From positions 1-33,296 of IMG/VR virus record IMGVR_UViG_3300044634_002449: a stretch of 33,296 nt of DNA. One strand, given 5' to 3'. This DNA comes from a virus. Shown piece by piece: positions 1 through 33,296 of this stretch. Position 1 is the first letter of the stretch. Each line of letters starts with the position of its first letter. The position numbers and the translations under genes were made by a program. The notes under the pieces are model-generated. The model worked only from the letters and a program-made list of their open reading frames with translations, ran no database searches and was not told where the DNA came from.

Positions 1-280
1 GTAGTCATTTTAACTACCTTTCTTAGTAAGACTTTCTTACTTTCTTTATACTATAAGCCTAACATGGGGCACTGACATTTTGGCTATCACAATTCGGACA
101 TGTCGGACATTTTGTAAGTTAATTTTAGAAATAGGCGTGAGATACATCACATTTATGGTCGCTCTATCCCATTTGTCCGTTTCTGTTTAGGTGTGTATCG
201 TACAAATAAAACCTATATTAACATTTTGGTAAATCTAAAAAATAGTTGACTACAATATTTTATATTGGTAAAATAAACAC
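1..280. other. Gene-free left-end region, probably a divergent promoter region
   Basis: I see no supported complete gene here. ACATTTTG occurs three times on the + strand (75-82, 107-114, 221-228), the first two 32 bp apart, and CGGACAT is directly repeated at 95 and 104 around the palindrome GACATGTC (97-104). TGTA-TCG-TACA lies at 194-204. On the - strand an ATG sits at 8-6, preceded by an AGAAAGG ribosome-site-like stretch and an ATGTCA-N17-TATAGT promoter-like pair, so a leftward gene may begin at position 8 and run out of the window; only its first codons are visible. The rightward promoter at 246-274 drives the gene at 281. The repeats could be operators for divergent control, which is inference. 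Confidence 0.4.
246..274 (+). promoter_or_regulatory. Sigma70-like promoter giving a leaderless mRNA
   Basis: TTGACT (246-251), 17-nt spacer, TAAAAT (269-274), with a TGG extended -10 (266-268). The -10 box ends 6 nt before the ATG at 281, so the expected transcription start coincides with the start codon. No Shine-Dalgarno sequence fits between them. The -35 lies in the longer motif TAGTTGACTA, which recurs near 720 and 1043 and, on the - strand, near 1789. Confidence 0.8.
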
Positions 281-388
281 ATGGCTGCTAATCGAATCAT
301 TATATGTGAGATATGTGGGCGGGAATTAGAAGTAAGATCTGGCTTTGCTCATTTGACCCTAGCTAGGCATTTAAAAGAACATAAGTAA
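281..388 (+). CDS. 35-aa C2H2-type zinc-finger miniprotein
   Basis: The reading frame encodes 35 residues and is too short for routine gene callers. It contains CEIC (C9, C12) followed 17 residues later by H30-x3-H34, a Cys2-His2 arrangement expected to bind one zinc. The chain ends one residue after the last histidine, so the protein is essentially a single finger. Small single-finger proteins in phages are usually nucleic-acid-binding regulators, but the target is unknown. The gene has its own consensus promoter ending 6 nt upstream, implying translation from a leaderless message. The tRNA gene begins 5 nt after its stop codon, so both may be co-transcribed. The finger spacing is longer than the classic C2H2 loop of about 12 residues, so zinc binding is inferred. 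Confidence 0.65.
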   Translation: MAANRIIICEICGRELEVRSGFAHLTLARHLKEHK

Positions 389-393
389 TACCT

Positions 394-467
394 GGAGACA
401 TAGCTTAGTTGGTTAAAGCCCCAAACTCATAATTTGGTAATCGTAGGTTCGAGTCCTACTGTCTCTA
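394..467 (+). tRNA. tRNA with CAT anticodon (elongator Met, or Ile2)
   Basis: A full cloverleaf can be drawn: acceptor 394-400 with 460-466 (first pair is a G-T wobble), D stem GCTT/AAGC around a 9-nt loop, anticodon stem CCAAA/TTTGG around loop CTCATAA, a 5-nt variable region, T stem GTAGG/CCTAC around TTCGAGT, and discriminator A467. No CCA end is encoded. The anticodon is CAT. The anticodon stem lacks the three G-C pairs of initiator tRNA, so this is elongator tRNA-Met or, if the wobble C is lysidine-modified, tRNA-Ile2. I cannot separate these by eye. Phage tRNAs usually supplement host decoding. Confidence 0.93.
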
Positions 468-487
468 CAGATATTTTTTAAAAGCTA

Positions 488-517
488 TTGACCTATCAAA
501 ATATTCCATGTTATACT
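488..517 (+). promoter_or_regulatory. Strong promoter facing a non-coding stretch
   Basis: TTGACC (488-493), 18-nt spacer, TATACT (512-517), with TGT extended -10 at 509-511. The expected start is near 524, within GGCTGG. No convincing gene begins for more than 200 nt downstream, so the product may be an untranslated RNA or a long leader for the HNH gene, which also has its own promoter. Confidence 0.7.
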
Positions 518-523
518 AAAGGC

Positions 524-640
524 TGGTTTGTGGGGGCTTACACTGGGAACTCAAATGTACTAAGTGTCTGCTTCTCTATCCTACATAATTAATTTTAAAT
601 TATGGGGGGTAGGGGGGCTTTCCTAAAAATCTAAATCCCT
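524..640 (+). ncRNA. Candidate untranslated RNA with two G6 tracts
   Basis: This stretch follows a good extended -10 promoter and contains no gene I can support. It has an ACACT/AGTGT pairing around 540-565, a CATAATT/AATTATG stem ending at 604, and two runs of six G separated by TA (604-609 and 612-617), which stand out in AT-rich DNA. The 9-mer ACTGGGAAC at 542-550 reappears at 1720-1728 inside the leftward small-RNA unit, so the two transcripts would be complementary over 9 nt. I see no intrinsic terminator, so the 3' end is uncertain. It could be an untranslated leader rather than a separate RNA. Confidence 0.35.
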
Positions 641-720
641 AAGTATCAACTTAAATAATATATATAACATATAAGATCAAAAAAATAATTTTATTAACAT
701 TTAATATAACCTATAATCCT

Positions 721-749
721 AGTCGACTATAATAATTATCCTATATAAT
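721..749 (+). promoter_or_regulatory. Leaderless promoter of the HNH gene
   Basis: TCGACT (723-728) lies within TAGTCGACTA, a one-base variant of the TAGTTGACTA promoter motif. TATAAT (744-749) ends 6 nt before the ATG at 756, again predicting transcription initiation at the start codon. The -35 to -10 spacing is only 15 nt, so the upstream motif may also act as an operator. Confidence 0.6.
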
Positions 750-755
750 TAGGAT

Positions 756-1037
756 ATGAAGTCTGAAAAGACGACGGATAGAACACGCAAAGCTTATTTG
801 GTTAAATATATCCAAGAGCTGAAGTCAAGTACTCCCTGTATGGATTGTAAGGAATCTTTCCCATACTATGTTATGGATTTTGATCACGTACGTGGGCGGA
901 AGCATAAGAATGTAATGGAACTTATTCCTACACTATCCAAGAAGATAATAGATCTAGAAATAGCCAAGTGTGAGATAGTTTGCTCAAATTGTCATAGAGT
1001 CAGAACTCATGAACGTAAATCTAATAAGTCTAAATAA
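756..1037 (+). CDS. HNH endonuclease
   Basis: This 93-aa protein has the compact layout of free-standing phage HNH nucleases: zinc knuckle half C28-x2-C31, the DHVRG core with D43 and catalytic H44, then C76-x2-C79 followed by H80 and H85. The family cuts DNA using one divalent metal in a beta-beta-alpha fold, with the cysteines holding a structural zinc. In phages such enzymes act as homing endonucleases or assist genome packaging. No terminase or intron is visible beside it, so a homing or independent role is as likely as packaging. The start is set by the leaderless promoter whose -10 ends 6 nt upstream. The basic tail (KSNKSK) is consistent with DNA binding. Confidence 0.88.
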   Translation: MKSEKTTDRTRKAYLVKYIQELKSSTPCMDCKESFPYYVMDFDHVRGRKHKNVMELIPTLSKKIIDLEIAKCEIVCSNCHRVRTHERKSNKSK

Positions 1038-1042
1038 TATCC

Positions 1043-1067
1043 TAGTTGACTAGAATTATGGTATAAT
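1043..1067 (+). promoter_or_regulatory. Extended -10 promoter, leaderless, with upstream TAGTTGACTA motif
   Basis: TGG-TATAAT (1059-1067) is a perfect extended -10 whose end lies 6 nt before the ATG at 1074. TAGTTGACTA (1043-1052) is the same motif seen at 243 and, as a variant, at 720. Here it sits only 10 nt from TATAAT, too close to be its -35. It may pair with TAATAT (1067-1072) instead, or be a regulator-binding site. Confidence 0.6.
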
Positions 1068-1073
1068 AATATT

Positions 1074-1217
1074 ATGCATGATCATGAAAATATAGTATTA
1101 ACCACAGGTTCAGGAATAACTGAAATGCAACTGATGTGGATTGTAATGGGTTTAATGGCTATTCATCACATATGGATGTGGTGGAAGATGAAAAAGAAAG
1201 ACTGTAACTGTAAATGA
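1074..1217 (+). CDS. 47-aa single-pass membrane protein
   Basis: The frame encodes 47 residues: a polar His/Asp-containing N-terminus, one hydrophobic segment at about residues 19-36 rich in Met and Trp (MQLMWIVMGLMAIHHIWMWW), and a short basic tail ending KKKDCNCK. The pattern fits a membrane anchor with a positively charged cytoplasmic end and a Cys-x-Cys terminus. I recognise no family. It is the first of three tiny overlapping membrane-protein genes; its TGA stop overlaps the next ATG (ATGA), implying translational coupling. The start is supported by a leaderless extended -10 promoter. A role in lysis or superinfection control is possible but speculative. Confidence 0.6.
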   Translation: MHDHENIVLTTGSGITEMQLMWIVMGLMAIHHIWMWWKMKKKDCNCK

Positions 1218-1360
1218 AAAAGAAATTTGTAGGAATGATTATCCTGATTGCGACAGCAATCCTTTCAGGTGTAGCTTTAAATAAATTTTTAAATTGGGCG
1301 GGACAACAAGAAATCTTTGATTTTGACCTAAATGAAGATATAGATGAAGAAAGCTTCTAA
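1214..1360 (+). CDS. 48-aa membrane-anchored protein with acidic tail
   Basis: The 48-residue product begins MKKKF, then has a hydrophobic segment (about residues 5-22), and ends in a strongly acidic tail with ten Asp or Glu among the last 17 residues. The basic start and hydrophobic core resemble an uncleaved signal anchor, which would place the acidic tail outside the membrane. It overlaps the upstream gene by 4 nt (ATGA) and has no strong ribosome-binding site of its own, so coupling is likely. The next gene starts inside its 3' end in another frame. No family is recognised. Confidence 0.5.
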   Translation: MKKKFVGMIILIATAILSGVALNKFLNWAGQQEIFDFDLNEDIDEESF

Positions 1361-1433
1361 ACTTCTTATTTGGTCTCTATTGGTCATAATGCTTATATCT
1401 AGCTTATCTATGCTTTTGGTTATATTGGAGTAA
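1344..1433 (+). CDS. 29-aa hydrophobic peptide nested at the end of the previous gene
   Basis: This frame encodes 29 residues, nearly all in one hydrophobic helix after a basic MKKASK start. The ATG lies 17 nt inside the preceding gene in a different frame. It resembles toxin-like or holin-like phage membrane peptides in size and charge pattern but matches no family I know. No good ribosome-binding site precedes it, so expression would depend on coupling. Real coding status is uncertain. Confidence 0.35.
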   Translation: MKKASKLLIWSLLVIMLISSLSMLLVILE

Positions 1434-1573
1434 ATGGGTAGTATCCCTTCTCCCGCCCCATTCCGCCTTGTCTGACCCTACGGGTCATAATATGGCTAAA
1501 GATGGCTTAGAGGGCCCACAGAGCAATTTAGAGGCATATCCTGGCAAATGGAGTATGAGAGGATGTCTCTTCT

Positions 1574-1602
1574 CGCCGAAGCACTTTTTTCGGGCGCACT
1601 TT
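1574..1602 (+). terminator. Possible rightward terminator of the small membrane-protein operon
   Basis: CGCCGAA (1574-1580) can pair with TTCGGGCG (1589-1596) with one bulged C around an 8-nt loop, and is followed by CACTTTT. The bulge and short T run make it a moderate terminator at best. Its place after three rightward genes and before the convergent leftward unit supports the call. Confidence 0.4.
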
Positions 1603-1623
1603 TAAATCGCACTATATATAAAT

Positions 1624-1639
1624 TGTTTCACGTGGAACA
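1624..1639. promoter_or_regulatory. parS-like ParB-binding site
   Basis: TGTTTCACGTGGAACA fits the near-universal bacterial chromosomal parS pattern TGTTnCACGTGnAACA at all fixed positions and differs from the fully symmetric TGTTTCACGTGAAACA at one base. ParB-family proteins bind such sites and spread to form a partition complex. No parA or parB is in this window, so the site would be read by a host ParB or by a phage ParB elsewhere. An exact match to 14 fixed bases is not expected by chance in 33 kb. It lies between two convergent terminators, in no gene. Confidence 0.75.
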
Positions 1640-1660
1640 TTGCCATCGCCGAACTTTAAA

Positions 1661-1751
1661 AAGGACAAAACCCAATCAGAGGCGGATCCGATTGGGTTCT
1701 GCTGATCTTACGATCATGTACTGGGAACATGTGGGATGCTACGACCAGTAC
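1661..1751 (-). ncRNA. Candidate small RNA of about 90 nt with promoter and terminator
   Basis: On the - strand a TTGACT-N17-TACAAT promoter predicts a start at G1751. The transcript would begin GUACUGG, which pairs with CCAGUAC (1724-1718), forming a 5' hairpin starting at nucleotide 1 with a 20-nt loop. Next comes UGAUC-GUAA-GAUCA (1716-1703), a 5-bp stem with a GNRA-type tetraloop. The unit ends with a perfect 9-bp stem AACCCAATC/GATTGGGTT (1698-1669), then TTGTCCTTTTT. Promoter, 5' structure and terminator all line up within about 125 bp, and no reading frame of note lies inside. The preceding leftward gene stops at 1802, just upstream of the promoter. No RNA family is recognised; function is unknown. 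Confidence 0.65.
1669..1698 (-). terminator. Leftward intrinsic terminator
   Basis: A 9-bp perfect stem (AACCCAATC at 1698-1690, GATTGGGTT at 1677-1669, read leftward) with a 12-nt loop is followed on the - strand by TT-GTCC-TTTTT. It would end both the small-RNA unit and any read-through from the lysin operon. On the + strand no T run follows, so it is directional. Confidence 0.75.
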
Positions 1752-1757
1752 TCATTA

Positions 1758-1786
1758 ATTGTAAAATATTCTATATACTAAGTCAA
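1758..1786 (-). promoter_or_regulatory. Leftward promoter of the candidate small RNA
   Basis: On the - strand TTGACT (1786-1781), a 17-nt spacer and TACAAT (1763-1758). The -35 lies in TAGTTGACT, the same extended motif as the rightward promoters at 243 and 1043. The predicted start, 7 nt after the -10, is G1751, the first base of an inverted repeat. Confidence 0.72.
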
Positions 1787-1801
1787 CTACTTTTTAAATA
1801 T

Positions 1802-2017
1802 TTATTCTTTTTCTTGATCTGGGGTATATGCTGGATTAGGACCAAGAAGATATCCCTTTTCGTGATACTCAATCATCTTAGAGGTCTTTTCAGATCCAGC
1901 CACCTTATCAGATATCAGGGTCAGCATGTCATAAATTCTATGAAGCATGATGTAAGTAACCATAGGAAGATTCTCTTCTATAGTTCCGTTCTCATCTGGA
2001 ATGTTATCTTCAGTCAT
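1802..2017 (-). CDS. 71-aa hypothetical protein, last gene of the lysin operon
   Basis: The product is 71 residues, acidic at both ends, with an amphipathic middle (PMVTYIMLHRIYDMLTLI) that could be a helix or dimerisation segment but is not hydrophobic enough to call a membrane segment. I recognise no family. A GGGAG ribosome site precedes the ATG by about five bases. Its start overlaps the end of the 36-aa gene upstream by 8 nt, as expected in a tightly packed phage operon. The stop is followed by the small-RNA promoter and then a leftward terminator. Co-transcription with the lysin suggests a lysis or late role, which is inference only. Confidence 0.6.
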   Translation of the reverse strand: MTEDNIPDENGTIEENLPMVTYIMLHRIYDMLTLISDKVAGSEKTSKMIEYHEKGYLLGPNPAYTPDQEKE

Positions 2018-2120
2018 TTTTTCTCCCTATATCTTCCCAAAATTTTTCCCTACCCATAGCGTCAGTTTCTAAAATAATCTTAGACTCGTATTCGGGGGTA
2101 TCTTCAGGTTTATCTGTCAT
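2010..2120 (-). CDS. 36-aa acidic hypothetical protein
   Basis: This short frame encodes 36 residues rich in Asp and Glu, beginning MTDKPEDTPEYES and ending FWEDIGRKND. It fills the gap between two better-supported genes, overlapping the upstream one by 11 nt and the downstream one by 8 nt, with the tight overlap typical of translational coupling. No domain is recognisable. Coding is supported by context rather than by sequence similarity. Confidence 0.5.
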   Translation of the reverse strand: MTDKPEDTPEYESKIILETDAMGREKFWEDIGRKND

Positions 2121-2325
2121 TATTATTTTCAACATTCTTTCTAATTTTTTCATAAAGATCTATACCTAGATAATTCTTGTAGTCACATGATGTGCAGTAT
2201 AAATATATGCTATCTTCCCAGTCTAGGTTAGACATAAGAAGGCCCTGATCCATTGGACACTCAAGTCTAGGAACAAGGCCCTCTTCTGCTAGTTGAAGGT
2301 ATTTAGATACGTACTGTATCCTCAT
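2110..2325 (-). CDS. 71-aa protein with a two-CxxC-like zinc-ribbon pattern
   Basis: The 71-residue product contains LECPMDQG and, about 20 residues later, LYCTSCDY. The pattern is one isolated Cys, then a C-x2-C pair, so it is an incomplete zinc ribbon or a zinc site completed by another residue. Small proteins of this kind are common in phage lysis and early operons and are usually unannotated. The ATG follows AGAAAGGAAGG, a strong ribosome site, and lies 12 nt after the lysin stop codon. No function is assigned. Confidence 0.6.
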   Translation of the reverse strand: MRIQYVSKYLQLAEEGLVPRLECPMDQGLLMSNLDWEDSIYLYCTSCDYKNYLGIDLYEKIRKNVENNNDR

Positions 2326-2337
2326 TAACCTTCCTTT

Positions 2338-2892
2338 CTAATAGTCGAATTCATTTACGAATTCTTTAAATCTTTCCCCGTTAAAGGAAGACCATGATGA
2401 CCAATCTTTTCCGCCTTTAGTCATATAATACGTTATCTCTGAGTTTATTACTGGATCAAACAATAGAATGTTTGACTTTAATTCAAATTTTTCTTTACGA
2501 TCAATGCCGAGTTCACCCAACATATTAATCTGAAAAATTCCGTAGGAACTGTCTCCAGTTTTCCTGTTACCATTGTAAGCCATAGGCCTTGCATTGGATT
2601 CTGACTTAGCAATAGCCCAAGCCATTTTAAGGGCTTTTCCTTCAAAACCAACAGCTGATAAAAGTTCTTTTAGTTCTTTGTCTGTTAGATTCTCAGAAGG
2701 CTTGTACACAGTAGTGCTGTACTTCTCTAAGGTTTCTTTCTTTAGTTGTACCGTTGATTTTACAGGTACTTCTACCTGCAATGCTTGAGTTTCTGTTGGA
2801 CCAGGCTGGACTGTAAACAAGAATAATGTTATCATTCCTATATAAGACCAGTTATGGGCAACTTCGCTCAAACGTTCTTTGATTCTCTCCAT
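2338..2892 (-). CDS. Membrane-anchored lysozyme-like transglycosylase (endolysin)
   Basis: This is a 184-aa peptidoglycan hydrolase of the lytic-transglycosylase/lysozyme-like fold. A membrane or signal-anchor segment spans about residues 15-28, then a linker, then the catalytic domain from about 70. AIAKSESN carries the likely catalytic Glu (about residue 98) and GDSSYGIFQIN (about 113-123) is the signature that shapes the substrate cleft. It would cleave glycan strands of the host wall. The second ATG is chosen because AAAGGAGG lies 8 nt upstream of it and only 2 nt from the first. The N-terminal anchor suggests export without full dependence on a holin, as in signal-anchor-release endolysins, though no SAR-specific feature is proven. 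Confidence 0.83.
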   Translation of the reverse strand: MERIKERLSEVAHNWSYIGMITLFLFTVQPGPTETQALQVEVPVKSTVQLKKETLEKYSTTVYKPSENLTDKELKELLSAVGFEGKALKMAWAIAKSESNARPMAYNGNRKTGDSSYGIFQINMLGELGIDRKEKFELKSNILLFDPVINSEITYYMTKGGKDWSSWSSFNGERFKEFVNEFDY

Positions 2893-2925
2893 TGGCATTT
2901 CCTCCTTTAGAGATAACGAACTATA

Positions 2926-2955
2926 ATAGTAGCATTGTAATTAAGTTACTGTCAA
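2926..2955 (-). promoter_or_regulatory. Leftward promoter of the lysin operon
   Basis: On the - strand: perfect TTGACA (2955-2950), 18-nt spacer, TACTAT (2931-2926) with TGC extended -10 (2934-2932). The expected start is near 2919, leaving a leader of about 26 nt with a strong AAAGGAGG site. It is divergent from the glycosyltransferase gene at 2979. Confidence 0.75.
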
Positions 2956-2978
2956 GTCGGTTGACCAGAAAGAGTTAA

Positions 2979-3989
2979 GTGGAATTATCTTATTATACTA
3001 TTAGAGCAGGACTTAATCCTTCTGTTGGATTTGGCTATGCTGGACAAAATATAGTTAATACGCTACAAAAATTAGGGCATACTGTTAAATTTGCAAGCCC
3101 TAAACCTCCAGTACAGATAAACTTTACACAACCCCATCATTTTAAATTACATAAAAATCAATATCAAATTGGTTATACTCCATGGGAATCCACTTTAATT
3201 AGATCTGAGTGGAGAGATATATTTAATCAATGTGATGAAGTTTGGGCAACATCTGATTGGACGGCGGAGGTATATAAAAACAATGGTGTTACTAAACCTA
3301 TTTATGTATATCCACATGGCATTGAACCTATATGGAAGCCATACAAAAGAATTTTACATCCAGGAAAACCACTTAAATTTTTACACATAGGAGAACCTTC
3401 TCCAAGAAAAGACGGACAGCTAGTTGTAGATACTTTTATAAAATTATTTGGAAATAACCCAGAATATCATTTAACAGTTAAATGTCATGGAACTTCAACT
3501 ATTAGAATATATAATAATAGAAAAGAACTTGTCTCTCCAGATACTGTATATAGTAATATTTCAATAATTAAAGAAGAGTACACAATTGAACAGCTGGTTC
3601 AACTTTATCATATGCATCATGTTTTAGTATATCCAACCTGGGGAGAAGGTTTTGGATTTATTCCCCTACAAGGACTTGCAACTGGCATGCCAGTAATTTC
3701 AACATATGATTGGGCACACTATAAAAAATTCCTAGGACCCCTAAAGTTAAAGTCAAGGTTAACAGATGCTTCAAAAGAAGGTGTTCCAAAAGCTGTAGGA
3801 GATTCCCACCTTGGAAGTTTTTATGAGCCAGATAAAGAACATTTAGTTGATCAAATGGTTCATGCAGCAGTTAACTTTAAAGCTTATTCTAATTATTACT
3901 ATACCCAGTCAACTAAAATACATGAAGAATATAATTGGGTTCAGTTGACCAATAATGCATTTAGTCACATATTTAAAAAGTTTTCATAA
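2979..3989 (+). CDS. Glycosyltransferase, GT4-like, with altered EX7E motif
   Basis: The 336-aa protein has the two-domain GT-B outline: an N-terminal acceptor domain with the glycine-rich GFGYAG loop near residues 18-23, and a C-terminal sugar-nucleotide domain with LHIGEPSPRKDG and YPTWGEGFGFIPLQG. In GT4 enzymes the second segment is EX7E; here the first Glu (E223) is kept but the second is Gln (Q231). It would transfer a sugar from a nucleotide donor to an unknown acceptor, perhaps phage DNA, a virion protein or host surface glycan. The start is GTG with AAAGAG about 4 nt upstream; the N-terminal beta strand MELSYYTIRAG needs this start. Its promoter is unclear. It sits alone between the lysin operon and nrdJ. 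Confidence 0.8.
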   Translation: MELSYYTIRAGLNPSVGFGYAGQNIVNTLQKLGHTVKFASPKPPVQINFTQPHHFKLHKNQYQIGYTPWESTLIRSEWRDIFNQCDEVWATSDWTAEVYKNNGVTKPIYVYPHGIEPIWKPYKRILHPGKPLKFLHIGEPSPRKDGQLVVDTFIKLFGNNPEYHLTVKCHGTSTIRIYNNRKELVSPDTVYSNISIIKEEYTIEQLVQLYHMHHVLVYPTWGEGFGFIPLQGLATGMPVISTYDWAHYKKFLGPLKLKSRLTDASKEGVPKAVGDSHLGSFYEPDKEHLVDQMVHAAVNFKAYSNYYYTQSTKIHEEYNWVQLTNNAFSHIFKKFS

Positions 3990-3993
3990 CCTC

Positions 3994-4022
3994 TTCACAC
4001 TTTAATAAAAGTTTGGTAGAAT
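3994..4022 (+). promoter_or_regulatory. Promoter of nrdJ
   Basis: TTCACA (3994-3999), exactly 17-nt spacer, TAGAAT (4017-4022), with TGG extended -10 (4014-4016). The start near 4029 gives a leader of about 47 nt that contains a small hairpin ACGAC-TAC-GTCGT (4049-4061) just before the AAAGAG ribosome site at 4064-4069. The hairpin could influence initiation. Confidence 0.75.
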
Positions 4023-4075
4023 TGGTATCTTACTAAAAATTAAATCAAACGACTACGTCGTAGAAAGAGTGTATT

Positions 4076-6010
4076 ATGTCAAGAACTATTAAAAACCCTT
4101 ATGAAAATTTTATTGCATTGTCAAGATATGCACGATGGATTCCAGAAGATAATCGTCGTGAAACATGGGGGGAAACTGTAGATAGATATTTTGACTACAT
4201 GTTAGAGCATTTAAAAAATAATAACAACTATATTCCAGATTTAAAATTAGTAGAAGAATTAAAAGAAGCAGTATATAATCGCAATGTTATGCCATCAATG
4301 AGATCGGTTATGACAGCAGGTGCCGCTTTAGATAGAGATCATGTAGCAGGATATAACTGCTCATTTATCCCAGTAGATTCACCAAGATCGTTTGACGAGA
4401 CAATGTATATACTTATGTGTGGCACTGGAGTAGGATTCTCTGTTGAATATAAATACGTTAACAAACTTCCTTCCATCCCAGAATCTTTTGAAAAGTCTAC
4501 AACCATTATTGTTGTTGAGGATTCTAAGTCTGGTTGGGCAAAAGCATTTCGTGAACTACTTGCACTTCTTTGGTCTGGCCAAATTCCTTCAATTGACGTA
4601 AGCAAGCTTCGTCCAGCAGGTGCAAGACTTAAGACTATGGGTGGAAGATCATCAGGACCGCAACCTTTAGTAAACCTATTTGATTTTACAATTGCAAAAT
4701 TTAAAACAGCGGCAGGTAGATCATTTAAACCAATTGAGGCACATGACATTATGTGCAAGATTGGAGAGATTGTAGTAGTTGGTGGAGTTAGAAGATCTGC
4801 ATTAATTTCTCTTTCTAATATTAATGATATTGAAATGGCACAAGCAAAAACTGGTAATTGGTGGGAACACAATCCACAACGTGCCCTTTCCAACAACTCT
4901 GTTGCGTATTCTCGCAAGCCAGAGATGGAGCAATTTATTGCAGAATGGAAATCGCTTTATGACTCAAAATCTGGAGAGCGTGGAATATACAATGTTGCAG
5001 CAGCACAAAAGCAAGCAGCAAAGTATGGACGCAGGGATCCTGAAATACATTATGGAACCAACCCTTGTTCGGAAATTATTCTCCGTCCTTATCAGTTTTG
5101 TAATCTTTCAGAAGTCGTACTACGTGAAAACGATACAAAGAAAGATATTGAAAGGAAAGTAGAGCTAGCCACTATTCTTGGAACATGGCAAGCAACCCTA
5201 ACAGACTTTAAGTATCTTCGCAAAATTTGGAAAGACAATACAGAGGAAGAAAGATTACTTGGAGTTTCTCTTACTGGTCAATTCGGACATAAGTTTATGT
5301 CTGGAAAAGAAGACCTAGTATCCCTAGAAGCATTCTTGATGACTCTCAGAGAAAAGGCTAGAGAGACAAATAAAAAAGAAGCGGGAAAGATTGGTATTCC
5401 AGAGTCTGCAGCTATTACATGCGTAAAGCCTTCTGGCACAGTATCTCAATTAGTTGGAGTATCTTCAGGAATGCATGCATGGCATTCTCCATATTACATT
5501 CGTACAGTTCGTGGTTCAAAAGGTGATCCAATATCTACATTCTTAAAAGAAGTTGGAATCCCAGTAGAAGATGATGTTATGAAGCCAAATGATACTTACG
5601 TATTTTCATTTCCAGTAAAAGCTCCAGAAGGTGCTGTAGTTAGAAATGATTTAACAGCAATTGAGCATTTAAATATTTGGCTAGTTTACCAACGTGCATG
5701 GTGTGAACACAAGCCTTCTATTACAGTTTCAGTAAAAGAAGATGAATGGATGGACGTAGGAGCTTGGGTATATAAGAATTTTGACGAAGTTTCTGGAATA
5801 TCATTTTTACCACATTCAGATCACTCATATAAGCAAGCTCCATACCAAGAAGTTTCAAAAGAAGAGTATGAGGAACTATTAAATAAAATGCCAGAGTCTA
5901 TTAGATGGGAAGATTTATCTTTTTATGAAACAGAAGATGGAACATCTACAAATGCCACCCTGGCATGCAGTTCAGACGGCAACTGCGAACTTGTAGACAT
6001 TTCTGTATAA
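4076..6010 (+). CDS. nrdJ: Adenosylcobalamin-dependent ribonucleotide reductase (class II)
   Basis: This 644-aa enzyme converts ribonucleoside triphosphates to deoxynucleotides for phage DNA synthesis using a cobalamin-derived radical, so it needs neither oxygen nor a second subunit. It matches the monomeric Lactobacillus-type class II enzyme carried by many phages. Key cysteines are visible: C95 in YNCSF, the radical-site C331 in NPCSE, and C342 in FCNLSE, eleven residues later as in the family, so the active-site disulfide pair would be C95 and C342. A C-terminal C631-x5-C637 pair fits the re-reducing tail. It is shorter than the roughly 740-aa bacterial prototype, as is usual in phages. 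The host or environment must supply B12. It has its own promoter. No thioredoxin or glutaredoxin gene is adjacent. Confidence 0.95.
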   Translation: MSRTIKNPYENFIALSRYARWIPEDNRRETWGETVDRYFDYMLEHLKNNNNYIPDLKLVEELKEAVYNRNVMPSMRSVMTAGAALDRDHVAGYNCSFIPVDSPRSFDETMYILMCGTGVGFSVEYKYVNKLPSIPESFEKSTTIIVVEDSKSGWAKAFRELLALLWSGQIPSIDVSKLRPAGARLKTMGGRSSGPQPLVNLFDFTIAKFKTAAGRSFKPIEAHDIMCKIGEIVVVGGVRRSALISLSNINDIEMAQAKTGNWWEHNPQRALSNNSVAYSRKPEMEQFIAEWKSLYDSKSGERGIYNVAAAQKQAAKYGRRDPEIHYGTNPCSEIILRPYQFCNLSEVVLRENDTKKDIERKVELATILGTWQATLTDFKYLRKIWKDNTEEERLLGVSLTGQFGHKFMSGKEDLVSLEAFLMTLREKARETNKKEAGKIGIPESAAITCVKPSGTVSQLVGVSSGMHAWHSPYYIRTVRGSKGDPISTFLKEVGIPVEDDVMKPNDTYVFSFPVKAPEGAVVRNDLTAIEHLNIWLVYQRAWCEHKPSITVSVKEDEWMDVGAWVYKNFDEVSGISFLPHSDHSYKQAPYQEVSKEEYEELLNKMPESIRWEDLSFYETEDGTSTNATLACSSDGNCELVDISV

Positions 6011-6022
6011 TAGGTATATAAT
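5994..6022 (+). promoter_or_regulatory. Promoter inside the end of nrdJ driving the holin-like gene
   Basis: TAGACA (5994-5999), 17-nt spacer, TATAAT (6017-6022). The predicted RNA starts near 6029, at the base of a GGGT-AAC-ACCC hairpin (6031-6041). A second small hairpin, CCTA-GAAA-TAGG (6061-6072), overlaps the start of the AGGAGG ribosome site at 6070-6075. Confidence 0.55.
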
Positions 6023-6081
6023 AAAGATTGGGGTAACACCCAAAATTCCTGGGCGCAATGCCTAGAAATAGGAGGATCTAC

Positions 6082-6306
6082 ATGACAAAAGATCTTAAAA
6101 GAAACGGACTAGTAGAAATGCAAGAAAAAATTCTAGCAGCGCTAGCAAGTTATGGTCGTCATTTTTTGGGTGCAGCCATTGCTCTTTACATGACTGGCAA
6201 TACTGACCCATCAGATTTGATCAAGGGTGGAATAGCGGCTTGCTTGCCAGTTATTCTTAAAGCACTTAATACCAACGAGCCATCTTTCGGCTTTACAAAG
6301 AAGTAA
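6082..6306 (+). CDS. Holin-like small membrane protein
   Basis: The 74-aa product has a charged, amphipathic N-terminus (about 1-30), then two hydrophobic stretches, about residues 33-44 (FLGAAIALYMT) and 53-67 (GGIAACLPVILKAL), joined by a short polar turn. This size and topology fit a phage holin, which would permeabilise the membrane for lysis, but no holin family signature is certain. The start is ATG 6082 with AGGAGG 6 nt upstream; an earlier in-frame ATG at 6058 would place the ribosome site inside the gene. It is separated from the lysin by nrdJ. A virion or membrane-remodelling role remains possible. Confidence 0.5.
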   Translation: MTKDLKRNGLVEMQEKILAALASYGRHFLGAAIALYMTGNTDPSDLIKGGIAACLPVILKALNTNEPSFGFTKK

Positions 6307-6328
6307 TTCTTAAAATCAATTAGGACGG

Positions 6329-6358
6329 CTCCTGTGCTAAAATAGGCATAGGAGTTTT
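6329..6358 (+). terminator. Intrinsic terminator with a -10 box in its loop
   Basis: CTCCTGTGC (6329-6337) pairs with GCATAGGAG (6346-6354) as a 9-bp stem with one G-T wobble, then TTTT (6355-6358). The 8-nt loop starts with TAAAAT, preceded by TGC, forming an extended -10 (6335-6343) expected to start RNA near 6350 for the next gene. Terminator and promoter therefore share the same bases. Confidence 0.6.
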
Positions 6359-6380
6359 CCTATTTTAGGAGATTTTGCAA

Positions 6381-6728
6381 ATGGCAGGACAGAAAAATTT
6401 TGAAGTAGATCAAAATACCACTTTCTCTTTTATTGTAGAATATAAGGACAGTGAGGGTAATCCCATTGATCTAGATGGCGCAACAGCAAAACTACAGGTT
6501 AGAGACACTAAGGGTGGATCAAAACTTGCATTTAGCTTAACGTCACCAAATGGTGGAATTATAATAGATGCCCCCAATGGTAAATTAACATGCAAAATGA
6601 CCCCAACCCAAACAAACAAGTTGTTTTATCCAAAATCTTCATATGACTTAATGATTACAGATTCTAATTTAAATAAGACAAAGCTTATTGAAGGATTTTT
6701 AACATTAAGTAGATCGGTAACAATATAA
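6381..6728 (+). CDS. Small virion protein with an immunoglobulin-like beta domain
   Basis: The 115-aa protein begins MAGQKNFEVDQ and reads as one beta sandwich: NTTFSFIVEYKDSEGNPIDL then alternating strands such as AKLQVRD and SYDLMITD. It resembles the N-terminal beta domain of phage baseplate upper proteins, in which such units form attachment platforms. ATG 6381 is chosen because AGGAGA lies 8 nt upstream; a TTG two codons earlier is less likely. Its TAA stop overlaps the next ATG by 1 nt. It opens the long virion gene block, so a tail or baseplate role is inferred from fold and position. Confidence 0.6.
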   Translation: MAGQKNFEVDQNTTFSFIVEYKDSEGNPIDLDGATAKLQVRDTKGGSKLAFSLTSPNGGIIIDAPNGKLTCKMTPTQTNKLFYPKSSYDLMITDSNLNKTKLIEGFLTLSRSVTI

Positions 6729-7165
6729 TGTCAGAAACAGTAATTGTAACCGAAAATATAAATAAGGTAGTAATTGGTTCCCCAGGAACCCAAGGTCCTA
6801 GAGGTAAATCTATCCTCAATGGAAACGGTGTCCCAGCAGACAACCTTGGCACTGAGGGAGATTTTTATTACGATAAACTTACAACAAGATTTTATGGTCC
6901 AAAACCACAAGAAACATCATGGGCTGGAGCCACCAACTATTTATTAAGCACAAGCACATTAACCTATCCATTTTCAATTGGTCAGGTTACAGATGAGCAA
7001 ACATACTGGGCACTTGAAATAACCCATAATATGGGATATAACCCAAATGTGACTGTAAAAAATAGCGCTGGCGACATATTAGAAACAGGAATAGATTATA
7101 ATAGTATTAACAAAATTACACTGACAATGGCTCAACCATTCGGTGGGATAGCTTACCTATCTTAA
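6728..7165 (+). CDS. Short fibre protein with a collagen-like start
   Basis: The 145-aa product has a short collagen-like GTQGPRGK stretch at about residues 19-26, a central linker, and a C-terminal beta domain with THNMGYNPNVTVKNSAGD near residues 98-115. A related THNLG domain closes the next gene (7180-8589), suggesting both end in the same trimer-capping or receptor-binding unit. Collagen-like GXY runs in phages form trimeric shafts. It starts at the base overlapping the previous stop and ends 14 nt before the next gene, with AAAGGAG between. A small tail-fibre or tip protein is the best reading. Confidence 0.65.
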   Translation: MSETVIVTENINKVVIGSPGTQGPRGKSILNGNGVPADNLGTEGDFYYDKLTTRFYGPKPQETSWAGATNYLLSTSTLTYPFSIGQVTDEQTYWALEITHNMGYNPNVTVKNSAGDILETGIDYNSINKITLTMAQPFGGIAYLS

Positions 7166-7179
7166 AGGAGAAATAGAAA

Positions 7180-8589
7180 ATGGCAAGATTATTTGTAACT
7201 GATATCAATCTTAATAAGAATGAACTTCAGAACGCCAGAATTCAGGGATTAAGCTCAGCCCCATCAGCCCCTGTAACTGGACAGATTTATTATAACAACG
7301 CAGAAAATGTAATGTACTATTACAATGGACTAGCTTCACCAAACGGTCCATGGGTGCCAATGAATGGATCTGAAGAGGTTATTCAAGACATAATTGGTTC
7401 ATCGGTATTAGGTGGAACAGGATTAACTGCAACATATACTGATTCTACAGGAACCACAACTATTGATTTAGACGACACAACGGTAACAGCTGGTTCGTAT
7501 GGTTCTACAACTGAAATTCCAACATTTACAGTTGATGCTCAAGGTCGTTTAACTGCAGCAGGAACAGTAAGCGTAGCAACTCAATTAAACATAAATGCAG
7601 ATGCAACTCAGGCTACAATTGATCTTTTAACTGACACGCTAATTATTAATGGCGGAGAAGGAATAGATACATCTTTTACTGGAGACACACTAACAATTTC
7701 TGGAGAAAATGCATCTACATCTAATAAAGGTATTGCCTCATTTAACTCAGATGACTTTGACACAACAGATGGACACGTAGACTTAGAAGATACAGTTGTT
7801 AAAACAATTACGACTGACTCTGGAGCACTTACACCATCAGGACACGGCCTATCAATTCTTGGCGGAGAAGGACTTGATGTAACACACACTGGAACATCAA
7901 TTACAGTATCTGGAGAAGATGCAACAACTACCAATAAAGGTATTGCATCTTTTGAAACTGAAGACTTTACCGTAACATCTGGTGCAGTATCTATCAAGAA
8001 TGTAAACCTTGGAACACAAACTACAGGTGATTATGTAGCTAATATTACTGGAACAGATAACGAAGTAACAGTTAGCCCAACTTCTGGAGAAGGTACTTCA
8101 GTAACAATTGGCCTTCCAGATGATGTAACAATTGCAAATAATTTAAATGTTGGCGGAAACCTTAATGTAACTGGAACAATTAACTCAGTAAATACCACTC
8201 AGGTAAATATTGTTGATAATAAGATTAATCTTAATACAGACTTTACTGGAACACCAACAGCAGATGCTGGTATCCGTGTAGAGCGTGGAGAAGGCGCAGA
8301 TGTTGAAGTTCTTTGGAACGAATCAGATGATCGCTGGACACTTACAAATAATGGTACAAACTACCATGCAATAACAAGAAAATTCTCAACAACTGTTGGA
8401 AACGCAGTTTTAACACAAATCCCAGTTACACATAATTTAGGTGCCAGGGATGTTACTGTTCAAGTATACGATTCAGCCACCTTTGATACAGTAGAGTGCG
8501 ATGTTGTTAGAACATCCACAGAGATTGTAACTTTAGGATTTACAGTCGCACCTGCTTCTGGAGCATACACGGTAGTAATAGTAGGATAA
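7180..8589 (+). CDS. Tail fibre protein with internal repeats
   Basis: The 469-aa protein has an N-terminal module (about 25-65; TGQIYYNNAENVMYYYNG) that recurs in other fibres here, then two copies of a repeat of about 65-70 residues with NKGIASF and a preceding GGEG(I/L)D motif near residues 155-275, a beta-rich shaft, and a C-terminal THNLGARDVTVQVYDSAT domain (from about 406). Such Thr/Ser-rich repetitive architecture is typical of long trimeric phage tail fibres that reach the host surface. The ATG has AAAGGAG 9 nt upstream. The two DNA copies of the repeat have diverged, so the duplication is not recent. Confidence 0.8.
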   Translation: MARLFVTDINLNKNELQNARIQGLSSAPSAPVTGQIYYNNAENVMYYYNGLASPNGPWVPMNGSEEVIQDIIGSSVLGGTGLTATYTDSTGTTTIDLDDTTVTAGSYGSTTEIPTFTVDAQGRLTAAGTVSVATQLNINADATQATIDLLTDTLIINGGEGIDTSFTGDTLTISGENASTSNKGIASFNSDDFDTTDGHVDLEDTVVKTITTDSGALTPSGHGLSILGGEGLDVTHTGTSITVSGEDATTTNKGIASFETEDFTVTSGAVSIKNVNLGTQTTGDYVANITGTDNEVTVSPTSGEGTSVTIGLPDDVTIANNLNVGGNLNVTGTINSVNTTQVNIVDNKINLNTDFTGTPTADAGIRVERGEGADVEVLWNESDDRWTLTNNGTNYHAITRKFSTTVGNAVLTQIPVTHNLGARDVTVQVYDSATFDTVECDVVRTSTEIVTLGFTVAPASGAYTVVIVG

Positions 8590-8601
8590 AGGGAGCAGTA
8601 A

Positions 8602-8853
8602 ATGTCTGTAAAAAGATTAGTCCCTCTACATGCAGTAGTACTTGACTCAGATCCAATCACTGGACGAATTGGCGATATTTATTATAACAATTCTGAAGAA
8701 GAGCTCAGATATTTTGATGGTTCAGTATGGAATCCAGTCGGTGGAGCAATAACAGGAATACTTGAACATATACACACATATGATGGTGCAATATTTTCTG
8801 TGGAGTCTATTGAGGTTCCAGCTTCTGGTGTTATTGATGGAGGTACTCCATGA
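8602..8853 (+). CDS. 83-aa fibre-associated protein
   Basis: The product carries the short module [20 protein letters not shown] near residues 22-41, followed by a W and VGG, also seen at the start of the preceding fibre and in genes at 13100 and 14967. The rest, ending [18 protein letters not shown], looks like the beginning of a beta shaft with no distal domain. Its stop overlaps the next ATG (ATGA), so the two are probably co-translated and the product may form the base of the following collagen-like fibre. GGGAG precedes the start. No enzymatic motif is visible. Confidence 0.6.
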
Positions 8854-10781
8854 GCGTAGTAATAAAAACAAAAAGAGGAACCACAGAACAGTGGAATAGC
8901 TCTACAACTCCACTTCAAATTGGAGAACTTGGATTAGACATAACTCTTAATAAATTAAAAGCAGGAAATGGTACCAGTCTTTGGCAAAATCTTCCCTTTC
9001 TTACATCTGATGGTGGCGGAGACACTGGTGATATAACTTTTGACGGAGTTCAAATTATTGGTGCTGGAACAGCATCTGGAGATGGTTACGGACTAGGAAC
9101 ATTAGAGATTGTACCAGATGGAAATATTACTTCAGATCAGTATTTAATTGTTGATCCTACCGCACCAAACCATATCCATATTCGTGCAGGTGGAACACAA
9201 GATGCTTCTACTGCAGACCTATTTCTTGGCGGAGAAAGAAACAATGTTCGTGTTTCAGATGGCGGAAGAATTGTAAGTGTTAGCACAAGACCAAATACAG
9301 TTATTAACACATATACAAATCAAAATACAATAAGTAACACTTCTTTTGTAACAAGTAATACAGCAAATATTTATATAGGGGATACATTATTTTATGTAGG
9401 CGGAGATATAGTAACTGTTGATTCAATTACACAGGACTCACCAAGTGCTGGTCTACAAACTATCACAGCAAACTTAAATGGAGCACCAGCCTCATTTGTT
9501 GCAGGAGAACCGCATATATTTAGCCATGAAGAAGAATTCGAAAATTATTGGCAGTTTGGAGCAGATGGTGTTCTGTCTGGTCCAGCAATGGGTTCAGTTG
9601 CCGTAAATGGACTTTACAATAATTCATCTACAGAAAGCAACCTCTTGTTAGGAAGCTCTGAAAAAATAGTTATCGCTGGAGCCAATGGAGAATTTTTAAA
9701 TGATGCCTCTGTTGCATCAAATCAAATTGCAACTATGGGAGATATTTCAGATGCAAATGATTATACGGACACTGCAATTTCAACTCTTGGAGACACTATA
9801 GATTCTGGATATATTCCTATTACAGAAAAAGGAACTGCTGGAGGAGTAGCATCTTTAGATCTTAGTGGCAAAATTCCATTAGAACAAATTGACACAAGTA
9901 GTCTTATAGGTCCAACAGGACCAACAGGGCCACAAGGCGATATTGGTCCAACGGGAGCAGCTGGTGACGCATTTGGAATTTATTATTTAGGGAATTATAA
10001 TCCATTATCTGGTTACGTACCAGATATTGCAGTAGTAAGAGGTTCAGACGGACAACTGTATCTTGCTAAAGCTAGTGGACAACTGGGCGATCCAATTGAT
10101 TATGTAAGTAATGGACAATGGGAAATATGGATACCTAAAGGACCAACAGGCCCTACAGGCCCATCAGGTGCAGATAGCACAGTTGCAGGCCCATCAGGTC
10201 CATCAGGACCATCAGGTCCACAAGGTGACGCAGGTCCGACAGGACCAACAGGTGCACAAGGTGACGCAGGTCCGACAGGACCAACAGGTGCAGATAGCAC
10301 AGTTCCTGGACCAACAGGACCAACAGGTCCACAAGGTGACGCAGGTCCAACAGGACCAACAGGTCCAACTGGACTACCTGGAGGAATAACTCTTACCGTA
10401 ACAAACTCTGGCAGCGGAGCTTATGTAATAAATGGATCTAATAATCCAACTCTTTCTTTTATTCGTGGACACAGATATATAATTAACGTAAATGCTTCTG
10501 GCCACCCATTTTGGATACAAACAGTTTCAGGCGCTTATAGTTCAGGAAATATTTACAGCACTGGCGTTACAAATGGCGGAACAGATAACGGAACAATTAT
10601 ATTTGAAGTTCCTTATGATGCACCACAACTTTATTATGCATGTCAATTCCACTCATCAATGTCTGGTTCTATAACAGTTTCCGATCTAGGACCATCAGGC
10701 CCATCAGGCCCATCAGGGCCAGCAGGGCCAGCAGGAGGAAGTGAAGGATCAGATATTATGAATATCATGGAAGCATGGTAA
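8850..10781 (+). CDS. Collagen-like tail fibre with a cupredoxin-like domain
   Basis: This 643-aa fibre starts with the attachment module [17 protein letters not shown] ([17 protein letters not shown] at about 26-42), followed by a beta shaft. Collagen-like G-x-y runs occur at about residues 354-370, 430-512 and 612-630. Between the last two is a domain of about 100 residues with the cupredoxin pattern: H552 in SGHPFW, then C598-x2-H601-x2-M604 in [12 protein letters not shown]. His, Cys, His and Met are the ligands of blue-copper proteins, although the H-to-M spacing is shorter than in plastocyanin. The domain could bind copper or be a structural relic. Similar YYxCxxHxxM domains occur, as I recall, in cyanophage virion proteins. 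Its place between collagen arms suggests an exposed fibre knob. Confidence 0.82.
10138..10383 (+). repeat. Tandem collagen-coding repeats
   Basis: Nearly exact direct repeats built on CCAACAGGACCAACAGGT-like units encode G-P-T-G-P-T and G-P-Q-G-D-A triplets. A block beginning CAGGTCCGACAGGACCAACA is present twice at about 10230-10295. Such repeats are prone to slippage, so fibre length may vary between relatives. Confidence 0.8.
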
Positions 10782-10785
10782 TCTA

Positions 10786-10800
10786 GGTATAACATATACC
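10786..10800. repeat. Perfect intergenic hairpin GGTATA-ACA-TATACC
   Basis: A 6-bp stem with a 3-nt loop lies between the collagen-like fibre stop (10781) and the next gene. No T run follows, so it is not an intrinsic terminator. It could be an RNA-processing or mRNA-stability element. GGAG near 10818 serves the next gene. Confidence 0.4.
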
Positions 10801-10825
10801 ATAACTCGAAATAATAGGAGAAAAA

Positions 10826-11155
10826 ATGGCAACAATATCAAAACTACTAGCAAGAACAACGTTAAATACTACAAACACAACTGTTTTGTATACCGTTCCT
10901 GCTTCAACAACAACAGTACTTACAAATATTATTATAAGTAATATTTCTGGTTCTGCAGCATCATTTAATTTAACATTACCAGACGCATCTGGAACACAGG
11001 TAGCATTTGCTACATCAGTATCAGTTCCAGCAAACAGCATTGCATCATTTGACCTTAAGCAGGTACTTGGTGGGTCTGGAACTCAAACAGTAATAGGATG
11101 GGCATCTGCCAACTCTGCACTAACAGCACATTTAAGCGGAGTCGAAATATCATAA
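10826..11155 (+). CDS. 109-aa beta-rich virion protein
   Basis: The 109-residue product is a single beta domain with TVLTNIIISNISGSAASFNLTLPDASG in the middle and a C-terminal AHLSGVEIS. The pattern of alternating strands with an N-S/N-x-S-G linker is common in small phage decoration or tail-tip proteins. A ribosome site (GGAG) lies 7 nt upstream of the ATG. It ends 1 nt before the first of four paralogues, with which it is surely co-transcribed. A related single-domain layout occurs at 15267-15581. Exact virion location is not clear. Confidence 0.6.
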   Translation: MATISKLLARTTLNTTNTTVLYTVPASTTTVLTNIIISNISGSAASFNLTLPDASGTQVAFATSVSVPANSIASFDLKQVLGGSGTQTVIGWASANSALTAHLSGVEIS

Positions 11156-11156
11156 C

Positions 11157-11536
11157 ATGGCATATAGTACATTTCCAGCAACTTCTTCAATCATAAAGTC
11201 AGTTCAGAGGGGCTCTACTGCTTCTGCTGGAAACGTAACAATATCACAAGTTAATACTGCAAAATCTTTTATAAATTCATTTTCTACATCATCATCAGGA
11301 AGCGTTGGAACAAACAGCTCAACATCTGGTACATTAACTCCTTCTGGAGGAAACGTTTCAGTTTCATCTCCAAGCTTTAACCCAGCTGGTGGAAGCTTTC
11401 CAAACTATGTAGGTACAAGGTCATATAGTGGTGGATCAACATCTTTAACATCAGCATCATTTGGTGCCTATATAGCAAACTCAACAACAATTACAACAAC
11501 AGGTGCATGTCGTTGGGAAGTAGTGGAGTATGCATA
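11157..11536 (+). CDS. Tandem virion paralogue 1 of 4 (SIQRG/CRWEVVEY family)
   Basis: The 126-aa product has a conserved N-terminal region, IIKSVQRGSTASAGNVTI then TAKSF, a variable Ser/Gly-rich centre, and a conserved end FGAYIANSTTITTTGACRWE followed by VVEYA. The stop codon TAA ends at 11537, overlapping the next ATG. The N-terminal IKSIQRG-type motif is, as I recall, common in phage virion proteins of unknown role. With three neighbours it forms a set of paralogues sharing both ends and differing in the centre, as expected for host-contact proteins diversified by gene duplication. No enzyme motif is visible. Confidence 0.7.
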
Positions 11537-11920
11537 ATGGGATCTAAAATATATCCAGCTGCCTCTTCGCCAATCAAGTCACTTCAAAGAGGCTCTGCAT
11601 CATCATCTGGAAACGTAACAATTTCTTCCGTAAACACTTCTAAATCTTTTGTTAGATCTTTTTCTACAGGATCTACAGGAACAGTTGCTGGAACTGGATC
11701 AACATCTGGAACATATAGCCCATCTGGAGGTAATATATTTGGGCCAGGCGGCGGAGGATTTATTTCAGGTGGAGGATCAGCACCTACTTATTCTGGAACA
11801 CGATCTTTGTCTGCTGGAGGAACATCATTAACTTCCGCAAGATATGGTGCATACTTATCAAACTCAACAACTTTAGTTGTTGACGGAGCATGCAGGTGGG
11901 AGGTTGTTGAGTATAACTAA
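11537..11920 (+). CDS. Tandem virion paralogue 2 of 4
   Basis: The 127-aa product shares PIKSLQRGSASSSGNVTISS and NTSKSF with its neighbours, has a glycine-rich centre (GPGGGGFISGGG), and ends RYGAYLSNSTTLVVDGACRW then EVVEYN. ATG 11537 overlaps the preceding TAA by one base; an upstream in-frame start at 11507 would lie deep in gene 1 and adds residues absent from the other copies. No separate ribosome site is needed if translation is coupled. The glycine-rich centre differs from copies 1 and 4, pointing to diversification there. Confidence 0.7.
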   Translation: MGSKIYPAASSPIKSLQRGSASSSGNVTISSVNTSKSFVRSFSTGSTGTVAGTGSTSGTYSPSGGNIFGPGGGGFISGGGSAPTYSGTRSLSAGGTSLTSARYGAYLSNSTTLVVDGACRWEVVEYN

Positions 11921-12306
11921 TGGCATCTACAATATTCCCACAAACATTGTCACCAATTAAATCTATTCAAAGAGGGTCAACAGCATCTGCTGGTAATATA
12001 ACTATATCTTCTATAAATACATCTAAATCTTTTATTAGATCTTATTCTACTGGTTCAGCAGGAAGCGTAGGAGTTTCTGGTTCTGAATCAGGAACACTAA
12101 GCCCCACTGGATTTTATAATTTTGGTGGAACTGGCGGAGGTAATGCATCTTCAGGTGGTGGAAGTTTTCCAAATTATGCTGGAACAAGATCAAATGGAGC
12201 TGGAGGAACATCAATTACAGTTTCAGAATATGGTGCGTATATAGTTAATTCAACCACAATAACTACAACTGGAGCATGTAGGTGGGAAGTGGTGGAATAC
12301 TCGTAA
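11920..12306 (+). CDS. Tandem virion paralogue 3 of 4
   Basis: The 128-aa product carries PIKSIQRGSTASAGNITISS, NTSKSFIRSYSTG, a variable centre with a GGTGGGNASSGGG stretch, and the common end EYGAYIVNSTTITTTGACRW then EVVEYS. It starts on the last base of the previous stop codon and its own TAA overlaps the ATG of copy 4. At the DNA level all copies still look similar at the ends, so the duplications are probably not very ancient. It is closest by eye to copies 1 and 2 in the tail. Confidence 0.7.
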   Translation: MASTIFPQTLSPIKSIQRGSTASAGNITISSINTSKSFIRSYSTGSAGSVGVSGSESGTLSPTGFYNFGGTGGGNASSGGGSFPNYAGTRSNGAGGTSITVSEYGAYIVNSTTITTTGACRWEVVEYS

Positions 12307-12683
12307 TGTCTATTAAACAATATCCTGAAACTTTACAAGGAGTTAAATCTATTCAAAGAGGTTCGACTGCATCTGCTGGCAATGTAACAATATCTGCAGT
12401 AAATACATCTAAGTCTTTTGTAATTTCATTTTCAACTGGTTCTGCTGGAACAGTAGCAATTAATAGCTCTGAATCTGGAACTCTTACTCCTAATGGAGGA
12501 TCTTGTGCTTCACAAGGAAATGGATCTAATAGCGGAGGGTCCTGGCCAACATATAGCGGGTCAAGAAGTTTATCTGGAGGATCAACATCATTATATTCTG
12601 CGGAATATGGTGCACACTTAACAAATTCAACCACACTTACCACTACTGGTTCTTGTCGGTGGGAAATAGTAGAATACTACTAA
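12306..12683 (+). CDS. Tandem virion paralogue 4 of 4
   Basis: The 125-aa product has GVKSIQRGSTASAGNVTISA, NTSKSF, a short variable centre and the end EYGAHLTNSTTLTTTGSCRW then EIVEYY. Unlike the other three it has an extra cysteine in the centre (GGSCASQGN), so it could form a disulfide with the conserved C in CRWE. ATG 12306 overlaps the previous stop; an earlier in-frame start at 12282 lies inside copy 3. It ends the array, 13 nt before the next gene, which has its own AGAGGAG ribosome site. Confidence 0.7.
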   Translation: MSIKQYPETLQGVKSIQRGSTASAGNVTISAVNTSKSFVISFSTGSAGTVAINSSESGTLTPNGGSCASQGNGSNSGGSWPTYSGSRSLSGGSTSLYSAEYGAHLTNSTTLTTTGSCRWEIVEYY

Positions 12684-12696
12684 GAGGAGAATATAT

Positions 12697-13050
12697 ATGA
12701 CTAATTGGATACAATTAAAAGATGGGGTAGCTTTTGCTTATGTTAATTCATCAAATTTTGTTGCAAATTCTATTCCTATAGAAGACTCAGTTGACCCAAA
12801 TACAATTATGGCAAAAAAATATGTAGACGGTCAATGGGAAGAGGCAGAGCTAATTCACTTTGTCGAAGAAATTCTAGGAAATAAAGTACTTAGAGTTAAT
12901 TCAACAGTTTTTGCTTCAGATGTTACTGGAGATATTGTTGGACCTGAAGTAAAGGCAATGTGGACTAAAAACGAAGATGGTCAATATCAGCCACCAGCTA
13001 CAATTGCAGAAGCAACCATATACGACGAGCATTTGTTCAACCAAGACTAG
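12697..13050 (+). CDS. 117-aa hypothetical virion-associated protein
   Basis: The product starts MTNWIQLKDGVAFAYVNS and has a Trp-containing middle (YVDGQWEEAELIHFVEEILG) and a C-terminal acidic segment. It contains no transmembrane or signal segment. Its beginning loosely recalls the short WARxxxG-type proteins at 21295 and 21526, but similarity is weak. AGAGGAG is about 8 nt upstream. Its stop is followed by a hairpin-plus-promoter junction, so it closes the transcription unit of the four paralogues. A chaperone or accessory role for the fibres is a guess from position. Confidence 0.5.
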   Translation: MTNWIQLKDGVAFAYVNSSNFVANSIPIEDSVDPNTIMAKKYVDGQWEEAELIHFVEEILGNKVLRVNSTVFASDVTGDIVGPEVKAMWTKNEDGQYQPPATIAEATIYDEHLFNQD

Positions 13051-13051
13051 T

Positions 13052-13079
13052 CCTTTAATAGACGATATTAAGGTATAAT
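13052..13079 (+). promoter_or_regulatory. Hairpin directly followed by a -10 box
   Basis: CCTT(T)AATA (13052-13060) pairs with TATTAAGG (13066-13073), one bulged T, 5-nt loop; TATAAT (13074-13079) abuts the stem. No good -35 is visible. A start near 13086 would leave a short leader with AAAGAGG before the ATG at 13100. The hairpin may terminate or process upstream RNA. Confidence 0.5.
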
Positions 13080-13099
13080 AAGGAAAGAGGTATTCGTAA

Positions 13100-14935
13100 A
13101 TGGCAACAAACTTTCCAGAGGAATTAGATTCCTTTATAAATCCGCTATCCACGGATTCCGTTGCCGTTGTCTCACATTCAGAACAACACTCTAATGCCAA
13201 TGACGCTATTGAGGCTTTAGAGGCCAAGGTCGGTAAAGATGGCTCTACGGATCCCGTTTCTTTAGATTATAGGGTATCCGCTTTAGAAAACTCCTCAGTC
13301 GATCCAAACGAAATAAAAGATATTGCGGCAGAGATATTAGATCATCAAGACCATACAAACATAACTGTAACTTATGATGATACAGCAAATAAATTAATTT
13401 TAACTTCAGAAAGCGGAGTCGCAGATTCTACAACAGACGACCTTGACGAAGGCACAACTAATCTTTATTTTACAAATCAACGTGCCCTAGATGCAACATC
13501 AACTGCATACGACCCAGCAGGTTCTGCTGCTACAGCACAATCAAACGCTGAAGATTACGCAGACGGCCTTGCCGTCAACTACGACCCAGCAGGTTCTGCT
13601 GCTACAGCAGAAACAAATGCAAACACTTATACAGATACAGCGCTTAATGACTATACTCCCACATCGACACTTGATACAACAGTTGGTGGATATGGATATT
13701 TAAAGTCAGCAGATCTTTCTGGATATGCGACAGAGTCATATGTTGGAACAGCAATTGACAACATTATAGAAGGAGCCCCAGCTCTTTTAGATACATTAAA
13801 TGAATTAGCAGCAGCAATTGGCGATGATGAAAATTTTGTAACAACAATAAATAATGCATTAGCAACAAAAATAACAGCATCTAGTACAGATACTCTTACC
13901 AATAAAACAATATCTATTCAGAGCGGTCTTACTTCCGTAGTTGGATATGACGATATAACAGGTTTTTATGGTCAGTCAGATATTCCAGTAATACAAGGCG
14001 GGCTTGATAAAGGCGGAAGAATAAATATTAGTTCAGAAGGAGTAATAACACAGTCTGCCCCTGGAACTGGATATACTTCTGGATTAGCAATTATTGGTGG
14101 AGGAACAAGAGTTGCGATAGGAACTTCAAACAATACTCTTATTGGTAACCTGTCTGACTTTAATGCAGCCCTGCTAGATGCAGATTTTGCAACAACCGTC
14201 GATATTACAAATGCAATTCAAGACGCCAGTGACTACGCAGACGGCCTTGCCGTCAATTACGACCCAGCAGGTGCAGCAGCGACTGCACAAAGTAACGCAG
14301 AAGATTATACAGACACAGCAATAGCGGGTCTTGGAAATGATATTGAAGCTGGATATATTCCAGTAACAGAAAAAGCTACATCTGGCGGAGTAGCCTCATT
14401 AAACTTATCTGGAAAAGTTCCAAGCACTCAATTAGACATAGATTCAACAATTCAAGATGTAGCATCTTTAATGATTACTGGCGGTACTCATACAAATATA
14501 TCTACATCTTTTAATAACGTTACTAAAAAACTTAGTTTTTCTACAACCCCATTAACACAAGAACAAATTCAAGATTTTGTTGCACCATTACTAAATCATA
14601 GTCAGCATACAAATATTACAGCAACATATGATGATGACAATAATAGAATAGTTTTACAGGGATCTTCATCTAGCGGTGGAGGAGCTTCAGTAACAATTTC
14701 TCCAGCAGCTCCAACAAGCCCTACTCTAGGAAATATTTGGCTAGACTCTGATAACGGAAGTACTTTTATTTGGGATGGAGTATACTGGATAGAAATAGGA
14801 GCATCGGGTACTGCAGAAGCAATTGCAGCAGTTACATCAACTGCACCAGTTAACCCAGTTCTTGGAAAAATTTGGTTAAATTCAACAACAGCTAAAACAT
14901 ATATATATGATGGATCATACTGGGTTGAGATATAA
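13100..14935 (+). CDS. Large tail fibre protein
   Basis: The 611-aa protein begins with a phage-typical attachment region (SEQHSNANDAIEALEAKVG at about 27-45). Residues 70-105 (HTNITVTYDDTANKLIL) form a module that recurs around 490-530 and in the gene at 14967. A YDPAGSAATAQSNAEDY(A/T)D repeat is present three times, and a fibre segment GAPALLDTLNELAAAIGDDE is found widely in T4-like and other long fibres. The C-terminus has two copies of a 35-residue TLGNIWLDSDNGSTFIWDG-type module. No receptor-binding tip is recognisable. The start has AAAGAGG upstream and the hairpin-promoter junction before it. A long, possibly trimeric fibre is the best reading. Confidence 0.82.
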   Translation: MATNFPEELDSFINPLSTDSVAVVSHSEQHSNANDAIEALEAKVGKDGSTDPVSLDYRVSALENSSVDPNEIKDIAAEILDHQDHTNITVTYDDTANKLILTSESGVADSTTDDLDEGTTNLYFTNQRALDATSTAYDPAGSAATAQSNAEDYADGLAVNYDPAGSAATAETNANTYTDTALNDYTPTSTLDTTVGGYGYLKSADLSGYATESYVGTAIDNIIEGAPALLDTLNELAAAIGDDENFVTTINNALATKITASSTDTLTNKTISIQSGLTSVVGYDDITGFYGQSDIPVIQGGLDKGGRINISSEGVITQSAPGTGYTSGLAIIGGGTRVAIGTSNNTLIGNLSDFNAALLDADFATTVDITNAIQDASDYADGLAVNYDPAGAAATAQSNAEDYTDTAIAGLGNDIEAGYIPVTEKATSGGVASLNLSGKVPSTQLDIDSTIQDVASLMITGGTHTNISTSFNNVTKKLSFSTTPLTQEQIQDFVAPLLNHSQHTNITATYDDDNNRIVLQGSSSSGGGASVTISPAAPTSPTLGNIWLDSDNGSTFIWDGVYWIEIGASGTAEAIAAVTSTAPVNPVLGKIWLNSTTAKTYIYDGSYWVEI

Positions 14936-14966
14936 TTTATGATAAACTATGCTTTAGGAGATTAAT

Positions 14967-15242
14967 ATGACATCATCTTTAGGTTTCCCATCAAGTCCAA
15001 CAACAAACCAACAATATACTGTTGGTTCAAGAGTTTTTATTTGGGATGGGTCAGTTTGGAATTTAGTTTCTGCTGGAGTTACTCAAGAACAGATTCAAGA
15101 TTATATTGATCCACTTTTTACACATTCTAGTCACTCAAATATAACCGCAACATACGATGATGCAGCAAATAAAATTATTTTAAGCGCTTCAGGCGGTAGT
15201 GGTGGAGCAGCAGACATAGGCTTAATCGTAGGCTTGTCTTAA
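14967..15242 (+). CDS. 91-aa protein built from two fibre modules
   Basis: The product is one TTNQQYTVGSRVFIWDGS module (about 11-28), then VTQEQIQDYIDPLF followed by a HSNITATYDDAANKIIL module, and a glycine-rich end. Both occur in the preceding 611-aa fibre, so this gene looks like a detached or duplicated distal part of it. It could be a fibre-tip component or a leftover of recombination. TAGGAG lies 8 nt upstream of the ATG. It ends in a leaderless-promoter region serving the next gene. Confidence 0.65.
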   Translation: MTSSLGFPSSPTTNQQYTVGSRVFIWDGSVWNLVSAGVTQEQIQDYIDPLFTHSSHSNITATYDDAANKIILSASGGSGGAADIGLIVGLS

Positions 15243-15254
15243 GGAAAGGTATAG

Positions 15255-15260
15255 TATAAT
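15255..15260 (+). promoter_or_regulatory. -10 box of a leaderless promoter
   Basis: TATAAT ends exactly 6 nt before the ATG at 15267. A weak -35 (TTGTCT, 15234-15239) is 15 nt upstream. No leader remains for a Shine-Dalgarno site. AAGGAAAGG lies upstream of the -10 and would not be in the RNA. Confidence 0.6.
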
Positions 15261-15266
15261 AAGACT

Positions 15267-15581
15267 ATGGCCGTATTTAGTAATTTAAAAGAAAATGGTG
15301 TTGGAGAAACACCAGTTACATTATTGACGGCAGCACAAGCAACTGTTATTGCAGGGTGCATGTTAGCAAATATTACAGGATCAACAAATTCAATTTCTCT
15401 TTATATACAAAATGGATCTGAGATTTATTATATACTAAAGAGCAAATCAGTAGATGGTGGCAATTCATTTGATGCCATTACTGGTAACAAAATATTTCTA
15501 GAAAATGGAGATGCTCTTAAAGTCGTGGCAGGCACAGAAAACGCCTTTGACGTAGTAGTCTCAATATTGGATGGTATCTAA
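15267..15581 (+). CDS. 104-aa single-domain virion protein
   Basis: The product begins MAVFSNLKENGVGETPVTLL and reads as one beta domain, with ANITGSTNSISLYIQNGSE and a C-terminal VVAGTENAFDVVVSILDGI. Its layout resembles the 109-aa protein at 10826, so both may belong to the same small fibre or decoration fold. It lacks a ribosome site but has a -10 box 6 nt before the ATG, predicting a leaderless mRNA. It precedes an 85-aa gene and the largest fibre in the window, probably in one operon. Confidence 0.65.
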   Translation: MAVFSNLKENGVGETPVTLLTAAQATVIAGCMLANITGSTNSISLYIQNGSEIYYILKSKSVDGGNSFDAITGNKIFLENGDALKVVAGTENAFDVVVSILDGI

Positions 15582-15582
15582 A

Positions 15583-15840
15583 ATGGAAGCATATCAAGAG
15601 ACAAACGCCTACCAGGAGATAGATCTGAGCTTTGCAACAAAAACCTTTTACGGGGTAAAATACAACAATGAAACTGGAAAGCTCACTGTTGAAAGAATAA
15701 ACGACGGGAGCCCAGTAAGGCTACCTGCCGAAAATATTATAAAGAAAGACGATTACAAAACTTGGTTTTGGAGCAAACATACGGTACAATTTGATTGGGA
15801 TCAAAACCAAAAAACTAATCTGTTAATGGAGATACACTAA
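15583..15840 (+). CDS. 85-aa hypothetical protein upstream of the giant fibre
   Basis: The 85-residue product is rich in aromatic and charged residues, with FYGVKYNNETGKLTVERIND in the first half and a C-terminal KTWFWSKHTVQFDWDQ. No domain is recognised. ATG 15583 lies 1 nt after the previous stop; an in-frame ATG at 15571 would overlap that gene and is less likely. Its TAA is directly followed by the ATG of the 1384-aa fibre with no gap, so it is probably co-translated and may be a partner or base protein of that fibre. Confidence 0.55.
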   Translation: MEAYQETNAYQEIDLSFATKTFYGVKYNNETGKLTVERINDGSPVRLPAENIIKKDDYKTWFWSKHTVQFDWDQNQKTNLLMEIH

Positions 15841-18800
15841 ATGACACAATTAATCGACCTAGGTAAGATCAGATTCTTTTTCGCAGGAACATGGAGCGAT
15901 GCAACAACATACGAACTAAACGATGTTGTCAAGTACGGCGGTAACGTATATGTATACACATATGCTCTAGCATCACAAGGATATTTGCCAACCAATACAA
16001 ACTATTGGGCATTAATGATCGAAGGTCTTAAGTTTACTGGTGTATGGAATAGCGCAACAGAATACCGTGTTGGCGATGGAATCGCATACGGTGGTAAAGT
16101 TTATATTTCTGTTAAAACAGGTTCAAATCAAGTTCCACCAAATGCAACATACTGGTCACAATTTGCAGACGGTATTCAGTATGAAGGAGCATGGTCTTCA
16201 ACAGCTAACTATCAAAAGAATGACGTAGTAACATATGGACCAGATGTATTCATTGCTAAGCAAGATACAACAAATCATAATCCTGCAACTTCCCCATCAT
16301 ATTGGGATACATTTGTAACTGGTATAGATGCAACTGGTGTATGGAATTCATCTACAGCATATACTCCAAATCAATTAGCCGCATACGGCGCAAGAATTTA
16401 TTTATCTTTAACAAATAACACAAACAAAGTTCCTTCCACAAACTCATCAGATTGGGCACCTTATATTGATGGACTTCGTGCAATGGGAGTATATAGTTCA
16501 ACTGCACAATATCACATCAATGACATTGTAACTTATGGTTCAACAGTTTATATTGCAAAAGGTGACACACTTGGAAACACTCCAACAGATACAGTATACT
16601 GGAATATTCTAACATCTGGTACTACATACAAGGGTGTATGGACAACATCTACAGAATATCTTGGCGGAGACATTGTTCAATGGGGCGGTAATACATATAT
16701 TACAGATGCCTTCCACTCATCCGCATCCTCATTTTCAACAGATAAAGATCTATACTGGGAAAAGTATAACTCAGGAATTCGATATCGTGGAGCTTGGGCA
16801 GCAAACACATTTTATATTGAAGGCGACGTTGTAAATGACGGTGAAAACTCACGTATCGCACTAGTAGACCATACATCAACACCATTCTTAATTGATGATG
16901 AAGAGTATTGGGATATTCTAGCAAAGGGCGCTACTGGTCTTCTACCAGGTCAAGGCGGTAAAGCTGGATATGTTCTTACAACAGACGGAGCAGAAGCAAC
17001 ATTCGAAAGAGATGTAACAAATCTATACTTCGGTGATGGTGCAAGAGACTTTATCGAAGGTCCAGCAGCATTAACAGATGTTGCAACAGCAGCAGCATGG
17101 GACACAGAAGACTTTGCACAAGCAGTAGTCGTTAATAACCTAGACACTTCAACAGGCGATGGAAGTGCTCAATCAGCAGACTTTATTGCTTATACAGGAG
17201 ATTCAAACAATACAAACGGTTGGGCAGATTTAGGATTTACAGGCAAAAACTTTTCCGCATCAGAATTTGGTGTAACAGGTCCTGGAGACGGATATGTATT
17301 CGTAAATGGATTTGAGCCAATCACAGCAACTATTACGGGTAAGCAATTATCAAGCAATGTTGCAACAATTACAACAAATGGAAACCATGGATTTACAACT
17401 GGCAAAAAAGTAAATGTTCAGGGTCCAGGAGCACCATTTGTAGGAACATTTGTTATTACAAATGTAACTGCTACAGAATTTAGCTATAATAGAACTGGAT
17501 CAGATGTAGCATCAACATCAGCAACTGGTACCGCAACTATGTACTTAGGAGCTGGAAACTTAGTATTAGCAACAGGAGACGGTGGCTCAGATAACAAGAT
17601 TGTTATTGCCGCTGGAGGATTTTCTTCAGGTAATGAACAAATTACAATTACTCCAGATGAGAATGTCCACATTGAAATTGACACAGCTTCAACAAGTGCT
17701 ACAACAGGTGCACTAACAGTTGTCGGTGGCGTAGGTATTACTGGAGATCAATATGTTGCTGGTGACCTAACAGTTATCGGAAACGTAGACTTACAGGGAG
17801 TTACAAAACTTCCAGTAGGTGCTGGCGCAACAGCATATGAAACATCAGCAGAACTAACAGACGCAGTTATTATTGCAGCTGGAGCATCTAGCTCATTCGT
17901 ACAAAATGCATTAGTTAACCTAGGATCAGGAACATCAACTTCAGCAGATTATATTGCATACGCTGCAGAGGGAGATAACGTATCAGGCTGGATCGATATG
18001 GGTATCACAGGAGCTAACTTTAATGACGAATCATTTGGAGTAACTGGCCCACATGATGGATACATATTTATGTCAGCCCCAGATGGAACAACTGGTAAAG
18101 GTAACCTTGTATTAGCAACAGATAATACTGGTACAGACAATAAGATTATATTTGCAGCTGGTGGATTATTTACTGGTAACGAGCAAATGTCAATTACACC
18201 AAATCAAAATGTTCATATTGAAATTGCAACACCTTCCGTATCACCAACAACTGGTGCATTTACCGTAGTAGGAGGTATAGGTGTTCAGGGTGATATTAAC
18301 GTAGCAGGTGCAGTTAATATTGCTGGTGAGATTACATTCGGAGGTTCAGGAACAGTTGTAGAAACTGAAAACCTTGCAGTTGTAAATCCAATGGTATTCG
18401 TTGCAAGCGGAAACCCAACAGGAGACGGATTAACATTCGCCTTCCTTGGAGAATCTCGCTCACAACGTACATTAACATTATCAGAAACAGTTACATTCCG
18501 TTCTGCATCAAATAACGTAGCAACAATAGTAACAGGAACATCACACGATTATGAAATCAATGACTCAGTAGTAATTACTGGTGTTGATGATTTAGCTTCA
18601 ATATCAGTAGTTATTGTATATGAAGTTACAGGTTCAACAACTGCTAAAATTACAACATCTGCAGCACATGGACTTCTTACAGGACAATCAATTACTGTAT
18701 CTGGTGTCGCAGCAGCGGTGAATGGAACATACACAATTGCTACAGTTCCATCAACAACAACTTTAACATATACAGTTTCATCTACAAGCAACGTAGCACC

Positions 18801-19995
18801 ATCTCCAGTATCTGGTCTGGTACAGCGTGTAAGCTTGCCTAACGTATATAATGGAACTTATACAATTACAGCAGTTACTTCAAATACATTTAGTTATGCT
18901 AGATCAATTCCTGATGAAACAGTTGTAGCTCCTAGCCGTACATATCCAAACGTATTAAGTTACTCATTAACAAACGGTGTGGTAACACTTGTTCTTAATG
19001 ACGTACCTCAAGCAGGAGTTGGAGAATCAGTATTAATTGCTGGAGTAACATCAGCATTAAATGGTACAAGAACAGTTACGGCACGTAGCATGTCTGTACC
19101 TTACTCAATCTCATATGCAAGAGCACTTGATGATATTGCATCTACAACATTAACAACAACAGTTGTTGCAAATATTATTAGTCGTAACCGTACATCTGGA
19201 GTTGCAACTCTTACAACAAGTGCAACACATTCATTCGTACCAGGACAGTCAATTATAGTTGCTAACGTATCATCAACATTTAATGGTACATACACAATTA
19301 CAGCAGTCACAGGTACAACAATTTCATACGCACAGGCACTTGCAGATATTGTTGAAACAGCTGAAACTGGCGGTACAGCAACAGCAACATATCCATCTTA
19401 TGGATCATATAAGCTTCTAGCATACCTAGGAGCAGCTGTTGTAACAGACCCACTACGTGGACAGTACACAGGTCTTGCACGTAACCAAGGAAATCAGAAG
19501 TGGTACTTGCTCGGAGGAATTGCAAATAAGCCTTCAAATACAATTGACTTCTCAGTTCCAGGAACAACCTTTACTAGAGAAGATCTAAACGTAGATACAC
19601 TCGAAGCACGAAATGTGATTTTGGACAAAAATCCTTGGGCACAGACACATGCTATAGATTATGCTACATTTAATACAACACCTTCTATTATTACAGTGTC
19701 AACTGCATTAGTAGCTAAGAGATTTAATAACGTAACAGAAGGATATGCACACGCAACTGGTAATTATGTTGTTAATCATACAGCAGCTGTTACATTAACC
19801 CTTCCATCATCTGCATTAATTGGTGATAGAATTACAATCACAGATGGTACAAACAAAGCTGGAGAATTTAATATTACAGTAGCAAGAAATGGACATAATA
19901 TTCAAGGATACGTTGAAGACTTAATTATTAATAGAGGAGGAGCATCAATTACATTAGAGTATTCAAATGCTGCCCTCGGATGGAGACTAATCTAA
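15841..19995 (+). CDS. Giant tail fibre or adhesin with seven CBM-like repeats
   Basis: This 1384-aa protein starts with seven tandem repeats of about 50 residues (about 13-362), each with G-x-W, a Y-x(3)-D-x-V core, Y-G-x-x-Y and a closing Y-W, as in FTGVWNSATEYRVGDGIAYG. That layout resembles small chitin/carbohydrate-binding modules of the CBM5/12 type, so a sugar-binding stalk is inferred. A beta-rich shaft follows, with two related blocks containing GVTGPGDGYVF and GVTGPHDGYIF, about five HGxxxGxxxxVxGxxxxxNGTYxI-like modules, and a distal domain ending in EYSNAALGWRLI. It is the longest gene in the window and the likely main receptor-contacting fibre. It abuts its upstream neighbour without a gap. 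Confidence 0.85.
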   Translation: MTQLIDLGKIRFFFAGTWSDATTYELNDVVKYGGNVYVYTYALASQGYLPTNTNYWALMIEGLKFTGVWNSATEYRVGDGIAYGGKVYISVKTGSNQVPPNATYWSQFADGIQYEGAWSSTANYQKNDVVTYGPDVFIAKQDTTNHNPATSPSYWDTFVTGIDATGVWNSSTAYTPNQLAAYGARIYLSLTNNTNKVPSTNSSDWAPYIDGLRAMGVYSSTAQYHINDIVTYGSTVYIAKGDTLGNTPTDTVYWNILTSGTTYKGVWTTSTEYLGGDIVQWGGNTYITDAFHSSASSFSTDKDLYWEKYNSGIRYRGAWAANTFYIEGDVVNDGENSRIALVDHTSTPFLIDDEEYWDILAKGATGLLPGQGGKAGYVLTTDGAEATFERDVTNLYFGDGARDFIEGPAALTDVATAAAWDTEDFAQAVVVNNLDTSTGDGSAQSADFIAYTGDSNNTNGWADLGFTGKNFSASEFGVTGPGDGYVFVNGFEPITATITGKQLSSNVATITTNGNHGFTTGKKVNVQGPGAPFVGTFVITNVTATEFSYNRTGSDVASTSATGTATMYLGAGNLVLATGDGGSDNKIVIAAGGFSSGNEQITITPDENVHIEIDTASTSATTGALTVVGGVGITGDQYVAGDLTVIGNVDLQGVTKLPVGAGATAYETSAELTDAVIIAAGASSSFVQNALVNLGSGTSTSADYIAYAAEGDNVSGWIDMGITGANFNDESFGVTGPHDGYIFMSAPDGTTGKGNLVLATDNTGTDNKIIFAAGGLFTGNEQMSITPNQNVHIEIATPSVSPTTGAFTVVGGIGVQGDINVAGAVNIAGEITFGGSGTVVETENLAVVNPMVFVASGNPTGDGLTFAFLGESRSQRTLTLSETVTFRSASNNVATIVTGTSHDYEINDSVVITGVDDLASISVVIVYEVTGSTTAKITTSAAHGLLTGQSITVSGVAAAVNGTYTIATVPSTTTLTYTVSSTSNVAPSPVSGLVQRVSLPNVYNGTYTITAVTSNTFSYARSIPDETVVAPSRTYPNVLSYSLTNGVVTLVLNDVPQAGVGESVLIAGVTSALNGTRTVTARSMSVPYSISYARALDDIASTTLTTTVVANIISRNRTSGVATLTTSATHSFVPGQSIIVANVSSTFNGTYTITAVTGTTISYAQALADIVETAETGGTATATYPSYGSYKLLAYLGAAVVTDPLRGQYTGLARNQGNQKWYLLGGIANKPSNTIDFSVPGTTFTREDLNVDTLEARNVILDKNPWAQTHAIDYATFNTTPSIITVSTALVAKRFNNVTEGYAHATGNYVVNHTAAVTLTLPSSALIGDRITITDGTNKAGEFNITVARNGHNIQGYVEDLIINRGGASITLEYSNAALGWRLI
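15877..16927 (+). repeat. Seven tandem 150-bp repeats coding for W/Y modules
   Basis: Each unit encodes about 50 residues with the pattern GxW-x(5)-Y-x(3)-D-x-V-x-YG-x-x-Y and a closing YW or DW followed by x(4)-G. Units differ clearly at the base level, so the expansion is old enough to have diverged, but spacing is kept near 150 bp throughout. Confidence 0.8.
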
Positions 19996-19996
19996 A

Positions 19997-21292
19997 ATGG
20001 CAAATCTAAGTACATTACAATCAAACCCAGATATTCGAAAGTATAAAAACTTTGTTGAATATCCAACACCAGGAACATATACATTTACAGTTCCAGCAAA
20101 CGTAACTAGAGTTCGTGCTACCATTTTTGGTGGCGGCGGAGGTGGCGGAATGAACGCTAACCAAAGCCAAGGTCACGGTGGAGATGGTGGTTCAGGTGGC
20201 GGATTTGCAATGGGTGAATATACAGTTACTCCAGGTCAAGCAATTACAGTGACAGTAGGTGCTGCAGGAGCTAGATCAACATCATATGGAACATATGGTG
20301 GAAATGGCGGAACATCATCATTTGGCGCATTCTGTTCAGCAACTGGTGGCAGTGGCGGAGGTTACGCTAATGGTAATGGTAAGGCAATGAATCAATGGGG
20401 TTCTGGCACAGGCGGAACTTTAGTAAACTCTTTAGGTGGCCCTGGAGGATACGGACAAACTTCAAATAACACATCTAACCAATGGTATTCTGGTGGTGGC
20501 GGAGGTGGAGGCTCAGCAGGATCTTGGCGTGGCCAAGGTGGTTCAGGTGGATTAGTAACTGGTGGAAATTCATATACACAAGGAGCAGCTGGTGGTGGAG
20601 GAATTGGTGGTCGTGGCGGTGGAACATGGCACAATCAGTGGGGCTCAACCACAACCAACTTCGATATGGGTGGTGGCGGAGGTGGAGGATCCTGGGAACA
20701 GGGAGAATCTATGTACCCTAACACATCTAACCATGGAACCCAATCTGGTTTTGGAGGAGCAGGATATATGGCTCCAAGAAACACTGGACTTGATACAAAT
20801 AACTTACACTCTGGATTTAACGAAAACCAACATGGTTTAGCTGGTCATCACGGACCACTAGAACCATATGCAATGGGAGTATACTACGGTGTAAATTTAA
20901 ATACAGATAATTCTTACAGATTCTCACCACAAGGAATTTCTCCATTAAATGTTCTAATGACTCCAGATGCTTTCGTATCTCCAAGACTATTTTCAGTAGT
21001 TGGAAGTGGTGGAATGGGTGCAGCATGTACTTATTGGTCAACAAGAGGAGCCCCAGGAGGCAGAGGTGCCGCAGGCGCAGGTGGCGGTGGAGCAGTTAAA
21101 AACTCTTCATCAAATAGTGGAAACGGTGGCGCTGGTGGATTTATGGGTGGTGGCGGAGGTGCTGTAAACCAAAACACTATTGGTGGAGACTCGTTAGCTG
21201 GTGGCGGCGGAGGCGGAGCTGGTGGAACAATTGGCTGGACAAGTACACAATCTGGTCAAGGTGGTCCAGGATTCGTAGCGGTTGAGTGGTAA
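19997..21292 (+). CDS. Glycine-rich adhesin
   Basis: The 431-aa protein has an N-terminal beta domain ending in TYTFTVPANVTRVRATIFGG (about 28-47), followed by repeated G-rich blocks of three to seven glycines to near the C-terminus, and a closing QGGPGFVAVEW strand. This recalls phage glycine-rich adhesins in which packed polyglycine helices display variable loops to the receptor, as in T-even gp38-like tips. Loop segments with His, Trp and Asn between glycine runs are candidates for contact sites. ATG 19997 is 1 nt after the giant fibre stop, so it may cap that fibre. No cleavage or signal motif is seen. Confidence 0.78.
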   Translation: MANLSTLQSNPDIRKYKNFVEYPTPGTYTFTVPANVTRVRATIFGGGGGGGMNANQSQGHGGDGGSGGGFAMGEYTVTPGQAITVTVGAAGARSTSYGTYGGNGGTSSFGAFCSATGGSGGGYANGNGKAMNQWGSGTGGTLVNSLGGPGGYGQTSNNTSNQWYSGGGGGGGSAGSWRGQGGSGGLVTGGNSYTQGAAGGGGIGGRGGGTWHNQWGSTTTNFDMGGGGGGGSWEQGESMYPNTSNHGTQSGFGGAGYMAPRNTGLDTNNLHSGFNENQHGLAGHHGPLEPYAMGVYYGVNLNTDNSYRFSPQGISPLNVLMTPDAFVSPRLFSVVGSGGMGAACTYWSTRGAPGGRGAAGAGGGGAVKNSSSNSGNGGAGGFMGGGGGAVNQNTIGGDSLAGGGGGGAGGTIGWTSTQSGQGGPGFVAVEW

Positions 21293-21294
21293 AT

Positions 21295-21516
21295 ATGACA
21301 ACTTGGGCTAGAAAAAATGATAATGGTGACATTGTAGAATTAACTACAGAAGATCCATCTGGAAAATTTCACGAATCAGTTGTTTGGGAAGTTGTAAATG
21401 ATTCAACATCTTTAACAGAAGACAATGGATTACTTCCAGAAAATAATCAAGCTCTTAAGGATGTAATAGCAGAAAACGAAGCATTGGCTGCAATTAATAC
21501 AAATACAGAAGAGTAG
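21295..21516 (+). CDS. 73-aa WARxxxG-type small protein, copy 1
   Basis: The product begins MTTWARKNDNGDIVELTTED and continues PSGKFHESVVWEVV, then has an acidic, Asn-rich helical tail. The WAR-x(6)-V-E-x-T-T-x-DP(S/T)G pattern is shared with the next gene, so the two are paralogues. Such short proteins next to tail fibres often act as fibre-assembly or tip proteins, but no named family is assured. ATG 21295 lies 2 nt after the previous stop and is preferred over a codon overlapping that gene. No clear ribosome site precedes it, so coupling is likely. Confidence 0.6.
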   Translation: MTTWARKNDNGDIVELTTEDPSGKFHESVVWEVVNDSTSLTEDNGLLPENNQALKDVIAENEALAAINTNTEE

Positions 21517-21525
21517 GGTTCTTTT

Positions 21526-21897
21526 ATGAAAGTAATGAAAGAGCATTGGTCTAAAGAGGACGCTTTAACATTAAAGCGTATGAAAAAGAAAAAATGGGCC
21601 AGACTCGACGAAGAAAATACCATTGTAGAATTTACTACAATTGATCCTACAGGTAGATATCACCCAGATTTAAGATGGATTGAAGTTGATCATGATACTC
21701 AATGGGGAACAAGAATTAATCTATTGGGGTATGAAAGAGGCTACGAGCCTACAATTGGAAATCAAGAAAACTACGACCTACTTGTATTAATTCAAAAAGA
21801 ACAAGAAGCAGCTCTTAATAAAATAGAAACTAAAGATAAAGAGCCACAAATTAGTCAATTTACAGCAAATCTTCTTACTGAAGAATATGCTGGATAG
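21526..21897 (+). CDS. 123-aa WARxxxG-type protein, copy 2
   Basis: The product has a basic N-terminal extension (KRMKKKK), then WARLDEENTIVEFTTIDPTG and RYHPDLRWIEVD, matching copy 1, and a longer C-terminal part with TQWGTRINLLGYERGYEP and a charged helix. The extension and longer tail suggest copy 1 is a shortened relative. GGTT precedes ATG 21526 weakly. It closes the fibre unit before the halogenase promoter. Tail-fibre assembly or tip function is inferred only from position and the shared domain. Confidence 0.58.
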   Translation: MKVMKEHWSKEDALTLKRMKKKKWARLDEENTIVEFTTIDPTGRYHPDLRWIEVDHDTQWGTRINLLGYERGYEPTIGNQENYDLLVLIQKEQEAALNKIETKDKEPQISQFTANLLTEEYAG

Positions 21898-21900
21898 CTA

Positions 21901-21953
21901 TTGTAAAAACTAATATAATATGATATTATAACAATATACATAAATTTGTATAT
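21901..21953 (+). promoter_or_regulatory. Halogenase promoter with two AT-rich palindromes
   Basis: TTGTAA (21901-21906), 17-nt spacer, TATTAT (21924-21929) with TGA extended -10. The -10 lies in the perfect palindrome TATAATAT-G-ATATTATA (21914-21930). A second inverted repeat, ATATACA/TGTATAT (21934-21940 and 21947-21953), covers the expected start region. Both could be operators or form a 5' RNA hairpin. Confidence 0.55.
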
Positions 21954-21972
21954 AAATAGAGTCTGGAAATAA

Positions 21973-23568
21973 ATGAGTTTAGACATAAACAAAGTAGTAA
22001 TTGTTGGTGGTGGTTCCGCTGGGTGGATGTCGGCAGCAACTTTTATAAGAACTTTTCCAGATAAAGAAATTATAGTTATTGAATCACCAGACTACCCTAT
22101 AGTAGGAGTAGGTGAGTCTACACTTGGAAGCATTACTGAGTGGACTAATTACATAGGTTTAGACGAAAAAGATTTTATGCCAGCAACAGATGCTGTTTAT
22201 AAAATGAGTATTAAATTTACTGATTTCTATAAAGAAGATTCTGGAAGTTTTCATTACCCATTTGGAGATCCATTTCTTGAAGGAACATACAATGGTCTAA
22301 ATGACTGGTATGTAAAAAAAGCTTTATATCCAAATTTAGATGTATCAGATTATGCCAAAACATTTTTCCCAGCACTAACATTAGCAGAACAAAATAAACT
22401 ATCATGGAATAAATCTGGTAGACTTTATAATTTTAATTTTAAAAAAGACGTAGCCTATCATTTTGACGCTACAAAATTTGGTATATGGCTAAAAAATAAT
22501 TATTGTATTCCAAGAGGCGTTAAAGTTTTACCATTAACTGTTAATGAAGTTAAATTAAATGAAGATGGCGTAGAAAGTTTAATTTTAAGTAATGGAGATT
22601 CAATATCTGCAGACCTTTTTATAGACTGTACTGGATGGAAGAGCCTACTTCTTGGAGAAGCATTAAACGAGTCTTTTGATGATTATTCTCATCAGCTTCC
22701 AAATAATCGTGCATGGGCAACAAGAATTCCTTATACGGATATCGAAAAAGAAATGGAGCCATTTACAAACTGTACCGCTATAGAAAATGGATGGGTTTGG
22801 AATATTCCTTCATGGGAAAGAATAGGAACTGGGTATGTATATTCAGATAAATATGTTACGCCAGAAGAAGCATTAGTAGAATTTAAAAATTATTTACGTT
22901 CTGATAAAATGACTATTCCAGATTCTAATAGAGATGTAGATTCTTTTGAGTATAAAGATATTAAGTTTAGAATAGGAATCCATAATAGGGTTTGGGTAAA
23001 GAATGTAGTAGCAATTGGTTTGTCTGCTGGATTTATTGAGCCGCTAGAATCAAATGGATTATTTACAGTACATAAATTTTTAATGAAACTTATGAAATCT
23101 TTAAATAGAGGATCAGCAAATCAGTGGGATAAAGATGCATTTAATATAGCTTCAAGAATGGTTTACCTGGAGTTCAAGGATTTTGTAGCAATGCACTATG
23201 CCTTATCAAATAGAACCAAAACAAAATATTGGCAAGATATAGCAAAAAGATCTTTTAATTTACCAATGAAAGATGAAAATCCATTAACACCTATGACGTT
23301 TACAGACTTGGCTGCAAGAAAAATAAATATAAATAGATATGAACCAAATGCTGGAATGAACTGCATCGCTACTGGAATGAATTATTTTCCAGTTGATAAA
23401 ATGACAATTACTGGTTGGGAGCATGCAGAAGGAGTAAACTATTATAAAGAATGTGAGCTAGCTTTTAAAAATTGGGAACTTATGAGAAAAGATTGGCAGG
23501 ACGAAGCAGATTCATCTCCTACAATGTATCAATGGCTAAAAGATAATAGGCACAATGATAAAGCCTAA
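21973..23568 (+). CDS. Flavin-dependent halogenase (tryptophan-halogenase family)
   Basis: This 531-aa enzyme should use reduced FAD, oxygen and a halide to halogenate an electron-rich substrate. The dinucleotide-binding GGGSAGW (12-18) is at the N-terminus, VGVGEST (44-50) follows, the conserved lysine that guides hypohalous acid is K77 in YKMSIKF, the W274-x-W-x-I-P279 family signature is intact, and EPLES carries E359 and S360, matching the second catalytic residue of PrnA-type enzymes. Length is normal and no frameshift is seen. The substrate is unknown. A flavin reductase is not encoded nearby and would come from the host. Cyanophage halogenases of this family are known, so phage carriage has precedent. 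The gene has its own promoter and overlaps the next gene. Confidence 0.93.
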   Translation: MSLDINKVVIVGGGSAGWMSAATFIRTFPDKEIIVIESPDYPIVGVGESTLGSITEWTNYIGLDEKDFMPATDAVYKMSIKFTDFYKEDSGSFHYPFGDPFLEGTYNGLNDWYVKKALYPNLDVSDYAKTFFPALTLAEQNKLSWNKSGRLYNFNFKKDVAYHFDATKFGIWLKNNYCIPRGVKVLPLTVNEVKLNEDGVESLILSNGDSISADLFIDCTGWKSLLLGEALNESFDDYSHQLPNNRAWATRIPYTDIEKEMEPFTNCTAIENGWVWNIPSWERIGTGYVYSDKYVTPEEALVEFKNYLRSDKMTIPDSNRDVDSFEYKDIKFRIGIHNRVWVKNVVAIGLSAGFIEPLESNGLFTVHKFLMKLMKSLNRGSANQWDKDAFNIASRMVYLEFKDFVAMHYALSNRTKTKYWQDIAKRSFNLPMKDENPLTPMTFTDLAARKININRYEPNAGMNCIATGMNYFPVDKMTITGWEHAEGVNYYKECELAFKNWELMRKDWQDEADSSPTMYQWLKDNRHNDKA

Positions 23569-23839
23569 AGATATCTGGATTATAACAAAACAGTTATCTG
23601 AAAAAAGCTACTGGAATAAAACTAATATAATTGAGTTCTGGGCATTTTCTACAAAACTTGCTATAATATTCCCTGGACTACTTTTTGGAGTACAATTTTG
23701 GTGGCTGTTTATATTTGCTCTGGCTTCCAGCCTAGCTCTTATTTTTACTTCTACCATTAAAACATTACCAACAATTATTTACTTTAACATTGGGTGGAGC
23801 ATCCTGGCTTCCATTGCAATAATCAAACACTTTATATAA
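23555..23839 (+). CDS. 94-aa membrane protein after the halogenase
   Basis: The product has a charged N-terminus (MIKPKDIWIITKQLSEKSYW) and then three hydrophobic segments at about 27-45, 47-66 and 73-92, so it is mostly embedded in the membrane. I recognise no family. It starts 14 nt inside the halogenase gene, so the two are tightly coupled. Coupling suggests a shared role such as substrate or product transport, membrane tethering, or protection, but a holin-like role is equally possible from its size and topology. Confidence 0.65.
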   Translation: MIKPKDIWIITKQLSEKSYWNKTNIIEFWAFSTKLAIIFPGLLFGVQFWWLFIFALASSLALIFTSTIKTLPTIIYFNIGWSILASIAIIKHFI

Positions 23840-23848
23840 AGGAGAAAA

Positions 23849-24103
23849 ATGTCAGAAGAAACAAAGACCCCAAATGCTGAAACAGCCTTTGTTGTTGTAA
23901 AAGGACTAGACGGAGCTTATAAGTTACTAGACTCGCTTTCAGACGAAATTGTTATTTCTAGAAAGCCCTCACGTCTAGATATTAAACTTGCCGCTGGAGA
24001 AATTTATAACTCAATTTCAAATGCAGAGTCGGCAGAGGCAGTACTAGCACTTCTTGCAAGATCACAACAGCCTCAGAATACAGCAGAAAAACCTAAAGAA
24101 TAA
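23849..24103 (+). CDS. 84-aa acidic hypothetical protein
   Basis: The product contains ETAFVVVKGLDGAYKLLDSL and a helical middle (EAVLALLARSQQPQ) between charged ends. It has no membrane or cysteine motifs. AAAGGAG, the best ribosome site of this island, lies 7 nt before the ATG, so it may be translated strongly. A small regulatory or virion-accessory role is possible, but I recognise no family. It is 3 nt from the following glycosyltransferase. Confidence 0.6.
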   Translation: MSEETKTPNAETAFVVVKGLDGAYKLLDSLSDEIVISRKPSRLDIKLAAGEIYNSISNAESAEAVLALLARSQQPQNTAEKPKE

Positions 24104-24106
24104 TTA

Positions 24107-25165
24107 ATGCGTTTTCATGTGGTAAGTCTTCCACATACTCAAACGACTAAAGAGTATGTCAATTGCGCCTTTACTGAAAAAGTAAGGCGCTTTTGTCTTA
24201 TGATGAAAGACTTAGGGCATGAGGTTTACCTATATGCTGGTGAACAAAACGAGGCTCCATGTGATGAATTAATTACTTGTATATCAGATCAAGAAAGAAT
24301 TGATGGGTTAGAAGGTAAACATTTTACCTCCGCTTCATTTGATATTAAACAGCCTTACTGGGATAAATTCTTAAATACCGTAATAAAAGAAATTGGCCCG
24401 CGCCTTCAGCAAAAAGATTTTATATGTTTAATTGGCGGGACATCTCATAAGCCAATAGCAGATGCCTATCCAGAACATATGTCAGTAGAGTTTGGAATAG
24501 GATACGGATCCAGCTTTGCTAAATATCGTGTATGGGAATCTTATTCTTGGATGCATTCATCTTATGCTGCATATAAAGATCCAACAAAAGTTGACGGATT
24601 ATTTTATGATACAGTAATCCCAGGATATTTTGAACCAGAAATGTTTCCATTCCAGCCAGATAAAAAAGATTACTATCTTTATATTGGCAGAATGATAGAA
24701 CGTAAAGGCGTAGATATTGCATCTCAAATGTGTAAAGATATTGATGCTAAATTAATTATGGCAGGACCTGGAGATTACATTCCAAAATACGGTGAATATA
24801 TTGGAGCTATTGATTCTGATAAAAGAGCAGAATTAATGGGTGGAGCAATTGCAGTTTTAGCACCGACAACATATATAGAGCCATTTGGAAACATTGTTCC
24901 AGAAGCACATTTTTGCGGAACCCCAACAATTACAACAGACTGGGGAGCATTTGTAGAAACAAATCCAAACGGAATAACTGGATATAGATGCAGAACCTTA
25001 GATGAATTTTGCAAAGCGGCGGAAGACGTTAAGAAATTAAACCCTCAAATAATACATGATCGTGCTATGGCCACATACTCAGTAGATGTTATAAAATATA
25101 AGTATGAGAAGTATTTTAAAGGCCTTTTAACGCTATGGGACCAAGGATGGTACACAAGATTATAA
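24107..25165 (+). CDS. Glycosyltransferase, GT4 type
   Basis: This 352-aa GT-B-fold enzyme has an N-terminal acceptor domain (about 1-180), YLYIGRMIERKGVD starting the donor domain near 191, and the EX7E motif intact in IEPFGNIVPEAHFCG, followed by GTPTITTDWGAFVE. It should transfer a sugar from an activated nucleotide donor. The acceptor cannot be read from sequence; virion protein, DNA or a halogenated metabolite are candidates given its neighbours. It follows the 84-aa gene by 3 nt and ends 24 nt before a leaderless fibre gene. It differs clearly from the first glycosyltransferase at 2979, which lacks the second Glu. Confidence 0.85.
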   Translation: MRFHVVSLPHTQTTKEYVNCAFTEKVRRFCLMMKDLGHEVYLYAGEQNEAPCDELITCISDQERIDGLEGKHFTSASFDIKQPYWDKFLNTVIKEIGPRLQQKDFICLIGGTSHKPIADAYPEHMSVEFGIGYGSSFAKYRVWESYSWMHSSYAAYKDPTKVDGLFYDTVIPGYFEPEMFPFQPDKKDYYLYIGRMIERKGVDIASQMCKDIDAKLIMAGPGDYIPKYGEYIGAIDSDKRAELMGGAIAVLAPTTYIEPFGNIVPEAHFCGTPTITTDWGAFVETNPNGITGYRCRTLDEFCKAAEDVKKLNPQIIHDRAMATYSVDVIKYKYEKYFKGLLTLWDQGWYTRL

Positions 25166-25174
25166 GGCTAATAA

Positions 25175-25183
25175 TGGTACAAT
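25175..25183 (+). promoter_or_regulatory. Extended -10 promoter, leaderless
   Basis: TGG-TACAAT ends 6 nt before the ATG at 25190, the same arrangement as at 281, 756, 1074 and 15267. No convincing -35 is seen, which an extended -10 can tolerate. It reopens the virion genes after the halogenase island. Confidence 0.65.
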
Positions 25184-25189
25184 ATAAAA

Positions 25190-26314
25190 ATGGCAACCAC
25201 AGATAAAGGTTTTCGATATCCAGATTATGCAAACACTCCAGACGTCCCTAGAGACCTGGAGTACCTTGCTGAAGACGTAGATACGTACTTAGAGACACAC
25301 CCTGGACCTACGGGCCCTACAGGCCCTTCAGGGCCATCTGGTGCCACTGGCCCATCAGGTCCTCAAGGAGTAACTGGAGCAACAGGGCCTACAGGCCCAA
25401 CAGGAGCAACAGGTCCATCTGGACCTCAAGGAACAGCAGTAACAATTTTAGGAACTTATAATTCATTAGGTGAATTACAAACAGCACATCCAACAGGAAA
25501 TGCTGGAGACGGATATTTAATTGGCGGAACGTTATATGTTTGGTCAGTTAGTACAACATCTTGGGAAAATGTTGGAAACATTCAGGGACCAACAGGTGCG
25601 ACTGGACCAACAGGTGCAACAGGTCCACAAGGATCTTCTGGCGCAGACTCAGTAGTTCCTGGACCGACTGGACCAACGGGACCAGCAGGCGCTACAGGAC
25701 CATCAGGTCCTCAAGGTATTCAAGGAATTCAAGGACCATCTGGACCAACAGGCCCAGTAGGATCAAGTGGACCAACTGGTCCATCAGGTGCAGACTCTAC
25801 AGTTCAAGGACCAACTGGTCCAACGGGACCAGTAGGACCAACAGGACCGACGGGACCAGCAGGAGAAGTCACCCTACTTGGAGCACAGACACTTGTAGAT
25901 AAAACATTAAGCTATCCTACATTTTTATCTGGAACAGAAACAGTAAACATAGTTGCATCGTCTGCAACTGGAACAATTAACATTGATGCCGAGACATCAA
26001 CAATTTATTATTATACTTCTGATGCAACAGCAAATCATACTTTAAATTTTAGATATAATTCTTCTACCTCATTGTCTTCAAAATTAAGTGTTGGAGAATC
26101 AATTACATTTGTGTGGATGAATACAAGTGGGACAACAGCATACTATCCATCTGCTATTCAAGTTGATGGATCATCAATCACCCCAAAGTGGCAAGGAGGA
26201 ACTGCACCAACTGGAGGCAATACAAGCTCTGTAGATCTTTATACTTTTACTATTTTAAAGACAACAGCTTCTCCAGCCTACGTAGTTCTCGGATCACAAA
26301 CTAAGTTCGCATAG
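25190..26314 (+). CDS. Collagen-like tail fibre, second
   Basis: The 374-aa protein begins with a phage attachment region, [20 protein letters not shown] (about 3-22), then collagen-like [10 protein letters not shown] runs at about 38-83 and 132-224. Between these is the module [18 protein letters not shown], with GDGYLIGG and YVWS, which is widespread in collagen-like proteins of Gram-positive bacteria and their phages. The C-terminal 140 residues form a beta domain ending [17 protein letters not shown], likely a trimer-capping tip. The ATG has a leaderless promoter. The gene is the first virion gene after the halogenase island and is unlike the earlier fibre at 8850 except for the collagen parts. 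Confidence 0.83.
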
Positions 26315-26323
26315 GAATAGTAT

Positions 26324-27940
26324 ATGCCAATAATATCATCCAGAGGTTCAGGCTCTTCAAGAGGGTTTGGTTTTGGCATTGGCAAAGCTGGGCCAATTGC
26401 AAATGGTGGAGATATAATTGCCACATACGGATCATATACATATCATACATTTTTAAACAGTGGAACATTTACAATGCTTTCATCTAAACCAGTAGAAGTC
26501 CTAACAATTGGCGGAGGTGGAGCTGGCGGAGGACACCACTCAACACTTTATACAACATATGGAGGTGGAGCTGGAGCACTACTTTTACAAAACACAACTC
26601 TTTCTCCTAATACATATTCAGTTACCGTTGGAAATGGAGGTTCTGCTCCATATTCAACACAAGGAATTAGAGGTCCAAATGGATCACCTTCACAGTTTGG
26701 CAGCCTAACTGCAGCAGCAGGAGGTGGCGGTGGTGGAGCAAGCAGTGGAGCTAGCGCATATTTTAATTCACAATCTCAAGATGGATCGGCTGGCGCAAAC
26801 GGGGGAAATGGTGGAGGAGGATCACCAGCTGGTTCTGGAACTCAAGGATTTGCAGGAGCCCTTGGCGGAGGAGGCGGAGCGGGAGGAGCAGCTTCATCAA
26901 CACTAGCAGGATCTGGTGCAACATATACAGATTGGTTTATAGCTTCAGGAAAAGGAGTAGGCGGTCTTTTTGCTGGAGGAGGAGGCTCTGCCGATTATAT
27001 TACAGTTAGCGGAGGTGGAGGACAAGGTGGTGGTCCAGCACCATGGGGTGGAAGCGGTGAGACAGGAATTGAAAATACTGGTGGCGGTGGCGGAGGAGCA
27101 GGTAGAAATCAAGATTCTTTTAGACCTGGAGGTAGTGGAGCAAAAGGAATTGTAATTGTTAGATATTTAGGATCTCATCCAGATGCAATAATACGGACAG
27201 CTCCAGGTTCAATTCCTACAAATTCTGGATCTCCTGCAATTGGAGGTTCAGCTTCAGCTGGAGGAACATTAACAAAAACATCAGACGGTTCTTGGAGCGG
27301 TCAAACATCGCTAGAATACAAGTGGCAATATTCAAATGATGGATCTGTTTGGGGAGATAGAACTGCTTGGTCAGCAACTTATTCAGATTATTCAATATCT
27401 GCTTCATCTGTCAACCAAGCACCATGGCAATATTTTACTTCATACCCTGTAAAAAATTCTACAAACCAATCATATAATTTAAGACAAAGCCTACAAGGAA
27501 CTCCAGATCAAGGACTTTACTATAGACTTGCAGTGCGTGGAGTAAATTCAAATGGTAAATCTTCTCCAGCATATTCAAGTGCTTCATCACAAATACCATT
27601 GATTCCAGTATATTCTGGAGGAGGAAGCTACACTGGTTCTTTATCATCTGGAAGCACAATATCTGCAACAAGAGGAACATGGAGTGCAACAGCGAACCAA
27701 TGGCTATATCAAATATTTAGAGCATCTAATTCAACTGGAAGTAACGTAACAGCATTTTTACAGCTAGGGTCTACTGATAGCGCAGGTAACCCAAGTTCTG
27801 GTTGGGGAAACTCATTTGGACGTAACTATACCATTGTTTCTGCAGATAGAGGATCTTATCTTGGCATGATACTTACCCCAATTGGTGGTAGTATTAGTGG
27901 AGGAAGTGGTGTTACAATTGTGTTTGGACTGGTACCATGA
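26324..27940 (+). CDS. Glycine-rich adhesin, second
   Basis: The 538-aa protein has a short N-terminal region (SRGSGSSRGFGFGIGKAGP), a beta domain, then glycine-rich blocks such as GGGGGGASSG up to about residue 285, ending in KGIVIVRYLG. The remaining 250 residues are two beta domains with EYKWQYSNDGSVWGDRT and SASSQIPLIPVYSG-type linkers, resembling immunoglobulin-like modules. It is larger than the first glycine-rich gene at 19997 and has extra C-terminal domains. AGGA lies 7 nt before the ATG. It likely forms a variable receptor-contact protein of the second fibre. Confidence 0.77.
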   Translation: MPIISSRGSGSSRGFGFGIGKAGPIANGGDIIATYGSYTYHTFLNSGTFTMLSSKPVEVLTIGGGGAGGGHHSTLYTTYGGGAGALLLQNTTLSPNTYSVTVGNGGSAPYSTQGIRGPNGSPSQFGSLTAAAGGGGGGASSGASAYFNSQSQDGSAGANGGNGGGGSPAGSGTQGFAGALGGGGGAGGAASSTLAGSGATYTDWFIASGKGVGGLFAGGGGSADYITVSGGGGQGGGPAPWGGSGETGIENTGGGGGGAGRNQDSFRPGGSGAKGIVIVRYLGSHPDAIIRTAPGSIPTNSGSPAIGGSASAGGTLTKTSDGSWSGQTSLEYKWQYSNDGSVWGDRTAWSATYSDYSISASSVNQAPWQYFTSYPVKNSTNQSYNLRQSLQGTPDQGLYYRLAVRGVNSNGKSSPAYSSASSQIPLIPVYSGGGSYTGSLSSGSTISATRGTWSATANQWLYQIFRASNSTGSNVTAFLQLGSTDSAGNPSSGWGNSFGRNYTIVSADRGSYLGMILTPIGGSISGGSGVTIVFGLVP

Positions 27941-28164
27941 TAAATGACATATTAATTGAAAAAATAGAAGAAGCCCCAACGCTATTTAAGGTTTCTTTAA
28001 ATAATGAATCTGATGAAATATATACTCAATGGATTAAATCTACAATTGGCTCAAGATGGGTTGATGTTCAAGAAAACGGATTGAGTTTAATTAGAGAAAA
28101 TAGGGATGGCGTAATTTATATTTATGATGAATTATCAGATACTTGGGACGTAGATGTCATATAA
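27937..28164 (+). CDS. 75-aa small protein between fibre genes
   Basis: The product (MINDILIEKIEEAPTLFKVS then RWVDVQENGLSLIRENRDG) is a compact alternating beta sequence with a Trp-rich acidic end. No family is recognised. It overlaps the preceding stop (ATGA) and the next start by 11 nt, so it is coupled on both sides. Its size and location fit a fibre assembly or joining protein, comparable in position with the small proteins at 21295 and 21526, but it shares no motif with them that I can see. Confidence 0.55.
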   Translation: MINDILIEKIEEAPTLFKVSLNNESDEIYTQWIKSTIGSRWVDVQENGLSLIRENRDGVIYIYDELSDTWDVDVI

Positions 28165-29992
28165 GATAAATGTTCTTTCTAATTCACCGCTAGCCTTTTG
28201 GCCATTAGAATCGGTTTCTAGTAGTGGAGTACTAACATATCAAGATTTATTAGATGACTACGGCACATATACAGAATTTTTAAATGGATTTGAAACATAT
28301 GCAGAATCTAGTGGATCTACAACACCAGATATTTCTGGATCAAATAACACTGGTGTGTATATAGGACTTGTATATGAAGATAAGATACCATTAGTATCAG
28401 GACTATCTGAGTCAAGAAAAATTAAAGGTAACTCATCTATATTTTATCCAACATTAAATGATCATAGCCAGCCTCAATCATCTGTAGGATTTGGCACATC
28501 AAACTCTTCAGATAACGACTTTACCTTAGAGTGTTGGTCATATATACAAACATCATCTACTTTAGATATTCCTTTAATTGGAGATACATCAGAAGATGTT
28601 GGTTTATTTTATAGCAATGGAAATATTGTATTTAAGTTAAACTCTCAAGAAATTACATGGACGATCCCATACACAAATAAAGCTTTGCATATAGCCGCAA
28701 CCTATAGCTCTGGAAACGCATATCTTTATATTGATGGCAAAATGGAAGTGCAAAAAGACCTAGGTAATTTTGCATTTAGCAATACCAACCTAAATCTTTC
28801 TTCTGGTCCAGTAAATAATTCTAATGACTATATGCTAATTAATGCAGTTGCAATTTATAGATATTCATTAAGCTCTCAATCAATTAAAAATCATTACGAT
28901 AGCGGCAAAACTATTGATTCAAATCAAGTAGTTTATCCAGATGGTGGAGAGTTGTTTAATTTATACGACAACGCTTTATCGACAAAATACTCATATTCTT
29001 ATCCAGCTAATAGGCAGTGGGAAGACTTTTTAACAGACGATTTATATTACGACAACATAAATAATGCAATAAGAATTGCTTCAGGATCTGGTGTTGCAAA
29101 AACAGTTATCCTTAATGACTTTATAACTATTCCAAGCGGGGCAGAAATGGATGACTCTAGGATAGAATGGGACGGAAACAACGGCATTGAAGTTGAGACA
29201 AGTGTGGACGGAATAACCTATCAGTCTTGTATAAATGGTCAAGCAATACCACAATACTCCCTAGCCTCATTTGATACCTCTAGAGATCTACATATAAGAA
29301 TTACAATGACAACTTCAGACGATAGCCTATATCTTCCTAAACTATATAGCCTATCAATGAGTTTTTATAAAGATCAAGTATTTTATGCAAATAACTCAGC
29401 ATCTTATATATCACCCCTTCAAGGAGATATGGGGCTAAGCAACAATAGATATGAGATATTATCACGAGATGCGAGAAATGGAATAGCCCTAGAAACAGGA
29501 TCAGCCTTTTCAATAAATACTAATACTCTAACTAAATCATTAGAGTTCTTCTATACTCCATCTACAATAAATAACGGCGGGCTAGTAAAATCAGTTTCTG
29601 GATCTGGTTATTCAGCATCCAATTTCTCTTGGTCATCTTCAGTAATATCCAAAACCAATATAGATAAGATATACGTCAATGGAATAGATAAAAGTACAGA
29701 GACAGATATCCACAATATATTTGCCAAGGACCAGCTTTATTATGTGGTAATCACATTTACTAATGCCATATCTGGGCAGATTGATATAAACTACTCTACC
29801 GCTGGCGCAATTTCGGCACTTTACCAGAATATAGCCATATATGATTATGCCCTAACGCTTAATAAGGTAGTAGAACATTTCAATCTATACCTAGGAAATG
29901 CAACCGTATCCTTATCTAATTCGTTAATGAGCATGACAGAAAACTCTTTTAACTACTATAATTACGACTGGACAGTAGTACAAAATATATAA
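28154..29992 (+). CDS. LamG/concanavalin-like lectin virion protein
   Basis: The 612-aa product opens SYKINVLSNSPLAFWPLESV, the usual start of laminin-G/concanavalin-like jelly-roll domains. It continues with DFTLECWSYIQTS, HIAATYSSGNAYLYIDGKME and an IYRYSLSSQSIKNHY end near residue 255, all jelly-roll landmarks. A second jelly-roll-like region at about 425-590 has KSLEFFYTPST and IAIYDYALTLNKVVEHF. Two such domains suggest glycan binding or a structural tip. No catalytic residues are identifiable. It overlaps the preceding gene by 11 nt and ends at a perfect 9-bp hairpin. It is the last gene before the head module. Confidence 0.75.
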   Translation: MSYKINVLSNSPLAFWPLESVSSSGVLTYQDLLDDYGTYTEFLNGFETYAESSGSTTPDISGSNNTGVYIGLVYEDKIPLVSGLSESRKIKGNSSIFYPTLNDHSQPQSSVGFGTSNSSDNDFTLECWSYIQTSSTLDIPLIGDTSEDVGLFYSNGNIVFKLNSQEITWTIPYTNKALHIAATYSSGNAYLYIDGKMEVQKDLGNFAFSNTNLNLSSGPVNNSNDYMLINAVAIYRYSLSSQSIKNHYDSGKTIDSNQVVYPDGGELFNLYDNALSTKYSYSYPANRQWEDFLTDDLYYDNINNAIRIASGSGVAKTVILNDFITIPSGAEMDDSRIEWDGNNGIEVETSVDGITYQSCINGQAIPQYSLASFDTSRDLHIRITMTTSDDSLYLPKLYSLSMSFYKDQVFYANNSASYISPLQGDMGLSNNRYEILSRDARNGIALETGSAFSINTNTLTKSLEFFYTPSTINNGGLVKSVSGSGYSASNFSWSSSVISKTNIDKIYVNGIDKSTETDIHNIFAKDQLYYVVITFTNAISGQIDINYSTAGAISALYQNIAIYDYALTLNKVVEHFNLYLGNATVSLSNSLMSMTENSFNYYNYDWTVVQNI

Positions 29993-30016
29993 TTTTGTCA
30001 TAACGGCTGACAAAAT
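29992..30016. repeat. Perfect 9-bp hairpin at the end of the fibre block
   Basis: ATTTTGTCA (29992-30000) pairs with TGACAAAAT (30008-30016) around a 7-nt loop, starting on the last base of the stop codon. No T run follows on either strand, so it may be a processing signal or an operator next to the promoter at 30018-30046. Confidence 0.6.
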
Positions 30017-30017
30017 C

Positions 30018-30046
30018 TGGACTTTGACCCAAAAGAATGGTAAAAT
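30018..30046 (+). promoter_or_regulatory. Promoter of the portal operon, nearly leaderless
   Basis: TGGACT (30018-30023), 17-nt spacer, TAAAAT (30041-30046) with TGG extended -10 (30038-30040). The ATG at 30055 is 8 nt beyond the -10, so transcription should start at or within 2 nt of it. No ribosome site is present. Confidence 0.65.
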
Positions 30047-30054
30047 TGTGATCT

Positions 30055-30402
30055 ATGGATATTAATAAGATCAATACTCAGGTATTAGAAGAAGAAACTA
30101 GATTAGGCATATATGTTTGGGAAATGCCTGACGGAAGGTGGATAGGCGATGACGAAGGAAACTTCCTCTCAATCACATCAACAAAAGGAAACAAGTCAAG
30201 AGTTAATGCACTGGCTAATGAAGTTAGGTCATTCGGTATTCTTGAAGGCAGGCCTTTATTTCTTTCTGGACGCAGGAAGATCGACGACGAAGAACACCAA
30301 TACCAACAACAAAGATTAAAGTGGGGACTAGTTCCAGATCCTATGGATGTTGGAAACTATAAAGACGAAATGAAAGCCTTGAAAAACGGAGGAGCAAAAT
30401 AA
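30055..30402 (+). CDS. 115-aa protein preceding the portal
   Basis: The product has IYVWEMPDGRWIGDDEGNFL near residues 19-38, then a basic middle (TKGNKSRVNALANEV), a GRPLFLSGRRKI segment and a charged C-terminus. It has no membrane or cysteine motifs. Small genes just upstream of portals are common in actinophages, as I recall, and their function is unknown. Its TAA overlaps the portal ATG by one base, so the two are coupled. The start is placed by the near-leaderless promoter. Confidence 0.62.
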   Translation: MDINKINTQVLEEETRLGIYVWEMPDGRWIGDDEGNFLSITSTKGNKSRVNALANEVRSFGILEGRPLFLSGRRKIDDEEHQYQQQRLKWGLVPDPMDVGNYKDEMKALKNGGAK

Positions 30403-31985
30403 TGGAATATGTAGAAGACAGCGATACATTTAGCAATGAGGTATCAATATCAAACTCATCCGACTTATTTAGCTTTAGCCAACCAGTAGTAATTGAAACT
30501 GATCCATTTAAAATAGAAGGCGAAGATTTAAAAAAGGTAATTGGACTTAGTCCAGCATTTCGTAGAAAGATGTCTAGAGATCTACAGAAAAGCTTTACTG
30601 GAATTGACGGAACTGGAACACAGCAGAATCTATTGCAACAAGCAGTCACTGGATATGCAATGTTTGACCTTGTTCAACCAGTATATAACCTAGAGTATCT
30701 TTCAAAGATATATGAAATTTCTCCATACAACTATGCAGCAATTAATGCTAAGGTAGCAAATATTGTTGGACTAGGATACTCATTTGTAGAAAGCAAAAAA
30801 GCAATGGAAGCACTAGACAACATTGAAGATTCTACACAATTAAATCGTGCTAGACGAAAGATGGATAGAATTAGACAGCAGCTAGAAATTTGGCTAGAAG
30901 AGGTAAACGAAGAAGAGACATTTGTTGAAACCCTAGTAAAAGTTTATACAGACCTAGAAGCAACAGGAAATGGCTTTATTGAAATAGGTAGAACAACTAG
31001 CGGAAACATAGGATATATTGGACATATTCCAGCAAAGACTATGCGTGTTCGTAGACTTCGTGACGGATTTATACAACTACTTTATGGAAAGGCTGTATTC
31101 TTTAGAAACTTCGGCGATATGGAAACAGAGAATCCAATTGCTGGTCAAGAAGATAGACCAAACGAAATTATTCATTTAAAGAAATATACTCCAATGAATA
31201 ATTACTACGGTATTCCAGATATTGTTGCATCACAAAATGCAATGGCTGGTAACGAATTTGCTGGTAAATATAACCTAGACTATTTTGAAAACAAGGCGGT
31301 ACCACGTTATATTATTACAGTAAAGGGAGCAAAGCTTTCCCCAGAATCAGAAAGAAAGCTTCTTGAATTTTTTCAGGTAGGTCTTAAAGGTAAGAATCAT
31401 AGATCCCTTTATGTTCCACTTCCAGCAGATTCATCTGACTCAAAGGTAGAATTTAAGATGGAGCCAGTAGAGGCTAATATTCAGGATTCATCATTTAACA
31501 ATTATAGAAAAGCCAACCGTGATGAAATTCTTTTGTCTCATCGTGTTCCAATTAATAAAATTGGAGTCCCAGAGGGAGTCAGCCTTGCCTCAGCAAGAGA
31601 TGCCGATAAAATGTTTAAAGAGCAGGTTTGTCGTCCAGCACAGGATATTCTAGAAAAGAAATTAAATAGAATAATTGCTGAAAAAACAGATGTATTAATT
31701 TTACACTTTAATGAATTAACCCTTACAGACGAAGATACTCAGTCTAAAATTGATGAGAGATATTTACGAATGCAGGTTATTACCCCAAATGAGGTAAGAA
31801 TTAGAAAGGGAATGGTTCCAATTGACGGTGGGGATGAAGTGATTCAATTAAAACCTCAACAGGCAGCAGAGCAAACAGCACAAGCGATGAATAGTCGAGC
31901 CAGAACCCAAGAAAGAGATTCTAACTCACCTGATATTTCAGGGGAGGCCAGAAACCCAAAAGGTGAGGGTAGGGTCACAGATTAA
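30402..31985 (+). CDS. Portal protein
   Basis: The 527-aa product fits the HK97/PBSX-like portal family. YEISPYNYAAINAKVANIVG near residues 107-126, HLKKYTPMNNYYGIPDIVAS near 260 and NLDYFENKAVPRYIITVKG are recognisable portal landmarks, and the C-terminal region (after about 420) is helical, charged and low in order. Twelve copies would form the ring at one capsid vertex through which DNA enters and leaves and on which the tail assembles. It starts on the last base of the preceding stop. The polar tail RNPKGEGRVTD ends 5 nt before a terminator hairpin. No terminase gene is adjacent in this window. Confidence 0.9.
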   Translation: MEYVEDSDTFSNEVSISNSSDLFSFSQPVVIETDPFKIEGEDLKKVIGLSPAFRRKMSRDLQKSFTGIDGTGTQQNLLQQAVTGYAMFDLVQPVYNLEYLSKIYEISPYNYAAINAKVANIVGLGYSFVESKKAMEALDNIEDSTQLNRARRKMDRIRQQLEIWLEEVNEEETFVETLVKVYTDLEATGNGFIEIGRTTSGNIGYIGHIPAKTMRVRRLRDGFIQLLYGKAVFFRNFGDMETENPIAGQEDRPNEIIHLKKYTPMNNYYGIPDIVASQNAMAGNEFAGKYNLDYFENKAVPRYIITVKGAKLSPESERKLLEFFQVGLKGKNHRSLYVPLPADSSDSKVEFKMEPVEANIQDSSFNNYRKANRDEILLSHRVPINKIGVPEGVSLASARDADKMFKEQVCRPAQDILEKKLNRIIAEKTDVLILHFNELTLTDEDTQSKIDERYLRMQVITPNEVRIRKGMVPIDGGDEVIQLKPQQAAEQTAQAMNSRARTQERDSNSPDISGEARNPKGEGRVTD

Positions 31986-31990
31986 TTATT

Positions 31991-32014
31991 AGGCAACTAG
32001 TTATTTGCCTTTTT
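31991..32014 (+). terminator. Intrinsic terminator after the portal
   Basis: AGGCAA (31991-31996) pairs with TTGCCT (32005-32010) around an 8-nt loop, followed by TTTT. The 3' arm TTGCCT is also the -35 of the next promoter, so termination and initiation elements overlap. Confidence 0.65.
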
Positions 32015-32033
32015 ACATTTTAAAAGATAAAAT
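32005..32033 (+). promoter_or_regulatory. Promoter of the protease gene
   Basis: TTGCCT (32005-32010), 17-nt spacer, TAAAAT (32028-32033). The ATG at 32041 starts 7 nt after the -10, so the RNA is leaderless or starts within a base of the ATG. No ribosome site lies in between. Confidence 0.65.
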
Positions 32034-32040
32034 TAAGCAT

Positions 32041-33296
32041 ATGAATATTGAAAAATCTTTATGGTCTTCTCATGGCGATAACATCAGCTTATCTGTCCCA
32101 TTTACTAAAGTCAACCGTGAAAAAAGAACTGTTTCTGGATTCGCAACTTTAGACAATATTGATCAAACAAATGATCTAGTAACTGCAGAAGCAAGCCTGA
32201 AAGCGTTTGAAAATTTCCGTGGCAATATCCGTGAAATGCATGGATCAAATGCTGTAGGGAAAATGCTTTCATTTAGACCAGAAACATTTTACGACCCAGA
32301 AACAAAAGAATTTTATAGCGGAGTATATGTAGATGCATATGTTTCTAAAGGCGCACAAGATACATGGGAAAAAGTTTTAGACGGAACTCTACAGGGATTT
32401 TCAATTGGCGGAAAGATTACAGAGTCAGACAATGAAGTAAATAAGTCAACAGGTAAGACTGTAAGATTTATTAAAGGCTACGATCTGCTTGAGCTTTCAA
32501 TTGTAGATTCACCAGCAAATGAATTATGCAATATTTTATCAATTCAGAAATCAAACGGTTCCTTAATTTTTAAAGGTATTGCTGCAGAAGTTTCTACAGA
32601 AAACATTTTTTATTGCGAAGAAAGCAAATCAGTATTCATCTCACAAGATGCATCTTATGATTCCCCTGTTACTGGTAAGCCAGCAGCACTAATTGGGTGG
32701 GTAGAGTCTAATGATGTTAATAAATCAAAGGAGATAGATAAGATTCTTGATTCATTTTTGAAGTCAAGATTACCGTTGCCTGAAAGACAAACAATTGCAA
32801 AACAGGCAAACGTAGAAGGAGGTAGTGAAGTGTCAGAAAACACAGAAACAGTAGTAGTTGAAGAAACTGCTCCAGTAGAAACACCAGTTGTTGCTGAGGA
32901 AGCACCAGCTGTTGAAGTAGCTGCAGAAGATGCAGTTGCAGACGCTTCTGCCGAAACTCTAGAAAAAGCAGCCGACGTATCAGAAGTTGAGGTTGATGAA
33001 CCTGATTTTGCAAAGATGCTTGGTGATTTAAAGGGCTTTTTCTCAGAGACTCTAAATAAAGCTTCTGAGGCAAATGCAGCACAGGTTTCAACTATTAAAG
33101 AAACAGTAGAAACTTTCAGCAAGAGCGTCGATAGCAGAATTTCAGAATTGGCAGAACAACATGCCGTATTAAGTAAGGCTGTTGAAGATATCAAGGGCAC
33201 AATTGATGGCGTAGAAAAGCGTGTCGATGCAGTAGAATCAGAAACTGCAATTAAGAAGTCCTCTGACCTTGGCGGGTCACAGGAAGTAACAATCAA
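32041..33296 (+). CDS. Prohead protease with fused scaffold-like tail (partial)
   Basis: At least 418 residues are present; the frame is open at the window end. Residues about 1-175 form a prohead serine protease of the HK97/S78-like class: H67 in REMHG and S121 in QGFSIGG are the likely catalytic pair, and DLLELSIVDSPAN is the usual following strand. The rest is strongly acidic (PVETPVVAEEAPAVEVAAED) and then helical with heptad-like spacing (VSTIKETVETF, IKGTIDGVEKRVDAVES), as in scaffolding proteins. Protease and scaffold would be made as one chain that guides capsid assembly and is then digested. The major capsid gene probably lies just beyond the window, which I cannot see. Confidence 0.85.
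   Translation, partial: MNIEKSLWSSHGDNISLSVPFTKVNREKRTVSGFATLDNIDQTNDLVTAEASLKAFENFRGNIREMHGSNAVGKMLSFRPETFYDPETKEFYSGVYVDAYVSKGAQDTWEKVLDGTLQGFSIGGKITESDNEVNKSTGKTVRFIKGYDLLELSIVDSPANELCNILSIQKSNGSLIFKGIAAEVSTENIFYCEESKSVFISQDASYDSPVTGKPAALIGWVESNDVNKSKEIDKILDSFLKSRLPLPERQTIAKQANVEGGSEVSENTETVVVEETAPVETPVVAEEAPAVEVAAEDAVADASAETLEKAADVSEVEVDEPDFAKMLGDLKGFFSETLNKASEANAAQVSTIKETVETFSKSVDSRISELAEQHAVLSKAVEDIKGTIDGVEKRVDAVESETAIKKSSDLGGSQEVTI

Follow-up and report, generated by a model that had tools for sequence, protein, structure and literature searches.

A chromosomal-type parS site on a ParB-less Stanwilliamsviridae-like actinophage, probably read by host ParB

The stretch of viral DNA analysed here (IMG/VR record IMGVR_UViG_3300044634_002449, 33,296 nucleotides, referred to as the window) contains a 16-bp sequence with the form of a bacterial chromosomal parS site. 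From its sequence and its recurrence in related phages, we infer that it is probably a chromosomal-type parS carried by an actinophage without ParB and read, to the benefit of the phage, by the ParB protein of the host. The site is as follows:

1624..1639, strand not applicable: parS-like site TGTTTCACGTGGAACA, an exact match to TGTTNCACGTGNAACA

Comparison with the motif determined that 14 of the 14 fixed positions of TGTTNCACGTGNAACA are matched by TGTTTCACGTGGAACA, which places the site among the chromosomal-type parS sites by its 16-bp sequence and bears out the first-pass annotation, where a chromosomal-type parS in phage non-coding DNA had been claimed. When the whole record was scanned this was the single exact copy in the 33,296 bases, the runners-up having 3 mismatches, and by our own arithmetic a 14-base exact match is expected ~33,281/4^14 = 1e-4 times per record. 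The site differs from a bacterial chromosomal parS (ParABS) in that it lies on a phage, in a single copy and with no oriC nearby, and searches for ParB_N and ParA in the window and its relatives found no parAB on the same replicon. The same annotation was correct that the window encodes neither ParA nor ParB: no ParB_N or ParA domain was found in it, and among relatives' records, many of which are fragments, ParB_N was found in 0 of 71, and ParA (AAA_31) and tyrosine integrase each in 0 of 25 (up to 114 kb). One relative of 109,968 bp (G042) has the site and lacks ParB. P1 and the extrachromosomal mycobacteriophages encode their own ParA and ParB with dissimilar sites. The window phage resembles these phage-encoded ParABS systems in having a centromere-like site on a phage genome, but it lacks the ParA and ParB genes that would make it one of them.

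Gene content and order mark the window as part of the genome of a large Stanwilliamsviridae-like actinophage, whose hosts are probably freshwater actinobacteria. The features used in placing it and in finding its relatives are listed below, with a slash marking the end of the direct terminal repeat (DTR):

154..198, plus strand: signal marking where the long direct terminal repeat ends on the right, TATGGTCGCTCTATC...GTGTGTAT/CGTACAAAT, the cut being expected after 198 by homology
394..468, plus strand: tRNA-Met (CAT)
2338..2898, minus strand: 186-aa protein, position matching the lysis/transglycosylase genes of Streptomyces relatives
4076..6010, plus strand: ribonucleotide reductase, RNR (phrog_367), marker for finding relatives

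The order glycosyltransferase, RNR, structural genes and portal is common to the window and the Stanwilliamsviridae (Streptomyces BE-type phages), the portal is ~60% identical to that of the Streptomyces phages, and the DTR-end signal is also shared. The IMG/VR entry has no end repeats. A direct terminal repeat is present in 10 of the 10 complete Streptomyces relatives fetched, and in all ten its right end reads TATGGGCGCACTA, ~44 bases and then AT/C[AG]T. Freshwater relatives have this signal too, as does the window at 154-198, so positions 1-198 are, by homology, probably the end of the terminal repeat, which would place parS 1.43 kb inside the unique left arm. In the form TATGGGCGCACTA...~44 nt...TAT/CATACA...TAACATTT this signal shows where genomes end in fragments from metagenomes. 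The complete Streptomyces genomes inspected differ from the window in having neither parS (0 of 10 with a site of ≤1 mismatch) nor the conserved element described below. Of 26 virus records, 13 have WhiB genes, an indication that the host is an actinobacterium. A 110-kb relative (L515, G044 contig 31, CAINGU010000031.1) was binned in a cyanobacterial MAG; the phage contig itself carries WhiB, which argues for an actinobacterial host despite the bin. In a Corynebacterium, of the same phylum, ParB binds ten chromosomal parS sites (PMC7083940). Two further observations concern gene content: a tryptophan halogenase-like gene (phrog_2928) lies at 21973-23568 among tail-fibre genes of the window, and in L161 and other relatives the parS element is directly followed by a gene whose start is of the same kind.

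The site in the window adjoins a conserved element that served as the reference point for the comparison of relatives:

1566..1620, plus strand: non-coding element TCTCTTCTCGCCGAAGCACTTTTTTCGGGCGCACTTTTAAATCGCACTATATATA, directional and conserved, present in clade loci as 87 distinct copies

This element is also written TCTTCTCGCCGACGCACTTTTTTTCGCACTATAT / CGCCGACGCACTTTTTTTCGCACTATAT, and in freshwater relatives it always stands ahead of the RNR block. It shares CGCACTATAT with the terminal-repeat end signal. A reading of the element as the terminal repeat's own right end was abandoned, since the true DTR-end signal is at 154-198. Relatives were collected by an RNR search, which gave 80 close ones, with more added from a scan for the element and a search with the neighbouring 186-aa protein. 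Distinct element copies in clade loci were counted, and a site was called parS-like when it had ≤1 mismatch and lay within 400 bp of the element. By this definition 29 of the 87 distinct copies have a parS-like site, five of them as exact matches; about two thirds have none, and sites with exactly 2 mismatches accompany 0 of the 87. In a control with 299 shuffled palindromes the mean was 0.003 and the maximum 1, as only a single palindrome scored, and it did so once. Sites inside a structural gene (G039), inside a collagen-like gene (L026) and on MAG contigs were not counted as evidence.

The site has at least 4 placements relative to the element (about -165/-168, -54, -34 to -47, and on its right side). 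On an RNR tree of 62 rows its presence and absence need at least 11 changes, at least 7 of them forced by well-supported branches, and with a tree built from the 186-aa protein the number is 10. The site has also diverged less than the DNA around it, with a difference of 0.094 vs 0.32/0.37 for the flanks in the right-side group and of 0.107 vs 0.53/0.18 in the -54 group, and L133 differs from L130 by a clean 20-base indel that contains it. Taken together, the placements, the changes on the trees, the faster divergence of the flanks and the indel indicate that the site is a recurrently gained or lost, selected unit. The first-pass annotation had named recurrence of the 16-mer in relatives, the presence of parA and parB, and extra parS copies as checks. 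The site does recur, and the identical allele TGTTTCACGTGGAACA is found in the siblings L404, L437, L438 and L442; the relatives' larger records again gave no parA or parB, and extra copies failed to appear, as clade genomes have one site each and never an array.

The site at 1624-1639 is not a product of chance. That the sites are a chance resemblance kept by common descent is scarcely credible: the motif is short and the non-coding DNA AT-rich, but the shuffled-motif control contradicts this, as do the several placements, the repeated changes on the tree and the all-or-nothing distribution.

The alleles within the clade are mostly asymmetric. In 20 of the 28 distinct cores the centre is TG or CA, and in the other 8 it is CG; those with TG or CA read CATGTG or CACATG in place of CACGTG, which leaves one perfect half site. 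The perfect palindrome TGTTTCACGTGAAACA is absent from these 28 cores and is the commonest form in IMG/VR overall (82 of 145 among the matches listed). In 138 of these 145 listed matches the two free positions read Y..R, as in true parS. Phage alleles besides that of the window include TGTTTCATGTGAAACA and TGTTTCACGTGAAACC, and near-identical siblings carry different one-step variants (L436 vs L437; L243 vs L297). Each clade allele is one or two steps from TGTTTCACGTGAAACA, and some sibling variants are exact inversions of one another. In each variant checked at least one intact half site, GTTTCAC or GTTCCAC, is kept. Half-site binding by chromosomal ParB has been reported in P. aeruginosa (PMC7022226).

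The closest known parallel is the Bacillus phage phi29 (L552, Salasmaviridae), which has four exact copies of TGTTTCACGTGGAACA at 10445, 15903, 17243 and 18760; B103 has two sites, and the Bacillus thuringiensis relative KonjoTrouble has no copies of TGTTTCACGTGGAACA. Host Spo0J (ParB) is reported to trap the phi29 genome in spores (PMC9437464, citing Meijer 2005). Like the window phage, phi29 carries the identical 16-mer, is virulent and has no ParB of its own, so the window site probably belongs with the phi29-type phage parS. One copy in phi29, the third, likewise precedes convergent terminators, beginning right after the gene 16 stop. The two differ in that three of the four phi29 copies lie inside genes, whereas the window phage has a single copy, in non-coding DNA; in that the host of phi29 is spore-forming, whereas the hosts of the window clade are presumably non-sporulating; and in that the window phage is a 110-kb-class actinophage of another family whose clade sites are often TG/CA-centred. 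The phi29-like contigs L383 and L427 have TG/CA-centred sites beside likely terminators. Outside the clade, 36 of 41 parS-bearing IMG/VR records of at least 30 kb have no ParB_N match. Several unrelated phage lineages (L376/L379/L381, L332/L338/L393, L373/L388, L383/L427) carry TGTTTCAYRTGAAACA, often in non-coding or terminator-adjacent positions, and their records contain no ParB. In the open-licence literature, phi29 was the one ParB-less phage for which published work on parS was found.

The surroundings of the site bear on what it does, and they include the following features:

756..1037, plus strand: HNH endonuclease gene (phrog_3106), left neighbour of the site
1640..1645, plus strand: TTGCCA, -35-like promoter box, by sequence comparison, with the -10 lost in the window
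1702-1665, minus strand: strong intrinsic terminator of the minus-strand genes, -25.1 kcal/mol, z -5.5
1802..2017, minus strand: 71-aa protein (phrog_12271), right neighbour, convergent with the site

It had been claimed that the site lies between two convergent terminators, where it would be protected from transcription. The minus-strand terminator is indeed strong, but its plus-strand counterpart, a hairpin at 1574-1596, is weak, with z -0.63, and is part of the conserved element. The idea of protection is not supported either, as a sigma-70-like promoter (TTGCCA-17-TATAAT/TATACT) and then tRNA genes come after this site in the siblings L436, L437 and L442. Since the window has lost the -10 and the tRNA genes that these siblings keep past the site, its convergent-terminator setting is derived and is not the reason for the site. 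An open reading frame at 1548-1781 that spans the site was treated as no more than an open frame, the siblings having the promoter and tRNA there.

This promoter is also the ground for the alternative that survives best, in which the palindrome is a parS look-alike and serves as an operator, through which a transcription regulator of the phage or its host controls the downstream tRNA operon. In the right-side group (L404, L437, L436, L200, L127, L243) the site directly adjoins a -35 box (TTGCCA/TTGCTA) that is spaced 17 bases from TATAAT/TATACT and stands before tRNA genes, and the variable centre (CG/TG/CA) is unusual for parS. We consider an operator unlikely, as no such promoter stands beside the -54, -40 and -168 placements, L126 has the promoter without the site, the window has the site without the -10, and five distinct copies match parS exactly. 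It is quite improbable that the site acts as a decoy, titrating host ParB or disturbing host segregation or SMC loading in aid of takeover. Phage genomes do reach many copies late in infection and the site requires no phage protein, but a single site per genome, never an array, makes the titration raised by the first-pass annotation unlikely, and a sponge would need the reverse of these weakened, asymmetric alleles. The site is very improbable as part of a packaging or replication signal bound by a phage terminase or initiator, even though the DTR right end is 1.43 kb away and the adjoining element shares CGCACTATAT with that end. The DTR-end signal lies elsewhere (154-198) and is complete without parS in all relatives, and most genomes lack the site, L126 and L130 being examples from nature.

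Reading by host ParB is the explanation we prefer; counted against it are the asymmetry of most clade sites, the two thirds of element copies that lack parS and the ten complete Streptomyces relatives without a site. As many relatives carry the site in several independent positions, as in phi29, the virus probably borrows the segregation protein of its host. In the proposed mechanism host ParB-CTP would load at the phage parS and slide onto the adjoining phage DNA, linking it to the ParA/SMC machinery of the host. This would bring the phage genome to the origin region of the host and, in infections with slow or deferred lysis, let it be shared out when the cell divides, in the way that the host's Spo0J serves phi29. 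The benefit would most likely be the persistence, positioning or sharing out of an unintegrated genome. More tentatively, and somewhat short of an even chance, capture of the host centromere may be a strategy that recurs among virulent phages without ParB whose hosts are not spore formers, with many lineages independently gaining a single imperfect parS near the genome-end region and the host ParB/ParA/SMC proteins positioning or sharing out the unintegrated genome in slow or deferred infection. Sister phages with and without the site provide natural controls. If host ParB does serve these sites, the phi29-Spo0J case would be generalised to a large clade and to non-sporulating hosts, and abundant freshwater viruses without lysogeny genes could persist in dividing, slow-growing cells.

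What the first reader, a model, noticed from the sequence alone, without database searches (positions are those of the whole stretch)
1661..1786. Compact leftward small-RNA unit in the convergent region
A TTGACT-N17-TACAAT promoter on the - strand predicts a start at G1751, exactly the first base of the GTACTGG/CCAGTAC inverted repeat. A TGATC-GTAA-GATCA GNRA-loop hairpin and a perfect 9-bp terminator stem with a T-rich end follow. All parts needed for a ~90-nt structured RNA fit within 125 bp that has no gene. I know no phage RNA family with this layout, so it could be undescribed.
Basis: partly seen in the sequence, partly recalled or inferred. Interest (0 to 1): 0.75.

Follow-up and report, generated by a model that had tools for sequence, protein, structure and literature searches.

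The report
Conserved phage sRNA with antisense loop
A family of freshwater viruses of bacteria, probably actinobacteria, carries one conserved, previously uncatalogued ~95-nucleotide RNA whose invariant loop matches a short box in front of the viruses' own DNA-replication genes, so it may act as a single RNA switch for viral DNA copying.

Summary
In detail: on the - strand, window 1786 to about 1658 carries a TTGACT-N17-TACAAT promoter, two hairpins and a 16-bp terminator hairpin. It is far more than chance. The unit recurs in well over 100 IMG/VR phage contigs, next to the same SLT-type lysin gene. Over 58 diverse copies, 94.9% of base-pair cells hold and 26 of 33 pairs show two-sided changes (covariation 0.472; shuffled 0.182, slid at most 0.096). 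No Rfam family matches. Exact-pattern scans found nothing in 84,980 prokaryote species genomes, and BLAST found no real match in 50,697 phage records. The covariance model gave nothing convincing in three Stanwilliamsviridae isolates, the nearest isolates by polymerase.

The part under strongest constraint is the terminator loop AUCCGCCU, kept while stems change. Its complement, (A)GGCGGA, lies over or just upstream of the Shine-Dalgarno of the phages' ribonucleotide reductase, DnaE polymerase, DnaB-like helicase, a 68-aa protein and several early genes, with C kept where A would pair better with 16S rRNA. Best reading: an antisense-loop sRNA, probably Hfq-independent, regulating translation of the phage replication genes, most likely by blocking ribosome binding. 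The RNA family is well supported; target pairing and its direction are inferred; transcription was not tested. The window itself contains no convincing target.

The parts
1758..1786 (-). sigma70-type promoter, TTGACT-N17-TACAAT
   Evidence: same spacing (17) and same distance to the RNA in 93 of 115 distinct copies
1658..1751 (-). small RNA, 94 nt as modelled
   Evidence: fold z = -6.8; covariance model R1 100.6 bits here
1718..1751 (-). hairpin P1: 7-bp outer stem GTACTGG/CCAGTAC, conserved GGUYG / CUCC internal loop, inner stem AGCAU/AUGUU
   Evidence: all 12 modelled pairs show two-sided changes, 98.1% of cells paired
1703..1716 (-). hairpin P2: TGATC-GTAA-GATCA; loop is GNRA-type or UUCG/UUAG in relatives; absent in some lineages
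   Evidence: all 5 modelled pairs change on both sides
1665..1702 (-). terminator hairpin, 16 pairs, followed by the T-rich tail 1664-1658
1680..1687 (-). AUCCGCCU: invariant loop UCCGCC (1686-1681) with its closing A-U pair; proposed antisense seed
   Evidence: 61 of 64 distinct copies selected by P1 alone keep GGATCCGCCTC; two others keep AUCCGCCU with compensatory stem changes
2338..2898 (-). SLT-domain lysin-like gene upstream of the RNA on the same strand; its relatives keep the RNA 0.5-2.2 kb downstream

Best explanation
The unit is a free-standing gene for a ~95-nt noncoding phage RNA, made from a host-type sigma70 promoter and ended by its own terminator. The terminator hairpin presents the invariant loop UCCGCC (with flanks AUCCGCCU) as a preformed antisense seed; P1 and P2 are a 5' cap structure and a spacer. 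The loop pairs with GGCGGA boxes that overlap or lie just upstream of the Shine-Dalgarno of the phage's own replication genes (ribonucleotide reductase, DnaE polymerase, DnaB-like helicase, the 68-aa protein, some early genes) and most likely blocks ribosome binding, so that one RNA tunes or shuts down the replication module together. Shown: the RNA family, its structure, the loop constraint, and the recurrence and conservation of the boxes. Inferred: transcription, pairing in vivo, direction (repression is more likely than activation), timing, and independence from Hfq.
For: RNA family: 70 of 80 loci fetched by the lysin alone carry it; nine of the ten that do not have under 1 kb of sequence past the lysin. 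26 of 27 long contigs have one strong match. Covariation. Loop: kept in 61/64 copies chosen by P1 alone, with compensatory stem changes in two of the rest, and kept in two remote lineages with quite different terminator stems and no P2. Targets: over 5,605 distinct gene starts GGCGGA is seen 163 times, 57 expected, against 31 and 52 for GGTGGA; AGGCGGA stands at 124 starts in 24 families, AGGTGGA at 13 in 10. Among 58 large gene families it is strongly retained only in RNR (93/105 leaders), the 68-aa gene (29/42), DnaB (19/44) and DnaE (36/48 distinct contexts); functions by PHROGs. The remote lineages keep the box at RNR, DnaE, DnaB and the 134/135-aa genes, some as tandem boxes. Loop:box duplex -12.9 to -13.8 kcal/mol, stronger than the same leaders with the 16S tail (-5.7 to -11.0). 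Two Stanwilliamsviridae phages without the RNA have AGGCGGA at 1 of 446 starts.
Against: No transcript data. GGCGGA is also the commonest Gly-Gly dicodon in these phages (22%), and at one class of DnaE starts it lies in the end of the upstream gene. Some phages with an intact RNA lack the box at DnaE (G017, G038), and the window's own RNR leader lacks it. In the RNR leader GGCGGA is part of a small hairpin and not over the likely Shine-Dalgarno. Because RNA and boxes are both nearly universal in the family, there is no natural 'RNA absent' comparison: contigs without the RNA that were checked also lack the lysin region. Gene starts were picked by a simple script, and related sequences are not independent.
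Confidence: 0.55

Rival explanations
1. A trans-acting antisense sRNA that uses the same loop against HOST mRNAs (or rRNA); the GGCGGA boxes in phage leaders are unrelated.
For: The loop is invariant, as expected for a fixed host target; C-rich loops aimed at G-rich ribosome-binding sites are a known sRNA design (own knowledge: actinobacterial 6C RNA, staphylococcal UCCC-motif RNAs). PreS of phage lambda acts on host dnaN (review PMC12197685).
Against: The phages' own replication leaders carry the exact complement in conserved, family-specific fashion with C kept over A or T. No host genome could be tested here.
Confidence: 0.2
2. The RNA pairs with the GGCGGA boxes but activates or stabilises the mRNAs, for example by opening the RNR leader hairpin or protecting 5' ends, instead of repressing.
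For: In most RNR leaders GGCGGA sits in a CCGC-n3-GCGG hairpin upstream of the apparent Shine-Dalgarno, where pairing could open structure without covering the start.
Against: At DnaE, DnaB, the 68-aa gene and the early genes the box overlaps the Shine-Dalgarno position itself, where pairing should block ribosomes.
Confidence: 0.13
3. A structured RNA whose conserved parts (P1 GGUYG/CUCC internal loop and the UCCGCC loop) bind a protein or the ribosome; no base-pairing target.
For: The P1 internal loop is conserved beside the terminator loop in even the remotest copies, which antisense pairing by the terminator loop does not explain.
Against: The perfect complement of the loop recurs at specific gene starts.
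Confidence: 0.08
4. Only a transcription terminator or insulator between convergent operons, with a chance promoter.
For: It lies between leftward lysis genes and rightward small ORFs; promoter and terminator scans alone are at chance level.
Against: Promoter kept with fixed spacing, two further covarying hairpins and an invariant loop are not needed for termination.
Confidence: 0.03

Closest known systems
PreS (LPR1), ~88-nt sRNA of phage lambda (review PMC12197685)
   Same: Small free-standing phage RNA linked to DNA replication; acts in trans.
   Different: PreS depends on Hfq and acts on host dnaN mRNA; here the apparent targets are the phage's own replication leaders, the seed is a terminator loop, and the RNA is near-universal across a phage family. 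No sequence relation was tested.
6C RNA of Actinobacteria and staphylococcal UCCC-motif sRNAs (own knowledge)
   Same: C-rich hairpin loops proposed to pair with G-rich ribosome-binding sites without Hfq.
   Different: No Rfam match to 6C or any other family; carried by phages; one invariant UCCGCC loop; apparent targets are phage replication genes.
sar RNA of P22 and OOP RNA of lambda (PMC12197685)
   Same: Phage antisense RNAs that lower expression of phage genes.
   Different: Those are transcribed opposite their single target; this RNA lies far from most of its apparent targets and would act on several genes through a shared short box.
ctRNA_pGA1 (Rfam RF00236)
   Same: Best sub-threshold Rfam match; hairpin plus terminator layout.
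   Different: 18.8 bits against a gathering score of 45. Not a member.

Membership tests
Intrinsically terminated structured small RNA gene | Promoter at a fixed distance upstream | tested here: met
   93 of 115 distinct copies have TTGACN-N17-TANNNT at the same distance
Intrinsically terminated structured small RNA gene | Secondary structure supported by compensatory changes | tested here: met
   26 of 33 pairs with two-sided changes; score 0.472 vs 0.182 shuffled
Intrinsically terminated structured small RNA gene | Transcript detected | not testable with these tools
   No RNA-seq data available
Trans-acting base-pairing sRNA | Accessible conserved seed | tested here: met
   UCCGCC is unpaired in the predicted folds and kept while stems change
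Trans-acting base-pairing sRNA | Conserved complementary sites on particular mRNAs away from its own locus | tested here: met
   GGCGGA retained at RNR, DnaE, DnaB and 68-aa starts, with the exceptions listed
Trans-acting base-pairing sRNA | Pairing and regulation shown by compensatory mutation | not testable with these tools
   Needs experiment
Any curated Rfam family (including 6C and ctRNA_pGA1) | Score at or above the family's gathering score | tested here: not met
   Only the tRNA in the whole window; best in the region ctRNA_pGA1, 18.8 bits vs 45
Hfq-dependent sRNA (PreS-like) | Hfq binding, host encodes Hfq | not tested
   Host not identified; Actinomycetota suggested by DnaE relatives in Streptomyces phages (57% aa); these lack Hfq (own knowledge)

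The most novel reading that the evidence does not exclude
A core riboregulator of a phage family: one Hfq-independent sRNA with an antisense terminator loop controls, through a shared GGCGGA box at their ribosome-binding sites, the translation of the phage's own replication set (RNR, polymerase, helicase, accessory genes), with the boxes kept at the expense of ideal Shine-Dalgarno pairing.
Probability: 0.45. Interest if true: 0.82.

Novelty: new variant of a known kind. Interest (0 to 1): 0.72.

Why it matters
Few phage sRNAs have known functions, most of the described ones come from E. coli-type hosts with Hfq, and many act on the host or on a single antisense gene. This one is near-universal in a large uncultured freshwater phage family, absent from Rfam and from the isolate collections searched, and comes with a concrete multi-gene target hypothesis. 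If right, it shows a phage coordinating its replication genes by one RNA and a common ribosome-binding-site box, and gives a signature (loop plus box) with which to look for similar circuits.

Tried and rejected
Rfam at gathering and relaxed thresholds: nothing. Host copy: exact-pattern scan of genome contigs empty. Isolated phages: blastn of the region and of the RNA gave only two chance 19-nt matches; covariance models R1/R2 gave nothing in BillNye and Samisti12 and an 18.3-bit chance-level match in Sham. Small-peptide gene: copies differ by insertions and deletions not in multiples of three, so no conserved frame. Mimic of the 16S 3' end (GGAUCACCUCC against GGAUCCGCCUC): the loop pairs with canonical AGGAGGA only weakly (-7.2 against -12.9 kcal/mol). 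Loop pairing with the + strand of the window: 8 matches within two mismatches on both strands, 2.5 expected, but mostly inside coding sequence, so no target claimed in the window. Looking for natural nulls: DnaE-selected contigs without the RNA that were checked also lack the lysin gene, so they are fragments. Host identification through RNR gave five unrelated MAG contigs. Literature: no description found; the library lacks most subscription papers.

Full report
CHECK OF THE OBSERVATION. Promoter-like and terminator-like sites are no more frequent around here than in shuffled sequence, so each element alone would prove nothing. The assembled 94-nt RNA folds at -40.1 kcal/mol (z = -6.8, 0 of 200 shuffles as good), the opposite strand much less well (z = -3.3). 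The terminator stem is 16 pairs long with a six-base loop, UCCGCC.

CONSERVATION. The window is an IMG/VR virus record of 33,296 bases. Relatives were fetched with the neighbouring SLT-type lysin gene, so without selecting for the RNA. 70 of 80 loci carry the RNA downstream of that gene on the same strand, 0.5-2.2 kb away; nine of the other ten have less than 1 kb of sequence left past the lysin, and only L066 has more. Distinct copies range from 71 to 98% identity to the window and keep promoter and hairpins. In 115 distinct copies, 93 have exactly TTGACN-N17-TANNNT at the same distance. A covariance model built on 15 copies was used to align 58 diverse copies: 94.9% of cells pair, 26 of 33 pairs have two-sided changes, covariation score 0.472 against 0.182 for shuffles and at most 0.096 for slid structures. 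That alignment was fitted to the structure and leans towards it; the 15-copy MAFFT alignment gives the same picture (0.411 against 0.203, slid at most 0.085). Long contigs have one strong copy each (26 of 27). Four contigs over 100 kb found by their polymerase gene (G017, G039, G047, G050) all have it, although two are so remote that the lysin is 58-59% identical.

WHAT IS CONSTRAINED. P1 keeps a GGUYG / CUCC internal loop; its apex varies. P2 swaps GNRA-type and UUCG-type tetraloops with rewritten stems, and is missing in some lineages. The terminator loop hardly varies: in a collection scan for P1 only, 61 of 64 distinct real copies have GGATCCGCCTC; two others (L201, L204) change the stem by compensatory pairs and keep AUCCGCCU; one (L249) has a changed loop. 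G047 and G050 have unrelated terminator stems around the same loop. The loop is thus under selection beyond termination.

TARGETS. The complement, AGGCGGA, was looked for in ten relatives of 80-115 kb plus all fetched loci. Over 5,605 distinct gene starts GGCGGA is found 163 times upstream (57 expected from coding sequence), GGTGGA 31 times (52 expected). AGGCGGA is retained within gene families (124 starts in 24 families), AGGTGGA is not (13 in 10). To the ribosome C and T at that position should both be mismatches, so the difference argues for another partner. Among the 58 largest families it is strongly retained in four: ribonucleotide reductase (93 of 105 leaders), the 68-aa protein phrog_5189 (29/42), DnaB-like helicase (19/44) and DnaE polymerase (36 of 48 distinct contexts), with weak presence at the primase (4/48). 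Functions rest on PHROGs. Small early genes of about 65, 134 and 135 aa carry it right before the start, sometimes twice in tandem. At DnaE starts that overlap the end of the upstream gene, the Gly-Gly codons are GGC GGA in 20 of 28 distinct sequences while the next Tyr codon varies 16:12; GGA GGA, a better Shine-Dalgarno, appears in two. GGC GGA is already the commonest Gly-Gly dicodon (22%), and the sequences are related, so the binomial p of 5e-8 overstates this. Loop:box duplexes are -12.9 to -13.8 kcal/mol against -5.7 to -11.0 for the same leaders with the 16S tail.

LIMITS. The target case is correlational. The RNA and the boxes are both near-universal, so presence and absence could not be compared. 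Two Stanwilliamsviridae phages, nearest isolates by DnaE (57% aa), lack the RNA and have AGGCGGA at 1 of 446 starts, but they differ in base composition. The window's own RNR leader has a different hairpin without GGCGGA; the other proposed target genes were not seen in its 33 kb. Its close relative G002 has the box at DnaE, DnaB, the 68-aa gene and the 135-aa gene. The host is inferred as Actinomycetota, not shown.

PLACEMENT. No Rfam family, no exact match in 84,980 species genomes, none of substance among 50,697 phage records. It works like a trans-acting antisense sRNA with a loop seed; it is not a member of a curated family. Known phage sRNAs (PMC12197685) include PreS, which acts with Hfq on host dnaN; the difference here is the set of apparent targets, the phage's own replication genes, and the shared box.

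Noticed in passing
21973-23568 (+): Gene for a tryptophan halogenase (PF04820, E = 3.8e-99) inside a phage structural region.
   Followed up: no
4020-4075 (+): Leader of the phage ribonucleotide reductase has a CGACTACGTCG hairpin; most relatives have CCGCnAGGCGGA at the same place.
   Followed up: partly
394-468 (+): A tRNA-Met (anticodon CAT) gene beside small rightward ORFs.
   Followed up: no
L150:1361-1454 (-): A second, terminator-only copy of the GGATCCGCCTC hairpin about 1 kb from the complete RNA gene.
   Followed up: no
L249:180-279 (-): A copy of the RNA with a changed terminator loop (UCAUCC) and one broken stem pair; a natural loop variant or an error.
   Followed up: no
G020, G047, G050 (~135-aa early gene): Tandem GGCGGA boxes directly before the start codon, e.g. 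AGGCGGAAGGCGGAATATG.
   Followed up: partly
2979-3989 (+) and 24107-25165 (+): Two phage genes with glycosyltransferase matches.
   Followed up: no
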